From the NCBI GenBank assembly GCA_017463405.1, contig JAFTPJ010000147.1, positions 1-46,504 on the forward strand: 46,504 bases of DNA, in the 5' to 3' direction. Position numbers and translations under genes: made by a program. Shown one piece after another: positions 1-46,504 of the stretch. How positions within the stretch are numbered: the first letter of the stretch is position 1; each line of letters begins with the position of its first letter. This stretch comes from Clostridia bacterium (GTDB lineage Bacteria; Bacillota; Clostridia; Oscillospirales; CAG-272). Under the pieces are notes generated by a model, which made no database searches, had not been told where the DNA came from, and was given only the letters and a program-made list of their open reading frames with translations.

Positions 1-446
1 CAAACGAGGAGATTTCCGCTGCAGGTGTCAAGCTCGAGTACGAGGTTGGTACCATGATCGAGATTCCTCGCGCATGCTTGACCGCTGACGAGATTGCTGC
101 TAACGCTGACTTCTTCTGCTTCGGTACCAACGACCTGACGCAGATGACCTACGGTTTCTCCCTTGACGACTCAGGTAAGTTCCTCGGCGCATACTATGAT
201 TCAAAGATCTTCGAGAACGATCCTTTCGCAAAGCTTGACCAAACCGGTGTCGGTAAGCTGATGAACATGGCTGTTACCCTCGGTCGTCCCGTCAATCCCA
301 ACCTCCACGTTGGTATTTGCGGTGAGCACGGCGGTGACCCCACGTCCGTAGAGTTCTGCCATTCCATTGGTCTGGATTATGTATCCTGTTCGCCTTACCG
401 TGTTCCGATCGCTCGCCTTGCCGCTGCACAGGCAGCATTGAAGTAA
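1..446 (+). CDS. ppdK: Pyruvate, phosphate dikinase, C-terminal part (cut by window start)
   Basis: Carboxy-terminal 147 or so residues of pyruvate phosphate dikinase, which interconverts pyruvate, ATP and phosphate with PEP, AMP and pyrophosphate in the cytosol. The frame is open from base 3 and enters from outside the window. Visible hallmarks of the PEP/pyruvate-binding TIM barrel are [18 protein letters not shown] and [10 protein letters not shown]; the cysteine of the last motif is the catalytic acid/base of the family. The protein ends in the usual [11 protein letters not shown] strong intrinsic terminator follows 74 bases later, so this is the last gene of its transcript. The identification is firm; the rest of the enzyme (nucleotide-binding and phosphohistidine domains) lies outside. 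Confidence 0.96.
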
Positions 447-519
447 GATCGGTCGGATCCGATAGTTGATGTGCGACACTCCCTGATATAAAAACAGGGA
501 CACAACAAAATATAAAATT

Positions 520-554
520 GACCTTGCAAAAGCAATTTTGCAGGGTCTTTTTTT
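520..554 (+). terminator. Intrinsic terminator of ppdK
   Basis: Twelve-base arms (GACCTTGCAAAA at 520-531 and TTTTGCAGGGTC at 536-547, one G-T pair) around a 4-base loop, followed by seven T. Confidence 0.93.
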
Positions 555-855
555 GCGTTCAAACCTTGCAAAATCATTACAAAACAAGAGATTTTCAAGC
601 GAAACCACAAAAAATATGTATTTTTTGGACTTTTGGCAAATGATATGTGACTTTGCCTTTTTCGTGATAAAAGGTATTGCCCGAAAATATAGTATATTTT
701 TAATTCTGTGTTTTTGGGAATTTGTCAAAAGCGCAGAAAACTTAAAAAATAAGGTAGCCTTTAGTTGTAGTCGTTCACTGTTCTAATGTTTTGTTATAAA
801 AACCGTCTTTAAGAAGATGAGATATTCGCGTGTCTGGATTTTTTTTGGAAAAATG

Positions 856-884
856 TTGCAAATGCAAAAGAATTGTGCTATAAT
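856..884 (+). promoter_or_regulatory. Sigma-A promoter of the large lipoprotein gene
   Basis: TTGCAA (856-861), 17-base spacer, TATAAT (879-884) with an extended -10 TG at 876-877. It lies 67 bases before the start codon. Confidence 0.8.
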
Positions 885-951
885 ACAATATGGATATTTA
901 TTTACGCATAAATGCGGAACAAATATTACAAATTGAAAGGAAGACATAGGC

Positions 952-3900
952 ATGAAAAAACTGTTTAAGAACGGTTTCCTTGTCCTGTTCGCGTTGTTGA
1001 TGCTGTTTGCAATGGCATCGTGTGATCTGTTGGGATCATCGACAGATAACGAAGGAACCAAGGGAACGGGAAGCAGCGAACACGAAAATGAGAATACCAT
1101 AGCGGATGAAACCTCCAATGACGGTGAGGAGACTTCCGTTGGCGATTCGGACGATGAATATACCGTTCCGCCGATCGGTTCGGAGGATGATGAGAATCCT
1201 CCGGCAGAGGTGCATGAACGTTCGCTCGTTTATATTGAGCTTCGCTCGGACACGGATCTTTTCTGTGACACGCTGGGTGATGACGGTATGGGCGAGATGA
1301 GGCTTTCGGAATTTATCCAAATGTATCTTGATGTTGATTACGAAACGACGGCTACCGAGGGAAGTTGGTACGCGGATTATCGGGAAGCCGACGCTGACAC
1401 GGTCATTCGCGGCGGTGTACATCTGATCTATCTGGAAAACGGCTCCACGATGGTGATGCCCGTCATCGATCCCAAGGATGACTGTACGTATGTCAATTAT
1501 ATGCTCGGCAGTAGTTATCCCTTGACCCAATATACCATTCAGGCGAAATACAGGGATCTCACGCTGAAGGATTTTGTTGAGAAGATTCTTCCCGAGGAAG
1601 AGCTTTTCAGCTCGTCCTATGACCGAAGCCTGCGGAATGGATACTGGTGCATCAACGGCGAGGAGGCAACCGGCAACACGCTGATCGCGGACGGCGACAC
1701 CGTCAGCTATCACACTGACAAACAGGCGGGTTCCAACGAAAATGAAACGCCGAATGTGAATGTCACCGCGACTCCGGACGATGGATATTCCAAGGATCCG
1801 GGAGCGAATTCAGATCCGGATCCCGTAGATTCCGACAATGGGGATCGCCCCGGTATTGATGATGACGGTGACGGTATTATTGACAATGAGGGAGATTACG
1901 ATCGTCCCGGAGAAGATGATGATTTCGACGGAATCGTTGACAATGAGGGAAGCTCCTCAAAGCCCAATGCGACTGAAACGACAAGCCCCAAAGTGGATTC
2001 CTCGACCCCCACGGATCCCGAGGAGATTGTCACGGTAGAGTTTGTGATGATGAGAGGGGATACCGTACTTTGTAAGCTCGAGATCACCGACATCCCTGCC
2101 GATACGTTTTTGAGTGTGTTCGTTGACGAATACCTGCCGCAACACATCAATTTCGGCATGAGCTTCAGAGAGAGCATCCGTGCAAATGGCAAATGGTCTC
2201 TCAACGGTATTATGGATGCCAATGCAAAGACTGTGCTGACGACAGGCGATTTGGTGATTTTCTCGGAGTATGTTGAGGGCGAAGATAGCGACGATTCCGG
2301 AAACGAGCCCGTATTATCTTCCGATATCGACATGGAGGAGACTGCCGAGCCCGTAGATCCTGTAGAGCCTGAAAATCCTACGGTAGAATCCGAGAAGCCC
2401 TCGGTAGAGCCCGAGAAACCGACATCACCTGAGGAACCGTCAAGCGATCCCAAAGAATCGGAAACGGCGACGGGACCCGATGCGGTTAACCCCGATGATG
2501 CCGAGCATGAGCACGAATGGAACGATCTTTTTGAGTGCACGATATGCGGCACTCTTTGCACGCACGATTCGATGACTGGTTCCGACTGCCCTGATTGCGG
2601 CTTTACTACCGGCGGTGGGGAATTGGTTGTTAACATGATGTTTAATGTTTACGGGGACGGTCAATTCATCAGGGACCAATCGTATACAACCATCCGCGGC
2701 AATTATGTAACGGTACGTCAGCTGTTTTGTGAAATTATCGGACTCGATTCCGACAGTGAAGAAGATCAAGAAACTTTGTGGGAATCATTCGTGTCCTATT
2801 ATGAGATCGTCATCAACGATATGAGTGTTGACGGTGATTTTGAAATGTCGACCGATCAAGAGTATTGGGAGATTTATCTGAATACACGTCAAGACGTAGA
2901 TCAACCGGAAGTATTTGAGATGTTCAGCGTAGAGGGGATGTGGTATATTGCCTCCGAGGACGGGAGCTTTGGATCAAAGTATCTCCGCTACTACGTGGAT
3001 CGGGAATTAACCGTGACAGAGCTGTTGACAGAGATGTATGTGGATGTCAGCGATTTTAGTACGTTGAATTGTTATTTGAACAATCAGTTGGTCGAGGATA
3101 TCAACAGTTACGTGCTTTCCTACGACGATACCGTTAGCGGAACCTGTTATTTGGTACTTGTTCCCAAAACGTTGAGATTTTCCTTCACCTTTACGGTCGT
3201 TGATAAGACCGGAGATACGGAGACCTCGCAGGTATATTCCTTCACGCATCCGATTTACTGGTCCCCCTTGGAGGAGATCGTGCTGGCGGATCGGAATTCC
3301 GAAGCCGTTGACTTTCGTGTAGTGGACGGAGACAGCGGGATGATATATGAGGAAACCTATTATGCGGACAAAACTGTCGAGATCGTATGGCACGAGGAAA
3401 CCGTCACCATCGATCTTGTGACCGAGGATGGAAGCTTGACGCACAAAGAAATCGTTGTCACGGGAGCAAAGCCAACGCTTGAGAAGTTTGCATCCCTGTA
3501 TCTGGACATTGACGATTTCGATGCGTATTATTTCTTCGATCCGAATGCCGATTTTGCATCCTCGCAGAACGGCGAGATTACGCATTATTATGAGTTGCTT
3601 GTGATGCCAAAATCGATCGTTCCCGAAGCAATCGAAATCGAATACGAGGTTCAGCTCAAGGGTGAGGAAACGATCCACACCGGTACGCTGGTTTTGAATG
3701 CACCCGAAAAGCTTCATACGGTATTTGCAAACGAGGATGTTCTCGGCTTCCGTTTCCCTGACGTGTTTGAGGCGGAGGGCTACAATTTCTATATCGACGG
3801 TGAGCTTGTGAAAAACGAGCGTGGCAAACCAACGTACTACATCCTTCTTTATAAGACCGTCAAGCTGGTTGTAGAGCCTGTTTACCCCGTGTACACTACG

Positions 3901-5316
3901 ATTGAGGGCTTTGAGGAAAGACTGTTGAAACTGGAAAGTGCAGACATTACCTTTGCAGAGATTGCAGAGATTCTTGGAGTGGAATTCAATCACTACGTTT
4001 GGAATTTTAACGGCTATACCATCCTCGATGCCAGCGAGGCGATCGGCAATTACACTTTGGAAATGAGCTCTTTCGGATTGAATTTGCGCCCGAAATATGT
4101 TGTCGTTGAGATAGACGTTTACGATGCCTTCGGAAAATATCGTGATCAGATGTGCTCGGAGGATATTCTTTACAGCGTAACGGCGGATGAGATTTTTGCA
4201 TGGATCGCGGAGTGCGGTTATGACGCTGCGGATTATCACTTCTTCTATTTTGATCCGATGTATGAGGAACGCATGGAGTTTCTTCCGACCACCGTATTCA
4301 CCTGTCCCGACGGTGTTACCGACAATGTATGCTACAGAATTGTTATGGAGGAGATTGGTTATCCGATCAGCGTATATTGCTATCAGGGCGGGAATCAGAT
4401 TTCTTCCTGTGACTACGCCGTAGGAAAGGATGGGGTAAGTGTCGTTATCCTTTTGGGTGAGCTTGGCTATTCTGTTGAGGATATCCAATTGATCACCTAC
4501 AAGGATGCAGATGGCAATCTCTCCAAGGTGGATCTGAACAGCACGATCTATGGCGGAGCTCTTGAGATCGAGTATTTTATGTATCACACGCTTTTGATCG
4601 ATTTCAGCGATCCGGATATGGCGGATCCGATGCTGGATCTGCAAAATCTTTCTCTGACTCTCTTGGATATTGCGCTGGAGTACGGCTTGGATTTTGATCG
4701 GTACAGATGGATCTTTAACGGCTATGTGATAACAGATGCCAAGGTGCCGCTTTCCGACTATGCAGATGCTTCCAGTACGTGGCATAATCTGTATGTTGAG
4801 AAGCGACAGATGGAGATCAGTCTGGAGGTTTACAGCTCCGAATTTTCTTATGAGACGCCTTGTTATCTCTGGAACAGCGAAAAGGAACCGTTGGACAGAA
4901 TCACTCCCGAGGCTCTGATGGACGTCTGTGGCGTTGATTTTTCCGATTACACATGGTATCTGTATGATGCATACGGTGAAATTTTGATGGAAATCGAGAA
5001 TGCCGAGACAGAGCTGGAATTTGATTTGGATTCCGATGGCTATTACACCTATTACAGAATCGTCTTGGTGCCCGAGAGCTTTTCTGTAAGTGTAGAGCTG
5101 TATGTCAACGACATGCTTTCGGATGATACGATGTCGTATACATTTGACTCGCACGTAACGGTCGCAAGCGTGGTCAGGAAAATGGGATACTCTTGGGAGC
5201 AGGTACAGGGCGGCTTTGTGGAGCGCAACTACTGTGAGGGCACCGATGCGTATTCCGATACGGTACTCGACGGACCTTGTAAGTTGCATCTGTACATCTA
5301 TATCACAGAAGAGTAA
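952..5316 (+). CDS. Very large multi-module surface lipoprotein, 1454 aa
   Basis: Exported lipoprotein of unknown function. A lipoprotein signal (LLMLFAMASC) puts the lipid-modified cysteine at residue 24, so the protein should be anchored to the outside of the membrane. The order is: an acidic linker; two related modules around residues 85-255; an Asp-rich stretch with two copies of a D-x-D-G-I-x-DNEG motif (about 300-330, resembling thrombospondin type 3 calcium loops); another module (about 355-440); a Pro/Glu/Ser-rich spacer (about 450-515); a His/Cys cluster HEHEW...CTICG...CPDCG (518-551) that could bind zinc; then repeated beta-rich modules to the end. Modules share a (W/Y)-x-(F/L/I)-NG signature, for example WNFNGYTILDA near 1016 and WIFNGYVITDA near 1253. 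The start follows GAAAGGAAG. It is monocistronic and strongly acidic. I do not recognise the family as a whole. Confidence 0.85.
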   Translation: MKKLFKNGFLVLFALLMLFAMASCDLLGSSTDNEGTKGTGSSEHENENTIADETSNDGEETSVGDSDDEYTVPPIGSEDDENPPAEVHERSLVYIELRSDTDLFCDTLGDDGMGEMRLSEFIQMYLDVDYETTATEGSWYADYREADADTVIRGGVHLIYLENGSTMVMPVIDPKDDCTYVNYMLGSSYPLTQYTIQAKYRDLTLKDFVEKILPEEELFSSSYDRSLRNGYWCINGEEATGNTLIADGDTVSYHTDKQAGSNENETPNVNVTATPDDGYSKDPGANSDPDPVDSDNGDRPGIDDDGDGIIDNEGDYDRPGEDDDFDGIVDNEGSSSKPNATETTSPKVDSSTPTDPEEIVTVEFVMMRGDTVLCKLEITDIPADTFLSVFVDEYLPQHINFGMSFRESIRANGKWSLNGIMDANAKTVLTTGDLVIFSEYVEGEDSDDSGNEPVLSSDIDMEETAEPVDPVEPENPTVESEKPSVEPEKPTSPEEPSSDPKESETATGPDAVNPDDAEHEHEWNDLFECTICGTLCTHDSMTGSDCPDCGFTTGGGELVVNMMFNVYGDGQFIRDQSYTTIRGNYVTVRQLFCEIIGLDSDSEEDQETLWESFVSYYEIVINDMSVDGDFEMSTDQEYWEIYLNTRQDVDQPEVFEMFSVEGMWYIASEDGSFGSKYLRYYVDRELTVTELLTEMYVDVSDFSTLNCYLNNQLVEDINSYVLSYDDTVSGTCYLVLVPKTLRFSFTFTVVDKTGDTETSQVYSFTHPIYWSPLEEIVLADRNSEAVDFRVVDGDSGMIYEETYYADKTVEIVWHEETVTIDLVTEDGSLTHKEIVVTGAKPTLEKFASLYLDIDDFDAYYFFDPNADFASSQNGEITHYYELLVMPKSIVPEAIEIEYEVQLKGEETIHTGTLVLNAPEKLHTVFANEDVLGFRFPDVFEAEGYNFYIDGELVKNERGKPTYYILLYKTVKLVVEPVYPVYTTIEGFEERLLKLESADITFAEIAEILGVEFNHYVWNFNGYTILDASEAIGNYTLEMSSFGLNLRPKYVVVEIDVYDAFGKYRDQMCSEDILYSVTADEIFAWIAECGYDAADYHFFYFDPMYEERMEFLPTTVFTCPDGVTDNVCYRIVMEEIGYPISVYCYQGGNQISSCDYAVGKDGVSVVILLGELGYSVEDIQLITYKDADGNLSKVDLNSTIYGGALEIEYFMYHTLLIDFSDPDMADPMLDLQNLSLTLLDIALEYGLDFDRYRWIFNGYVITDAKVPLSDYADASSTWHNLYVEKRQMEISLEVYSSEFSYETPCYLWNSEKEPLDRITPEALMDVCGVDFSDYTWYLYDAYGEILMEIENAETELEFDLDSDGYYTYYRIVLVPESFSVSVELYVNDMLSDDTMSYTFDSHVTVASVVRKMGYSWEQVQGGFVERNYCEGTDAYSDTVLDGPCKLHLYIYITEE

Positions 5317-5412
5317 AATAAAAAAGAACCGTCCCGACGCGATTTAATGTGCCCCCTGTCAAGTAGACAGACTAAAAAACAAAAGAATTTACAAATTAAA
5401 TAGGTTCTTTTA

Positions 5413-5440
5413 TCTCCCCCTGCTGCGCAGCAGGGGGAGA
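5413..5440. repeat. 28-bp perfect palindrome
   Basis: TCTCCCCCTGCTGC followed by its exact reverse complement, with no spacer. It is flanked by short A/T runs and could end transcription from either side, including that of the lipoprotein gene. Confidence 0.75.
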
Positions 5441-5446
5441 TTTTCG

Positions 5447-5661
5447 TCACGCGGCGGTAGTAAACTCCTTTGGCGCGACTGCGCTCCTTAAATTCTCTAT
5501 GACCAATATACCATAAAATCCAATCTCTGAGTGTATGCGCATCCAATATTCAAATCTTTTACATATTTCTCGTTGACTTCCTTCTCCAATCAGAAACGCT
5601 TCTACTGCCTGTGTTCTTATTTCAACGCCATATCCTCTTGTTTTGGTGCGTTTTCCTCTGC
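5447..5661 (-). pseudogene. Remnant of IS3-family transposase OrfA (HTH)
   Basis: The minus-strand frame reads EIRTQAVEAFLIGEGSQREI then CKRFEY, which resembles the N-terminal helix-turn-helix of IS3-family OrfA proteins. It has no start codon in frame and stops at 5447-5449 after an unrelated tail. No OrfB/DDE region is present. It is a fragment, not a gene. Confidence 0.6.
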
Positions 5662-5754
5662 ATAATAATAACCCCTTAGTGTAGTCTCAAAAACTTTTGG
5701 TTTTTTGAGTGTCTACTCTAAGGGGATTATATCAAATGCATGGGAGCGGGGTTG

Positions 5755-6285
5755 TTATTTGAGATGAAAGCGATGGCGCAGTCGGATGAAGTAGAAGGTG
5801 ATGATGCGCGTCAGGGCAACGTCGTATACAAAGAATGCGACGAGGGATACAAGATAAGTCAGGGCGAGCAAAAGTAGCTGTCCCATACCCGAGAGCATGT
5901 CCGGAAACAGGAACCATATCCCCAATCCCATGAGGACGAGGGAAATGTGGAAAATGACAAATTTGATCACCCACGAAATCACGCGCGGTAGCTTTTCTGC
6001 TTTTTCCTTGAGAATGGGGTAAAAACCGAAGAAGAGTGCGAAAAAGAGCACCGGTGTTTTGGGCATCAGCAGATAGCCCACAATAGAGGTTACAAGCCAG
6101 ATCATCCACGGATAGGCGCCCCCCATTTCGATCACTGCGTACACCACAAGAAACGATGCGATGACGGCAACACTGATGTCGAGGACCTCGACCAAGGCGC
6201 CGAGGGATAGCAGAATGACACCCAGAGCACAAAGCATTGCGCTGACTGTCAGGTATTTAATATATATTTGCGTTTGGCGTGCCAT
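5755..6285 (-). CDS. Integral membrane protein, 176 aa
   Basis: Hydrophobic protein with about five or six predicted membrane helices (SAMLCALGVILLSLGALVEV, VIASFLVVYAVIEM, LVTSIVGYLLM, FALFFGFYPIL, FHISLVLMGLGIWFLF, LALTYLVSLVAFFVYDVAL) and a basic C-terminus. The overall look resembles small transporter substrate-binding (ECF S-component-like) membrane proteins, but I cannot assign a substrate. The start at 6285 is chosen because AAAGGAG lies six bases upstream; an ATG ten codons earlier lacks a site. It is the last gene of the DUF5685-DnaJ-membrane protein operon, 20 bases after the DnaJ gene. Confidence 0.75.
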   Translation of the reverse strand: MARQTQIYIKYLTVSAMLCALGVILLSLGALVEVLDISVAVIASFLVVYAVIEMGGAYPWMIWLVTSIVGYLLMPKTPVLFFALFFGFYPILKEKAEKLPRVISWVIKFVIFHISLVLMGLGIWFLFPDMLSGMGQLLLLALTYLVSLVAFFVYDVALTRIITFYFIRLRHRFHLK

Positions 6286-6305
6286 GCGAATCTCCTTTCG
6301 GAAAA

Positions 6306-6935
6306 TCAACAGCAACGGATCAGGTCGCCGCCCATCATTTCACAGCAGCAATCGGCGCAGATCAGCTGTGAGCAGCAATCACAGGTGTGATCGGTGCGGG
6401 ACGCAGTACGGTAACCCGAGCCATAGCCTGCTGTTTGCGCACGAAGCTGATCTCGGGCATTGCGGTATTCCGTATTGTACGGATCCATGCCGCAGGCACG
6501 GTCGAACATGTTTTGTGCGTCAACGAAGTAGCCGCGCTTGAAGGCGACGCATCCCATAAGAAAATACCATTCGGCATTTTGCATGGTAGGTTCCATGCCA
6601 CGCAGGATCTGTTCCGCGCGTGCAATCTCATTGTCGTTGATCAGACGGCGCACTTCTGCAAAACGGCTGTCAGTACTGCCGTTCGCATTGGGATTTCCGT
6701 TATAGGTATTTCCACCCGAGCGGTTGCCGGCGTTGGATCCTTGTCCCGCACGCATCTTCTGGATTTCCTCGTATGCGGCGTTGATCTCCTTCATTTTTTC
6801 GTTGGCGAGGTCGGCAAGGTCGCTGTCGCGGTATTTGTCGGGGTGGTATTTACGCGCCAGGTTCCGATATGCCTTTTTGATTTCGTCATCAGTGGCGTTC
6901 GGCGATACGCCGAGTACCTCATAGGGACTTTTCAT
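6306..6935 (-). CDS. J-domain (DnaJ-like) protein with helical repeats and Cys-rich tail
   Basis: Residues 1-65 form a J domain ([20 protein letters not shown], then KYHPDKY with the HPD that activates DnaK ATPase). A low-complexity Gly/Asn linker follows (about 68-95), then a TPR-like helical segment ([40 protein letters not shown]). The last 30 residues contain about nine cysteines in pairs ([16 protein letters not shown]). It is not a housekeeping DnaJ: the zinc-finger and C-terminal peptide-binding domains are absent. It probably recruits Hsp70 to a specific task, perhaps tied to its operon partners. Its start overlaps the end of the DUF5685 gene by 17 bases. Confidence 0.88.
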
Positions 6936-7812
6936 GTTCGTTTAATTCACCTTTCGCAGTTTGTTTCAGTATTCGCTCCGCTGTGTGCGGAAGTCCGAGA
7001 TACATGATATTATATAAAATTTCCTTGATATCGGAATCGGGGAAGTTGTCGACCAGCAAAAAGGCACATTCCGCATCGGAGAGCAGCTTTTTCATGGCGA
7101 GCTCTATCGCAGTGCGATTTTCTTCGGTCATATCATTTCCGAACAGACGCAGGTAAGGGTTAAAGCTACCGCTTTTTTTATCCTTTTCGTAATCGTCGGC
7201 GGCATCAGCGAGGTAGATCCAGTGTCCGATGGTATATCCGATTGATGCGGCAATGCGCGCATTCGCTCCCTCCAGTCCTTCGGAAAAGACTGCCGCCATC
7301 AGCTTACCGAAATATTCTGCTGGCGCGTCTGCGCTGGGCGGTAGGGTTGTGTCCTTTTCGTATCGGTTGAGGGCGTCGAGCTGTTGGCGGATTGCTTCGT
7401 CCAGTGCGGGATAGCGCCGTTTGGCACGGCGGTAGCCCTCGGAAAAAATGAACAGGGACAGACATGCACGGATCTTTTTCATTCCCCGCTCATCATGCAG
7501 ATCGTCCCGGAATTTATGATAGGTCAGGAGCGCCGAAGCATCTGCACAGTAGCGAAGCGTATCAGAATCGGTTACCATGCTTCGCTTTTTGAGAGGGTGG
7601 AGAAGGCAACGCTTTTGCTTTGTCTTCAGAGCCTCTCCTAAAAGCGACATCCGCACAGCGGCAAGAAACACGAAATCGTAGCTGAGGGACATCCGCGAGC
7701 ACTGTCCCGTGCATTTTCCCATATGGCGGCAAAGTCCGCAATAAAGCGCACGGTAACGGTCATATTCACGTAAGCGCAATTCAGACGTATCGGTGCGGAT
7801 ATATCCCAGCAT
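6919..7812 (-). CDS. DUF5685 family protein, 297 aa
   Basis: First gene of a three-gene minus-strand operon. The sequence ([20 protein letters not shown], then [23 protein letters not shown]) matches my memory of the DUF5685 family, alpha-helical proteins of Clostridia of unknown function. The N-terminal cysteines (CGLC, CTGQC) could bind a metal, and [12 protein letters not shown] resembles a prenyl-synthase-like acidic helix, which is only a guess. It is preceded by AAGGGGGAG and a TTGCAA/TATTAT promoter. The overlap with the J-domain gene suggests coupled translation and a shared function. Confidence 0.8.
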
Positions 7813-7853
7813 GAGGCTCCCCCTTAAAAACAGTTTTTCAGTCTATCTTATAT

Positions 7854-7882
7854 ATAATACCGCATTTTATTGTAAATTGCAA
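7854..7882 (-). promoter_or_regulatory. Promoter of the DUF5685-DnaJ-membrane protein operon
   Basis: On the minus strand TTGCAA (7877-7882), 17-base spacer, TATTAT (7854-7859). It lies about 40 bases before the DUF5685 start codon. Confidence 0.65.
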
Positions 7883-7911
7883 GAATAAATTGTGTTTTTT
7901 TTGAAAAAAGA

Positions 7912-7940
7912 TTGTTTTTATCCGGCAAACATGATATAAT
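7912..7940 (+). promoter_or_regulatory. Promoter of the PHP phosphoesterase gene
   Basis: TTGTTT (7912-7917), 17-base spacer, TATAAT (7935-7940) with extended -10 TG (7932-7933). It lies back to back with the DUF5685 promoter. Confidence 0.7.
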
Positions 7941-7976
7941 ATCCGCAAACATAAGCGTTCAAAGGAGGAAAAACGT

Positions 7977-9014
7977 ATGAAACAATATTTGCTTCCGCAA
8001 GGCGGAAAATTTTACAAGGCAAATTTACATATGCATACGAACGTTTCGGACGGAAACATGACCCCTGAGGAAACCAAGCGCGCGTATGTGGAGCAGGGAT
8101 ATTCCATTGTGGCATTTACCGATCACGAGATCATCGTGCCGCACAACGAGCTGACTGATGACAGCTTTCTGGCAATTACAAGCTGTGAGTTGTCCGTTAC
8201 CGAGTCACGGCCGCAGTTGCCGTTTTCCTGTAAGAAGACCTACCATCTCAATTTTCTTTCCAAGGATTCCGAAAAGGTCGTTTTTTCGACCTTTTCTGCC
8301 GATCACGTACATTATGTAAATGCAAAGTCGTTTATCACGGATGAAATGAAGCAGTATGATTATCGACATGTATATTCCGTGGAATGCATCAATGATATTA
8401 TCGCAAGATCGAATGCCGAGGGCTTTCTCGTTTCGTACAACCACCCCGTGTGGTCGGAGCAGGACTATACCGATTATGCCCCCTTAAAGGGGCTTTGGGG
8501 CGTGGAACTTTATAATACCGGATGTGTTAACAGCGGATATCCGGATACACCGCAGCCGCTGGATGATTTGCTTCGTCAGGGGGAACGTGTGTTCCCGCTT
8601 GCAACCGACGATGCGCACCATTACGGATCTTGCTTCGGCGGCTGGGTGATGGTCAAGGCGGAGCGATTAGAATACGATGCGGTGATGAAAGCGCTGGAGC
8701 ACGGTGAATTTTATTCCTCATCCGGGCCCGAAATCTACGAGCTGTTCATCGAGGACGGCGTTTTGCACGTGCGTACATCGGATGCAGTACAGATTTTTTA
8801 CAGCACCGAGCGCCGCGCCACGGGTGCGGTTTGTGCAGAGAAAGGAAAAACAGTTTGCGAGGCGGCCTTTAATCTGGATTGGTATCTGAAGGAAAACGAG
8901 ACACTTGCATCGCAGGATGCGCTCGGCGAGCCCTACATCCGCGTGACCGTGAAGGATCAGCAGGGCAATTGCGCATGGACGCGTGCCTATTTTCTCGATG
9001 AATTGAATTTATAA
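7977..9014 (+). CDS. PHP-domain metal-dependent phosphoesterase, 345 aa
   Basis: The PHP (polymerase and histidinol phosphatase) fold is shown by NLHMHTNVSDG (residues 16-26), AFTDHE near 44, NHPVW near 155 and the closing TDDAHHYG near 205, which supply the His/Asp metal ligands. Family members hydrolyse phosphoesters such as nucleoside 3',5'-bisphosphates or oligoribonucleotides; the substrate here cannot be read from sequence. A beta-rich C-terminal extension of about 130 residues follows the catalytic domain. The start is supported by AAAGGAGG eight bases upstream. It is a single-gene transcript between its own promoter and a bidirectional terminator. Confidence 0.88.
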   Translation: MKQYLLPQGGKFYKANLHMHTNVSDGNMTPEETKRAYVEQGYSIVAFTDHEIIVPHNELTDDSFLAITSCELSVTESRPQLPFSCKKTYHLNFLSKDSEKVVFSTFSADHVHYVNAKSFITDEMKQYDYRHVYSVECINDIIARSNAEGFLVSYNHPVWSEQDYTDYAPLKGLWGVELYNTGCVNSGYPDTPQPLDDLLRQGERVFPLATDDAHHYGSCFGGWVMVKAERLEYDAVMKALEHGEFYSSSGPEIYELFIEDGVLHVRTSDAVQIFYSTERRATGAVCAEKGKTVCEAAFNLDWYLKENETLASQDALGEPYIRVTVKDQQGNCAWTRAYFLDELNL

Positions 9015-9016
9015 AA

Positions 9017-9059
9017 AAAGAGAACGGTGTCCCGCGATTGAGGGGCCACCGTTCTTTTC
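9017..9059. terminator. Bidirectional terminator between PHP and HAD genes
   Basis: AGAACGGTG (9021-9029) pairs with CACCGTTCT (9047-9055), with an extra inner GGG/CCC. It is flanked by an A run on the left and TTTT on the right, so it can serve the convergent gene as well. Confidence 0.88.
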
Positions 9060-9666
9060 AATGCGCTAAAATCCGATCGAGGTAATCGCGCAATGTCGCG
9101 ACATTGCCGTCAAAAACGTAGCCCGCAATGCCGCAGTCTTGCGCCCCCGCAATATTTTCCGCGCGATCGTCTATGAAAATCGTTTCCGCAGGACATAATC
9201 CATGCGTATTGCAAAGATGCTCGTAAATGGCACGGTCGGGCTTGACCTTACCGCAGACTGATGAGAATACGTAACCGTCGAGGTGACGCAGGATCGGAAT
9301 CTCATCGGCGTGATCGGCGAAATAGGTGCTGATGTTGGAGAGCAGAAAGACGCGCACGCCGTATTGTTGTCGGATGTGCTGAATCAGAGCATCCATCCCC
9401 TCGATTTCGGGAATATTGTAAATCCAGTTGTAGTATATTGTTTCGGTGACGTTCCAAAGACGGGAAGGGATTCGGGTCTTGCATGCCGCAATGACATCCT
9501 CGTCGGAGATGGTACCCGCGTCGAGACGGTCCCAGTAAAGGCGGTCGAAAATAACCTGTTCCAAAAGCGAGGCATCCTGCGGGTCGGTGATGTATCTGCC
9601 GACCATGTATGAGGGCTCAAAGCGGACGAGCACCTGTCCGAAATCGAAAACCATATTTTTTATCAT
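9058..9666 (-). CDS. HAD superfamily hydrolase (subfamily IA-like), 202 aa
   Basis: Motif I is FDFGQVL with the nucleophile Asp; the second acid of the usual DxD is Gly, as in the YihX-like haloacid dehalogenase group. Motif II is FLLSNIS, the Lys is in KPDRAIYEHL, and motif IV is IFIDDRAENI. A helical cap lies between motifs I and II. Likely a small-molecule phosphatase acting on sugar or nucleotide phosphates; the substrate is unknown. The start at 9666 follows AAAGGAG by seven bases; an upstream in-frame extension runs back through the promoter and is not coding. Confidence 0.88.
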   Translation of the reverse strand: MIKNMVFDFGQVLVRFEPSYMVGRYITDPQDASLLEQVIFDRLYWDRLDAGTISDEDVIAACKTRIPSRLWNVTETIYYNWIYNIPEIEGMDALIQHIRQQYGVRVFLLSNISTYFADHADEIPILRHLDGYVFSSVCGKVKPDRAIYEHLCNTHGLCPAETIFIDDRAENIAGAQDCGIAGYVFDGNVATLRDYLDRILAH

Positions 9667-9699
9667 GTCGAAACTCCTTTGCACGTGATAGGCAAGGGT

Positions 9700-9728
9700 A
9701 TTATACCACATTTGTGTGCAGAGGTCAA
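9700..9728 (-). promoter_or_regulatory. Promoter of the HAD hydrolase gene
   Basis: On the minus strand TTGACC (9723-9728), 17-base spacer, TATAAT (9700-9705). Close to consensus. Confidence 0.85.
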
Positions 9729-9784
9729 GTGGAGAGCGCTTTTTCACTTTGAAAAATAAAAAGAAAACTTTTTTCAAAAAGGGG

Positions 9785-9813
9785 TTGACAAATGAAAGAA
9801 AAGAGTGTATAAT
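9785..9813 (+). promoter_or_regulatory. Consensus sigma-A promoter of tRNA-Ser
   Basis: Perfect TTGACA (9785-9790), 17-base spacer, perfect TATAAT (9808-9813), as expected for a stable RNA gene. It lies 46 bases upstream of the tRNA. Confidence 0.93.
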
Positions 9814-9859
9814 AAATAAGTCGCAAGCCTATGCAACCGGCGGCTAGCGATGAGTACAC

Positions 9860-9951
9860 GGAGAAGTACTCAAGAGGCCGAAGAGGCGCCCCTGCTAAGG
9901 GTGTAGGCCGGCTATACCGGCGCGAGAGTTCAAATCTCTCCTTCTCCGCCA
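9860..9951 (+). tRNA. tRNA-Ser, anticodon GCU
   Basis: Acceptor arms GGAGAAG and CTTCTCC, discriminator G, encoded CCA (9949-9951). The anticodon loop is CTGCTAA with anticodon GCT, reading AGC and AGU serine codons. There is a long class II variable arm (GCCGG/CCGGC) and a T arm GAGAG-TTCAAAT-CTCTC. Total 92 nt, normal for tRNA-Ser. Confidence 0.97.
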
Positions 9952-9956
9952 AGTGA

Positions 9957-10000
9957 GAGCGAGTTGAACACCTAAAAAGTGTTTAATTCGCTCTTTTCTT
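9957..10000 (+). terminator. tRNA-Ser terminator
   Basis: GAGCGAGTTGAACAC (9957-9971) pairs with GTGTTTAATTCGCTC (9979-9993), with two G-T pairs, followed by TTTTCTT. Confidence 0.92.
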
Positions 10001-10402
10001 ATGCCTTTTCAGAAGTAAACGAACATCTGAATGGTTTGAGTAAGCGTTTTTTCCGTCTTTATCTCGTACAGCGGCGTATCAAAAATAATAAAAAGGCCCC
10101 GATCTTTTCCATCGAGGCCTTTCTTATTATCGGTGTAATTGTAGGTAATTTCAATTCGACCATCGTGACGCTTCCATAAATAAAGTCGCAGGATCCATCT
10201 TTTTAGGGGGATCCTGTTATTTTTTTGGGGGGTATTCCGTTATTTTTTTAGTCTACCGGTCACATCGTATATTCCGATGTTTTACTCCCAGCATAAAATA
10301 TTATTTTGTGGTATAAAACGCTTTCTGTATCAACGATTTAGGGATTATTCGCAAAGATTTGGTAAAATAATAATAGCAAACCTAACGCAAGGAGAGTGTC
10401 TT
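10001..10402. other. Gap between tRNA-Ser and recombinase, with two terminators
   Basis: About 400 bases without a gene. A bidirectional hairpin (AAAGGCC...GGCCTTT, 10092-10122, extended by CGAT/ATCG) and a second terminator (10189-10226) insulate the recombinase from the tRNA. Only a weak TAAAAT-like -10 (about 10364-10369) precedes the recombinase; I cannot call its -35 with confidence. I see no remnant of a coding region. Confidence 0.6.
10189..10226 (+). terminator. Intrinsic terminator upstream of the recombinase
   Basis: CAGGATCC (10189-10196) pairs with GGATCCTG (10209-10216), followed by TTATTTTTTT. Confidence 0.85.
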
Positions 10403-11242
10403 ATGAAAAGAATTTTAGAAACAAAAAAACTGCAAGAATTTGAGGTCTATTTAAGAAACGAAGAAAGGAGTGCGGCAACGATTGAAAAGTATATGCATGA
10501 CATAAGATTTTTTGCATCATTTATCTATGATGCGGAAATAAGCAAACAAACTGTGCTTGATTACAAGAGTAAGCTTGGGGATATCTACGCTGTAGCAAGT
10601 GCCAATTCGATGATAGCAGCGCTGAATTGCTTTTTGCGCTTTTGCGGATGGCAAGATCTGTGTGTAAAGCAATTTAAAATGCAAAGAAACATTTACTGTT
10701 CCGAAGAAAAGGAACTGAGCCGTGCCGAATATATCCGTCTGCTTGAAGCGGCGAACGCAAAGCACAACGAACGCCTCAATCTTATTATCCAAACAATATG
10801 TGGAACAGGAATCCGTGTAAGTGAGCTTCAATATATAACAGTTGAAGCGGTACAGCACGGAGAGGCGATTGTAAACTGTAAGGGAAAGAATCGACGTATC
10901 TTTATCGTTCCCGAATTAAAGAAAAAGCTACTCCGCTATGCGAGGAAGCAGGGAATGTGTGCCGGAACGGTATTTGTTACACGGCGGGGAAAGCCCGTAA
11001 GCCGTCACAGCATTTGGAAGGATATGAAGGCGCTGTGCGAGCAGGCAAACGTGCCGTCAAGCAAGGTCTTTCCTCACAATCTCAGACACCTGTTTGCACG
11101 CAGTTTTTACAGTATTGAAAAGGATATTGCCAAGCTCGCTGATAGTCTTGGACATGCAAGCATCAATACAACTCGCATTTATATCGTTACGACCGGTGCG
11201 GAGCACAAGCGAAAAATGGAGCATATGAGGCTCATTATCTAA
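10403..11242 (+). CDS. Tyrosine recombinase (XerC/D-like), likely invertase of the adjacent switch
   Basis: Complete 279-residue site-specific recombinase that would cut and rejoin DNA through a 3'-phosphotyrosine. An N-terminal SAM-like core-binding domain spans about 1-95. The catalytic set is present: Arg138 (TGIRVSEL), a Lys near 160-162 (NCKGK), His225-x-x-Arg228 (PHNLRHLF), His251 (LGHAS) and nucleophile Tyr260 (TTRIYI). The start at 10403 is set by AAGGAG eight bases upstream; a 42-codon upstream extension is AT-rich noncoding sequence. The gene ends 41 bases before the first of two inverted repeats, the arrangement usual for a DNA invertase next to its target. It is not followed by phage or conjugative genes, which argues against an integrative-element integrase. 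Which sites it acts on is inferred. Confidence 0.93.
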   Translation: MKRILETKKLQEFEVYLRNEERSAATIEKYMHDIRFFASFIYDAEISKQTVLDYKSKLGDIYAVASANSMIAALNCFLRFCGWQDLCVKQFKMQRNIYCSEEKELSRAEYIRLLEAANAKHNERLNLIIQTICGTGIRVSELQYITVEAVQHGEAIVNCKGKNRRIFIVPELKKKLLRYARKQGMCAGTVFVTRRGKPVSRHSIWKDMKALCEQANVPSSKVFPHNLRHLFARSFYSIEKDIAKLADSLGHASINTTRIYIVTTGAEHKRKMEHMRLII

Positions 11243-11283
11243 AAAGAAAGAATCCCGATGCGAGCACATCGAGACCAAACACC

Positions 11284-11302
11284 ACATAACGGGAGTTATG
11301 TG
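11284..11302 (+). repeat. Left inverted repeat of the switch (IRL)
   Basis: ACATAACGGGAGTTATGTG, 19 bases, itself an interrupted palindrome with spacer GGGA. It lies 41 bases after the recombinase stop codon. Confidence 0.9.
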
Positions 11303-11339
11303 ATATTCGTATCAAACTACTTCTTCCGATACATATAAA

Positions 11340-11368
11340 ATTATATCACAAATAATAAAAAAAATCAA
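11340..11368 (-). promoter_or_regulatory. Promoter P2 inside the invertible segment, now facing left
   Basis: On the minus strand TTGATT (11363-11368), 17-base spacer, TATAAT (11340-11345) with extended -10 TG. At present it points out through IRL towards the 3' end of the recombinase gene. After inversion it would point to the SipW/TasA-like operon. Confidence 0.7.
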
Positions 11369-11405
11369 CACTTTCAGCAAAATTCGTAAAATATTATATA
11401 AAAAA

Positions 11406-11434
11406 TTGTATAGCAAAAATGCCTTTCGTATAAT
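11406..11434 (+). promoter_or_regulatory. Promoter P1 inside the invertible segment, now facing the operon
   Basis: TTGTAT (11406-11411), 17-base spacer, TATAAT (11429-11434). Its -10 lies inside the hairpin at 11421-11459, so a transcript starting near 11441 lacks the left arm and would not be terminated by it. Confidence 0.6.
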
Positions 11435-11464
11435 TTTTTCAAAAAATACGGCGAAAGGCTTTTT
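11421..11464. terminator. Hairpin terminator inside the invertible segment
   Basis: GCCTTTCG (11421-11428) pairs with CGAAAGGC (11452-11459), with an inner ATTTTTT/AAAAAAT stem, followed by TTTTT. The other strand also has a T run (rc of CAAAAATGCC), so it could block read-through in either orientation of the segment. Confidence 0.8.
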
Positions 11465-11523
11465 GTCGTGTTCTTTGTTGCGTTGCTTCAACTCATATTC
11501 GGAAGCAAATCTCACTTTTTAAC

Positions 11524-11542
11524 CACATAACTCCCGTTATGT
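11524..11542 (-). repeat. Right inverted repeat of the switch (IRR)
   Basis: Exact reverse complement of the left repeat over 19 bases; read on the plus strand its spacer is TCCC. Flanking bases outside the 19 differ from IRL, which marks the limits of the site. Confidence 0.9.
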
Positions 11543-11565
11543 CGCTTTTTGAATACGGTGAACGC

Positions 11566-11587
11566 TCCTGTAAACAGGAATTTTTTT
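11566..11587 (+). terminator. Weak intrinsic terminator or attenuator after IRR
   Basis: TCCTG (11566-11570) and CAGGA (11575-11579) around a 4-base loop, then A and seven T. The stem is short, so read-through is likely. Confidence 0.5.
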
Positions 11588-11734
11588 AGGAAACGGTGTA
11601 GTATTCACTAATCAAAGCTCTCAAAAGTATATGCAAAACCGCACAAAACCGTGAGAGCACACTTGCTTTCATAAAATCCGGCAACCTGCACGAATTTCAT
11701 TGGCAATAGATCGTAGGAGAAAGGAAGAATCGAG

Positions 11735-12018
11735 ATGAAACGCGAAGCGGAAATCAAAGAATGGCTGATAGGAAACGCCATACATCTGATTGCCGAGAGA
11801 GGATTTATTTTAAAGGAACTCCTCTTGAAACACAAAAACTTTTCGATGGGAGGGTAGAACTGCTTTCTCCGCTTTTCAAAAAAGAGGCGGATGTTCATGC
11901 TATTCTGCACAGCGTTTTTAACGCTTTATTCGATTTTGATATTCGGGTATATAACGGTGAGCTTGAGGATCATGCGAGCAACAGGCCTCATATCTTCAAA
12001 GTCCTGTATTGCAGATGA
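11735..12018 (+). pseudogene. Remnant of a TetR-like regulator
   Basis: From ATG 11735 the frame reads KREAEIKEWLIGNAIHLIAE then RGF, which looks like the first helix of a TetR-family DNA-binding domain. It then leaves the family pattern and stops at 11855-11857 after 40 codons. An overlapping frame (11761-12018) continues for 85 codons without a recognisable domain. The recognition helix and ligand domain are not present as one frame, so I read it as a truncated, frameshifted gene. A short real peptide cannot be excluded. Confidence 0.45.
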
Positions 12019-12091
12019 TGTATTTCAAAGAATTCACATAAGCCATTATTTGGTGCAAGGGAAAATAATTTTTAAGAAAAGGAGGACAATG

Positions 12092-12589
12092 ATGTCAAGA
12101 AATAAGCTTATGCGAATTGTGCTGGTTGTAGGAAGCACATTGATCCTGGTCGGCGTATCGCTTATGACATGGATGATCTTTGCTGCGGATGACCCAAACG
12201 TGATTGTGGTTCAGCTGGAGAACGGTAAAACCGAGGCGATCGAATTTGAAAATTTAAGTCTCGTGCCCGGTGAATCCTGTGAGTACACTGTTACGTTGAA
12301 AAGCGCTAAAGAAAAGCAATATGATTTAAGCCTTGATTTTATTGAAACCGAAGAAAAGACCTTGAAGCATTTTGCACGTGTGCAAATCGTTGCAAATGGA
12401 GATGTCGTGTGTGACGAGCTGCTCGCAACGGTTTTTGAAGATGAGGATATTATCTTACCCATTGATTTTACCGAGGATAATAAGAGCATAGAGCTGAAAA
12501 TTGTGTATTATCTTCCTATTGAAATTGGTAACGAAGCGAAAAACGCTGAAGCTGTTTTTGAACTGCTTCTTACGGCAAACAACGCGTGA
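12092..12589 (+). CDS. Small membrane-anchored/secreted protein of the SipW locus, 165 aa
   Basis: First gene of the operon. An N-terminal hydrophobic stretch (IVLVVGSTLILVGVSLMTWM, about residues 8-28) is followed by about 135 residues rich in beta-type patterns (IEFENLSLVPGESCEYTVTL, IELKIVYYLPIEIGNEA). The C-terminal half resembles the beta-sandwich of TasA/camelysin-like proteins (a GESxEYTVTLK strand and a late IGNEA turn also seen in neighbours), but the SipW-type AxFTD signature is replaced by WMIFAAD. It could be a non-cleaved anchor or minor subunit. Two ATGs overlap the ribosome site; 12092 gives a six-base spacing from AAGGAGG. Function unknown. Confidence 0.7.
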   Translation: MSRNKLMRIVLVVGSTLILVGVSLMTWMIFAADDPNVIVVQLENGKTEAIEFENLSLVPGESCEYTVTLKSAKEKQYDLSLDFIETEEKTLKHFARVQIVANGDVVCDELLATVFEDEDIILPIDFTEDNKSIELKIVYYLPIEIGNEAKNAEAVFELLLTANNA

Positions 12590-12597
12590 GGTGACGT

Positions 12598-13401
12598 ATG
12601 GACAAGGCAAGAGTAAAAAGAATCGGCAATATCGTACTGAACGTACTGTTGTACATATTCCTCGCAATCTGTATTTTTTCGGTATTCCTTACCATATTCT
12701 CCAAAAAGGACTCGGACGGAGCTGCTGAAATTTTCGGGTATCAGATGCGTGTAGTCACTTCCGATTCTATGGCAGCGTGTGAGCATACCGATGTGTCCGG
12801 CTTTGAGATCAAGGATATTCCGGTTCGTTCCATGGTGTTCGTCAAGGTAATGCCCGACGATCCTGCCGAGGCAGACGCGTTTTACCGCAATCTTGAATTA
12901 GGTGATGTGCTGACTTTCCGCTATGTTTACACAACACAAGTAACAATTACCCACCGTATCACCGCGATTACGGAAAAGGATACGGGCGGATTTATCATTG
13001 AGCTGGCGGGAGATAACAAGAACTCCGAGGACGGTCAGCTTATTCAGGTGATTGATACATCTATTCCGAATAACACCAACTACGTAATCGGTAAGGTTAC
13101 TGGGCAGGCTTATTTGCTTGGTGTTATCATGAGTTTTCTTATGACACCCGTTGGTATTGTTCTTGCCATTATCGTACCGTGTTTTATTATTATTTTGCTC
13201 GAAGTTGTGAAAATTGTAAAAATACTGACGGCAGACAAAAAGAAACGCGAGCAAGAGGAAAAAGAGAAAAAAGAGAATGAGCTGGAAGAACTTCGCCGTA
13301 AGCTTGCAGAACTGGAAAAGGGAAATGAAGATCATTCTGTCCCTGAAACGGAACCACAAATAGAGTGCAATGAAGAAAATGAGGAGGCTGATGCAGAATG
13401 A
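12598..13401 (+). CDS. SipW-type signal peptidase I (S26B), copy 1, 267 aa
   Basis: Membrane signal peptidase of the archaeal/ER type, which uses a Ser-His pair instead of Ser-Lys. The catalytic Ser57 is in VVTSDSM and His119 in TITHRITAI; an Asp-containing box follows (LAGDNKNSEDG, about 137-146). One N-terminal membrane helix (about 12-34) and one C-terminal helix (about 175-205) are followed by a charged Lys/Glu coiled-coil-like tail of about 60 residues, unusual for SipW. Such enzymes mature TasA-like fibre proteins, which are encoded next door. It starts eight bases after the previous stop, with GAGGTGA as a ribosome site, and overlaps the next gene by four bases. Confidence 0.9.
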   Translation: MDKARVKRIGNIVLNVLLYIFLAICIFSVFLTIFSKKDSDGAAEIFGYQMRVVTSDSMAACEHTDVSGFEIKDIPVRSMVFVKVMPDDPAEADAFYRNLELGDVLTFRYVYTTQVTITHRITAITEKDTGGFIIELAGDNKNSEDGQLIQVIDTSIPNNTNYVIGKVTGQAYLLGVIMSFLMTPVGIVLAIIVPCFIIILLEVVKIVKILTADKKKREQEEKEKKENELEELRRKLAELEKGNEDHSVPETEPQIECNEENEEADAE

Positions 13402-13640
13402 GTGAATTTGTAATTGGATTTATGATTGTTGCGACGTTTTTTGCTTTGTTAACAATCGGATACATTGTCATTGACATTGTTGTTGAATCACGGCAACGGC
13501 ATAAGAAATTGCCCGAAATGAAAACGGAAACGCCCCCCTCCTCGGCATCGCACGTTTCTCCCAAACCGACCAAAGCTCCGGATCCTGTAAAACCGAAGAA
13601 GATTGACCGCATTAACGCTACGATTTTCATCAAGGATTGA
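13398..13640 (+). CDS. Small single-pass membrane protein, 80 aa
   Basis: Starts in the ATGA overlap with the signal peptidase gene, so translation is coupled. One helix (IGFMIVATFFALLTIGYIVI, about residues 5-25) is followed by a basic, Pro/Lys-rich cytoplasmic-looking tail with KPTKAPDPVKPKK. No family recognised. The coupling suggests a partner or regulator of the first peptidase. Confidence 0.75.
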   Translation: MSEFVIGFMIVATFFALLTIGYIVIDIVVESRQRHKKLPEMKTETPPSSASHVSPKPTKAPDPVKPKKIDRINATIFIKD

Positions 13641-13695
13641 GTCACTGTTTTCAGTGTTTCAATATATAAAAATCTGTGAGAAAGGAGGGGTGACT

Positions 13696-14418
13696 ATGAA
13701 AAGTACGAACAGAAAAAGGACTTTGCTTGTGTCAAGTGCAGTGATCATGCTGTGTATGACGATTATTGTGGGTATGACATGGGCTCTGTTTACTGATACG
13801 CAAACTGTACATAACCATTTGCAAGCAGGAGATTTGAAAATTACACTCAAACGCACAGAGCTTACCAAAACAACGTTGAATACGGATGGCTATCTTGTTG
13901 AGTTGCCTACAGACATTACGGAAATCAATTTCTCCAATCCTACGGATCAAAATGTGTTTGGTCTGACAACCAATGATGACGGTGAAGTTACAGAGCTGAT
14001 CGTTCCGGGATCGCATTTTGTTGCGAAAATGAAAATCGAAAACAATAGCGACGTTGCTTTCGGATATTGGGTAAAAATTGATTGCAAGGACGATGGCGTT
14101 GAAAGAACGCTCGCCGAGCAATTGAAGATTACCGTTTACACCGATAAAAACGGCGACGGAACGATTGACACCAAAACAGAAAGCGACGATAGTACTGTTG
14201 CTACCGGTCTTGAGGTTGGTGGTGATAAGAATTACATCGGAACGTTGAAAGTAGGTCAAGCGGAGAGCTTTATTGTATCGGTAGAGTTTATCGATACGGG
14301 CTACGGATACGACGAATATGGTGTGCTTACCTCAACAAACAATGCGGCTAAAACGCAGAGCGTAGACTTTGATCTGGTCGTATATTCCGTTCAGCTAACC
14401 GCGGCTACCGCACCGTAA
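13696..14418 (+). CDS. TasA/camelysin-like secreted protein with SipW-type signal, 240 aa
   Basis: Predicted exported subunit. The N-terminus has basic residues (STNRKRTLL), a hydrophobic core (about 9-28) and the SipW-cognate motif MTWALFTDTQ followed by AGDLKITL. The rest is beta-rich, with VPGSHFVAKMKIENNSDVAF typical of camelysin/TasA-like domains, and DKNGDGTIDTKTESDD (about 155-170), a likely calcium loop. Processing by one of the two adjacent SipW-type peptidases is inferred from the motif and the locus. The start at 13696 follows AAAGGAGGGG; an earlier in-frame start would overlap the previous gene. Probably a fibre or matrix subunit. Confidence 0.82.
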   Translation: MKSTNRKRTLLVSSAVIMLCMTIIVGMTWALFTDTQTVHNHLQAGDLKITLKRTELTKTTLNTDGYLVELPTDITEINFSNPTDQNVFGLTTNDDGEVTELIVPGSHFVAKMKIENNSDVAFGYWVKIDCKDDGVERTLAEQLKITVYTDKNGDGTIDTKTESDDSTVATGLEVGGDKNYIGTLKVGQAESFIVSVEFIDTGYGYDEYGVLTSTNNAAKTQSVDFDLVVYSVQLTAATAP

Positions 14419-14440
14419 TACCCGGCACAAGTAAAAAACG

Positions 14441-14492
14441 AACGCAGAACTTGCTGAAGCTTGAGTTCGCGTTTCGACCGAAATCAAGCTTC
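14441..14492 (+). promoter_or_regulatory. Two mutually exclusive hairpins in the leader of the next gene
   Basis: AACGCAGAACT (14441-14451) can pair with AGTTCGCGTT (14464-14473, one bulge). Alternatively GAAGCTTGA (14456-14464) pairs perfectly with TCAAGCTTC (14484-14492). The two stems share the middle segment, so they compete. A short A-rich stretch then leads to the ribosome site at about 14506. Confidence 0.45.
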
Positions 14493-14521
14493 GAAAAAAT
14501 ACAATAAGGAGAAAACAAAAA

Positions 14522-15655
14522 ATGAAAAAGAAAGTTTTGCTGTCCTCGATTGCGACAATCGCTCTTTGTCTTTGTCTGATCGCAGGATCAACTTTCGCGC
14601 TGTTTACCGACAGCACGAATTTCAACATTGCCGTTACAGCCGGTGACGTTGAAATTTATGCAAAAGCTGATATCAAAGCAATTTGGTCTGCAAGCGGTGA
14701 GAACGTTGACGAATCGCTCGTAGATGCGTTTCTCGTTGACGAGAACAATCATAGCTACAACCACGTTGATCGCACTGCTGATGGGACTTTCATTAACGGT
14801 GGCGTTGCAGAGCTTACCGGTGAGAATCAACAGAATCTTACCATAAGCCGACTCACCCCCGGAGACAGAGTAGACGTTGATATCGTAGTGGAAAACAAGA
14901 GCGATGTTGCGATGGTATATCGTTACAAACTTATTTCCAACAATACCAATCTTGCTACCGGTATGGTGGTAACGATTGACGTTGGCGAAGAGACCGAGCA
15001 GAGCTACGAGGCTCTTGCACAGTGGACGTCCGAGTGGTATCCCGTAATCGCTGCTCCCAACGGAGAGCCTGATCCGATTCCCGTAAAGACCATCTCTGTT
15101 GAACTTCCCGTATACGCAGGCAACGAGTACCAGAGCGAGGCTGATAATGTTCAGAGTGTTGAGTACACAATCATCGTTGAAGCGGTTCAGGGTAATGCGG
15201 TTACCGATGATGAGTCTGCGGTTGTCGTGTACCAGACTGAACCCGTTGACGCGGCTAACTTGGTTCAAGCAACCTACGAAGATGAAACCGGTGTTTTTGA
15301 TGATCCGACGTTAACTGATGTTGTGGTTGTTAAGGATTTGTATTTGACGGGGAAGGGTGCCGTATCTGTTGACAGAACGTATAACACGGTATTCCTACAA
15401 AACGTAACCGCCGATTTAGGAGATGCTCCTGTCGTTACAAGCGATTTCGCACAAACATACGTAATTTCAGATTGTAATTTCAAGATCCCTGTTGATGAGA
15501 ATGGCGCGGTTACGAATTCCATCATCGACGCTCCTGATAATCTTGGCGGCACGATTATTCTCATAAACGTGTATGTAAACGATACGCTTGTTACGGAAGA
15601 AAATGATACAGAACTTTTCGCCGGATGGGCAGATGGTTCAATTTGGGTGAATTAA
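14522..15655 (+). CDS. TasA/camelysin-like secreted protein with beta-rich C-terminal domain, 377 aa
   Basis: SipW-type signal: a hydrophobic stretch (about 8-25) then STFALFTDST and AGDVEIYA. The TasA-like core (to about 235) includes ISRLTPGDRVDVDIVVENKS and a final strand ending YTIIVEAVQGNA. A C-terminal part of about 140 residues (LVQATYEDETGVFDDP onwards, VVKDLYLTGKGAVSVDRTY) looks like a short beta-helix or pectin-lyase-like domain, as in the larger 17.2 kb gene. Ribosome site AAGGAG ten bases upstream. Likely a subunit with a binding or adhesive tail; the ligand is unknown. Confidence 0.8.
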   Translation: MKKKVLLSSIATIALCLCLIAGSTFALFTDSTNFNIAVTAGDVEIYAKADIKAIWSASGENVDESLVDAFLVDENNHSYNHVDRTADGTFINGGVAELTGENQQNLTISRLTPGDRVDVDIVVENKSDVAMVYRYKLISNNTNLATGMVVTIDVGEETEQSYEALAQWTSEWYPVIAAPNGEPDPIPVKTISVELPVYAGNEYQSEADNVQSVEYTIIVEAVQGNAVTDDESAVVVYQTEPVDAANLVQATYEDETGVFDDPTLTDVVVVKDLYLTGKGAVSVDRTYNTVFLQNVTADLGDAPVVTSDFAQTYVISDCNFKIPVDENGAVTNSIIDAPDNLGGTIILINVYVNDTLVTEENDTELFAGWADGSIWVN

Positions 15656-15716
15656 TTCGAATAGTCTATTGAATCAGGCTTTATGAAGCCGCTAAAATAA
15701 CGGCAAGGAGGTAATG

Positions 15717-16310
15717 ATGTTCCGTTATAAATCACATAAACAAGCGTTCATTATGACGGTATTGGTCATCCTGCTTTGCCTCGTATGTCTCACGGGAGCG
15801 ACGCTCGCTCTCTTCACCAGTGACCCGAACGACGGTACGATCGGTATCATCACGACGTCGGGAGATGTCGAGGTCGATATTGTCGATACGCAAGGTGTCA
15901 CGTTGCAAAACAGAGCCCTGGCTTTTCTGACTACTTCCGGCAGCATGACCGACAGCGAAAACGTACTCTTTGAGCCCGGCGCGACTTTTCGTACTCAGGG
16001 CTTCCAGATAAAGAATACGGGAGATATTCCCGTGAATTTCAGCCTTTCGGTCAGCAAGGACGATAAGATCAATATGGAAGAGTTCGATAAAGCCTTTGAA
16101 CTCTGGATTGTAAAGGAAGGCGACGATTTCCGGGGCGCGAAGCGAATCACCGAGTTTAAAGTGAACGGTTTGGCGGTGGGAGAAAGTAGCGAAACTTACT
16201 ACCTATTTATCAAAATGAAGGAATCCGTGGGCAACGAATTCCAAGGCAAAACCTATACGGGTATAGGCGTAACCGTATATGCGGTGCAAGGTAACGCACA
16301 ACTGAACTAA
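15717..16310 (+). CDS. TasA/camelysin-like secreted protein with SipW-type signal, 197 aa
   Basis: Hydrophobic N-terminus (about 12-30) followed by ATLALFTSDP and TSGDVEVDI, a SipW-cognate pattern. The mature part (about 165 residues) has FEPGATFRTQGFQIKNTGDI, the strand that in this family caps the jelly roll, and ends GIGVTVYAVQGNAQ. Two ATGs overlap AAGGAGG; 15717 gives the better spacing of five bases. It is followed closely by the second signal peptidase gene (14 bases), so the two are probably made together as substrate and enzyme. Confidence 0.82.
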   Translation: MFRYKSHKQAFIMTVLVILLCLVCLTGATLALFTSDPNDGTIGIITTSGDVEVDIVDTQGVTLQNRALAFLTTSGSMTDSENVLFEPGATFRTQGFQIKNTGDIPVNFSLSVSKDDKINMEEFDKAFELWIVKEGDDFRGAKRITEFKVNGLAVGESSETYYLFIKMKESVGNEFQGKTYTGIGVTVYAVQGNAQLN

Positions 16311-16324
16311 GGAGCGATTCTTGA

Positions 16325-17164
16325 ATGAATACAACAGCGAAAAAGATACTGAATATTGCATTGAAGGTCGTAACTTGGCTTCTTGTTGCCTTTACCGTCT
16401 TTATGATGATATTCACCATTGTCACGGTAACAACCGTTGACAGAAACGACCGCAGCATCTTCGGTGTAAAGTTTTACATCGTCCAGACTGATTCCATGAG
16501 CCTCTCGGAGAATAACAAGGACATGGACGTGCATTTCAATGCGGGAGATATTGTCATTATCAAAAATGTGGAGGATCCCCGAGCACTACAAGCCGGTGAT
16601 ATCATCGCCTTTATGTCTACCAACAGCGTAAGCTACGGAGAGACCGTCACGCATATGATCCGCGAGGTCAAGAAAACCGAAGATGGAAAACTCCTTGGCT
16701 ACGTGACCTACGGTACGAACACGGGAACCGATGATGAAGCTCTGGTAGAGCCCGAATACGTTTTGGGTGCCTACTCGGGCAAGCTCCCCGGCGTTGGTAA
16801 TTTTTTCGCATTTGTGAAGTCCACGCCCGGCTATATCGTTTGTATTCTCGTACCATTCCTGCTTCTGATTCTCTATAACGGCGTGAACGTTATCCGCCTG
16901 TTCCGCAAGTACCGACGCGAGCAGATGGAGGCAATGCAAGCCGAGAGGGATCAGATCGATGCAGAACGCGCTGAAACCCAGCGTATGATGCAAGAGCTGT
17001 TGGCTCTCAAGGCACAGCTCGACAAAAAAGAAGGTGGAGAGGGAACATCTCCCGCCGAGCCTGCGTCCGAGGTAAGTTCTGCGGAGGAAGTAACAACCGA
17101 AGAAACAGTTGAAACGGAATCGGAAGATGCTGCTCCTGCGGAAACAACCGACGAAAATCTATAA
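16325..17164 (+). CDS. SipW-type signal peptidase I (S26B), copy 2, 279 aa
   Basis: Second archaeal/ER-type signal peptidase in the same operon. The catalytic Ser57 is in IVQTDSMSL and His110 in ETVTHMIREV; the later Gly/Asp box is degenerate (YGTNTGTDDEA). Membrane helices lie at about 10-36 and 180-203. A long C-terminal tail (about 75 residues) begins as an amphipathic coiled coil rich in Arg, Gln and Glu (EQMEAMQAERDQIDAERAET) and ends in a Glu/Thr-rich stretch. It differs clearly from copy 1, so the pair is not a recent duplication. The two may process different substrate sets. Confidence 0.9.
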   Translation: MNTTAKKILNIALKVVTWLLVAFTVFMMIFTIVTVTTVDRNDRSIFGVKFYIVQTDSMSLSENNKDMDVHFNAGDIVIIKNVEDPRALQAGDIIAFMSTNSVSYGETVTHMIREVKKTEDGKLLGYVTYGTNTGTDDEALVEPEYVLGAYSGKLPGVGNFFAFVKSTPGYIVCILVPFLLLILYNGVNVIRLFRKYRREQMEAMQAERDQIDAERAETQRMMQELLALKAQLDKKEGGEGTSPAEPASEVSSAEEVTTEETVETESEDAAPAETTDENL

Positions 17165-17233
17165 GGTGTATTGAGGAAGGTCCTCTTTACATAGTTAGTC
17201 TAACAAAAATAAGCCATAAGGAGGTTAAACAAA

Positions 17234-20110
17234 ATGACTAACATAAAATCAACAAAGCACGCACTGTTGTCAAGCGTTCTGGCGTTGTTCCTCTGCTTCG
17301 CCATGCTGCTTGGGACGACATTTGCGTGGTTCACCGACTCGGTAACGAGTGCGAACAACATTATCAAGACGGGTAATCTTGATATCGAGCTTGAATATGC
17401 CAAGGTCGTTGGCGGTAGCATTACTGATTGGGCAACCGTACAGGGCGCAAACGAAATCTTTGATCCCAACGCTCTTTGGGAGCCCGGCAGAGTAGAGGTT
17501 GTTTACCTGAAGGTTTCTAACCTTGGTACTCTTGCTCTCAAATATCAGCTTGGTGTTAACGTTGTAAACGAAAGCGTCGGCAAGAATGGTGCAGGAGAGG
17601 ACATAAAGCTCTCTGATCACCTTGTATTCAAGGTGGTTGAAATGCCCGATACACTTACTACTTACACCGACCGTGAGGCAGTAGCGACTGCCGCAGGCAC
17701 GGAAAAGGGCTTGAAGGACTATAACAGTGATACCACCGCCCTTGAGGTTGGGGGTACTGACTACGTTGCTCTCATCGTGTATATGCCTGAATCTGTTGGC
17801 AACGAGGCAAACTACCGTGGTGACGATATTCCCACTATTACACTCGGTGTTAACCTCTATGCAACTCAGCAAATGTCTGAGAAAGATAGCTTTGGCGACA
17901 ACTACGACGAGTATGCAGGACTTCCTTGGGATGGATCCGTGGGTGATGTACCCGCTGCAGTAGAGAATGTTATCACCATTACCACCGCCGCTGAGCTGGC
18001 AGCATTTGCAGCTGATGTCAATAGCGGTAACAGCTACTCGGGCAAGACTGTGAAGCTGGCTGCTGATCTGGATCTTGCGGGCAAGGCATGGACTTCCATC
18101 GGTGACTGCGAGAGCGGTAAATACTTCCAGGGTACGTTCGACGGTCAGGGATATACCATATCCAACCTGTACGTTGACTATTCCACAGATGCATCTGAAC
18201 ATGCCACTGCCGGGTTGTTTGGCTGGGTGGACGCTGCTATGGCTACCGTTAAAAATGTAAATGTGGATGGCGCAACCGTAAAGGGAAGTCACTGGGTCGG
18301 CGTTATTGCCGGTTACTTCACCGGTACCATCGAGAATTGCTCTGTCAACAATGCCACCGTCATCGGCTACAACGTCAATGATGATGCCAACGGCGATAAG
18401 GTCGGCGGTATTGTCGGTTGCCTGAATGAGCACAGCTACCTCAACGGCAATACTGTATCGAACTCCGCAATTACCGGTAACCGCGATATCGGCGGTATTG
18501 CAGGCTCTGTTGCTGCTTCTACCTACGAGATGAAGAACAACAAGGTTTCGGACACCACTATCACTTACAGTACTTCCAAGGATTATGCTTCCGCAGGTGA
18601 GATTGTCAGCGGTCGTACCGGCTATGTAGCTGATGATACTAACGTTGCTACCAATGTGTCCATTATCAAGTCTGTTGTTGCTTCCACTGCTGATGAACTG
18701 GCAGCTGCTTTGAAGAGCACCGACAAGTATATTAACGTCACCCTTGCTAATGACATTGATGTTCCCATCACCTCTCTCGGTCAGCAGACCGGTGGCAGCG
18801 GCGAGTATAAGCTTGCTGGCGAGGAGACTGAAACCATCACTCTGGACCTGAATGGTCAGAAGCTGAACATTACCACTACATACTGGTCCAATATTGGAGC
18901 CAAGAACGATGATGCCGTGTTTACTATTAAGAACGGCACCATGACTAGCTCTCAGGCAACCGGCACGTGGAACTCCTATGACCTTACGTTCTCCAATTGC
19001 AACTATGTGATTGAAGATGTAGTCTTTGAAAAGGCGATTGCTTTTGCTAATACCGGCAAGTCTGCCAAGCTCAGTAATGTCACTGTGAACGAGACTCACG
19101 ATTACTACGCTATCTGGATCTGTGCTGCAGGTATGGATGTTGAAATCGATGGTTTGACCGTCAACAGTGCGGGACGCGGTATTAAGATCGATGAGGAGTA
19201 TGTAGGCTCTCCTGCAAAGGTCACCTTGAAAGTTGCCAATGCGGATTTCAATACCGCAAAGAAGGCAGCTATCATGGTCAAGTCCACTGCCGGTGCTGAC
19301 ATCACTTTGAGCAATGTTAACATTGCTGATACCATTGATACTGTACATGCAGTGTGGGTAGATGAGGATTCTGCTGCATACGTAGATCGGGTCACTGTCA
19401 CCGGTGGCGAGAAGATTTATGAGGGTAATGTTGTTTCTACTGCTACCGAACTGGCTGAAGCTGTAACGGCAGGAAAGACAGAGATTTGGCTGCTTCCCGG
19501 TGAGTACGATGTTGCCGGCTGCGGCGGCAAGACCCTGACCATCAGCGGTACCAAGGATGCTGTTATTAAGCTTTACAATGACGGCGAAGATGGTTGCGAT
19601 TATGCCTTCGGTTCTGCCGGCACCGGTGTTGGAAGCTACACCTTTAACGGTATTACCATCGATACCACCTCGAATACCGGAAACTACAAGGGCTTCGCTT
19701 ACATGAAGGGAACCTTCAACGACTGTAACTTTGTGGGTTCGTACAGCTTAAATAATGCGAACGATTTCGTGTTTAACCGTTGTACTTTTGACTTCAAGAA
19801 CGGATATTTCTGGACTTGGGCAGCAAATAGCGTTACCTTTGACGGCTGTACCTTTAACGGCAACAGTAAGACCATCCTTGCTCACGGTGGAGCGAGCACT
19901 GTGATCAATATCAACAACTGCGCGTTCGTGGCAACCGAAAAGGGCTACACAGGCTCCGGTGACAACACCGCGGTCGTTGAAATAGATCCTACCGGTGCTA
20001 ACACCTATACCATCAACTTTACTGGCGAAAACACCATCACCGACAGCTATGCCGGCTGGACTCGCGTAAAGGACGATTCTACCGGTCACACCATTACCGG
20101 GGTGAACTAA
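17234..20110 (+). CDS. Large GLUG/beta-helix surface protein with SipW-type signal, 958 aa
   Basis: SipW-cognate N-terminus: a hydrophobic core (about 10-28), then TTFAWFTDSV and TGNLDIELEY. Residues about 45-225 form a TasA/camelysin-like domain ending GVNLYATQQ. After a linker, about 250-470 has GLUG-type repeats (HATAGLFGWV, SHWVGVIAGYFTGTIENCSV, KVGGIVGCLN, DIGGIAGSV). The rest (about 490-955) is a right-handed beta-helix-like region with turns such as FSNCNYVIEDVVF, FNDCNFVGSY and FNGCTFNGNS patterns. No wall-sorting motif or C-terminal membrane segment is seen, so attachment may be through the TasA-like domain joining a fibre. Likely an adhesin or matrix-decorating protein. Ribosome site AAGGAGG eight bases or so upstream. 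Confidence 0.85.
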   Translation: MTNIKSTKHALLSSVLALFLCFAMLLGTTFAWFTDSVTSANNIIKTGNLDIELEYAKVVGGSITDWATVQGANEIFDPNALWEPGRVEVVYLKVSNLGTLALKYQLGVNVVNESVGKNGAGEDIKLSDHLVFKVVEMPDTLTTYTDREAVATAAGTEKGLKDYNSDTTALEVGGTDYVALIVYMPESVGNEANYRGDDIPTITLGVNLYATQQMSEKDSFGDNYDEYAGLPWDGSVGDVPAAVENVITITTAAELAAFAADVNSGNSYSGKTVKLAADLDLAGKAWTSIGDCESGKYFQGTFDGQGYTISNLYVDYSTDASEHATAGLFGWVDAAMATVKNVNVDGATVKGSHWVGVIAGYFTGTIENCSVNNATVIGYNVNDDANGDKVGGIVGCLNEHSYLNGNTVSNSAITGNRDIGGIAGSVAASTYEMKNNKVSDTTITYSTSKDYASAGEIVSGRTGYVADDTNVATNVSIIKSVVASTADELAAALKSTDKYINVTLANDIDVPITSLGQQTGGSGEYKLAGEETETITLDLNGQKLNITTTYWSNIGAKNDDAVFTIKNGTMTSSQATGTWNSYDLTFSNCNYVIEDVVFEKAIAFANTGKSAKLSNVTVNETHDYYAIWICAAGMDVEIDGLTVNSAGRGIKIDEEYVGSPAKVTLKVANADFNTAKKAAIMVKSTAGADITLSNVNIADTIDTVHAVWVDEDSAAYVDRVTVTGGEKIYEGNVVSTATELAEAVTAGKTEIWLLPGEYDVAGCGGKTLTISGTKDAVIKLYNDGEDGCDYAFGSAGTGVGSYTFNGITIDTTSNTGNYKGFAYMKGTFNDCNFVGSYSLNNANDFVFNRCTFDFKNGYFWTWAANSVTFDGCTFNGNSKTILAHGGASTVININNCAFVATEKGYTGSGDNTAVVEIDPTGANTYTINFTGENTITDSYAGWTRVKDDSTGHTITGVN

Positions 20111-20129
20111 ATTTCAATAATAAGTCCGA

Positions 20130-20195
20130 CCCAACTCCCCTCGGGGAGTTGGGCGGCAATCAAAGGGCATAAACCTATTTGTGCCTTTTGATTGC
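20130..20195 (+). promoter_or_regulatory. Two tandem strong hairpins within the operon
   Basis: Hairpin 1: CCCAACTCCC (20130-20139) with GGGAGTTGGG (20144-20153). Hairpin 2: GCAATCAAA plus GGGCA (20156-20169) with GTGCC plus TTTTGATTGC (20181-20195). Neither is followed by a T run, so they look like RNA processing or stabilising structures more than a terminator. They lie between the large beta-helix gene and the last TasA-like gene. Confidence 0.6.
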
Positions 20196-20241
20196 TGAAA
20201 ATATAACCGTTAGATAGAAATACCCGAGAGGAGGAAAACTC

Positions 20242-20835
20242 TTGAAAAACTTTTTTGATTGCAAGGACGGGAAAATAACCGAAAAGGCATTCTCGCAAAG
20301 TCTGATCATATCGGTGGTCAGTATTTTGTTATGCCTTGTCGCGCTTTGCTCGATGACCTACGCTTGGTTTACAAGCGAAACGTCGAGTAGCAGCAACACG
20401 CTGATGTCGGGATCCTTTGACTTGACGATAAATGTGTCGAAGGTCGAGAATGACGTTGCAATTGCGAGCGATATTCAAGTGGAGCCCGATATCGCTAATG
20501 TGGGTAAATATAAGTGTACACTTGAGCAGGGAACTTATGAGATTTCCTTGACACTGACAGATAAATCTAACGTTAAAGGTCACTGTGTAGTAAAGATCGG
20601 AAGCAGTGAAGAACAACACACCGCTGCAATCATTGGAGAGCAGACAGCCAATGTTGATGAAGTCGAAATGAAAACAGATCCGTTCAAGTTTAAGATTACA
20701 GTAACGGAAACTACGGAAGTTACCCTTGAGCCTCGTTGGGGCGTTGTTGTAGATCCTGATATTCAGTATGGGAGTACATATCCTGTGCCAGAAGTAGTGG
20801 ACGAAGGCGAAATAACGCAAGATCCGTCAGCATGA
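20242..20835 (+). CDS. TasA/camelysin-like secreted protein, TTG start, 197 aa
   Basis: Last intact member of the cluster. The start is TTG at 20242, seven bases after AGAGGAGG; no in-frame ATG fits. The N-terminus has a 20-residue cytoplasmic part, a hydrophobic core (about 20-41) and the SipW-type motif MTYAWFTSET with SGSFDLTINV. The mature part is short (about 150 residues), beta-rich, and ends in an acidic tail EVVDEGEITQDPSA. A different N-terminus and the hairpins before it suggest separately tuned expression. Its stop overlaps an ATG of a short downstream frame. Confidence 0.78.
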   Translation: MKNFFDCKDGKITEKAFSQSLIISVVSILLCLVALCSMTYAWFTSETSSSSNTLMSGSFDLTINVSKVENDVAIASDIQVEPDIANVGKYKCTLEQGTYEISLTLTDKSNVKGHCVVKIGSSEEQHTAAIIGEQTANVDEVEMKTDPFKFKITVTETTEVTLEPRWGVVVDPDIQYGSTYPVPEVVDEGEITQDPSA

Positions 20836-21143
20836 GCGAACAGAAAAACAATTTTGTAATAACGCTCGAAATAATAGATGCATTCATAAGAGCGAGAGTG
20901 ATAAGGAAGCCTCCGAAAATATGATCTGCAGGCTAAAGACGGCAGTCAAGATGCTCTAGACTTTCTTTTTGAGGATAAGCGATTACGCGCGAACGTCTGT
21001 TAGAATGGCGAGCCGATATGAACGAAAAAGGAATGCCTATCAAACGGTTCAGAATTATGTGAAATGGATCAATCTGTATCTTGATTACGTAGGGCTTATC
21101 CGAGATTCGCTTCAATCGCGGAAACGTTAAGGAGATTTCGGGC
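20832..21143 (+). pseudogene. Decayed coding remnants after the TasA-like cluster
   Basis: A 30-codon frame begins in the ATGA overlap at 20832 and stops at 20922-20924. Just after it another frame reads QAKDGSQDALDFLFEDK, which faintly resembles the first helix of a sigma-factor region 2, and stops soon after. Frames shift repeatedly, so this is broken sequence. The identity of the original gene is not certain. Confidence 0.35.
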
Positions 21144-21620
21144 ATGGAGTTTGGATTTATTATTGCGGTTGATCCGACGGATAAACGCGACCGTAAGGAC
21201 ATTGTGTGGCGTTGCCACTGCAGGTGTGAAACGGAGTTTGAGCTTCCCGCAACGCACCTGATAACCAGCAGCACGTTAAGCTGCGGTTGTATTCAAAGGG
21301 AGTCTTTGTAAGGCGCCAATAGTGATGGAAGATGCTGCGAGCTCCTGAAAATATACGAAGATATCCATCGGAATGACGAAGCGCTCCCCAACAAATTCAC
21401 CTTGAAGCGAAAGGATGTTCCGTGTGAAACGAAGGTTATCAACAATCAGCCTGCATCGGCGACAATACGCATTGATAACACAAACGGAAGGTACGAATCT
21501 GTTATCAAAAAGGCGATAATGCTGGGGCGTTTTGATACGCAGAAGGAAGCTGTTGAAGCGCGGAAAAGTGCGGAAGCGTTTTTGAAAAAAGATCCTGACG
21601 CTTTTGTTGCGTATTGTTAA
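21144..21620 (+). pseudogene. Broken AP2-domain DNA-binding protein gene
   Basis: Fragment 1 (21144-21311) reads GFIIAVDPTDKRDRKDIVWR, then CHCRCETEFELPATHLI and SSTLSCGCIQRES, the Cys-rich N-terminal motif of phage/mobile AP2-type proteins. It ends at a stop. Fragment 2 (21402-21620), in another frame, reads GRFDTQKEAVEARKSAEAF, the end of an AP2 DNA-binding domain. The middle is lost to frameshifts or deletion. Such genes travel with phages and homing elements, so this marks a past insertion. Confidence 0.65.
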
Positions 21621-21647
21621 AAACATATCAAAATGATGCAATATGAT

Positions 21648-21683
21648 ACGGGCGCCGTACGTGCGGCGCCCGTAATTTTTTTT
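21648..21683 (+). terminator. Strong intrinsic terminator
   Basis: ACGGGCGCCG (21648-21657) pairs perfectly with CGGCGCCCGT (21664-21673); eight T follow after AA. It ends transcription from the SipW/TasA-like side. Confidence 0.93.
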
Positions 21684-21770
21684 CGATTCGGTGTATCCGC
21701 GCGTTTCACTTGCATTCGACATCAAGGTTATGATATGATGATGGTAACCGATAGGAAAGGAGATTCGGAT

Positions 21771-22445
21771 ATGAAAAAAACAGTTATTTTGGGCGTGTCG
21801 CTTTGCTTGTTGCTCACGGGGTGCGTACCAAAGAGTGAGATGGAAGCGGATTCGGGCACGTCGTCGAGTGCGCTTTCTGTACAGGTCGCGGAGGAGAAGG
21901 CGGCATATTACAAGCAACTTGCCTCGGATTTGCAGCAGGAGTTGCTTTCCGTGCGCGCAGAATACTATGAAAAGTCTGCGGAGTATGAGGCGCGCATTGC
22001 GGCGTTGGAGGAAAAACTTGACGAAACCGCAAATGGGGAAGAGCACAGCGGGGACGCGGATGTGGATGCGCCGACGGAGGAGCACTCGGATTTTCAATTT
22101 CAGATTGAAAACGGCAAAGCTACGCTGACAGCATACGTAGGAAAGGACACCGAGGTGGTGATTCCCTCAAGCTTCGAAGGGTGTCCCGTGACCTCTATTG
22201 CCGATCGTGCCTTTGAAAATTGCATCAAACTCGAGTCGGTGACCGTTCCCAATGGTGTGGTTACCGTCGGATGGTTTGCATTTTCGGGGTGTGTACATCT
22301 TTCCTCCGTAACGTTGCCGGACAGCGTACGTTCGATCAGCTATGGTGCATTTCTCAATTGCAATTCCAAAATGACGATCTCTTGCTCTGCGGATTCCTAC
22401 GCCGCCGCGTATGCCGCGAGCTATGGGATCGAGGTGAAGCGGTAA
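21771..22445 (+). CDS. BspA-type leucine-rich repeat lipoprotein, 224 aa
   Basis: A lipoprotein signal (VILGVSLCLLLTGC) puts the lipid cysteine at residue 18. A coiled-coil region follows (about 38-90, EEKAAYYKQLASDLQQELLS and repeated Glu/Ala/Leu heptads), then an acidic linker, then a short BspA-like LRR_5 domain (about 105-222) with units such as SIADRAFENCIKLESVTVP and SVRSISYGAFLNC. Such domains occur in secreted adhesins and binding proteins. AAAGGAG lies eight bases upstream of the chosen start; a longer in-frame version runs back through the terminator. Single-gene unit. Confidence 0.85.
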   Translation: MKKTVILGVSLCLLLTGCVPKSEMEADSGTSSSALSVQVAEEKAAYYKQLASDLQQELLSVRAEYYEKSAEYEARIAALEEKLDETANGEEHSGDADVDAPTEEHSDFQFQIENGKATLTAYVGKDTEVVIPSSFEGCPVTSIADRAFENCIKLESVTVPNGVVTVGWFAFSGCVHLSSVTLPDSVRSISYGAFLNCNSKMTISCSADSYAAAYAASYGIEVKR

Positions 22446-22490
22446 ACCCTTGAAAAGGCTTTGAAAAAATATCGCGAGGGTTGATTTTTT

Positions 22491-22595
22491 GTGCTGAAAG
22501 CGATCATGGCGACCGATTATTATCACATCAGCCTGTTGCGCGCAGTGAAAAAGGCGGTCAATATTCCGTGGGAGAAATTTACGTTTGAGGTATAA
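22491..22595 (+). CDS. Possible gene fragment, 34 aa
   Basis: From GTG 22491 the frame reads VLKAIMATDYYHISLLRAVK, then KAVNIPWEKFTFEV and a stop. The residue pattern looks like real protein, but there is no ribosome site and I do not know the family. More likely the 3' remnant of a deleted gene than a peptide. Confidence 0.25.
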   Translation: MLKAIMATDYYHISLLRAVKKAVNIPWEKFTFEV

Positions 22596-22614
22596 TTGAT
22601 CATGCGGATTTTTT

Positions 22615-22674
22615 AGGCAACACCGCACAAATCTGAAGGTGTAATTGCAGCTTCAGATTTGTGCGGTGTTGCCT
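22615..22674. repeat. 24-bp perfect inverted repeat with 12-base loop
   Basis: The left arm begins AGGCAACACCGCACAAATCT (22615-22638); the right arm (22651-22674) is its exact reverse complement. No T run follows. It looks like fused ends of a small insertion sequence or a MITE/REP-like element. Confidence 0.75.
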
Positions 22675-22729
22675 ATACATTTTGACGAACTGTGTTTTTC
22701 GTAATAGCGTTTAGTTTGCCAGTAACCTG

Positions 22730-22756
22730 AACCGCACTTTCGGGTGCGGTTGTTTT
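22730..22756 (+). terminator. Hairpin with T-rich tail
   Basis: AACCGCAC (22730-22737) pairs with GTGCGGTT (22744-22751), followed by GTTTT. Confidence 0.6.
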
Positions 22757-22896
22757 GCACTGTACGAAGCAATGAATTTTGGCAGGGAACAGAATCGGCA
22801 GCACGTATGAAATTGGTTCGATCGTGGCGGTCGATTCGTGAATCAACTCTGCGACAAAATAATGGAATGCCGGTAGTAGCGGTTCAAGACTTGTTC

Positions 22897-23406
22897 TCAT
22901 CCTCGTGCTTCGGTGACGTAGATACGGTTGGTGCTGACATGGAAGGTGGCGGCGAGGAGAGAAATCAGCTCACAGCGCACGATCTCGTTCCCTCCGCCGT
23001 GGCAAACGATGCCGATGCCTGCAATGTCGGGGGCGGCACGGGTCAGATAGAGTGCTTTGGCGGAGGAGCCGCTACCAAGAATCACGTATTCCTCGTTGCC
23101 CTCGCGAAATTCGGTAGCGTAGATCGATTCAAAGGTACCGGAGAGTGTGACCGCTACCGTAACTTGACTCACACCATTGACCGATTCGCAAAGTGCTTGT
23201 ACCCGATCCTCGAGATAGCGCTGGTAGATGACCAGTTCATCCGTTTCTGTCGTATAGGTGACGTTTTCGGTCGGGGTGTCGACTGCCGTTGCTGACGAGC
23301 CGATCAGGATCAGTATGATACCTGCTATGGCGGCGATTAGGAGCAGGCACATTTTTCCGTTGAACGTTTTTTGGCCGTTGGCTCCGATTTTGAATAATGA
23401 GATCAT
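22897..23406 (-). CDS. spoIIIAG: Stage III sporulation protein AG
   Basis: Mother-cell membrane protein of the SpoIIIA-SpoIIQ channel (feeding tube), with a ring-forming extracellular domain. There is one N-terminal helix (MCLLLIAAIAGIILILIGSS, about 19-38), then the soluble domain with YQRYLEDRVQALCESVNGVS, VTVAVTLSG and the conserved end IAGIGIVCHGGGNEIV...NRIYVTEAR. Length 169 is slightly short for the family. It is the last gene of the operon here; the spoIIIAH gene that usually follows is absent. It begins 14 bases after spoIIIAF. Confidence 0.9.
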   Translation of the reverse strand: MISLFKIGANGQKTFNGKMCLLLIAAIAGIILILIGSSATAVDTPTENVTYTTETDELVIYQRYLEDRVQALCESVNGVSQVTVAVTLSGTFESIYATEFREGNEEYVILGSGSSAKALYLTRAAPDIAGIGIVCHGGGNEIVRCELISLLAATFHVSTNRIYVTEARG

Positions 23407-23420
23407 CTTTATTCCTTTCT

Positions 23421-23915
23421 TTATTCAATAGCAGTGACACATTCGCATCCTAAAAGCTCGGTAACGAATCGCTCAATTGGCTCGGGATCACTCCAGATCG
23501 CGCTCTCTGAGAGGATGACTGTCACCCGCGTGGGGGAGAGTGTTCCGTCGGCATCGGTCCAACGGACCGAACAGCGCACGTTCCCGCTTTCGATTGAAAA
23601 ATTCTTTTCCAATGCTTGGGTCAGCAGCTGTACCAGATATGCCTTGGAGGAGGCGCTCATCGCGTTCTCCATTTCCTTTTGATAGTCTTGTTTTTCTATC
23701 TCTCCGATCTCGGGAGACTCCGATTTACCGTTCGCAAAATCCGAGAGTATGCCGATTGTTTCTCGGAGCGGTGCAATCAGAACGCAAAGCAGAAACAAGG
23801 AAACCAGAAATCGCATATGCTTGGCGATTCCGCCGCGCTCGCCGTCAGGGGAAAGAATCCCGATCAGCGCAGCGACCATTGCGGCGGCAATCAATGAAAT
23901 CAGATATGTACTCAT
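23421..23915 (-). CDS. spoIIIAF: Stage III sporulation protein AF
   Basis: Two N-terminal helices (YLISLIAAAMVAALIGILSP and MRFLVSLFLLCVLIAPL) and a ring-type extracellular domain ending in VTVILSESAIWSDPEPIERF and CECVTAIE fit SpoIIIAF. The start at 23915 is preferred because GGGAGG lies four bases upstream; an in-frame ATG at 23927 has no site. It begins just inside the end of spoIIIAE, so translation is coupled. Confidence 0.88.
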   Translation of the reverse strand: MSTYLISLIAAAMVAALIGILSPDGERGGIAKHMRFLVSLFLLCVLIAPLRETIGILSDFANGKSESPEIGEIEKQDYQKEMENAMSASSKAYLVQLLTQALEKNFSIESGNVRCSVRWTDADGTLSPTRVTVILSESAIWSDPEPIERFVTELLGCECVTAIE

Positions 23916-23926
23916 GGCGCCTCCCA

Positions 23927-25087
23927 TCAGCCTAGCGCCGACGCACAGTGCGTCAGCAGTGTAAAGGACAGGAACAGCACGGAGGAGCAGATGCAGACCG
24001 CGGCGATCAGATACCCGTGCACCGATGCAAACTCCTCCAGTAGCCGCTTTTCGCTGTCACAGCCTAGCAGATCGGCAAGCGATGCGCACAGTTGCCAGCA
24101 CAGACGGACGAGCAACAGCTCGATCAGTGTGGGAAGGAGCAGGAGCAAAAGTAGCAGAAGTGCGCAAATTCCAACCGTGCCGCGCAGATAGCCGACGCCC
24201 GCGCTGACGGTGCGCAACAGCTCCGAGATCGATCCGCCGACTACCGGGATCAGATTCCCTGCGGCGAATTTTGCACTTTTCATGGCAAGTGTGTCACTCC
24301 GCGCTCCCAGTACGGTTTGTGCCGAGAGCATAGTCAATAGGAGCATCATCAAAAAGGTCAGCGCGGTTGTATAGTGTTTTTTGAGTGTTCCCGCCAGTGT
24401 TCCGATGCGCAGGGAAGGATCCAGTGCGGCGACTGCGGCGAACGCAAGGCAGATGCCGCAGAAGGGGACGATTGTAGTGCCGACGACGCCCTCCAGCAGG
24501 CTCATGAATACCGTAAGCCCTGCGGATGAGGCGACAGCGGCAGAAACGTTTCCGCCCATGGCGTAAAGCCCCCCGAGGAGCGGAATCGAGGCGGAAGTCA
24601 TTTTTCCGAGATTTGAGAAATATTCTACGGTGCTTTGGATACTGTCGTAGCCTCGTGTTAGCAAAAAGCTCAAAATAACCAGCGTTGTGCAAAAGGAAAA
24701 GGCGCGTGCAATGCTCTGTTGTGCAAAGGAGCTCTGCACCGTGCGGCAAACCGCTGCCAAAAGCAGCATCCCGGCGATCGATGCCAAAAGCCTGACGCAA
24801 TCTCCGAGCTTTACGCCGACCAAGGACAGAAGGGTTTGCAGAAGGTAGGAAAAATCGCTCATTTCATTGACCGATGCGCCGACCGTTTCGGTGTCCTTTG
24901 CAAAAAGTCCCTCGGGTAACAGCTCGGTCAGTTCCTCCGGTAAGATATCGAGCAGCTCGTGATATTCGTCCGGCAGTATGTCGGCTGTGGCTTCCTCCGC
25001 CGAGCATGGCAGGGCGAGGAGGAAAATGAGCAGGAGAAAAAAGAGCGGGAACAGGAAGCCTTTTTTTCGCAGAAGACGTTGGTTCAT
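23927..25087 (-). CDS. spoIIIAE: Stage III sporulation protein AE
   Basis: Polytopic membrane component of the SpoIIIA complex. A cleavable-looking signal (GFLFPLFFLLLIFLLALPCS) is followed by an acidic segment with DILPEELTELLPEGLF and about seven or eight helices (LLASIAGMLLLAAVC, VILSFLLTRGYD, MMLLLTMLSAQT, ALLLLLLLLLPTLIELLL and others). The family motif VGGSISELLRTVSAGVGYL is present near 290. Length 386 is normal. The gene overlaps its neighbours' signals within the spoIIIA operon. Confidence 0.93.
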   Translation of the reverse strand: MNQRLLRKKGFLFPLFFLLLIFLLALPCSAEEATADILPDEYHELLDILPEELTELLPEGLFAKDTETVGASVNEMSDFSYLLQTLLSLVGVKLGDCVRLLASIAGMLLLAAVCRTVQSSFAQQSIARAFSFCTTLVILSFLLTRGYDSIQSTVEYFSNLGKMTSASIPLLGGLYAMGGNVSAAVASSAGLTVFMSLLEGVVGTTIVPFCGICLAFAAVAALDPSLRIGTLAGTLKKHYTTALTFLMMLLLTMLSAQTVLGARSDTLAMKSAKFAAGNLIPVVGGSISELLRTVSAGVGYLRGTVGICALLLLLLLLLPTLIELLLVRLCWQLCASLADLLGCDSEKRLLEEFASVHGYLIAAVCICSSVLFLSFTLLTHCASALG

Positions 25088-25091
25088 GCTG

Positions 25092-25484
25092 TCAACCTCC
25101 TGTGGAGAGCAGCTCTTTTGAGAGCTCTAAAATCTCGTTCATCAGTGGGATACACAGCAATAACAGCTCGATCTTTCCCGTTAACTCCACACCGTCGGCT
25201 ATCCCGCTTTCTCCACATTCCCGACAGATCTGCGAGGCAATCTGGGTCAGCAGTGCGATCCCGAGTCCTCGGAACAGGAGTGAGGCGTGCTCGGAGATGC
25301 CCTCCGTATTCGTCAATTCCCGCAGATAATCGAATATCGGGGTTGCTGTTGTGAGTAGAACGGCGACAAACAGGAGCAGTAGCCCCACGCGGATCAGCGG
25401 AAGAAAATCCGATTTCCATTGCTTGATGACCATCGTCATGGTAATGCCCATGAGCGCGAGCATGCAGATTTTGATCAGCGTCAT
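25092..25484 (-). CDS. spoIIIAD: Stage III sporulation protein AD
   Basis: Small membrane protein of 130 residues with helices at about 5-20, 31-50 and 85-110. The family features GITMTMVIKQWKSDFLPLIR and VELTGKIELLLLCIPLMNEI are present. Three bases separate it from spoIIIAC, and four from spoIIIAE. Confidence 0.93.
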   Translation of the reverse strand: MTLIKICMLALMGITMTMVIKQWKSDFLPLIRVGLLLLFVAVLLTTATPIFDYLRELTNTEGISEHASLLFRGLGIALLTQIASQICRECGESGIADGVELTGKIELLLLCIPLMNEILELSKELLSTGG

Positions 25485-25487
25485 GGA

Positions 25488-25682
25488 TTACATTCCGAAG
25501 ACCGACGTGATCAGATCGAAAAGATCACGGATCTGTGTGACTAAAAGCATCAGGGCAACCAGGATTCCTGCGATAGTGACGAACATTGCCTGCTCGTCGC
25601 GTCCACTTTTACTGAGTATTTGTGATGCAACGGCGACGAGAATCCCGATGCCTGCAATTTTAATGATTAATGAAATATCCAT
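25488..25682 (-). CDS. spoIIIAC: Stage III sporulation protein AC
   Basis: 64-residue two-helix membrane protein (MDISLIIKIAGIGILVAVAS, then QILSKSGRDEQAMFVTIAGI, LVTQIRDLFDLITSVFGM), the usual SpoIIIAC length. An in-frame extension upstream lies in spoIIIAB sequence and is not used; CGGAGAGAC stands before the chosen ATG. Confidence 0.93.
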   Translation of the reverse strand: MDISLIIKIAGIGILVAVASQILSKSGRDEQAMFVTIAGILVALMLLVTQIRDLFDLITSVFGM

Positions 25683-25708
25683 GTTTTTGTCTCTCCGTAA
25701 ATCTGTTT

Positions 25709-26185
25709 TTACCACAAAAGTACTGCCGCGCCGAGTGCCACGCATAGGCTGATTGTAACCGAAAGCCGAAGCCGCATTGGCAACTCTGAGGCGCTTTTTT
25801 CTCGCAGATTGCGCAACGCGGTAATATAATAATCGCATCTGCGTACCTGCTCCTCGCGATAAGAGTTTCCGATTTCACGGACAAAGCTTTCCAGAAGACT
25901 TTTTGCATCCCCGTCTAAATACACCGCCGACGCACGCAGAATCGCATGCAGGTCGGTCGATTCGTTTTGCGGAATGCAGAACTCCGGAAGCGTTTGCCGA
26001 CCCTCGGCAAGAATCTCGCCCAGTGGCATCAGGTAGCAGTCGATTTTGGAGCGGATGTAAAAGATCAGATCGATCCACCCGTCGATAACGCGGATCCTTT
26101 TCTTTTCGTATTGCGTGGCTCCACGGGCACAAATTGCACCTACGCCAAGAATCAGGAGCGCACCAAGCAGCTTGAGTGCGATCAT
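25709..26185 (-). CDS. spoIIIAB: Stage III sporulation protein AB
   Basis: 158-residue protein with N-terminal helix (IALKLLGALLILGVGAICAR) and C-terminal helix (LSVTISLCVALGAAVLLW) flanking a helical cytoplasmic domain similar to GspF-type secretion proteins, as known for SpoIIIAB. ATG 26185 overlaps the spoIIIAA stop (ATGA); GGAAGG lies upstream. Confidence 0.92.
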   Translation of the reverse strand: MIALKLLGALLILGVGAICARGATQYEKKRIRVIDGWIDLIFYIRSKIDCYLMPLGEILAEGRQTLPEFCIPQNESTDLHAILRASAVYLDGDAKSLLESFVREIGNSYREEQVRRCDYYITALRNLREKSASELPMRLRLSVTISLCVALGAAVLLW

Positions 26186-27084
26186 ATATACGCATCCTTC
26201 CAATCTGTGAATTGATAGGAAAAGCCATTGCTGCAGCGGCGGATGCCCGTGTAGAGCTCAAAGACGTGTGCCCGATGCAGCAACGATATCGCCGGGCGGC
26301 GGAGTAGCTCGCCGATATCCCGCGCATGCGCAGAGGCGATCAGGGGGACGCCGCAATTGGAGGCAGACAGGATGGCACGGGCATCCTCCGTGCTTCCGAT
26401 CTCGTCGCAAATCACGATCTCGGCACCAAGGCTTCGGACGGCGATCCCGATTCCGATATCACGCGGATATCCGACAAGAATATCTAAATTCAGATCCGCA
26501 CCGTCCAACGTGAAATTCAATTCACCGCGTGTATCCACAGCGACTGTTCTGTATCCGCAGGCGGGTGAGGACAGCTCGGCGGCAAGGGCGCGTAACAGCG
26601 TGGTTTTTCCGATGCCGGGTGGGGCATAGATCAGTATACCGGGCGGACGACTGTACATACGCAAGCGCTCACACAGCTGTGTGAGCGAAACGCGGGGCGC
26701 ATGCGGAATCCGAACAATCAGTCCCGTGATATCGGTGACACCGATAATCTGCTCCTTTTCGATTGCCGCACTTCCGCAAACACCAACGCGGATACCGCCC
26801 TCCATGGTCAGATACCCCTGATTGATGGTCTGGCTGTAGGCGTACAGAGAATCGCGGCACATTTTTTTGAGAATCTCGGCGATTTCATCCTTGGACAGCG
26901 TGACCGACGTCGGGTAGCTCTTGCCTGTTGCCGTCACAAAGGTGCGTCGGTTGCTGTGCAGCCGTATTTCCTCCGCAATGGGAGCACCGCAGCGCATGAT
27001 GGCGTCTGTCAGATACGGCGGCATACACGAGGTCAGTACGCGCGGCAGCAGGATCGGCGGATGTGTTGTCCGTACGGATTGCAT
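26182..27084 (-). CDS. spoIIIAA: Stage III sporulation protein AA (ATPase)
   Basis: Cytoplasmic secretion-type ATPase that powers the SpoIIIA channel in the mother cell. Walker A is APPGIGKTTLLRALA (about residue 155) and Walker B is AEIVICDEIGS. The domain between residues 60 and 130 carries KMCRDSLYAYSQTINQGYLT and GGIRVGVCG, typical of the family. AAGGAGGG lies seven bases before ATG 27084. First gene of the operon; a sporulation-type -10 (CATATAGTA) lies upstream. Confidence 0.95.
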   Translation of the reverse strand: MQSVRTTHPPILLPRVLTSCMPPYLTDAIMRCGAPIAEEIRLHSNRRTFVTATGKSYPTSVTLSKDEIAEILKKMCRDSLYAYSQTINQGYLTMEGGIRVGVCGSAAIEKEQIIGVTDITGLIVRIPHAPRVSLTQLCERLRMYSRPPGILIYAPPGIGKTTLLRALAAELSSPACGYRTVAVDTRGELNFTLDGADLNLDILVGYPRDIGIGIAVRSLGAEIVICDEIGSTEDARAILSASNCGVPLIASAHARDIGELLRRPAISLLHRAHVFELYTGIRRCSNGFSYQFTDWKDAYI

Positions 27085-27115
27085 CACGCATCCCTCCTTC
27101 CGTAATGACTTGTTT

Positions 27116-27171
27116 TACTATATGCCATCCGCAAAAAAAGTAGAACATTTTTCGCGGTATCGCATATGATA
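27116..27171. promoter_or_regulatory. Divergent mother-cell-sigma-like promoters
   Basis: Minus strand: CATATAGTA (27116-27124) with AC 15 bases upstream, for spoIIIAA. Plus strand: CATATGATA (27163-27171) with AC 16 bases upstream, for the ATPase gene. Both fit CATANNNTA, shared by sigma-K and close to sigma-E. The -35 of a true sigma-E promoter is not clear, so this is tentative. Confidence 0.45.
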
Positions 27172-27201
27172 ATAGCAAAACCGAAACGGGAGGATTGTTG
27201 T

Positions 27202-28287
27202 ATGGTGATCAAAAGCGGAGGCGAAAACGCGTATTTTGCCGCCTCCAACAGCGTATCGGGATTTTTCAGCTATTATGATGCGATTTTCAATGCCGCGCGG
27301 ATTGGACGCGTCTATGCAATCAAGGGCGGTCCGGGAACCGGCAAAAGCCGCTTTTTGCGTGAGGTTGCTACGTGCGCGGAGACGGCGGGGTGGGAGACCG
27401 AATACATTTATTGCTCGTCAGACCCATATTCCTTGGATGCGGTGATTCTTTCCAAAGAAGGGCAGGAGAGTATTGCACTGCTGGATGCGACCGCGCCGCA
27501 TGTGTATGAGCCTTCCTGTCCCGGTGCGCGGGAGGAGCTGGTCAATCTCGGCGACTTCTGGAATGCGGAGCTTCTGATCGAAAGGAAAGAGGAGATCGAG
27601 GCTCTGAACCGTGCCAAAAAAGAGGCATACCGACAGGCATATCGCTATCTTGCGGGGCTGGGGGAGATGAATGCCAATCGGGATAGCACGGTAGAGCCTT
27701 TTGTTCGGAGAGATCGGATTCGGGCGTTTGCGGAACGCCTCATGCAGGACGTGCGTGCGGAGGAGACATTTTTACCAATGCCTGCGTTGATGCATTCCGT
27801 CGGAATGCGCGGTGAGGTGGGCTTTGACACATATTTTTCAGATGCGAAAAAGATCTATGTGATTGAGGATTGCCGCGGAGCGGCACGGTATCTGATGGAG
27901 GCGCTCGGTGAGTTGGCTAGGGATCTGCGATTGAAGGTCAGGATTTCGCACGATCCCGTTGAGCCGGAAAAGCTGGACGGCTTGTTCCTTTGCGGGAGTG
28001 GGATTGCGTTCGCGGTCTGCTCCTCGGAGGCGTGCGATTTTCCGCATAAACGGATTTCCATGCGCAGATTTGTGGATACCGTATCTATGAAGACGCTGAA
28101 AAAATCCTTGAACTTTACGGAGAGGATGCGCCGCGCCATGCGTCAGGGGGCACTGGATTCGTTGGAGCGGGTCAGGGAAGTACATTTTCGCATCGAGGAG
28201 ATCTATATGTCAGCAATGGATTTTGATGCGAAGGAGCAATTCACAAAAAACTTTTGCAATCGACTTTTCGGCTTGCAAAAGGAGTGA
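27202..28287 (+). CDS. PRK06851-like P-loop ATPase, 361 aa
   Basis: Nucleotide-binding protein with Walker A GGPGTGKSRFLREVA (about 42-56) and the phrase LLDATAPHVYEPSCPGAREE then LVNLGDFWN, which I recall from the PRK06851 family of spore-former P-loop proteins. A second, degenerate half follows (FDTYFSDAKKIYVIEDCRGA). Function unknown; divergent pairing with spoIIIAA and a sporulation-like -10 suggest a role in the sporulating cell. The start is set by GGGAGG eight bases upstream. Confidence 0.78.
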   Translation: MVIKSGGENAYFAASNSVSGFFSYYDAIFNAARIGRVYAIKGGPGTGKSRFLREVATCAETAGWETEYIYCSSDPYSLDAVILSKEGQESIALLDATAPHVYEPSCPGAREELVNLGDFWNAELLIERKEEIEALNRAKKEAYRQAYRYLAGLGEMNANRDSTVEPFVRRDRIRAFAERLMQDVRAEETFLPMPALMHSVGMRGEVGFDTYFSDAKKIYVIEDCRGAARYLMEALGELARDLRLKVRISHDPVEPEKLDGLFLCGSGIAFAVCSSEACDFPHKRISMRRFVDTVSMKTLKKSLNFTERMRRAMRQGALDSLERVREVHFRIEEIYMSAMDFDAKEQFTKNFCNRLFGLQKE

Positions 28288-28325
28288 ATTTGTGTTAAAA
28301 TAATAATAGAATAATAAAAAGAATG

Positions 28326-28350
28326 CTCGCGGCGCTATCGGCGCCGCGAG
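28326..28350 (+). repeat. Perfect 10-bp hairpin in the radical SAM leader
   Basis: CTCGCGGCGC (28326-28335) pairs with GCGCCGCGAG (28341-28350), loop TATCG. There is no T run on the plus strand; on the minus strand it is followed by TTCTTTTTA. It may separate the ATPase gene from the radical SAM gene. Confidence 0.6.
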
Positions 28351-28379
28351 ACATTGGTGTTTGAGAAAGGAGATGGATG

Positions 28380-29822
28380 ATGAAGATCGTTCTGTTTGCG
28401 CTCAACGGCTCGTTTTCGCATAGCAATCTGGGGCTCCGCTGTTTGCGTCCGCATCTGGAATTTGTGGGATACGATGTGGTATTGGTGGAGCATACGCTGC
28501 GGGACCGGAGAGCGCATATTCTGGAGCGCTTGTATCGGGAGCATGCAGATGTATACGGCTTTTCCTGCTATATCTGGAACCTCGGAGAGATGTTGTCGAT
28601 CTCACGCACCTTGCACGAACTTCTGCCGCATAGCCGCATCATTTTCGGTGGTCCCGAGGTATCCTTTGCCACCGAGCGCTTTGACGGGATGGATTGGATC
28701 GATGCGATTGTGTGCGGCGAGGGGGAGTACGTGTTGACGGAGCTTTGCGGAAAGATGGCACGCGGGGAGACATTTACGCGCGTTCAGCGCGGGCATACAC
28801 CGCCACGGCTTGAAAACGCCGGTATTCTTTATCGGGACGGCGAGACGTGCGGAGGAATTTTATATTACGAGTCCTCGCGCGGCTGTCCCTATTCCTGTGC
28901 GTATTGTCTGTCCTCCGCAACGCACGGTGTCCGGTTGAAGAGCGTTGAAGAAACGCTTGCGGATATGGAGCGATTTGAGTCGCTTGCGGTTGATTGCCGC
29001 ATTATCAAATTCGTGGATCGCACCTTCAACGCCGACGTGAAGCGCGCCAATGCGATCTGGCGTGCGCTTTTGGAGCCGAAATATACGAAAAAATACCATT
29101 TTGAGGTTTGTGCCACGCTTCTGAATGAGGAGAGCTTTAACATTCTTGCGCAATTTCCGCCCGGAAAGATGCAATTGGAATTCGGCTTGCAGAGCACTCA
29201 TGTACCGACACTGGCGGCAACGTCGCGGCATATTGATCCGCAAAGAGTAATCGATTCGGTGCGGCGTATCCATGAGAAGGGAAATATTCACGTGCATCTG
29301 GATCTGATTGCGGGACTGCCGTATGAGACGTACGAGCGGTTCGGAAAATCCTTTGACGATGCATACGGATGCTGTGATCTGCTGCAACTCGGATTTCTCA
29401 AGCTTCTTTGGGGTACGGAGTTGCGCGCGCGTGCGGAAGAATACGGCTACCGATGCCTGCCAGAGCCACCATACACGGTATTGCAAAGCAACTGGATCAC
29501 CTATGATGAGATGTGCCGACTGACGCATATCGCCGAGGTGCTGGAGCGGTATCTGGAAAGCGGCAGATTTACGCATACACTGTGGTATCTGATACCGCTG
29601 ATGCGCTCGCCGTTCCGCTTTTGGGAGGGGTTGTGCGTCTATCTGCAAAAGCGGGACTCACGTCCCTTACAGCGCATTTCCCAGCCCGATGTGTTTCGTT
29701 ATTTATTGGAATATGCCGAGCAGTCGGTGGACGGCGCGGAGCATGCGCGCCTGATTGAAATGCTTGGCGCCGATTTTTCACAGCATGAGCATAAAAATCC
29801 ACCGAATTTTCTGCGGAAATGA
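28380..29822 (+). CDS. B12-binding domain radical SAM protein (DUF4080-like), 480 aa
   Basis: Residues about 1-130 form a cobalamin-binding-like Rossmann domain (FGGPEVSFATE, CGEGEYVLTEL). The radical SAM core has the 4Fe-4S motif RGCPYSCAYC near 165-174 and the C-terminal part of the barrel (LDLIAGLPYET). A C-terminal DUF4080-type domain follows. Such enzymes modify an unknown substrate, often by methylation or rearrangement. AAAGGAG is seven bases before the chosen ATG. Its last 254 bases are overlapped on the other strand by the extended vanY-like frame. Confidence 0.85.
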   Translation: MKIVLFALNGSFSHSNLGLRCLRPHLEFVGYDVVLVEHTLRDRRAHILERLYREHADVYGFSCYIWNLGEMLSISRTLHELLPHSRIIFGGPEVSFATERFDGMDWIDAIVCGEGEYVLTELCGKMARGETFTRVQRGHTPPRLENAGILYRDGETCGGILYYESSRGCPYSCAYCLSSATHGVRLKSVEETLADMERFESLAVDCRIIKFVDRTFNADVKRANAIWRALLEPKYTKKYHFEVCATLLNEESFNILAQFPPGKMQLEFGLQSTHVPTLAATSRHIDPQRVIDSVRRIHEKGNIHVHLDLIAGLPYETYERFGKSFDDAYGCCDLLQLGFLKLLWGTELRARAEEYGYRCLPEPPYTVLQSNWITYDEMCRLTHIAEVLERYLESGRFTHTLWYLIPLMRSPFRFWEGLCVYLQKRDSRPLQRISQPDVFRYLLEYAEQSVDGAEHARLIEMLGADFSQHEHKNPPNFLRK

Positions 29823-30621
29823 TAAATGCAGGGAATCGTGTGCTTTGCGTATCAACTTTTTGCGTTGATGTGCAACTTTTTGCATATTCTTCCAGGCAGA
29901 TTCCTTTTTCATATATCTCTTTCGCCGCTTCTTTGCCGACATAGCGATAATGCCAAGGTTCATAATAGATGCCCGTTATATCACTTTTATTGTTTGGATA
30001 GCGAAGTATAAAACCATACTTCCACGAATTTTTCATCAGCCACTGCTGAACGGCAGTATCTTCTTGCTTTTCGTCCAACATTTGATAGCTCGAATCAACG
30101 ATGTCAACAGCAAGACCCGTTTGATGTTCGCTTGTTCCGGGAACGGCTACCCATTTTCCTGCTTCTTCTTCGGCTTTGGCGAGAGAATATCCTTTTGCCA
30201 AATATAAGCTAACTTCATTATCGTATAAAGTTTGCTGCTTTTTATTCGTTCTGTACGATGAGCAAATAAGGGGAGACAAGCCCTTTTTTCGCATATCGTC
30301 CATCATATCTTGCAAGTCGGGATATGCTCTTGTGTCAATAGCGTGTCCATTTTTCAATTGCGTTAATTTGACAGTAAAATTTTCGGGAAGCTTGTTCCAA
30401 GGATTTACGAGCAATAAATTCCAAGATGTTGTATTTAGTGGTACTTGATCAGAGGTGGAAGAATCATCATTCTCCGTTGTTACGTAGTTTGGAGAAGTGA
30501 TTTTTAGAAGCCCTACACTGACCAAGCAAATACTAACTAATACCACGATACCAATACAAATCAATTTCCATATATCTGTCCGCTTCGTTGTGCTCCGGTT
30601 GTTGTTTTTTAAATTGTTCAT
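29569..30621 (-). CDS. VanY-like D-Ala-D-Ala carboxypeptidase with aberrant C-terminal extension
   Basis: Membrane-anchored zinc DD-carboxypeptidase that trims the terminal D-Ala of peptidoglycan stems. One helix (LICIGIVVLVSICLVSVGLL, about 20-40) then the VanY domain: SSYRTNKKQQTLY, GTSEHQTGLAVDIV (His and Asp ligands) and YEPWHYRYVG (Glu base, His ligand). The family normally ends soon after GICLEEYAK. Here the frame runs about 94 residues further; the last 84 are antisense to the radical SAM gene and have no protein-like character, so the original stop seems lost at a junction near 29823-29878. The start is at 30621, after TGGAGGT. Confidence 0.85.
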   Translation of the reverse strand: MNNLKNNNRSTTKRTDIWKLICIGIVVLVSICLVSVGLLKITSPNYVTTENDDSSTSDQVPLNTTSWNLLLVNPWNKLPENFTVKLTQLKNGHAIDTRAYPDLQDMMDDMRKKGLSPLICSSYRTNKKQQTLYDNEVSLYLAKGYSLAKAEEEAGKWVAVPGTSEHQTGLAVDIVDSSYQMLDEKQEDTAVQQWLMKNSWKYGFILRYPNNKSDITGIYYEPWHYRYVGKEAAKEIYEKGICLEEYAKSCTSTQKVDTQSTRFPAFIISAENSVDFYAHAVKNRRQAFQSGAHAPRRPPTARHIPINNETHRAGKCAVRDVSPAFADRRTTPPKSGTASASAVSDTTVYA

Positions 30622-30634
30622 AGGCTTTACCTCC

Positions 30635-30680
30635 AAAAAGAAAAGCATTTATTCTGTAGAAAATACTACAAAATAAATGC
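30635..30680 (-). terminator. Intrinsic terminator in the vanY-like leader
   Basis: On the minus strand GCATTTATTTTGTAG pairs with CTACAGAATAAATGC (14 of 15), followed by TTTTCTTTTT. It lies between the vanY-like promoter and ribosome site, so it may attenuate this gene as well as stop read-through. Confidence 0.7.
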
Positions 30681-30683
30681 TTC

Positions 30684-30717
30684 ATTTTACGCGCAAGGTT
30701 GTATCAAAGTTGTATCA
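30684..30717 (-). promoter_or_regulatory. vanY-like promoter with tandem VanR-type operator
   Basis: Minus strand: two TGATACAA repeats 11 bases apart (30699-30717) stand in the -35 zone of a TAAAAT -10 (30684-30689). A near-identical pair stands before vanR. Confidence 0.72.
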
Positions 30718-30726
30718 TTTGATTTT

Positions 30727-31461
30727 TCACCCTCTAAACCTGTACGACGTAAATTTATTTGTTTCTTTATTCACGGAATATAAATGTACAACTATCGTTT
30801 GTCCCGAGTAAGAACCGTTCGCGGAAAACAATTCTTCGCGTTCCTGCACATTGGGTATAGCTGAAAAGGTCATCAAATATTCTAAAAAGCCATTTGCCGA
30901 TATATCTGTTTCATAAATAAAATTCTGTTTTTTGGCTTGTATTGTAACATCATATAACGCGGAAAGCTCGGTATCCATATAAGCGTAAACGTGGTAGTTT
31001 TCATATTCTGCGTCTATTGCCCATACGCTGATTGAAAGTTCAGAACGAAGTACCTCCGTTTGAAGTGTATATGTTTCCTTAAAAACAGATACCTGTAGCA
31101 CATCGGAAAACACCAAATCGGGCAACGCATTGTACTCGCACAATGTCGTTAGTTGCTTTTCCATAGCTTTGAGGATTTCTGTTATCGCTTGATTTGCTAC
31201 ATTTTCGTTTTTGAAGTCAGATATAATTGACGAACTCACCACTTTAACGGATTGATTTACTATCTTTATACGCTCCCACAAATTATAATCTTGCGGTGTT
31301 ACGTTATCACCACCCGTTTGTATCGGTTCCATTGGAGATAGTATGATCTCGTTGATCATATGTTGTTTTTGATACTCCATATAAAATAATGGCGCACCAA
31401 CAACTGCAATTAAAAGCAAGAACATAATTGTAATTTTGATTCCTTGTTTTAATCTGTTCAT
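30727..31461 (-). CDS. Unknown membrane-anchored protein in the vanRS operon, 244 aa
   Basis: N-terminal helix (IKITIMFLLLIAVVGAPLFY, about 8-28) and an extracytoplasmic domain of about 215 residues with mixed helices and strands (ISVWAIDAEYENYHVYAYMD, GQTIVVHLYSVNKETNKF). I do not recognise the family. It starts in the ATGA overlap with the vanS-like stop, so it is co-translated with the sensor and may modulate it or act on the wall. It is as AT-rich as its neighbours. Confidence 0.7.
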   Translation of the reverse strand: MNRLKQGIKITIMFLLLIAVVGAPLFYMEYQKQHMINEIILSPMEPIQTGGDNVTPQDYNLWERIKIVNQSVKVVSSSIISDFKNENVANQAITEILKAMEKQLTTLCEYNALPDLVFSDVLQVSVFKETYTLQTEVLRSELSISVWAIDAEYENYHVYAYMDTELSALYDVTIQAKKQNFIYETDISANGFLEYLMTFSAIPNVQEREELFSANGSYSGQTIVVHLYSVNKETNKFTSYRFRG

Positions 31462-32891
31462 ACTTTTGGTTCCCCCATTACAATCGTTACCGTAGTACCG
31501 ACGTTTATTGTACTGTCAAACCGAATTTCAAATCCGTGCAGAGCTACTATTTCATTACTGATTGCAAGTCCAAGTCCCGCGCCGCCGCATTTTCTTGATC
31601 TTGATTTGTCAACCATATAAAATGCGTTCGTGATCTTTTCTAATTCGTGTGCCTCCATTCCTTTCCCCGTATCTTGAATGGTTATAACATAGCCGTTGCT
31701 TTCTTTTCTGCCGACAACCGTAATTGTGCCGCTCTTTTCTATGGCATTTCGGGCATTGTCTATCACATTGATAAAAACGGTTTTCATAAGTTCCGCTTCC
31801 ATTTTGATAATGCCTTCTTCAATGTCATATACCAATTCGATATTTGAGTTCTCCAATTGCGGATTGATCATCGTTTTTACTTCATCAAGCACAACATTGA
31901 TAACAACGGGATTAGGGGCAATAGATTGCTTTTTCAATACGATCAAATCCAAAAGACGCATTGACATTGTTTCAAGACGCTTACCCTCGGTAAATATGTA
32001 TTCAGCGCATATTTGCTGCTCGGTGGCGTTCATTTTCTTTTGCCGTAACAGATCGGAATAACCGATAATCGAGGTTAGCGGGGTTTTCAGCTCGTGAGAA
32101 AAAGCACCGACAAATAATTCTTTTCTCTCCGCTTCGTTTTTTAACTCGTTCATCTTTTCTTCCAAACGATCGGTCATATGATTAAAATTCTCGGAAAGCA
32201 ACGTTATTTCGTCTTGTCCTTGAGGTATGGCGCGTTCGCTCAAAATTCCATCGGAAATTCTTTTTGTTATTTCAGTTAAAGCTATAATACGGCGCATTAA
32301 CAGCTTTGAAATAATAAACGTCAATGCCCCTGCAAAGATCATCATTGCGAGGATAATTTTTATCATCAATTCGTATTGCGCTCTTTGATTATCGAAAACG
32401 TGAGTTACGTCTCGGACGGTTTCAATGTAAAAGGGAGAATCAAGCAAAACGACAGCGGAAATTGTTTGAACGTAAACATTTTTATCTGTTTTTTTTATTG
32501 TCCACCCCATATTGCTATCACATAACGAATCAATCATTGTTTTATCAAGTGCCACATCTAATGAAGAAAAAACGATGTTCTGATACTTGTCAACAACACA
32601 ATAAGCTATCTTTTGATTCATATTGTTAATGCTTATGGATTGCACTACTTGTCCCACAATATCGTTTCGCTCATTCTCATTCATTTCACTTGTTGTAAAT
32701 ATATCAAAGTCTATATTCTTAAATGGATTTTCCAATGAATAGAGTACGATTCCGCAATAATCTTTTGCTGTATCGACCTCACTTTCTAACTGTGACTGAA
32801 AGTTGGAATTGATCATGATATAGCCGCTTAATGTAACGCAAATTACGCTAACAAACATTGTTGTAAAAAATATTTTCCAAAAGAATTTCAC
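31458..32891 (-). CDS. VanS-like sensor histidine kinase, 477 aa
   Basis: Two N-terminal helices (IFFTTMFVSVICVTLSGYIM and IKIILAMMIFAGALTFII) enclose an extracellular sensor of about 140 residues. Then come HAMP, the dimerisation/phosphorylation motif FSHELKTPLTSIIGYSDLL, and the ATPase boxes NVIDNARNA (N), DTGKGM (G1) and GGAGLGLAI (G2). The start is GTG at 32891 with GGAGGTGT upstream; an upstream in-frame extension lies inside vanR. It pairs with the response regulator one base away. Confidence 0.92.
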   Translation of the reverse strand: MKFFWKIFFTTMFVSVICVTLSGYIMINSNFQSQLESEVDTAKDYCGIVLYSLENPFKNIDFDIFTTSEMNENERNDIVGQVVQSISINNMNQKIAYCVVDKYQNIVFSSLDVALDKTMIDSLCDSNMGWTIKKTDKNVYVQTISAVVLLDSPFYIETVRDVTHVFDNQRAQYELMIKIILAMMIFAGALTFIISKLLMRRIIALTEITKRISDGILSERAIPQGQDEITLLSENFNHMTDRLEEKMNELKNEAERKELFVGAFSHELKTPLTSIIGYSDLLRQKKMNATEQQICAEYIFTEGKRLETMSMRLLDLIVLKKQSIAPNPVVINVVLDEVKTMINPQLENSNIELVYDIEEGIIKMEAELMKTVFINVIDNARNAIEKSGTITVVGRKESNGYVITIQDTGKGMEAHELEKITNAFYMVDKSRSRKCGGAGLGLAISNEIVALHGFEIRFDSTINVGTTVTIVMGEPKV

Positions 32892-32892
32892 G

Positions 32893-33546
32893 TTACACCT
32901 CCAAACGATACCCGATCTTATACACGGGCACAAGCACACTTTCCAATGAAAGTTTCTTTCTTAAACGCTGAATGTGCAAATCGACAGTACGGCTATCCCC
33001 TAAATAATCGCTATCCCAAACACCTGCATATATCTGTGTGCGGTACAATGCTTTGTTTTTGTTTTGAAATAGATAGAGCAACAAATCAAATTCTTTTGCT
33101 GTCAGACTGATGGGTTCGCCAGCTTTGGTTACGATACGGGACTCCGTATCTATTTTTATATTGTCAAACGTAATTGTGTTCACGGCTTTATTGTAACGGC
33201 GCAAGACCGTTTCTATCCTTGCCAAAAGTTCAATGATTTCAAAGGGTTTGGATATGTAATCTTCCGCGCCCGCTCTCAAGCCTTTTACTTTGTCGCTTAC
33301 ATTTGTTTTTGCGGTCATAAAAATCACGGGCATTTGATAAAACTTGATATATTCCAATAGTTCATACCCATCTATTTTAGGTAGCATAATATCGAGTAAG
33401 ACCAAATCAAACATTTCGTTTTCGATAATGTCTGCGGCTTCTTGTCCGTCATACGCACAAGTGCAATGATAGCCTTCACCGAGCAAACTCATTTTTATTA
33501 AATCCGAGATCGGCTTTTCATCTTCGACAATTAGTATTTTTATCAT
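32893..33546 (-). CDS. VanR-like OmpR/PhoB-family response regulator, 217 aa
   Basis: Receiver domain with VEDE acidic pocket, phospho-acceptor Asp in LVLLDIMLPKIDGYE, MTAKT and ISKPFE lysine; a winged-helix output domain (ISLTAKEFDLLLYLFQNK, DSRTVDLHIQRLRKKL) binds DNA. AAAGGAG stands eight bases before ATG 33546. First gene of the operon; its own promoter has the same direct repeats as vanY, which suggests autoregulation. Confidence 0.93.
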   Translation of the reverse strand: MIKILIVEDEKPISDLIKMSLLGEGYHCTCAYDGQEAADIIENEMFDLVLLDIMLPKIDGYELLEYIKFYQMPVIFMTAKTNVSDKVKGLRAGAEDYISKPFEIIELLARIETVLRRYNKAVNTITFDNIKIDTESRIVTKAGEPISLTAKEFDLLLYLFQNKNKALYRTQIYAGVWDSDYLGDSRTVDLHIQRLRKKLSLESVLVPVYKIGYRLEV

Positions 33547-33569
33547 CGATCCATCTCCTTTCACAAATG

Positions 33570-33602
33570 ATTATACATCACACTTGTATCATAGTTGTAT
33601 CA
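33570..33602 (-). promoter_or_regulatory. vanR-like promoter with tandem VanR-type operator
   Basis: Minus strand: two TGATACAA repeats 11 bases apart (33584-33602) followed by TATAAT (33570-33575). The 21-base block ATGATACAACT plus ATGATACAAG differs from the vanY block at only two positions. Confidence 0.78.
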
Positions 33603-33846
33603 TGTCGGACGTTGATAGCGGTTTATTTCTTACTGCTTTGTTATCATTTTAGAGGAAGAAGCAAATCCTGCGATCCCAATATTGATCGCACCTTGTTCAC
33701 ACAAGCGAATCTTTTACGAATCGAACAAAAATAGGAATCGATGTGTACGCGATTCCTTGTGAGGGCAGTCTGTACCCGTTGTGTAAAAGTGCTTGCAAGG
33801 GGTTCGGGGAAAACTTCTTTCAAGAAGTTTTCCCCGAAAAAAACAC
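33603..33846. other. Intergenic region with 17-bp perfect inverted repeat
   Basis: Left arm TTCGGGGAAAACTTCTT (33803-33819), right arm its exact reverse complement (33822-33838), just after the MutS-like stop. It may act as the 3' end structure of that gene, though the T run lies on the wrong side for a standard terminator. I see no gene in the rest. Confidence 0.6.
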
Positions 33847-35451
33847 TTATTTCTCATATCTCTTCAAAATATTCTCATACGTCAGCCCGTAGCTTTCCGC
33901 GATGTCGCGCGCATAGCTCTTGCCGTCGGGTTTAGCGCGGGTGATTTTGAAGGAGCGCTTGCCCTCGCCCTGGATTCCCGCAACCAGCGTATCGATCGCG
34001 ACACCGCCCGATGCTAGGGAACGCTTGTTGATATTGTCAATCTCCGCCGCGAGCTCATGCAGATGCGTGGAGAACAGACAGCGACAGCCCACGTGCGCCA
34101 GACCGCTTAACACCTCTGCCGCAATGTAGGATGCCTCGTAGCTTCCCGTAGAGGAGAGCGACTCGTCCAAGAGAACCAGGCTGTTCGCGGTCACGCAATC
34201 GAGGATTTCGCTCAAACGCGCACATTCCTCTCCGAGACGCCCCTTGTCGATCGTATCGTCTGCACCGGTCGGGAAGTGGGTATAAATACCGTCCACGGGG
34301 GAGATGACCGCATTTTTTGCGGGAACGTACATTCCAAGCTGGAGCATGACTTGCGCCAAGCCGATTGCACAGGTGATGACCGATTTACCGCCGCGGTTCG
34401 GCCCCGATAACACGTATATGGTGGCATCCTTATCGAAGGTGATATCATTGGGAACGATCTCGTCCTCGATTTTGAGCGCCACGCAGGGATTGTAAATCTC
34501 GTCCGCGGTAAAGGCGCGCTCCTCCATCGGATGGATTTCCGGGATTGCCAGATAACAGCCCTTTTTCTGTAGGGCGCGAAGCATACCCGTGCCGCGTACC
34601 AGAAATTCAAATTCGGGCATCAGGTTTAACAGAAATTCGGTATTTTCCAGAACGTAGGTCTGCACGATTTTCTTCCAGGAGCGCAGGGAGGATCGGTAAA
34701 CGTCGTTGATTGCGCTGTTAAACGCCAGCGAGAGTGCCATTTTCTGGTTTTCGGATTGCTTTTTGCCGAAGGGAACCAGGTTGGCGATGCAGGTGTAGTT
34801 GTCGTTTTTGAAGTTGAGACGCAGGATCTTGTCCAGAACGTCGCCCGATTTAAAGGACTCGGGATTGATGGAGAGGACGCCCGCAGAGGTGGGACGGAGC
34901 TGTGCGTCGAGGTTGACACCGATGGTCACGCTCTTGATTTCGCGTACCCGTTGCGTCAGCTCGTTCAGCTTTTCGTTCAGCTCGCGGTAATAATCGCTCT
35001 CTGCAAGCTCGGTTACAAGGGAAGCCAGTGAGACGAACGCAGGGCTTTTCAGCTCTGCGCGAACCTCGGTCAGCGCGTCATGCAGAACCTTGACACTGGA
35101 GACGTAGAGCTCAATCTCGGTCAGGCTGGACAGATAGTCGTTGGTGTCTCCATTGTCTGCCTCCAGGCGGCGGAGCTCCATGATATCGTTGAGGACGGGG
35201 ACCAGCTTGTTGAGCATTTCGGTCAGTGCGTCACAGCGAAGCATATCGTCAAAGGTTGCCATACGGTAGCGCATGACTTCCGGATCGGTGGTAAAAAACT
35301 CGGAAAGATCACGGTTCTTCAAATTGAAAATTTCAAGAAGCCCCAGTTCCTGCAATGTAAACATATCAATATCCGGAACGAACTTCCCGCGCTCGTGCTG
35401 CTTGCGCGATTCTTCATTCGGATAGATCAGACTGAATGCGTTAAAATCCAT
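33847..35451 (-). CDS. MutS-related ATPase (no mismatch-binding domain), 534 aa
   Basis: The C-terminal MutS domain V is clear: Walker A SGPNRGGKSVITCAI, a signature around DDTIDKGRLGEECARL, Walker B SLVLLDESLSSTGSYE and FSTHLHEL. The first 300 residues are helical lever/clamp-like (MRYRMATFDDMLRCDALTEM). The mismatch-recognition domain I (Phe-x-Glu) is absent and the length is short compared with MutS, so it resembles the MutS2/MutS-like subfamilies and probably acts on branched DNA or in another role. ATG 35451 follows AAAGGAT. Confidence 0.82.
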   Translation of the reverse strand: MDFNAFSLIYPNEESRKQHERGKFVPDIDMFTLQELGLLEIFNLKNRDLSEFFTTDPEVMRYRMATFDDMLRCDALTEMLNKLVPVLNDIMELRRLEADNGDTNDYLSSLTEIELYVSSVKVLHDALTEVRAELKSPAFVSLASLVTELAESDYYRELNEKLNELTQRVREIKSVTIGVNLDAQLRPTSAGVLSINPESFKSGDVLDKILRLNFKNDNYTCIANLVPFGKKQSENQKMALSLAFNSAINDVYRSSLRSWKKIVQTYVLENTEFLLNLMPEFEFLVRGTGMLRALQKKGCYLAIPEIHPMEERAFTADEIYNPCVALKIEDEIVPNDITFDKDATIYVLSGPNRGGKSVITCAIGLAQVMLQLGMYVPAKNAVISPVDGIYTHFPTGADDTIDKGRLGEECARLSEILDCVTANSLVLLDESLSSTGSYEASYIAAEVLSGLAHVGCRCLFSTHLHELAAEIDNINKRSLASGGVAIDTLVAGIQGEGKRSFKITRAKPDGKSYARDIAESYGLTYENILKRYEK

Positions 35452-35495
35452 AAGTGTGGATCCTTTCATATTTGTTCTTGTGTTATATCTTATAC

Positions 35496-35524
35496 ATTAT
35501 ATCATAAAAAACGCGATTCGTCTA
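35496..35524 (-). promoter_or_regulatory. Promoter of the MutS-related gene
   Basis: Minus strand TAGACG (35519-35524), 17-base spacer, TATAAT (35496-35501) with extended TG. Confidence 0.65.
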
Positions 35525-35573
35525 TATTCTCCCGAAAAAATTTGCAATTTTATTTGTTTTTTCGGATTTTCGA

Positions 35574-35601
35574 TTGACTTTTTTTATTTTTACAGTATAA
35601 T
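35574..35601 (+). promoter_or_regulatory. Promoter of the divergent 343-aa gene
   Basis: TTGACT (35574-35579), 16-base spacer, TATAAT (35596-35601). Confidence 0.78.
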
Positions 35602-35630
35602 AAAATAATAAGTAGATAGGAGGTTTCGGT

Positions 35631-36662
35631 ATGGAATTTGATCTTTTTGCGACGGATTACGGCACACTGCCAGCATCCTACTTTGCGATCGGACGGATTA
35701 CCAACGTATCCGAACTTTTGCGATGCGATGCGCTATACAGCCTGCTCCGTCTGTGCGGTGTCTCCGAGGACGAAAATGGGGAGCTTACATCGGATTGGGA
35801 GCTGTTTCGCTCTCTTTGCCGTGTGTATCCTTTGTTGGCGGGACATCCGATACAGGAGCAGATCTCTGATTTTTTGCTGGCGCATTTTTCAATCGATGAG
35901 CCTCTTTCCGACGGGAGCTGTGAGCGTGTCTGGTGTGCCATCGCGCTCGACCTGGAGCGACGTCCGCGCGATGGCACGGCGTTTTTGAGCGATGCGTGCG
36001 GGAGGTGGCTTTGCGACACGGCCAAAGTGCCGACGTCGTTGCCGAAATCCGTCAAGCCCATATTGCATGCGAATCTTTTGTTGGAGCAAAAGGAAACGGC
36101 ACTGATGGAGTGGCGACGGATGCTGCGGGATACGGCGGACGTATATATTTGCGCTGGTTGTGACAGGATCGTTCTGCGGCTGGAGGCACCGTTTTCCTTC
36201 GTATTGCCGGATGTATATCACGTGGACAGCATTTTGCAAAAGAAGAAGCACACGGCAGAGGAGCGCGAGATGCTGACGGCACAGCTTTTTCGCGAACTGT
36301 GCGAAATCTGCTTGGAACGGAATATTGTTCTTTTGACCGAGCTGAACTGCGATTTTTACCCCGTGGGGCAACTCTTGGAGTACGCCGAACGTACCGTCGG
36401 ATTGCCGCAGATGTATCTGACGGCATCGACCTTGCAAACGGCGGACCGTTTGATTGCCCGGATGGGACAGTGGCACCGCAATTCCATGCAATTGGCATTG
36501 CGTCTGTCGGACTATCCTTCCGCCGAGGAGCTGCGTGCGGCATATCGGAGTGTTGCGGCAAGATATCCCGCAGGTCGTCTGGGCGTGATCACTGCCGCCG
36601 ATCTGCGTCGGATCTCTGCGGTACAGAGCCGCGTCAATCAAAAAATTGCAGATTTGTTTTGA
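35631..36662 (+). CDS. Unknown protein divergent from the MutS-related gene, 343 aa
   Basis: No family recognised. The N-terminus (ASYFAIGRITNVSELLRCDA then LYSLLRL) resembles the MutS-related neighbour (MRYRMATFDDMLRCDALTEM), with LRCDAL identical. The middle is helical (TAEEREMLTAQLFRELCEIC) and the C-terminus has RLGVITAADLRRISAVQSRV. No ATPase motifs are present. A related, ATPase-free partner that shares the clamp domain is possible. AGGAGG lies seven bases before the ATG. Confidence 0.72.
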   Translation: MEFDLFATDYGTLPASYFAIGRITNVSELLRCDALYSLLRLCGVSEDENGELTSDWELFRSLCRVYPLLAGHPIQEQISDFLLAHFSIDEPLSDGSCERVWCAIALDLERRPRDGTAFLSDACGRWLCDTAKVPTSLPKSVKPILHANLLLEQKETALMEWRRMLRDTADVYICAGCDRIVLRLEAPFSFVLPDVYHVDSILQKKKHTAEEREMLTAQLFRELCEICLERNIVLLTELNCDFYPVGQLLEYAERTVGLPQMYLTASTLQTADRLIARMGQWHRNSMQLALRLSDYPSAEELRAAYRSVAARYPAGRLGVITAADLRRISAVQSRVNQKIADLF

Positions 36663-36690
36663 AAAAACATGAAAAACAAGAAAAAATCTC

Positions 36691-36719
36691 TTGCAAACGA
36701 CCGATGCTTATGGTATAAT
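36691..36719 (+). promoter_or_regulatory. Promoter of the two-TM protein gene
   Basis: TTGCAA (36691-36696), 17-base spacer, TATAAT (36714-36719). Confidence 0.75.
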
Positions 36720-36756
36720 ATAACTATCAATCCGTGTAAAAGAAAGGAATATTGAT

Positions 36757-37422
36757 ATGATTGCTGTATTGAAGAAAAAACTGCCGCTGATTATGGCGAT
36801 TGCCGCAGGACTTTGTCTGATCGGTGCGATTCTGATTCTTGCCATTCCCGTTGCATTTGCCGACGCAGCCTATAAGCGTGTAATCGGTACGATTATCGCT
36901 GTTCTTATGATTATTCTCGCGCTTTTGGCTGCATTTTATCTGTGGCTGTGCCGCGACACCGAGCCGAACTTTTTCTTGTTCGACCGTCAGAAGAAACGCA
37001 ATATTTCTCCCGATGAATTGAACTTCACCGTCGCAAACGAGCGCCTCAATTTCCTTTTGACCGCGGTCAGCCAGTCGATGGAGGAGCTTTGGACCGAGGA
37101 TGTGTTGGAAAATGAGCTCAAGCTCGGCTACCGTAAGATCTACCGTCCGCTGATCGCTTATAAAATGTTGTACGATCTGGCAGACAAGAATATTGATTCT
37201 TATTGGACGTATCTGGAAAATGCATCTCCCGAAACGGTGGAATCCATCGCGAAGGCGCTGGAGCAGGCGGGCGAGACCGAGATGGTCAAGGCGTTCCGCT
37301 TCATCATGGAGAACTATCGTTCGGAGCCGGCGAAGATCCGCAACTTCATCAGCGGAAACCTCAAGTACATTCGCGGCAGAATCATGTTCTACATCAAGCG
37401 CAATATTGAAATGTTTTATTAA
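36757..37422 (+). CDS. Two-TM membrane protein with helical cytoplasmic domain, 221 aa
   Basis: Two N-terminal helices (LIMAIAAGLCLIGAILILAI and VIGTIIAVLMIILALLAAFY) are followed by about 150 mainly helical, charged residues (DELNFTVANERLNFLLTAVS, YWTYLENASPETVESIAKAL) and a basic C-terminus (RGRIMFYIKRNIEMFY). No family or active site recognised. It has its own promoter and terminator. AAAGGA stands before the ATG. Confidence 0.72.
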   Translation: MIAVLKKKLPLIMAIAAGLCLIGAILILAIPVAFADAAYKRVIGTIIAVLMIILALLAAFYLWLCRDTEPNFFLFDRQKKRNISPDELNFTVANERLNFLLTAVSQSMEELWTEDVLENELKLGYRKIYRPLIAYKMLYDLADKNIDSYWTYLENASPETVESIAKALEQAGETEMVKAFRFIMENYRSEPAKIRNFISGNLKYIRGRIMFYIKRNIEMFY

Positions 37423-37428
37423 ATTTTA

Positions 37429-37477
37429 TTAAAAAAGAATGGGAGCCCCTGAAAATCAGGGGCTCCCGATCCTTTTA
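37429..37477. terminator. Bidirectional terminator
   Basis: GGGAGCCCCTGA (37441-37452) pairs with TCAGGGGCTCCC (37456-37467). TTCTTTTTT follows on the minus strand and ATCCTTTT on the plus strand. Confidence 0.9.
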
Positions 37478-38272
37478 CAGATACACCGTCTGTCCCGCGG
37501 GGATGCGGATGACGTCGACCTTATCTTTTTCGACCCAAACGTCGATCGCGGTAGGGTTGAAAAGGATTTTTTCATCGGCAGAGATGCGTAGGGCGCGCTG
37601 TGCCGTTTTATAATCGTAAAATTCAATATTCGTGGCGTACCAGATCTTGTCGCTGCCCGCAAGGCTTTTTATGATCTCCTCCATGTATGCCCAATCGTCG
37701 GGAGTTCGCAATTCATGGGCGTGTCCCCAGATGTAAAAGAGGGGAGAGGTCCATTCGGAATCCAGGGATTCCATAAATTTCGGACAGAGAGGAAGGGCAT
37801 CGCGGTGATGGCAGGTCGGATGCCACGTGAGAAAATTCTCGGGAAGCGAAAATTTCTGCGTGGCGAGCGTCGTGCGGCTGTAAACGATGCCGCAGGCGGA
37901 GAGGATCTCTATCACGCGCTTGCTGAAGCTGCCGCTGGGATAGGACATGCCTACCACGGGATAGCCCGCGATGCGTTCCAGAATTTTGCGGTCCTCCAGC
38001 GTCTCATTTACGACCGAGACGTCCGCCATGTTTGCGGGCTTGCCGTGCCGGAGCGTGTGACAGGAGATTTCGTGACCGAGATAAAGCTTACGTACCGCCT
38101 CGGTCTCCGCATCGCTCATTCCGAGGTATTTGATGCCGTTGAGGTGAAAGGTTGCCTTGACGCCGTATTTGTTGAACAGTTCGATCAGGCGCGCGTCGTT
38201 CTCGTGCCCGTCGTCATAGCTGAAGGTGACGATGCGGCGGACGCCACCTGGGTAAACGTTGAATTGAATCAT
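37475..38272 (-). CDS. Polysaccharide deacetylase-like protein, 265 aa
   Basis: NodB-fold (CE4-type) hydrolase: motif 1 is VTFSYDDGHE (second Asp present, Thr replaced by Ser-Tyr), motif 2 SCHTLRHG, motif 3 SYPSGSF, and YIWGHAHEL near 205. No signal peptide, so it may act in the cytosol or on a small N- or O-acetyl substrate. A beta-type C-terminal extension follows (IDVWVEKDKVDVIRIPAGQT). AAAGGAGG lies seven bases before ATG 38272. Confidence 0.85.
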   Translation of the reverse strand: MIQFNVYPGGVRRIVTFSYDDGHENDARLIELFNKYGVKATFHLNGIKYLGMSDAETEAVRKLYLGHEISCHTLRHGKPANMADVSVVNETLEDRKILERIAGYPVVGMSYPSGSFSKRVIEILSACGIVYSRTTLATQKFSLPENFLTWHPTCHHRDALPLCPKFMESLDSEWTSPLFYIWGHAHELRTPDDWAYMEEIIKSLAGSDKIWYATNIEFYDYKTAQRALRISADEKILFNPTAIDVWVEKDKVDVIRIPAGQTVYL

Positions 38273-38295
38273 GCGGATGCCTCCTTTGGATTGTA

Positions 38296-38328
38296 AAAAT
38301 GGGGAAAACAATGCTCCGTTTTCCCCAT
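38296..38328 (-). terminator. purC terminator
   Basis: Arms ATGGGGAAAAC and GTTTTCCCCAT around an 8-base loop, followed on the minus strand by TTTTAC. Confidence 0.85.
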
Positions 38329-38342
38329 GATATTCAAATTGA

Positions 38343-39026
38343 TCAGCGAGCGAGAATGAGCTTTGTCAGCTCAACGGGATCGACGATTTTATCGCCCTGA
38401 TAGACGCGCATGTTGCCGGATGCGATCTCGTCGATGAGGATGACCTCACCGTTGTTGTATCCGAACTCGAACTTGATATCCCACAGGTCAAGTCCAATGG
38501 TCTTGAGGTCGTCTGCAACGATCTTCGTGATCTTGAGCGTCTGCTCCTTCATGCTCTCAAAAAGGGCGGGATCCATTACGCCGAGTGCGGCGAGACCTTC
38601 ACCGGTAACCAGCGGGTCACCCTTCTCGTCGTTCTTAAAGGTGCACTCCACGTAGCCACCCTCCAAGGGCGTACCGTCCTTGATGTATTCGCCGTATCTG
38701 CGAATGAAGCTTCCGGTTGCAACCAGGCGGCAGATGACCTCAAGTCCGTGACCGAATACGGTGGCGGGAAGGACCTCCATGGTTGCGTTTTCCACGTCTG
38801 CGCTGACGTAATGCGTCTTGATGCCTGCCTTTTTGCAGAGCTCGAAGTAGTAGATCGAGGTCTTGAGATTTTCTTTTCCGATACCGTCGATGGTGAGTCC
38901 GACGGTGTTTTCGCCGGGATCAAACACGCCGTCTTTGCCGGTGCAATCGTCCTTGAATTTGAGCAGTACGTTACCGTTGTCAAGCTGATAAACGTCTTTG
39001 GTTTTTCCTGTGTAGATCTTTTTCAT
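38343..39026 (-). CDS. purC: SAICAR synthetase
   Basis: Phosphoribosylaminoimidazole-succinocarboxamide synthase of purine synthesis: joins aspartate to CAIR using ATP. The sequence begins [20 protein letters not shown] and has [28 protein letters not shown] and [20 protein letters not shown], all typical. 227 residues is a normal length. AAGGAG lies nine bases before the ATG. A separate purine gene, not next to other pur genes here. Confidence 0.95.
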
Positions 39027-39117
39027 AAAATCATACTCCTTATATGTGAGAATAAATATTGTCCTAATTGTTGCGACAGGATTTCCGAAAATCGGTGCAC
39101 TTGTCCAATACCTTTTT

Positions 39118-39146
39118 AGTATACGACAAAAACTTAAAATTGTCAA
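39118..39146 (-). promoter_or_regulatory. purC promoter
   Basis: Minus strand TTGACA (39141-39146), 17-base spacer, TATACT (39118-39123). It leaves a 90-base leader in which I see only a small CCGA/TCGG hairpin and no clear purine riboswitch. Confidence 0.85.
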
Positions 39147-39271
39147 TCGGCGGAATGAAAAAAATCGATAAAAAAGATGAAAAAAATTTGTGCGTTTTTT
39201 CGAAAAAAACAGACTTTTGAAGAATTTTTATATTATATTATAAATTTTTATAAAAATATTGAAAAAGGGAA

Positions 39272-39300
39272 TTGACTTTTTGCTTTTTTTGAGGTATAAT
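39272..39300 (+). promoter_or_regulatory. Promoter of the RpiR-cmk-ispH operon
   Basis: TTGACT (39272-39277), 17-base spacer, TATAAT (39295-39300). Forty-four bases before the RpiR start. Confidence 0.82.
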
Positions 39301-39344
39301 AAAATGTATGCCGAAAAAGTTGACCTCCAAGGAGGATAATTCGT

Positions 39345-40208
39345 ATGACCGGCGATTTGTTGAAAATGATCGAGGACGGAATGCCGTCCTTTTCCAAGGG
39401 GCAGCGCTCGATTGCTTCGTATATTCTGGAGCACTATGAAAAGGCTGCCTATCTGACGGCGGCGCGTCTCGGTGCTCTCGTCGGTGTCTCGGAATCCACA
39501 GTCGTTCGCTTTGCGATCGAGCTTGGCTTTGCCGGATATCCCGAATTTCAGGACTCTTTGCAAAAGCTGATCCGTAGCCGTCTGACCTCCTTTCAGCGTA
39601 TGGAGGTGACCAATTCTCTCATCGGGGACGGAGACGTGCTGGACAAGGTGCTCCTGTCGGATGTGGACAAGATCCGACACACGATGGAGGAGATCGATCA
39701 CGATTCCTTTGAGGAAGCGATTGACCTGATTGTCAAGGCAAAGAACATTTATATCATCGGTGTGCGCTCCTCGTCGTCTCTGGCAGGATTTCTCAACTAT
39801 AATTTCCGAATGATTTTCGATAATGTCCGCTTTGTGCAGACCACGTCGGGGAGTGAGATGTTTGAGCAGATTATGAATATCGGGATAGGAGACGTCATGA
39901 TTGCCATCAGCTTTCCCAGATATTCCACAAGAATTATCAACGCCGTCGAGTATGCACGCAGTCGGGATGCCGATGTGGTGGCACTGACCGACAGCAAGCT
40001 CTCACCCATAGCGGCGTATGCCAATCAGCTTCTGATTGCGCAAAGTGATATGGCGTCCTTTGTCGATTCTCTTGTGGCACCGTTGAGCATCATCAACGCG
40101 ATGATTGTCGCGGTCGCGCGCAAAAAGCAGGACGAGGTCAGTAAGCGTTTGCGCGTGCTGGAGGAGGTCTGGGACAGATATGATGTCTATGACAAAAAGG
40201 GAAGCTGA
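39345..40208 (+). CDS. RpiR-family transcriptional regulator, 287 aa
   Basis: N-terminal HTH_6 domain (FSKGQRSIASYILEHYEKAA, LGALVGVSESTVVRFAIELG) and C-terminal SIS sugar-phosphate-binding domain (IYIIGVRSSSSLAGFLNYNF, MIAISFPRYSTRIINAVEYA). Such proteins sense phosphosugars and control carbohydrate genes; the local target is unknown. AAGGAGG precedes the ATG. It leads the operon, with four bases to the flavoprotein gene. Confidence 0.92.
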   Translation: MTGDLLKMIEDGMPSFSKGQRSIASYILEHYEKAAYLTAARLGALVGVSESTVVRFAIELGFAGYPEFQDSLQKLIRSRLTSFQRMEVTNSLIGDGDVLDKVLLSDVDKIRHTMEEIDHDSFEEAIDLIVKAKNIYIIGVRSSSSLAGFLNYNFRMIFDNVRFVQTTSGSEMFEQIMNIGIGDVMIAISFPRYSTRIINAVEYARSRDADVVALTDSKLSPIAAYANQLLIAQSDMASFVDSLVAPLSIINAMIVAVARKKQDEVSKRLRVLEEVWDRYDVYDKKGS

Positions 40209-40212
40209 CGCG

Positions 40213-41445
40213 ATGCATGTTGCAATTGTGGGTGGCGGCGCCGCAGGCATGATGGCTGCTATCGCGGCGGCTGAAGCGGGTGCTGACGTTGTGCTCTTTG
40301 AGCGGAACGACCGTATGGGCAAAAAGCTCCGCATCACGGGAAAGGGCAGATGTAACGTAACCAACGATTGTGATCTGAACGAGTTTCTTGCTAACGTCCC
40401 CACCAATCCGCGCTTTTTGTATGCGGCGCTTTCCAGATTTTCCACAGCAGATACCAAGGCGTTTTTTGAGGATGCCGGGGTTCCCTTGAAGACCGAGCGC
40501 GGTCGTCGCGTTTTTCCCGTGTCCGACAGAGCAGGGGATATCGTTGCCGCACTGGACCGTAAATGTCGCGCACTCGGTGTGCGTATTGTTCACAGGCGTG
40601 TGGACGGGCTCTTGATTTCCGACGGCGTCGCGTGCGGCGTTCGCTTCGGGAACGAGACGGAGGAGGCGGATGCCGTGATCGTTTGTACGGGCGGCAGATC
40701 CTATCCGATGACGGGCTCCGACGGAGACGGCTATCGCTTTGCGACCGACGCGGGACATACCGTCACCCCCTTGTATCCGTCGCTGGTCCCGCTGACGGCA
40801 GATGGAAAGCTCTGTGCTTCCATGCAAGGACTTTCCTTGAAAAATGTTTCCCTGCGTGTAAAAAACATTGCGACGGGGAAGGATGTATATGAGGATTTCG
40901 GCGAAATGCTCTTTACCCATTACGGGATCACGGGTCCGTTGGTGCTGTCCGCATCGGCGCATCTTTCGGATATCGCGCCCGGCAAATACGAGGCTTTGAT
41001 TGACCTCAAGCCTGCATTGGATGAAAAAATGCTGGACGCGCGCATCCTTTCGGATTTTGCGAAGTATAAAAATCGGGATTTTATCAACGCACTGGACGAT
41101 CTGTTGCCGCAAAAAATGATCGAGCCGTTTGTTCGTCTGTGTGGGATCGATGAAAGAAAAAAGGTCAATTCGATCACGCGCGAGGAGCGGGAGCGGATGG
41201 TGAGGACGCTCAAGGAGATGCGGATCCCATTGCACGGCTTCCGACCGCTGGATGAGGCAATCATCACGCGCGGCGGCGTCAGCGTGCGGGAGGTCAATCC
41301 CAAGACGATGGAGTCCAAGCTGGTTGGCGGACTGTATTTCGCGGGTGAAATTCTCGACGTGGATGCGTATACAGGTGGATTCAATCTGCAGATCGCGTTT
41401 TCCACGGCGGTTGTCGCAGGTGCTTGCGCGGCAGGCGCGTATTGA
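40213..41445 (+). CDS. NAD(P)/FAD-dependent oxidoreductase (BaiN/HI0933-like), 410 aa
   Basis: FAD dinucleotide-binding motif VAIVGGGAAGMMAAIAAAEA near the N-terminus; KKLRITGKGRCNVTN is the family signature; VICTGGRSYPMTGSDGDGY is a second nucleotide motif; the end GLYFAGEILDVDAYTGGFNL completes FAD binding. A flavoprotein whose substrate is unknown; BaiN proteins are linked with bile acid or rRNA-related roles in annotation only. AAGGGAAG lies upstream. Confidence 0.92.
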   Translation: MHVAIVGGGAAGMMAAIAAAEAGADVVLFERNDRMGKKLRITGKGRCNVTNDCDLNEFLANVPTNPRFLYAALSRFSTADTKAFFEDAGVPLKTERGRRVFPVSDRAGDIVAALDRKCRALGVRIVHRRVDGLLISDGVACGVRFGNETEEADAVIVCTGGRSYPMTGSDGDGYRFATDAGHTVTPLYPSLVPLTADGKLCASMQGLSLKNVSLRVKNIATGKDVYEDFGEMLFTHYGITGPLVLSASAHLSDIAPGKYEALIDLKPALDEKMLDARILSDFAKYKNRDFINALDDLLPQKMIEPFVRLCGIDERKKVNSITREERERMVRTLKEMRIPLHGFRPLDEAIITRGGVSVREVNPKTMESKLVGGLYFAGEILDVDAYTGGFNLQIAFSTAVVAGACAAGAY

Positions 41446-41469
41446 AAATAATTTTAAGGAATTGAAGCT

Positions 41470-42138
41470 ATGATTCAGATTGCTATCGACGGTCCCAGTG
41501 GCGCGGGAAAATCCACCGTTGCCAAGGCAGTTGCCAAAAAATTGGGAATCATCTACGTGGATACGGGAGCGCTGTACCGCACGGTCGGCTATTACGTGCG
41601 CTCCAAGGACGTCGATCCGAAGGATGCCGATGCCGTTGCGGCGTTGCTTCCCGAGATCCGCGTGGAATTGAAATATGAAAGCGGCACACAGATCGTGTGC
41701 CTCAACGGCGAAAATCTCGGTGACCGTATCCGTACGCCTGAGATGTCGATGTACGCATCGGCAGTATCCGCCATTCCCGCAGTTCGTGCGTTTCTTCTGG
41801 AGACACAGAGAAAGATTGCGCGGGAGAACAGCGTGATTATGGACGGACGCGATATCGGAACGGTGATCCTGCCCGATGCCGACGTCAAGATTTTTCTGAC
41901 TGCAAGCGACGAATGCCGCGCAACGCGCCGCCGCGATGAGCTGGTGGCAAAGGGAATCGCAACAACCTACGAGGAGGTGCTGGCGGATATGAGGAAGCGC
42001 GACAGCGATGACCGCAACCGCGCCGTTGCACCCGCAGTGGCGGCTCCCGACGCGACCGTGCTGGATAACTCATGGATGACACCTGAGGAGAGCACCGATG
42101 CGGTGATCCGACTGGTTCGGGAAAAGACCGGAAACTGA
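41470..42138 (+). CDS. cmk: Cytidylate kinase
   Basis: CMP/dCMP kinase: IDGPSGAGKSTVAKAVAKKL is the P loop, YVDTGALYRTVGYYV binds the nucleotide, and VIMDGRDIGTVILPDADVKI and RRRDELVAKGI are family motifs. 222 residues is normal. AAGGA nine bases upstream. In Clostridia cmk commonly precedes ispH-S1, as here. Confidence 0.96.
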   Translation: MIQIAIDGPSGAGKSTVAKAVAKKLGIIYVDTGALYRTVGYYVRSKDVDPKDADAVAALLPEIRVELKYESGTQIVCLNGENLGDRIRTPEMSMYASAVSAIPAVRAFLLETQRKIARENSVIMDGRDIGTVILPDADVKIFLTASDECRATRRRDELVAKGIATTYEEVLADMRKRDSDDRNRAVAPAVAAPDATVLDNSWMTPEESTDAVIRLVREKTGN

Positions 42139-42161
42139 TTTTTTTGAAAGGAGCTTTAGGG

Positions 42162-44195
42162 ATGAGAACCGTTACCGTTGCGGAGAACGCGGGCTTTTGC
42201 TTTGGCGTCAAACGTGCGACCGATCGGCTGGAGCAGGCGATCCGAGAGGCTCGTTCGGGGGAGCGGATCTATACGCTGGGGCACCTGATTCACAACGAGA
42301 CGTATAACGAGTCTCTCCGTCAGCGCGGTGTGGATGCGATCGGTGTCGGGGATATCGAGGCGGTCGCCGAGCGTGCCGACGGGGCGCATCCCGTAACCGT
42401 TCTGGTGCGTGCGCACGGATGCCCGCGTGAGACCGTGCAATTGATGCGGAGATTGGCGGACAGCAATCCGCATTTCCATTGGATCGACTGTACTTGTCCT
42501 TATGTGAAAAAGATTCACAAGATCGCCGCGGAGTGCGATGCGGAAAACTGCTTTTTCGTTCTCATCGGTGCCGCTGCACACCCTGAGGTTGTCGGGATTA
42601 TGAGTTGCTTTGACGGTGAAAAGTATGTTTTTTCCACCGCCGAGGAGCTGGAATCGTCACTTTCACAATGGGGTGATGACAAATTGCACAAAAAAAGCCC
42701 CGTTATGGTTGCTCAAACGACCCAAAATTTGGTCAATTGGAACAAAAGCCAACAAATTATCAAAAAACTATATACAAATGCCCAAATTTTTGATACAATA
42801 TGCAGTGTGACTGAATTGCGCCAGACAGAGGCAAAGCAGCTCGCACAACGGTGTGATTGCATGATTGTGATCGGGGGCAGAGAGAGCTCCAACACCGCAA
42901 AATTGTATGAAATCTGCCGCTCGTTCTGCGGCAACACTGTGTGGATTTCTTGCGCCACAGAGCTGACGCGCGAGATGTTTTCCACCGCCCAACACATTGG
43001 AATCGTCGCGGGTGCATCGACACCGAGCGATGAAATACAGGAGGTATATAAAACCATGAGCGAAATGAAAGAAAATTTCGAAGAATTGCTCGAATCGCAA
43101 TGCTTAACTTTAAATACAGGAGATGTCGTTACCGGAACCGTTACACACGTTTCTGACGCTGAGCTGCAGCTTGACGTCGGCGCCGGTGTAACCGGTTACA
43201 TAAAAGCGGATCAGATTTCCAACGATCCCGCTTTTAAGTTGACCGAAAACTTCAAAAACGGTGACGAGGTAGAAGCCTTTGTGATTCGTGTCAGCGACAT
43301 CGAGGGTGTGGCTGAATTGTCCAAGAAGAGAGCAGACGCAGACAAGAATTGGCAGTCCCTGGTGGAGGCTTGCGAGAGCAAGACCGTTCTCGAGGGCAAG
43401 GTGACCGAGGTCATCAAGGGCGGTGTTGTGATCAACTACAACGCGAACCGTGTGTTCGTTCCTGCTTCCCAGACCGGCGTTCCGAAGGATGGAGATCTCT
43501 CCTCCCTTGCAGGCGCTACGGTTTCCTTTAAGATCATCGAGATTAAGCAGGGGAAAAAGGCAATCGGCTCCATCCGCGTGGTACAGCGTGAGCTCCGCCG
43601 TGCACAGGAGGCAGAATTCTGGGCAGGCATCGAGGTCGGTAAGTCTTATCACGGTACCGTGAAGAGTATGACTTCCTTTGGCGCATTCGTTGACCTTGGC
43701 GGTGTAGACGGTATGGTTCATCTGACCGAGCTGTCCTGGAAGCACATCAAGAATCCCGCAGAGGTTGTTGCGGTCGGTGACGAGCTCGATGTATTTGTCA
43801 AGAGCTTTGACCCCGAGAAGAAGAGAATCTCCCTCGGCTACAAGACCGAGGAGACCAATCCCTGGAACATCTTCAAGTCCCAGTATGCGGTTGGTGATAT
43901 TGCATCCGTTAAGATCGTAAACATGATGCCCTTCGGTGCATTTGCAGAGGTTGTTGACGGTGTGGACGGTTTGATTCACATTTCCCAGATCGCAATGAAG
44001 CGCATCGCAAAGCCCGCAGATATGCTGGAGATCGGTCAGATCGTTGATGCACGCATCATCGAGATTGACGACGAGAAGAAGAAGGTCAGCCTTTCGATCC
44101 GTTCGCTTCTTGAGGAGGCTGCAAGTGCAGCTGAGGCAATGCCCGAGGATTACGTGGCAGAGGAAGTTGAGGAAGCTCCTGCTGAAGAGCAGTAA
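42162..44195 (+). CDS. ispH-rpsA: Fused HMBPP reductase (IspH) and ribosomal protein S1-like protein, 677 aa
   Basis: Residues 1-290 are IspH, the last enzyme of the MEP isoprenoid pathway, with the three Fe-S cysteines Cys13 (AGFCFGVKRA), Cys112 (IDCTCPYVKKIH) and Cys214 (ICSVTELRQ). Residues about 317-653 hold four S1 RNA-binding domains (for example SFGAFVDLGGVDGMVHLTEL and PFGAFAEVVDGVDGLIHISQ). This fusion is known from Clostridia. Inside the linker an AGGAGG (43039-43044) precedes ATG 43056 in frame by 11 bases, so the S1 part might also be made alone. Normal start: AAAGGAG eight bases before ATG 42162. Confidence 0.95.
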   Translation: MRTVTVAENAGFCFGVKRATDRLEQAIREARSGERIYTLGHLIHNETYNESLRQRGVDAIGVGDIEAVAERADGAHPVTVLVRAHGCPRETVQLMRRLADSNPHFHWIDCTCPYVKKIHKIAAECDAENCFFVLIGAAAHPEVVGIMSCFDGEKYVFSTAEELESSLSQWGDDKLHKKSPVMVAQTTQNLVNWNKSQQIIKKLYTNAQIFDTICSVTELRQTEAKQLAQRCDCMIVIGGRESSNTAKLYEICRSFCGNTVWISCATELTREMFSTAQHIGIVAGASTPSDEIQEVYKTMSEMKENFEELLESQCLTLNTGDVVTGTVTHVSDAELQLDVGAGVTGYIKADQISNDPAFKLTENFKNGDEVEAFVIRVSDIEGVAELSKKRADADKNWQSLVEACESKTVLEGKVTEVIKGGVVINYNANRVFVPASQTGVPKDGDLSSLAGATVSFKIIEIKQGKKAIGSIRVVQRELRRAQEAEFWAGIEVGKSYHGTVKSMTSFGAFVDLGGVDGMVHLTELSWKHIKNPAEVVAVGDELDVFVKSFDPEKKRISLGYKTEETNPWNIFKSQYAVGDIASVKIVNMMPFGAFAEVVDGVDGLIHISQIAMKRIAKPADMLEIGQIVDARIIEIDDEKKKVSLSIRSLLEEAASAAEAMPEDYVAEEVEEAPAEEQ

Positions 44196-44204
44196 TAAAA
44201 AACA

Positions 44205-44267
44205 GGGGAGGCTCCGTGAATGCACAAGCCCGTTAAAAACGGACTTGTGCACCGCAGGAGTCTCCCC
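44205..44267 (+). terminator. Long hairpin after ispH-rpsA
   Basis: GGGGAGGCTCC (44205-44215) with GGAGTCTCCCC (44257-44267), and inner TGCACAAGCCCGTT (44221-44234) with AACGGACTTGTGCA (44238-44251). A weak T tail (TTCAATTTT) follows. Probably a terminator; the size is unusual. Confidence 0.65.
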
Positions 44268-44292
44268 GTTCAATTTTCAAAAAGGAGTTACT

Positions 44293-45105
44293 ATGATGAG
44301 TGAAATAAAGGTAATGTCGTTCAATCTGCGCATTCGCGTTGAGGCGGACGGAGATAATTTCTTTGATCTGCGTTGCCCTAAGATCCTTTCTCTGATCAAA
44401 AGAGAGCAGCCCGATGTAATCGGTTTCCAAGAGGCAGACGACGTGATGCGGGACATGCTGGCAAAGGATTTGCCCGAGTACGTTTTTTTGGGACACGGTC
44501 GCAGCAAGGAATATGATGGAGAGGGAACTCCCATTGCATATAAAAAGGATCGATTTTATCTTCACGGCTTCCGTGAGGAATGGCTGTCGGTGACTCCGTC
44601 AACTCCTGCGACACGCATCAAGGGACTGGATCAGAGCGGCTGTCCCCGCGTGTACTGCTGTGCAGAGCTTGTGGATCGGGAGACGAAAAAGCTGTTTGCG
44701 TTCTACAATACGCACCTCGATCATAAGGGAAAGGTTGCGCAAATCGCAGAGACGATGATGATCTGTCAGCGGATCGAACAGGGCAAGCTCCCCTACGTTC
44801 TGACGGGCGACTTCAACGCACGCCCCGATCACGATGCGATCAAGATGCTTTTGGCGACAAAGGAAACGCTTGGAACGGTGGACGCGACCGAGCGGATTGC
44901 GGGAACCTGCCACAATTTCTCGATGGAGCGGATCGGAAAGGGCGATATGTCGAAAATCGACTATATCTTCACCAATCTGCACGTCGATCCCGCACGCTCC
45001 TACGCGATCGCAGACGACAACAGCGATGGCTGCTTCTATTCTGACCATAACGCTGTTTGCGCATTTGTAAATATGACAAATCCCGAAACGGAGAACGAAG
45101 AATGA
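44293..45105 (+). CDS. Endonuclease/exonuclease/phosphatase-family hydrolase, 270 aa
   Basis: EEP-fold metal phosphodiesterase: VMSFNLRI (Asn), IGFQEAD (Glu metal ligand), FYNTHLDHKG, LTGDFNARPDHDA and the C-terminal FYSDHNAVCAF (Asp-His pair). No signal peptide. Substrates range from nucleic acids to phospholipids or sphingomyelin; not resolved here. AAAGGAG precedes; ATG 44296 is an equally good start. It overlaps the sialidase-like gene by four bases. Confidence 0.88.
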   Translation: MMSEIKVMSFNLRIRVEADGDNFFDLRCPKILSLIKREQPDVIGFQEADDVMRDMLAKDLPEYVFLGHGRSKEYDGEGTPIAYKKDRFYLHGFREEWLSVTPSTPATRIKGLDQSGCPRVYCCAELVDRETKKLFAFYNTHLDHKGKVAQIAETMMICQRIEQGKLPYVLTGDFNARPDHDAIKMLLATKETLGTVDATERIAGTCHNFSMERIGKGDMSKIDYIFTNLHVDPARSYAIADDNSDGCFYSDHNAVCAFVNMTNPETENEE

Positions 45106-46504
45106 ACTACATGTATACATATCTTGACGCGGTCAAGAATCGGATGTGCAAGGAGGATGTTCGCTTTTATTCGGACATCTATGCGCCCGTTGAGGTTGCG
45201 GTGCCCGACAGCGACGCATGGGGCGGAAACACTTGCGTCATGCCCGACGGTGAGATCCGTGTTTACGGTGTTTATCGCAGGGAAAGCGTCTTTCAGAGCA
45301 ATCCCCGCCGTTGCTATCTTGCGTCGCGCGACGGTGGACTTTCCTGGAAGCGTTACATGGTAGAGGGGCGATTTACGTTGGGAGCGTCGACCTACGTTCC
45401 GTATCTGCGTAAGTACGTCGCGGTGCAGACCACCGAGTATGAGGGGAGCTTTATCCTCATCGGTGATACGCCCGACGACCAGAACCCGATGCGGATCCTG
45501 ATTTCGGAAAAATCCTGCGGTGAGGTTCGCATGGTGTTTCCGATGCGCAGCCGTGAGCGCGTGATCGTGGTCGGACACGAAAAGCGACCGGAGCTACATC
45601 CCACCGCATTCTTTGCCGTACTGTATTATGCGGACGGTGATCTGCGCAACTGGACGCGCGTGCCTCTTGAGGCGGCACCGTTCCATACCCCCGCGCCCGG
45701 ACATACCGGCGTGCGCTGGCAGCAGAACAACCGCGAGAACACGATCGAGGAGCTTTCCGACGGACGCTTGATGATGATCTCGCGTACGGCAATGGACTAT
45801 CACTATATCTGCTATTCCTCGGACGGCGGGGAAACGTGGACCAAGCCCGAGCCGTCGGTCTTCCATTCCACGGGTACGATGCCGTGCCTGAAGCGTCTGT
45901 CCGACGGCAGGATCGTGTTCCTTTGGTGCAATACGCGCCCGCTTCCCGAATTGGAGGATGCGGACGGTGTGTGGGAGGACGTGTTTACCGACCGTGACGC
46001 CAACCATATCGCGATCACCGAGGACGAGGGCAAGAGCTGGAGAGGCTATCGCGAGCTCGCGCTCAATCCCTTGCGCAACGCACCTGATTTCCGCTCGATC
46101 GGCGGTCCCGAGGACGGGCGCGATAAGAGCGTGCATCAGTTTGACGCACTGGAGCTGCCGTACGGCAAGCTGATGGTGGTCTACGGACAGCATCTCTGCC
46201 GTCGCATTGTGATTCTGGATCTCAAGTGGCTCTTTGAAACCAAGCGGCAGGAGGATTTCATTCACGGCATGCATGCCATCTCCGCGCAAGGGTACGTCAA
46301 GAGCGTGCTGGGATGCTATCGCGGCACGCCCGAGGCACCGCTCTCTTATGTCGGACACTGTGCGTACAATCGCGTTAGCAGTGCGGTGATGCTTCCCGAT
46401 CCGTCGGGAGACGGACATGAGGTCATGCAGATCTGCCGTACGGGCGATCCGCGTTTGGTTAGCAATGTCGGCGGTGCGGTCTGGAATTTCCCGATCGCGA
46501 AGAA
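45102..46504 (+). CDS. Sialidase-like (BNR/Asp-box) protein, cut by window end
   Basis: Starts in an ATGA overlap with the previous gene and stays open to the window end (467 codons). Three Asp-box motifs, S-x-D-G-G-x-x-W or close, lie at residues 75-82 (SRDGGLSW), 239-246 (SSDGGETW) and 306-313 (TEDEGKSW), typical of six-bladed propellers such as exo-sialidases. No signal peptide, and no clear FRIP motif, so the substrate is uncertain; a glycan hydrolase or a related propeller is likely. Confidence 0.82.
   Translation, partial: MNYMYTYLDAVKNRMCKEDVRFYSDIYAPVEVAVPDSDAWGGNTCVMPDGEIRVYGVYRRESVFQSNPRRCYLASRDGGLSWKRYMVEGRFTLGASTYVPYLRKYVAVQTTEYEGSFILIGDTPDDQNPMRILISEKSCGEVRMVFPMRSRERVIVVGHEKRPELHPTAFFAVLYYADGDLRNWTRVPLEAAPFHTPAPGHTGVRWQQNNRENTIEELSDGRLMMISRTAMDYHYICYSSDGGETWTKPEPSVFHSTGTMPCLKRLSDGRIVFLWCNTRPLPELEDADGVWEDVFTDRDANHIAITEDEGKSWRGYRELALNPLRNAPDFRSIGGPEDGRDKSVHQFDALELPYGKLMVVYGQHLCRRIVILDLKWLFETKRQEDFIHGMHAISAQGYVKSVLGCYRGTPEAPLSYVGHCAYNRVSSAVMLPDPSGDGHEVMQICRTGDPRLVSNVGGAVWNFPIAK

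Follow-up and report, generated by a model that had tools for sequence, protein, structure and literature searches.

The locus considered here, in a window (the whole stretch of DNA analysed) of 46,504 nucleotides from a Clostridia bacterium, places a short segment bounded by inverted repeats between a tyrosine recombinase gene and an operon with SipW- and TasA-like genes, and this raises the question whether the segment is a switch by which the recombinase controls the operon. Our answer is that a promoter-inversion switch, in which the recombinase flips the 221-bp segment and thereby sets the operon ON or OFF, has a probability of about 90%. An earlier note on this DNA had proposed a recombinase-linked, phase-variable promoter, and this is also the best reading of the present results, because relatives carry the segment both ways round and the repeat pair goes with the recombinase family. 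The features concerned are listed in Table 1.

Table 1. Positions of the recombinase, the segment with its repeats, and the operon in the window
Feature	Position	Strand	Basis or remark
Tyrosine recombinase, presumed invertase, 279 aa + stop	10403..11242	+	Intact ORF; Pfam Phage_integrase
Predicted terminator for leftward transcripts, between recombinase and left repeat	11251..11276	-	11-bp stem, T-rich tail, -13.1 kcal/mol, z -4.17
Left inverted repeat / recombination site, ACATAACGGGAGTTATGTG, 19 bp	11284..11302		4-bp centre GGGA at 11291-11294
Invertible segment, 221 bp	11303..11523		Alignment to relatives, inverted or as-is
Promoter-like site TTGATT-17-TATAAT, TG extended -10	11340..11368	-	Sigma-A-type consensus; faces recombinase, away from operon
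Predicted terminator hairpin, can form on both strands	11413..11466		Plus -20.8 kcal/mol, z -5.40; minus -16.9, z -3.91
Right inverted repeat / recombination site, exact complement of left	11524..11542		Centre TCCC = GGGA inverted
Broken TetR-like regulator	11735..12012	+	N-terminal 24 aa 11735-11806, C-terminal 71 aa 11803-12012, different frames, middle missing; tblastn with intact relatives' gene
Operon gene 1, 165 aa, no confident family	12092..12589	+	Conserved in 4 relatives
SipW-like signal peptidase 1	12598..13401	+	NF046067 3.2e-18, 66 bits, below cut-off 190
Small operon protein, 80 aa, no confident family	13398..13640	+	Profile searches
TasA/camelysin-like protein	13696..14418	+	PF12389 27.2 bits, cut-off 22.5; TIGR04088 18.5, cut-off 19
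TasA/camelysin-like protein, SipW-type signal	14522..15655	+	PF12389 27.6; TIGR04088 23.8, cut-off 19
Probable SipW-type substrate, signal motif TLALFTS	15714..16310	+	Own motif pattern; no family match
SipW-like signal peptidase 2	16325..17164	+	TIGR02228 55.8 bits, cut-off 51.85; NF046067 81.3, below 190
Large surface protein, 958 aa, SipW-type signal	17234..20110	+	TIGR04088 22.3, cut-off 19
Last operon protein, weak SipW-type signal	20242..20835	+	TIGR04088 15.8, below cut-off 19

The recombinase family and its paired sites

The recombinase gene is complete, as the earlier note had claimed, and its product matches Phage_integrase with an E value of 1.3e-24. The XerA/XerC/XerD-like models of NCBIfam match it as well, every one of them below cut-off, and among solved structures it matches the XerA-type 4a8e (4.3e-19). 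Residues R138, K162, H225, R228, H251, and Y260, which we take to be the catalytic residues, are invariant in an alignment of 12 members of the recombinase family. The left repeat starts 41 bp past the 3' end of this gene (11242 to 11284), which is the distance reported before, and the two repeats were likewise found to be exact over 19 bp, each of them a 7-4-7 palindrome of the form ACATAAC-NNNN-GTTATGT. By the definition given in PMC11892184, an inverton is a segment flanked by inverted repeats of 10–40 nt, and the exact 19-bp repeats of this locus fall within that range.

Homologs of the recombinase at E <= 1e-60 were detected in 9 of 35 genomes of the genus and in 110 of 394 genomes drawn from the order, and at E <= 1e-70 in 9 of 398 genomes drawn from the phylum, the source genome being included in each of these counts. 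The family set used below is comprised of 117 loci from 94 genomes or records, whose recombinases are 43–87% identical (the window and a few end pieces apart); 80 regions were taken among the order-wide matches listed. The counts leave out L060 (no match), L061 (an end piece of 90 aa), L069 (on the same contig as L034), L072 (39%, partial, at a contig end) and L020-L032 (22–28% identity). Ten of the 11 named loci are from assemblies called "Clostridia bacterium", from sheep and deer gut.

An inverted pair of sites was found in 77 of the 89 loci that have at least 450 bp of downstream sequence, whereas the same search gave one pair in 445 dinucleotide shuffles and none in 22 upstream regions or in 82 regions lying 2 kb further downstream; hence, the pair is not due to chance. 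In these 77 loci the repeats are 206–366 bp apart from start to start (median 257; 240 in the window) and the left repeat lies at a median of 32 bp past the recombinase match. The pair was also present in all 11 family members from the viral collection having enough DNA (two of them identical; 34 of 80 viral-collection loci were examined) and in 4/4 loci from the plasmid collection. It was sought and not found downstream of L020-L032, the relatives of 22–28% identity, and in 18 relatives of 36–39% identity (0/18). Judged from sequence, the site pair goes with the family to which this recombinase belongs. The 12 loci of the 89 in which the pair is absent include some that retain one site, one with a direct pair (L143), and L043, L134, and L137, in which no site was seen.

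Some further occurrences of the module may be recorded. On plasmid records of 335–504 kb it is present in Monoglobus, Pusillibacter, and Subdoligranulum (L262-L265), where the Pusillibacter copy precedes a gene with an S-layer domain, and it is also found on contigs filed as viral (L182-L197). The genome G042 has at least eight family loci (L050-L056, L059), most of them cut at contig ends just past the recombinase, and five of the readable ones share the centre TGGT or TGAT.

The exact 7-4-7 core is present at two places in the window and nowhere else in the source assembly (2.45 Mb in 171 contigs, 82.6% complete), in which the reversed pattern, used as a control, has no match. Relaxed to ACATAAY-N4-RTTATGT, the pattern has five occurrences, viz. 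two pairs and one lone site, and the two pairs adjoin the two family recombinases of this genome (that of the window and a second one at C17:4493-5305). The second of these loci (G000:C17:4493-5592, L048) has the look of another switch of the same family, with the centre TGCG and in the ON orientation. The lone site is at G000:C69:26710-26727 (L268, L271), a contig on which no family recombinase is reported.

Although the arms of the sites are near-constant, their 4-bp centers are of 50 kinds among the 77 loci, and the center is the same in both arms in 76 of them. None of the 50 kinds is palindromic, an absence whose chance expectation, calculated by hand as (240/256)^50, is ~0.04 and which is too weak to count as evidence of avoidance. 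As pair-finding favors matching centers, single sites were additionally scanned for with no demand for pairing; at least two sites were then present in 76 of the 89 loci, and the outermost centers were equal in inverted order in 73 of these, equal in direct order in one and neither in two. This loose scan found more than two sites in 14/89 loci. Differences in the arms track differences in the recombinases (Mantel r 0.36, with 0/2000 permutations as high), a test that, like the tree test below, rests on related sequences.

A tyrosine recombinase needs a crossover region that is homologous and asymmetric. Centers that are asymmetric and matched within a locus fit this need, whereas an operator needs no such match. 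This bears upon the possibility that the recombinase acts elsewhere and that the palindromes either bind a protein, as operators do, or are mobile-element relics, in favor of which one may cite the operator-like palindromy of each site, the unpaired copy at C69:26710 and the presence of family members on large plasmids and viral-collection contigs. However, an operator requires neither asymmetric centers that agree between arms nor their variation from locus to locus, the segments are found in both orientations, and four of the genome's five sites belong to the pairs that adjoin its two family recombinases; we regard operators or relics as the least probable of the explanations weighed here. 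Under the promoter-inversion reading, the recombinase, presumably the enzyme responsible, would bind both palindromic sites, recombine them at the 4-bp center and flip the 221-bp segment.

A broader proposition, for and against which we find the case evenly balanced, is that the shared site ACATAAY-N4-RTTATGT serves one large Clostridia family of recombinase-plus-switch modules, in which the asymmetric center would be a private address, identical at both ends of one switch but not from one switch to the next, which would let many of them share one recombinase type and not cross-recombine. The module would then precede varied surface and other operons, here one for a TasA-like fiber matrix, and the biofilm matrix would become a heritable ON/OFF coin toss. 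Differing centers within one genome are to be read with the proviso that random pairs would usually differ too. If flipping is active, the signature of recombinase, 41 bp, and palindromic pair ~240–260 bp apart with an asymmetric center would locate such switches, their ON/OFF state could be read straight from assemblies, and the address idea would become directly testable. As a separate observation, extra tandem copies of the recombination site, ~30 bp apart, are present in L062 (10880-10961), L063 (2309-2361), L067 (10891-10943) and L064 (11141-11193), and the extra left copies in L062, L063, and L067 bear a cgcc/cgct flank like that on the outside of the right repeat.

Candidate promoter and terminators of the segment

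The segment was earlier said to carry outward promoters. One strong site was indeed found, on the minus strand at 11368-11340 and pointing away from the operon, but promoters facing outward on both sides of the window segment were rejected, since the rightward candidate (TTGTAT-17-TATAAT, of lower score, 11406-11434) sits inside the terminator hairpin 11413-11466. The promoter-like sites in the window region are not in excess of shuffles (2 found vs. a shuffle mean of 5.9), and their weight therefore comes from conservation and not from number: the -10 element lies at 0.84 +/- 0.04 of the segment in all 74 loci for which a call was made. By its match to the consensus, this site is placed, as in an inverton, within the segment, where it would drive the neighboring gene in one orientation only. 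A search for promoter-like sites in 11543-12091 gave none, the next one being within operon gene 1. As the sole strong promoter-like site faces left and none is present between the right repeat and the operon, the window copy reads as the OFF arrangement.

In this predicted OFF state the operon would be left without a promoter, the segment hairpin would block read-through from the recombinase gene, and the putative terminator between the recombinase and the left repeat would stop the leftward transcript. The stem of the latter is 91.8% paired in 10 relatives, with covariation not above shuffles. In the ON state the promoter would face right and drive the SipW/TasA operon together with the TetR-like gene, if the latter is intact; a weak terminator-like hairpin at 11566-11579, between the right repeat and the operon, could damp this transcription. 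The outcome would be a mixed population in which some cells have TasA-like fibers.

In 56 of the 77 loci the segment contains a predicted terminator on at least one strand, in comparison to 14 of 231 shuffles; the remaining 21/77 segments have none by the rule used. This frequency would suit a mechanism in which inversion takes place but the switch proper is the hairpin, as proposed for Clostridioides difficile cwpV, with a promoter located outside the segment. However, the hairpin of the window can form on both strands, so flipping would leave termination unchanged, and a strong promoter is within the segment, its place being constant in 74/74 called loci, while that of cwpV lies outside (PMC2784873). 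Switching by the hairpin is thus, in our view, very unlikely. One locus of the family, L159, has long arms (score 68) which place a strong promoter at both segment ends, where it would drive the neighbor either way.

Orientation of the segment among relatives

The window, L033, L034, L064, and L065 share one orientation of the segment, and L062, L063, L067, L068, and L102 have the opposite one. The flanks are unchanged in L063, L064, L065, L067, and L068, with the recombinase upstream and the TetR-like gene and operon downstream; the contig of L062 stops 95 bp past the right repeat and its downstream genes are outside it. Between L062 and L064 the segments are 86% identical when one is inverted vs. 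49–50% as they stand (shuffled control 48%), and an independent pair, L141/L145, behaves similarly (80 inverted vs. 45 as-is). Alignment and promoter call are consistent with one another in each of the 35 alignable pairs (>=65%), of which 19 align as they stand and have the same state and 16 align inverted and have the opposite state. Both orientations between the same flanks were thus found across related species, and the comparison of related genomes for both states, which the earlier note had suggested, does yield inverted relatives. The scan of genome contigs gave no second genome of the source species, and in IMG/VR the loci L187 and L189 are identical and of the same orientation, while L184 and L185 stop at the recombinase.

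Over the 77 loci, the promoter calls are 21 ON, 53 OFF and three unclear. On a tree of the recombinases, quickly built and with many weak inner branches, the number of state changes was 18 vs. 18.6 +/- 1.5 with shuffled labels, indicating that orientation has no phylogenetic signal and, at these distances, is not passed on by descent. A contig end falls within 400 bp of the recombinase on its 3' side in 28/117 loci as against 8/117 on the 5' side (p 0.0004), and omission of genome G042 leaves 22 vs. 7 of 109 (p 0.005). This excess is suggestive of mixed populations in which assemblers meet both orientations, and repeated copies of the module could also cause it.

It is conceivable that the segment flipped only in the course of evolution and that the switch of the source strain is locked OFF or decaying. 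The TetR-like gene, which is broken in the window, is the first gene downstream and is intact in L063, L064, L065, L067, and L068 (~205 aa, with a TetR_N match just under the cut-off), and the pair is lost or changed in 12 of the 89 family loci. The break could be real decay or an assembly error, however, and the source strain retains repeats exact over 19 bp, an intact recombinase with all six expected residues, and the promoter and hairpin in their usual places. We therefore consider a locked or decaying switch improbable; under the favored reading, flipping would be ongoing in this strain.

The downstream operon and comparable systems

After the right repeat, nine consecutive plus-strand ORFs extend from 12092 to 20835. 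The earlier description of these as nine secretion genes in one direction holds as regards their number and direction, and two of them are SipW-like peptidases; "secretion" is a loose term, some of the nine having no family and several looking like secreted substrates. Both peptidases match NF046067 (E 3e-18 and 6e-23) below its cut-off, TIGR02228 is above cut-off for one, and among the TasA/camelysin-family substrates two proteins exceed the cut-off of PF12389 and two that of TIGR04088. In the SipW/TasA fiber operon of Bacillus, a SipW peptidase is combined with TasA-type substrates and the matrix is under regulators. The present operon resembles it in its SipW-like peptidases and TasA/camelysin-like proteins with SipW-type signals, but differs in having two peptidases and several divergent substrates, for which most models remain below strict cut-offs. 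If flipping is active, a gut commensal would set by DNA inversion which of its cells make TasA-like fibers.

Switches of comparable construction have been described. Inverton group 139, of whose 33 invertons 32 are from Clostridia, is tightly linked to tyrosine-type invertase group 35; reads in both orientations are reported for it, and in culture its orientation is reported to shift between mucin carriers and supernatant (PMC11892184). Two examples given there have repeats 241 and 231 bp apart from start to start, close to the 240 bp found here, and the hosts are Clostridia with a tyrosine-type recombinase within 5 kb, which in the window is 41 bp away. Going by host, recombinase type and spacing, and not by repeat motif, the recombinase family studied here is probably that of group 139, in which case the mechanism is already known. 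The main text of PMC11892184 has no occurrence of TasA or "signal peptid*", and no literature linking SipW or TasA to promoter inversion was found in a search whose coverage of subscription papers and preprints was thin. The locus is thus a switch of known kind with an unusual target, a SipW/TasA-type fiber operon.

Two other systems may be compared with this locus on the basis of PMC2784873. The E. coli fim switch likewise has its promoter inside the invertible segment, an adjoining tyrosine recombinase gene and a surface-fiber product, although fim has two recombinases where here there is one, and the sites and fibers differ. The cwpV/RecV system shares with the present locus the Clostridia host, a recombinase of the XerC/D family, a segment of ~200 bp, a surface protein and terminators; in contrast to the window, where the strong site is inside the segment, none is present in 11543-12091 and the recombinase is adjacent, the cwpV promoter lies outside its segment, with recV not close by.

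In 71 of 76 loci of the family, the ORF of 100 aa or longer that comes first after the right repeat is co-directional, and SipW-like genes are among the first seven downstream ORFs in 12 of 77. A Pfam survey of 73 of the 74 first downstream genes (L053 was left out and long proteins were cut to 1100 aa) gave as commonest matches List_Bact repeats, band-7, zinc ribbons and TetR (7 each), followed by BspA-type LRR (5). Beyond the operon, sporulation stage III genes are present on the minus strand of the window at 22897-26203, where Spore_III_AE is at 23927-25087 and the others were recognized by eye.
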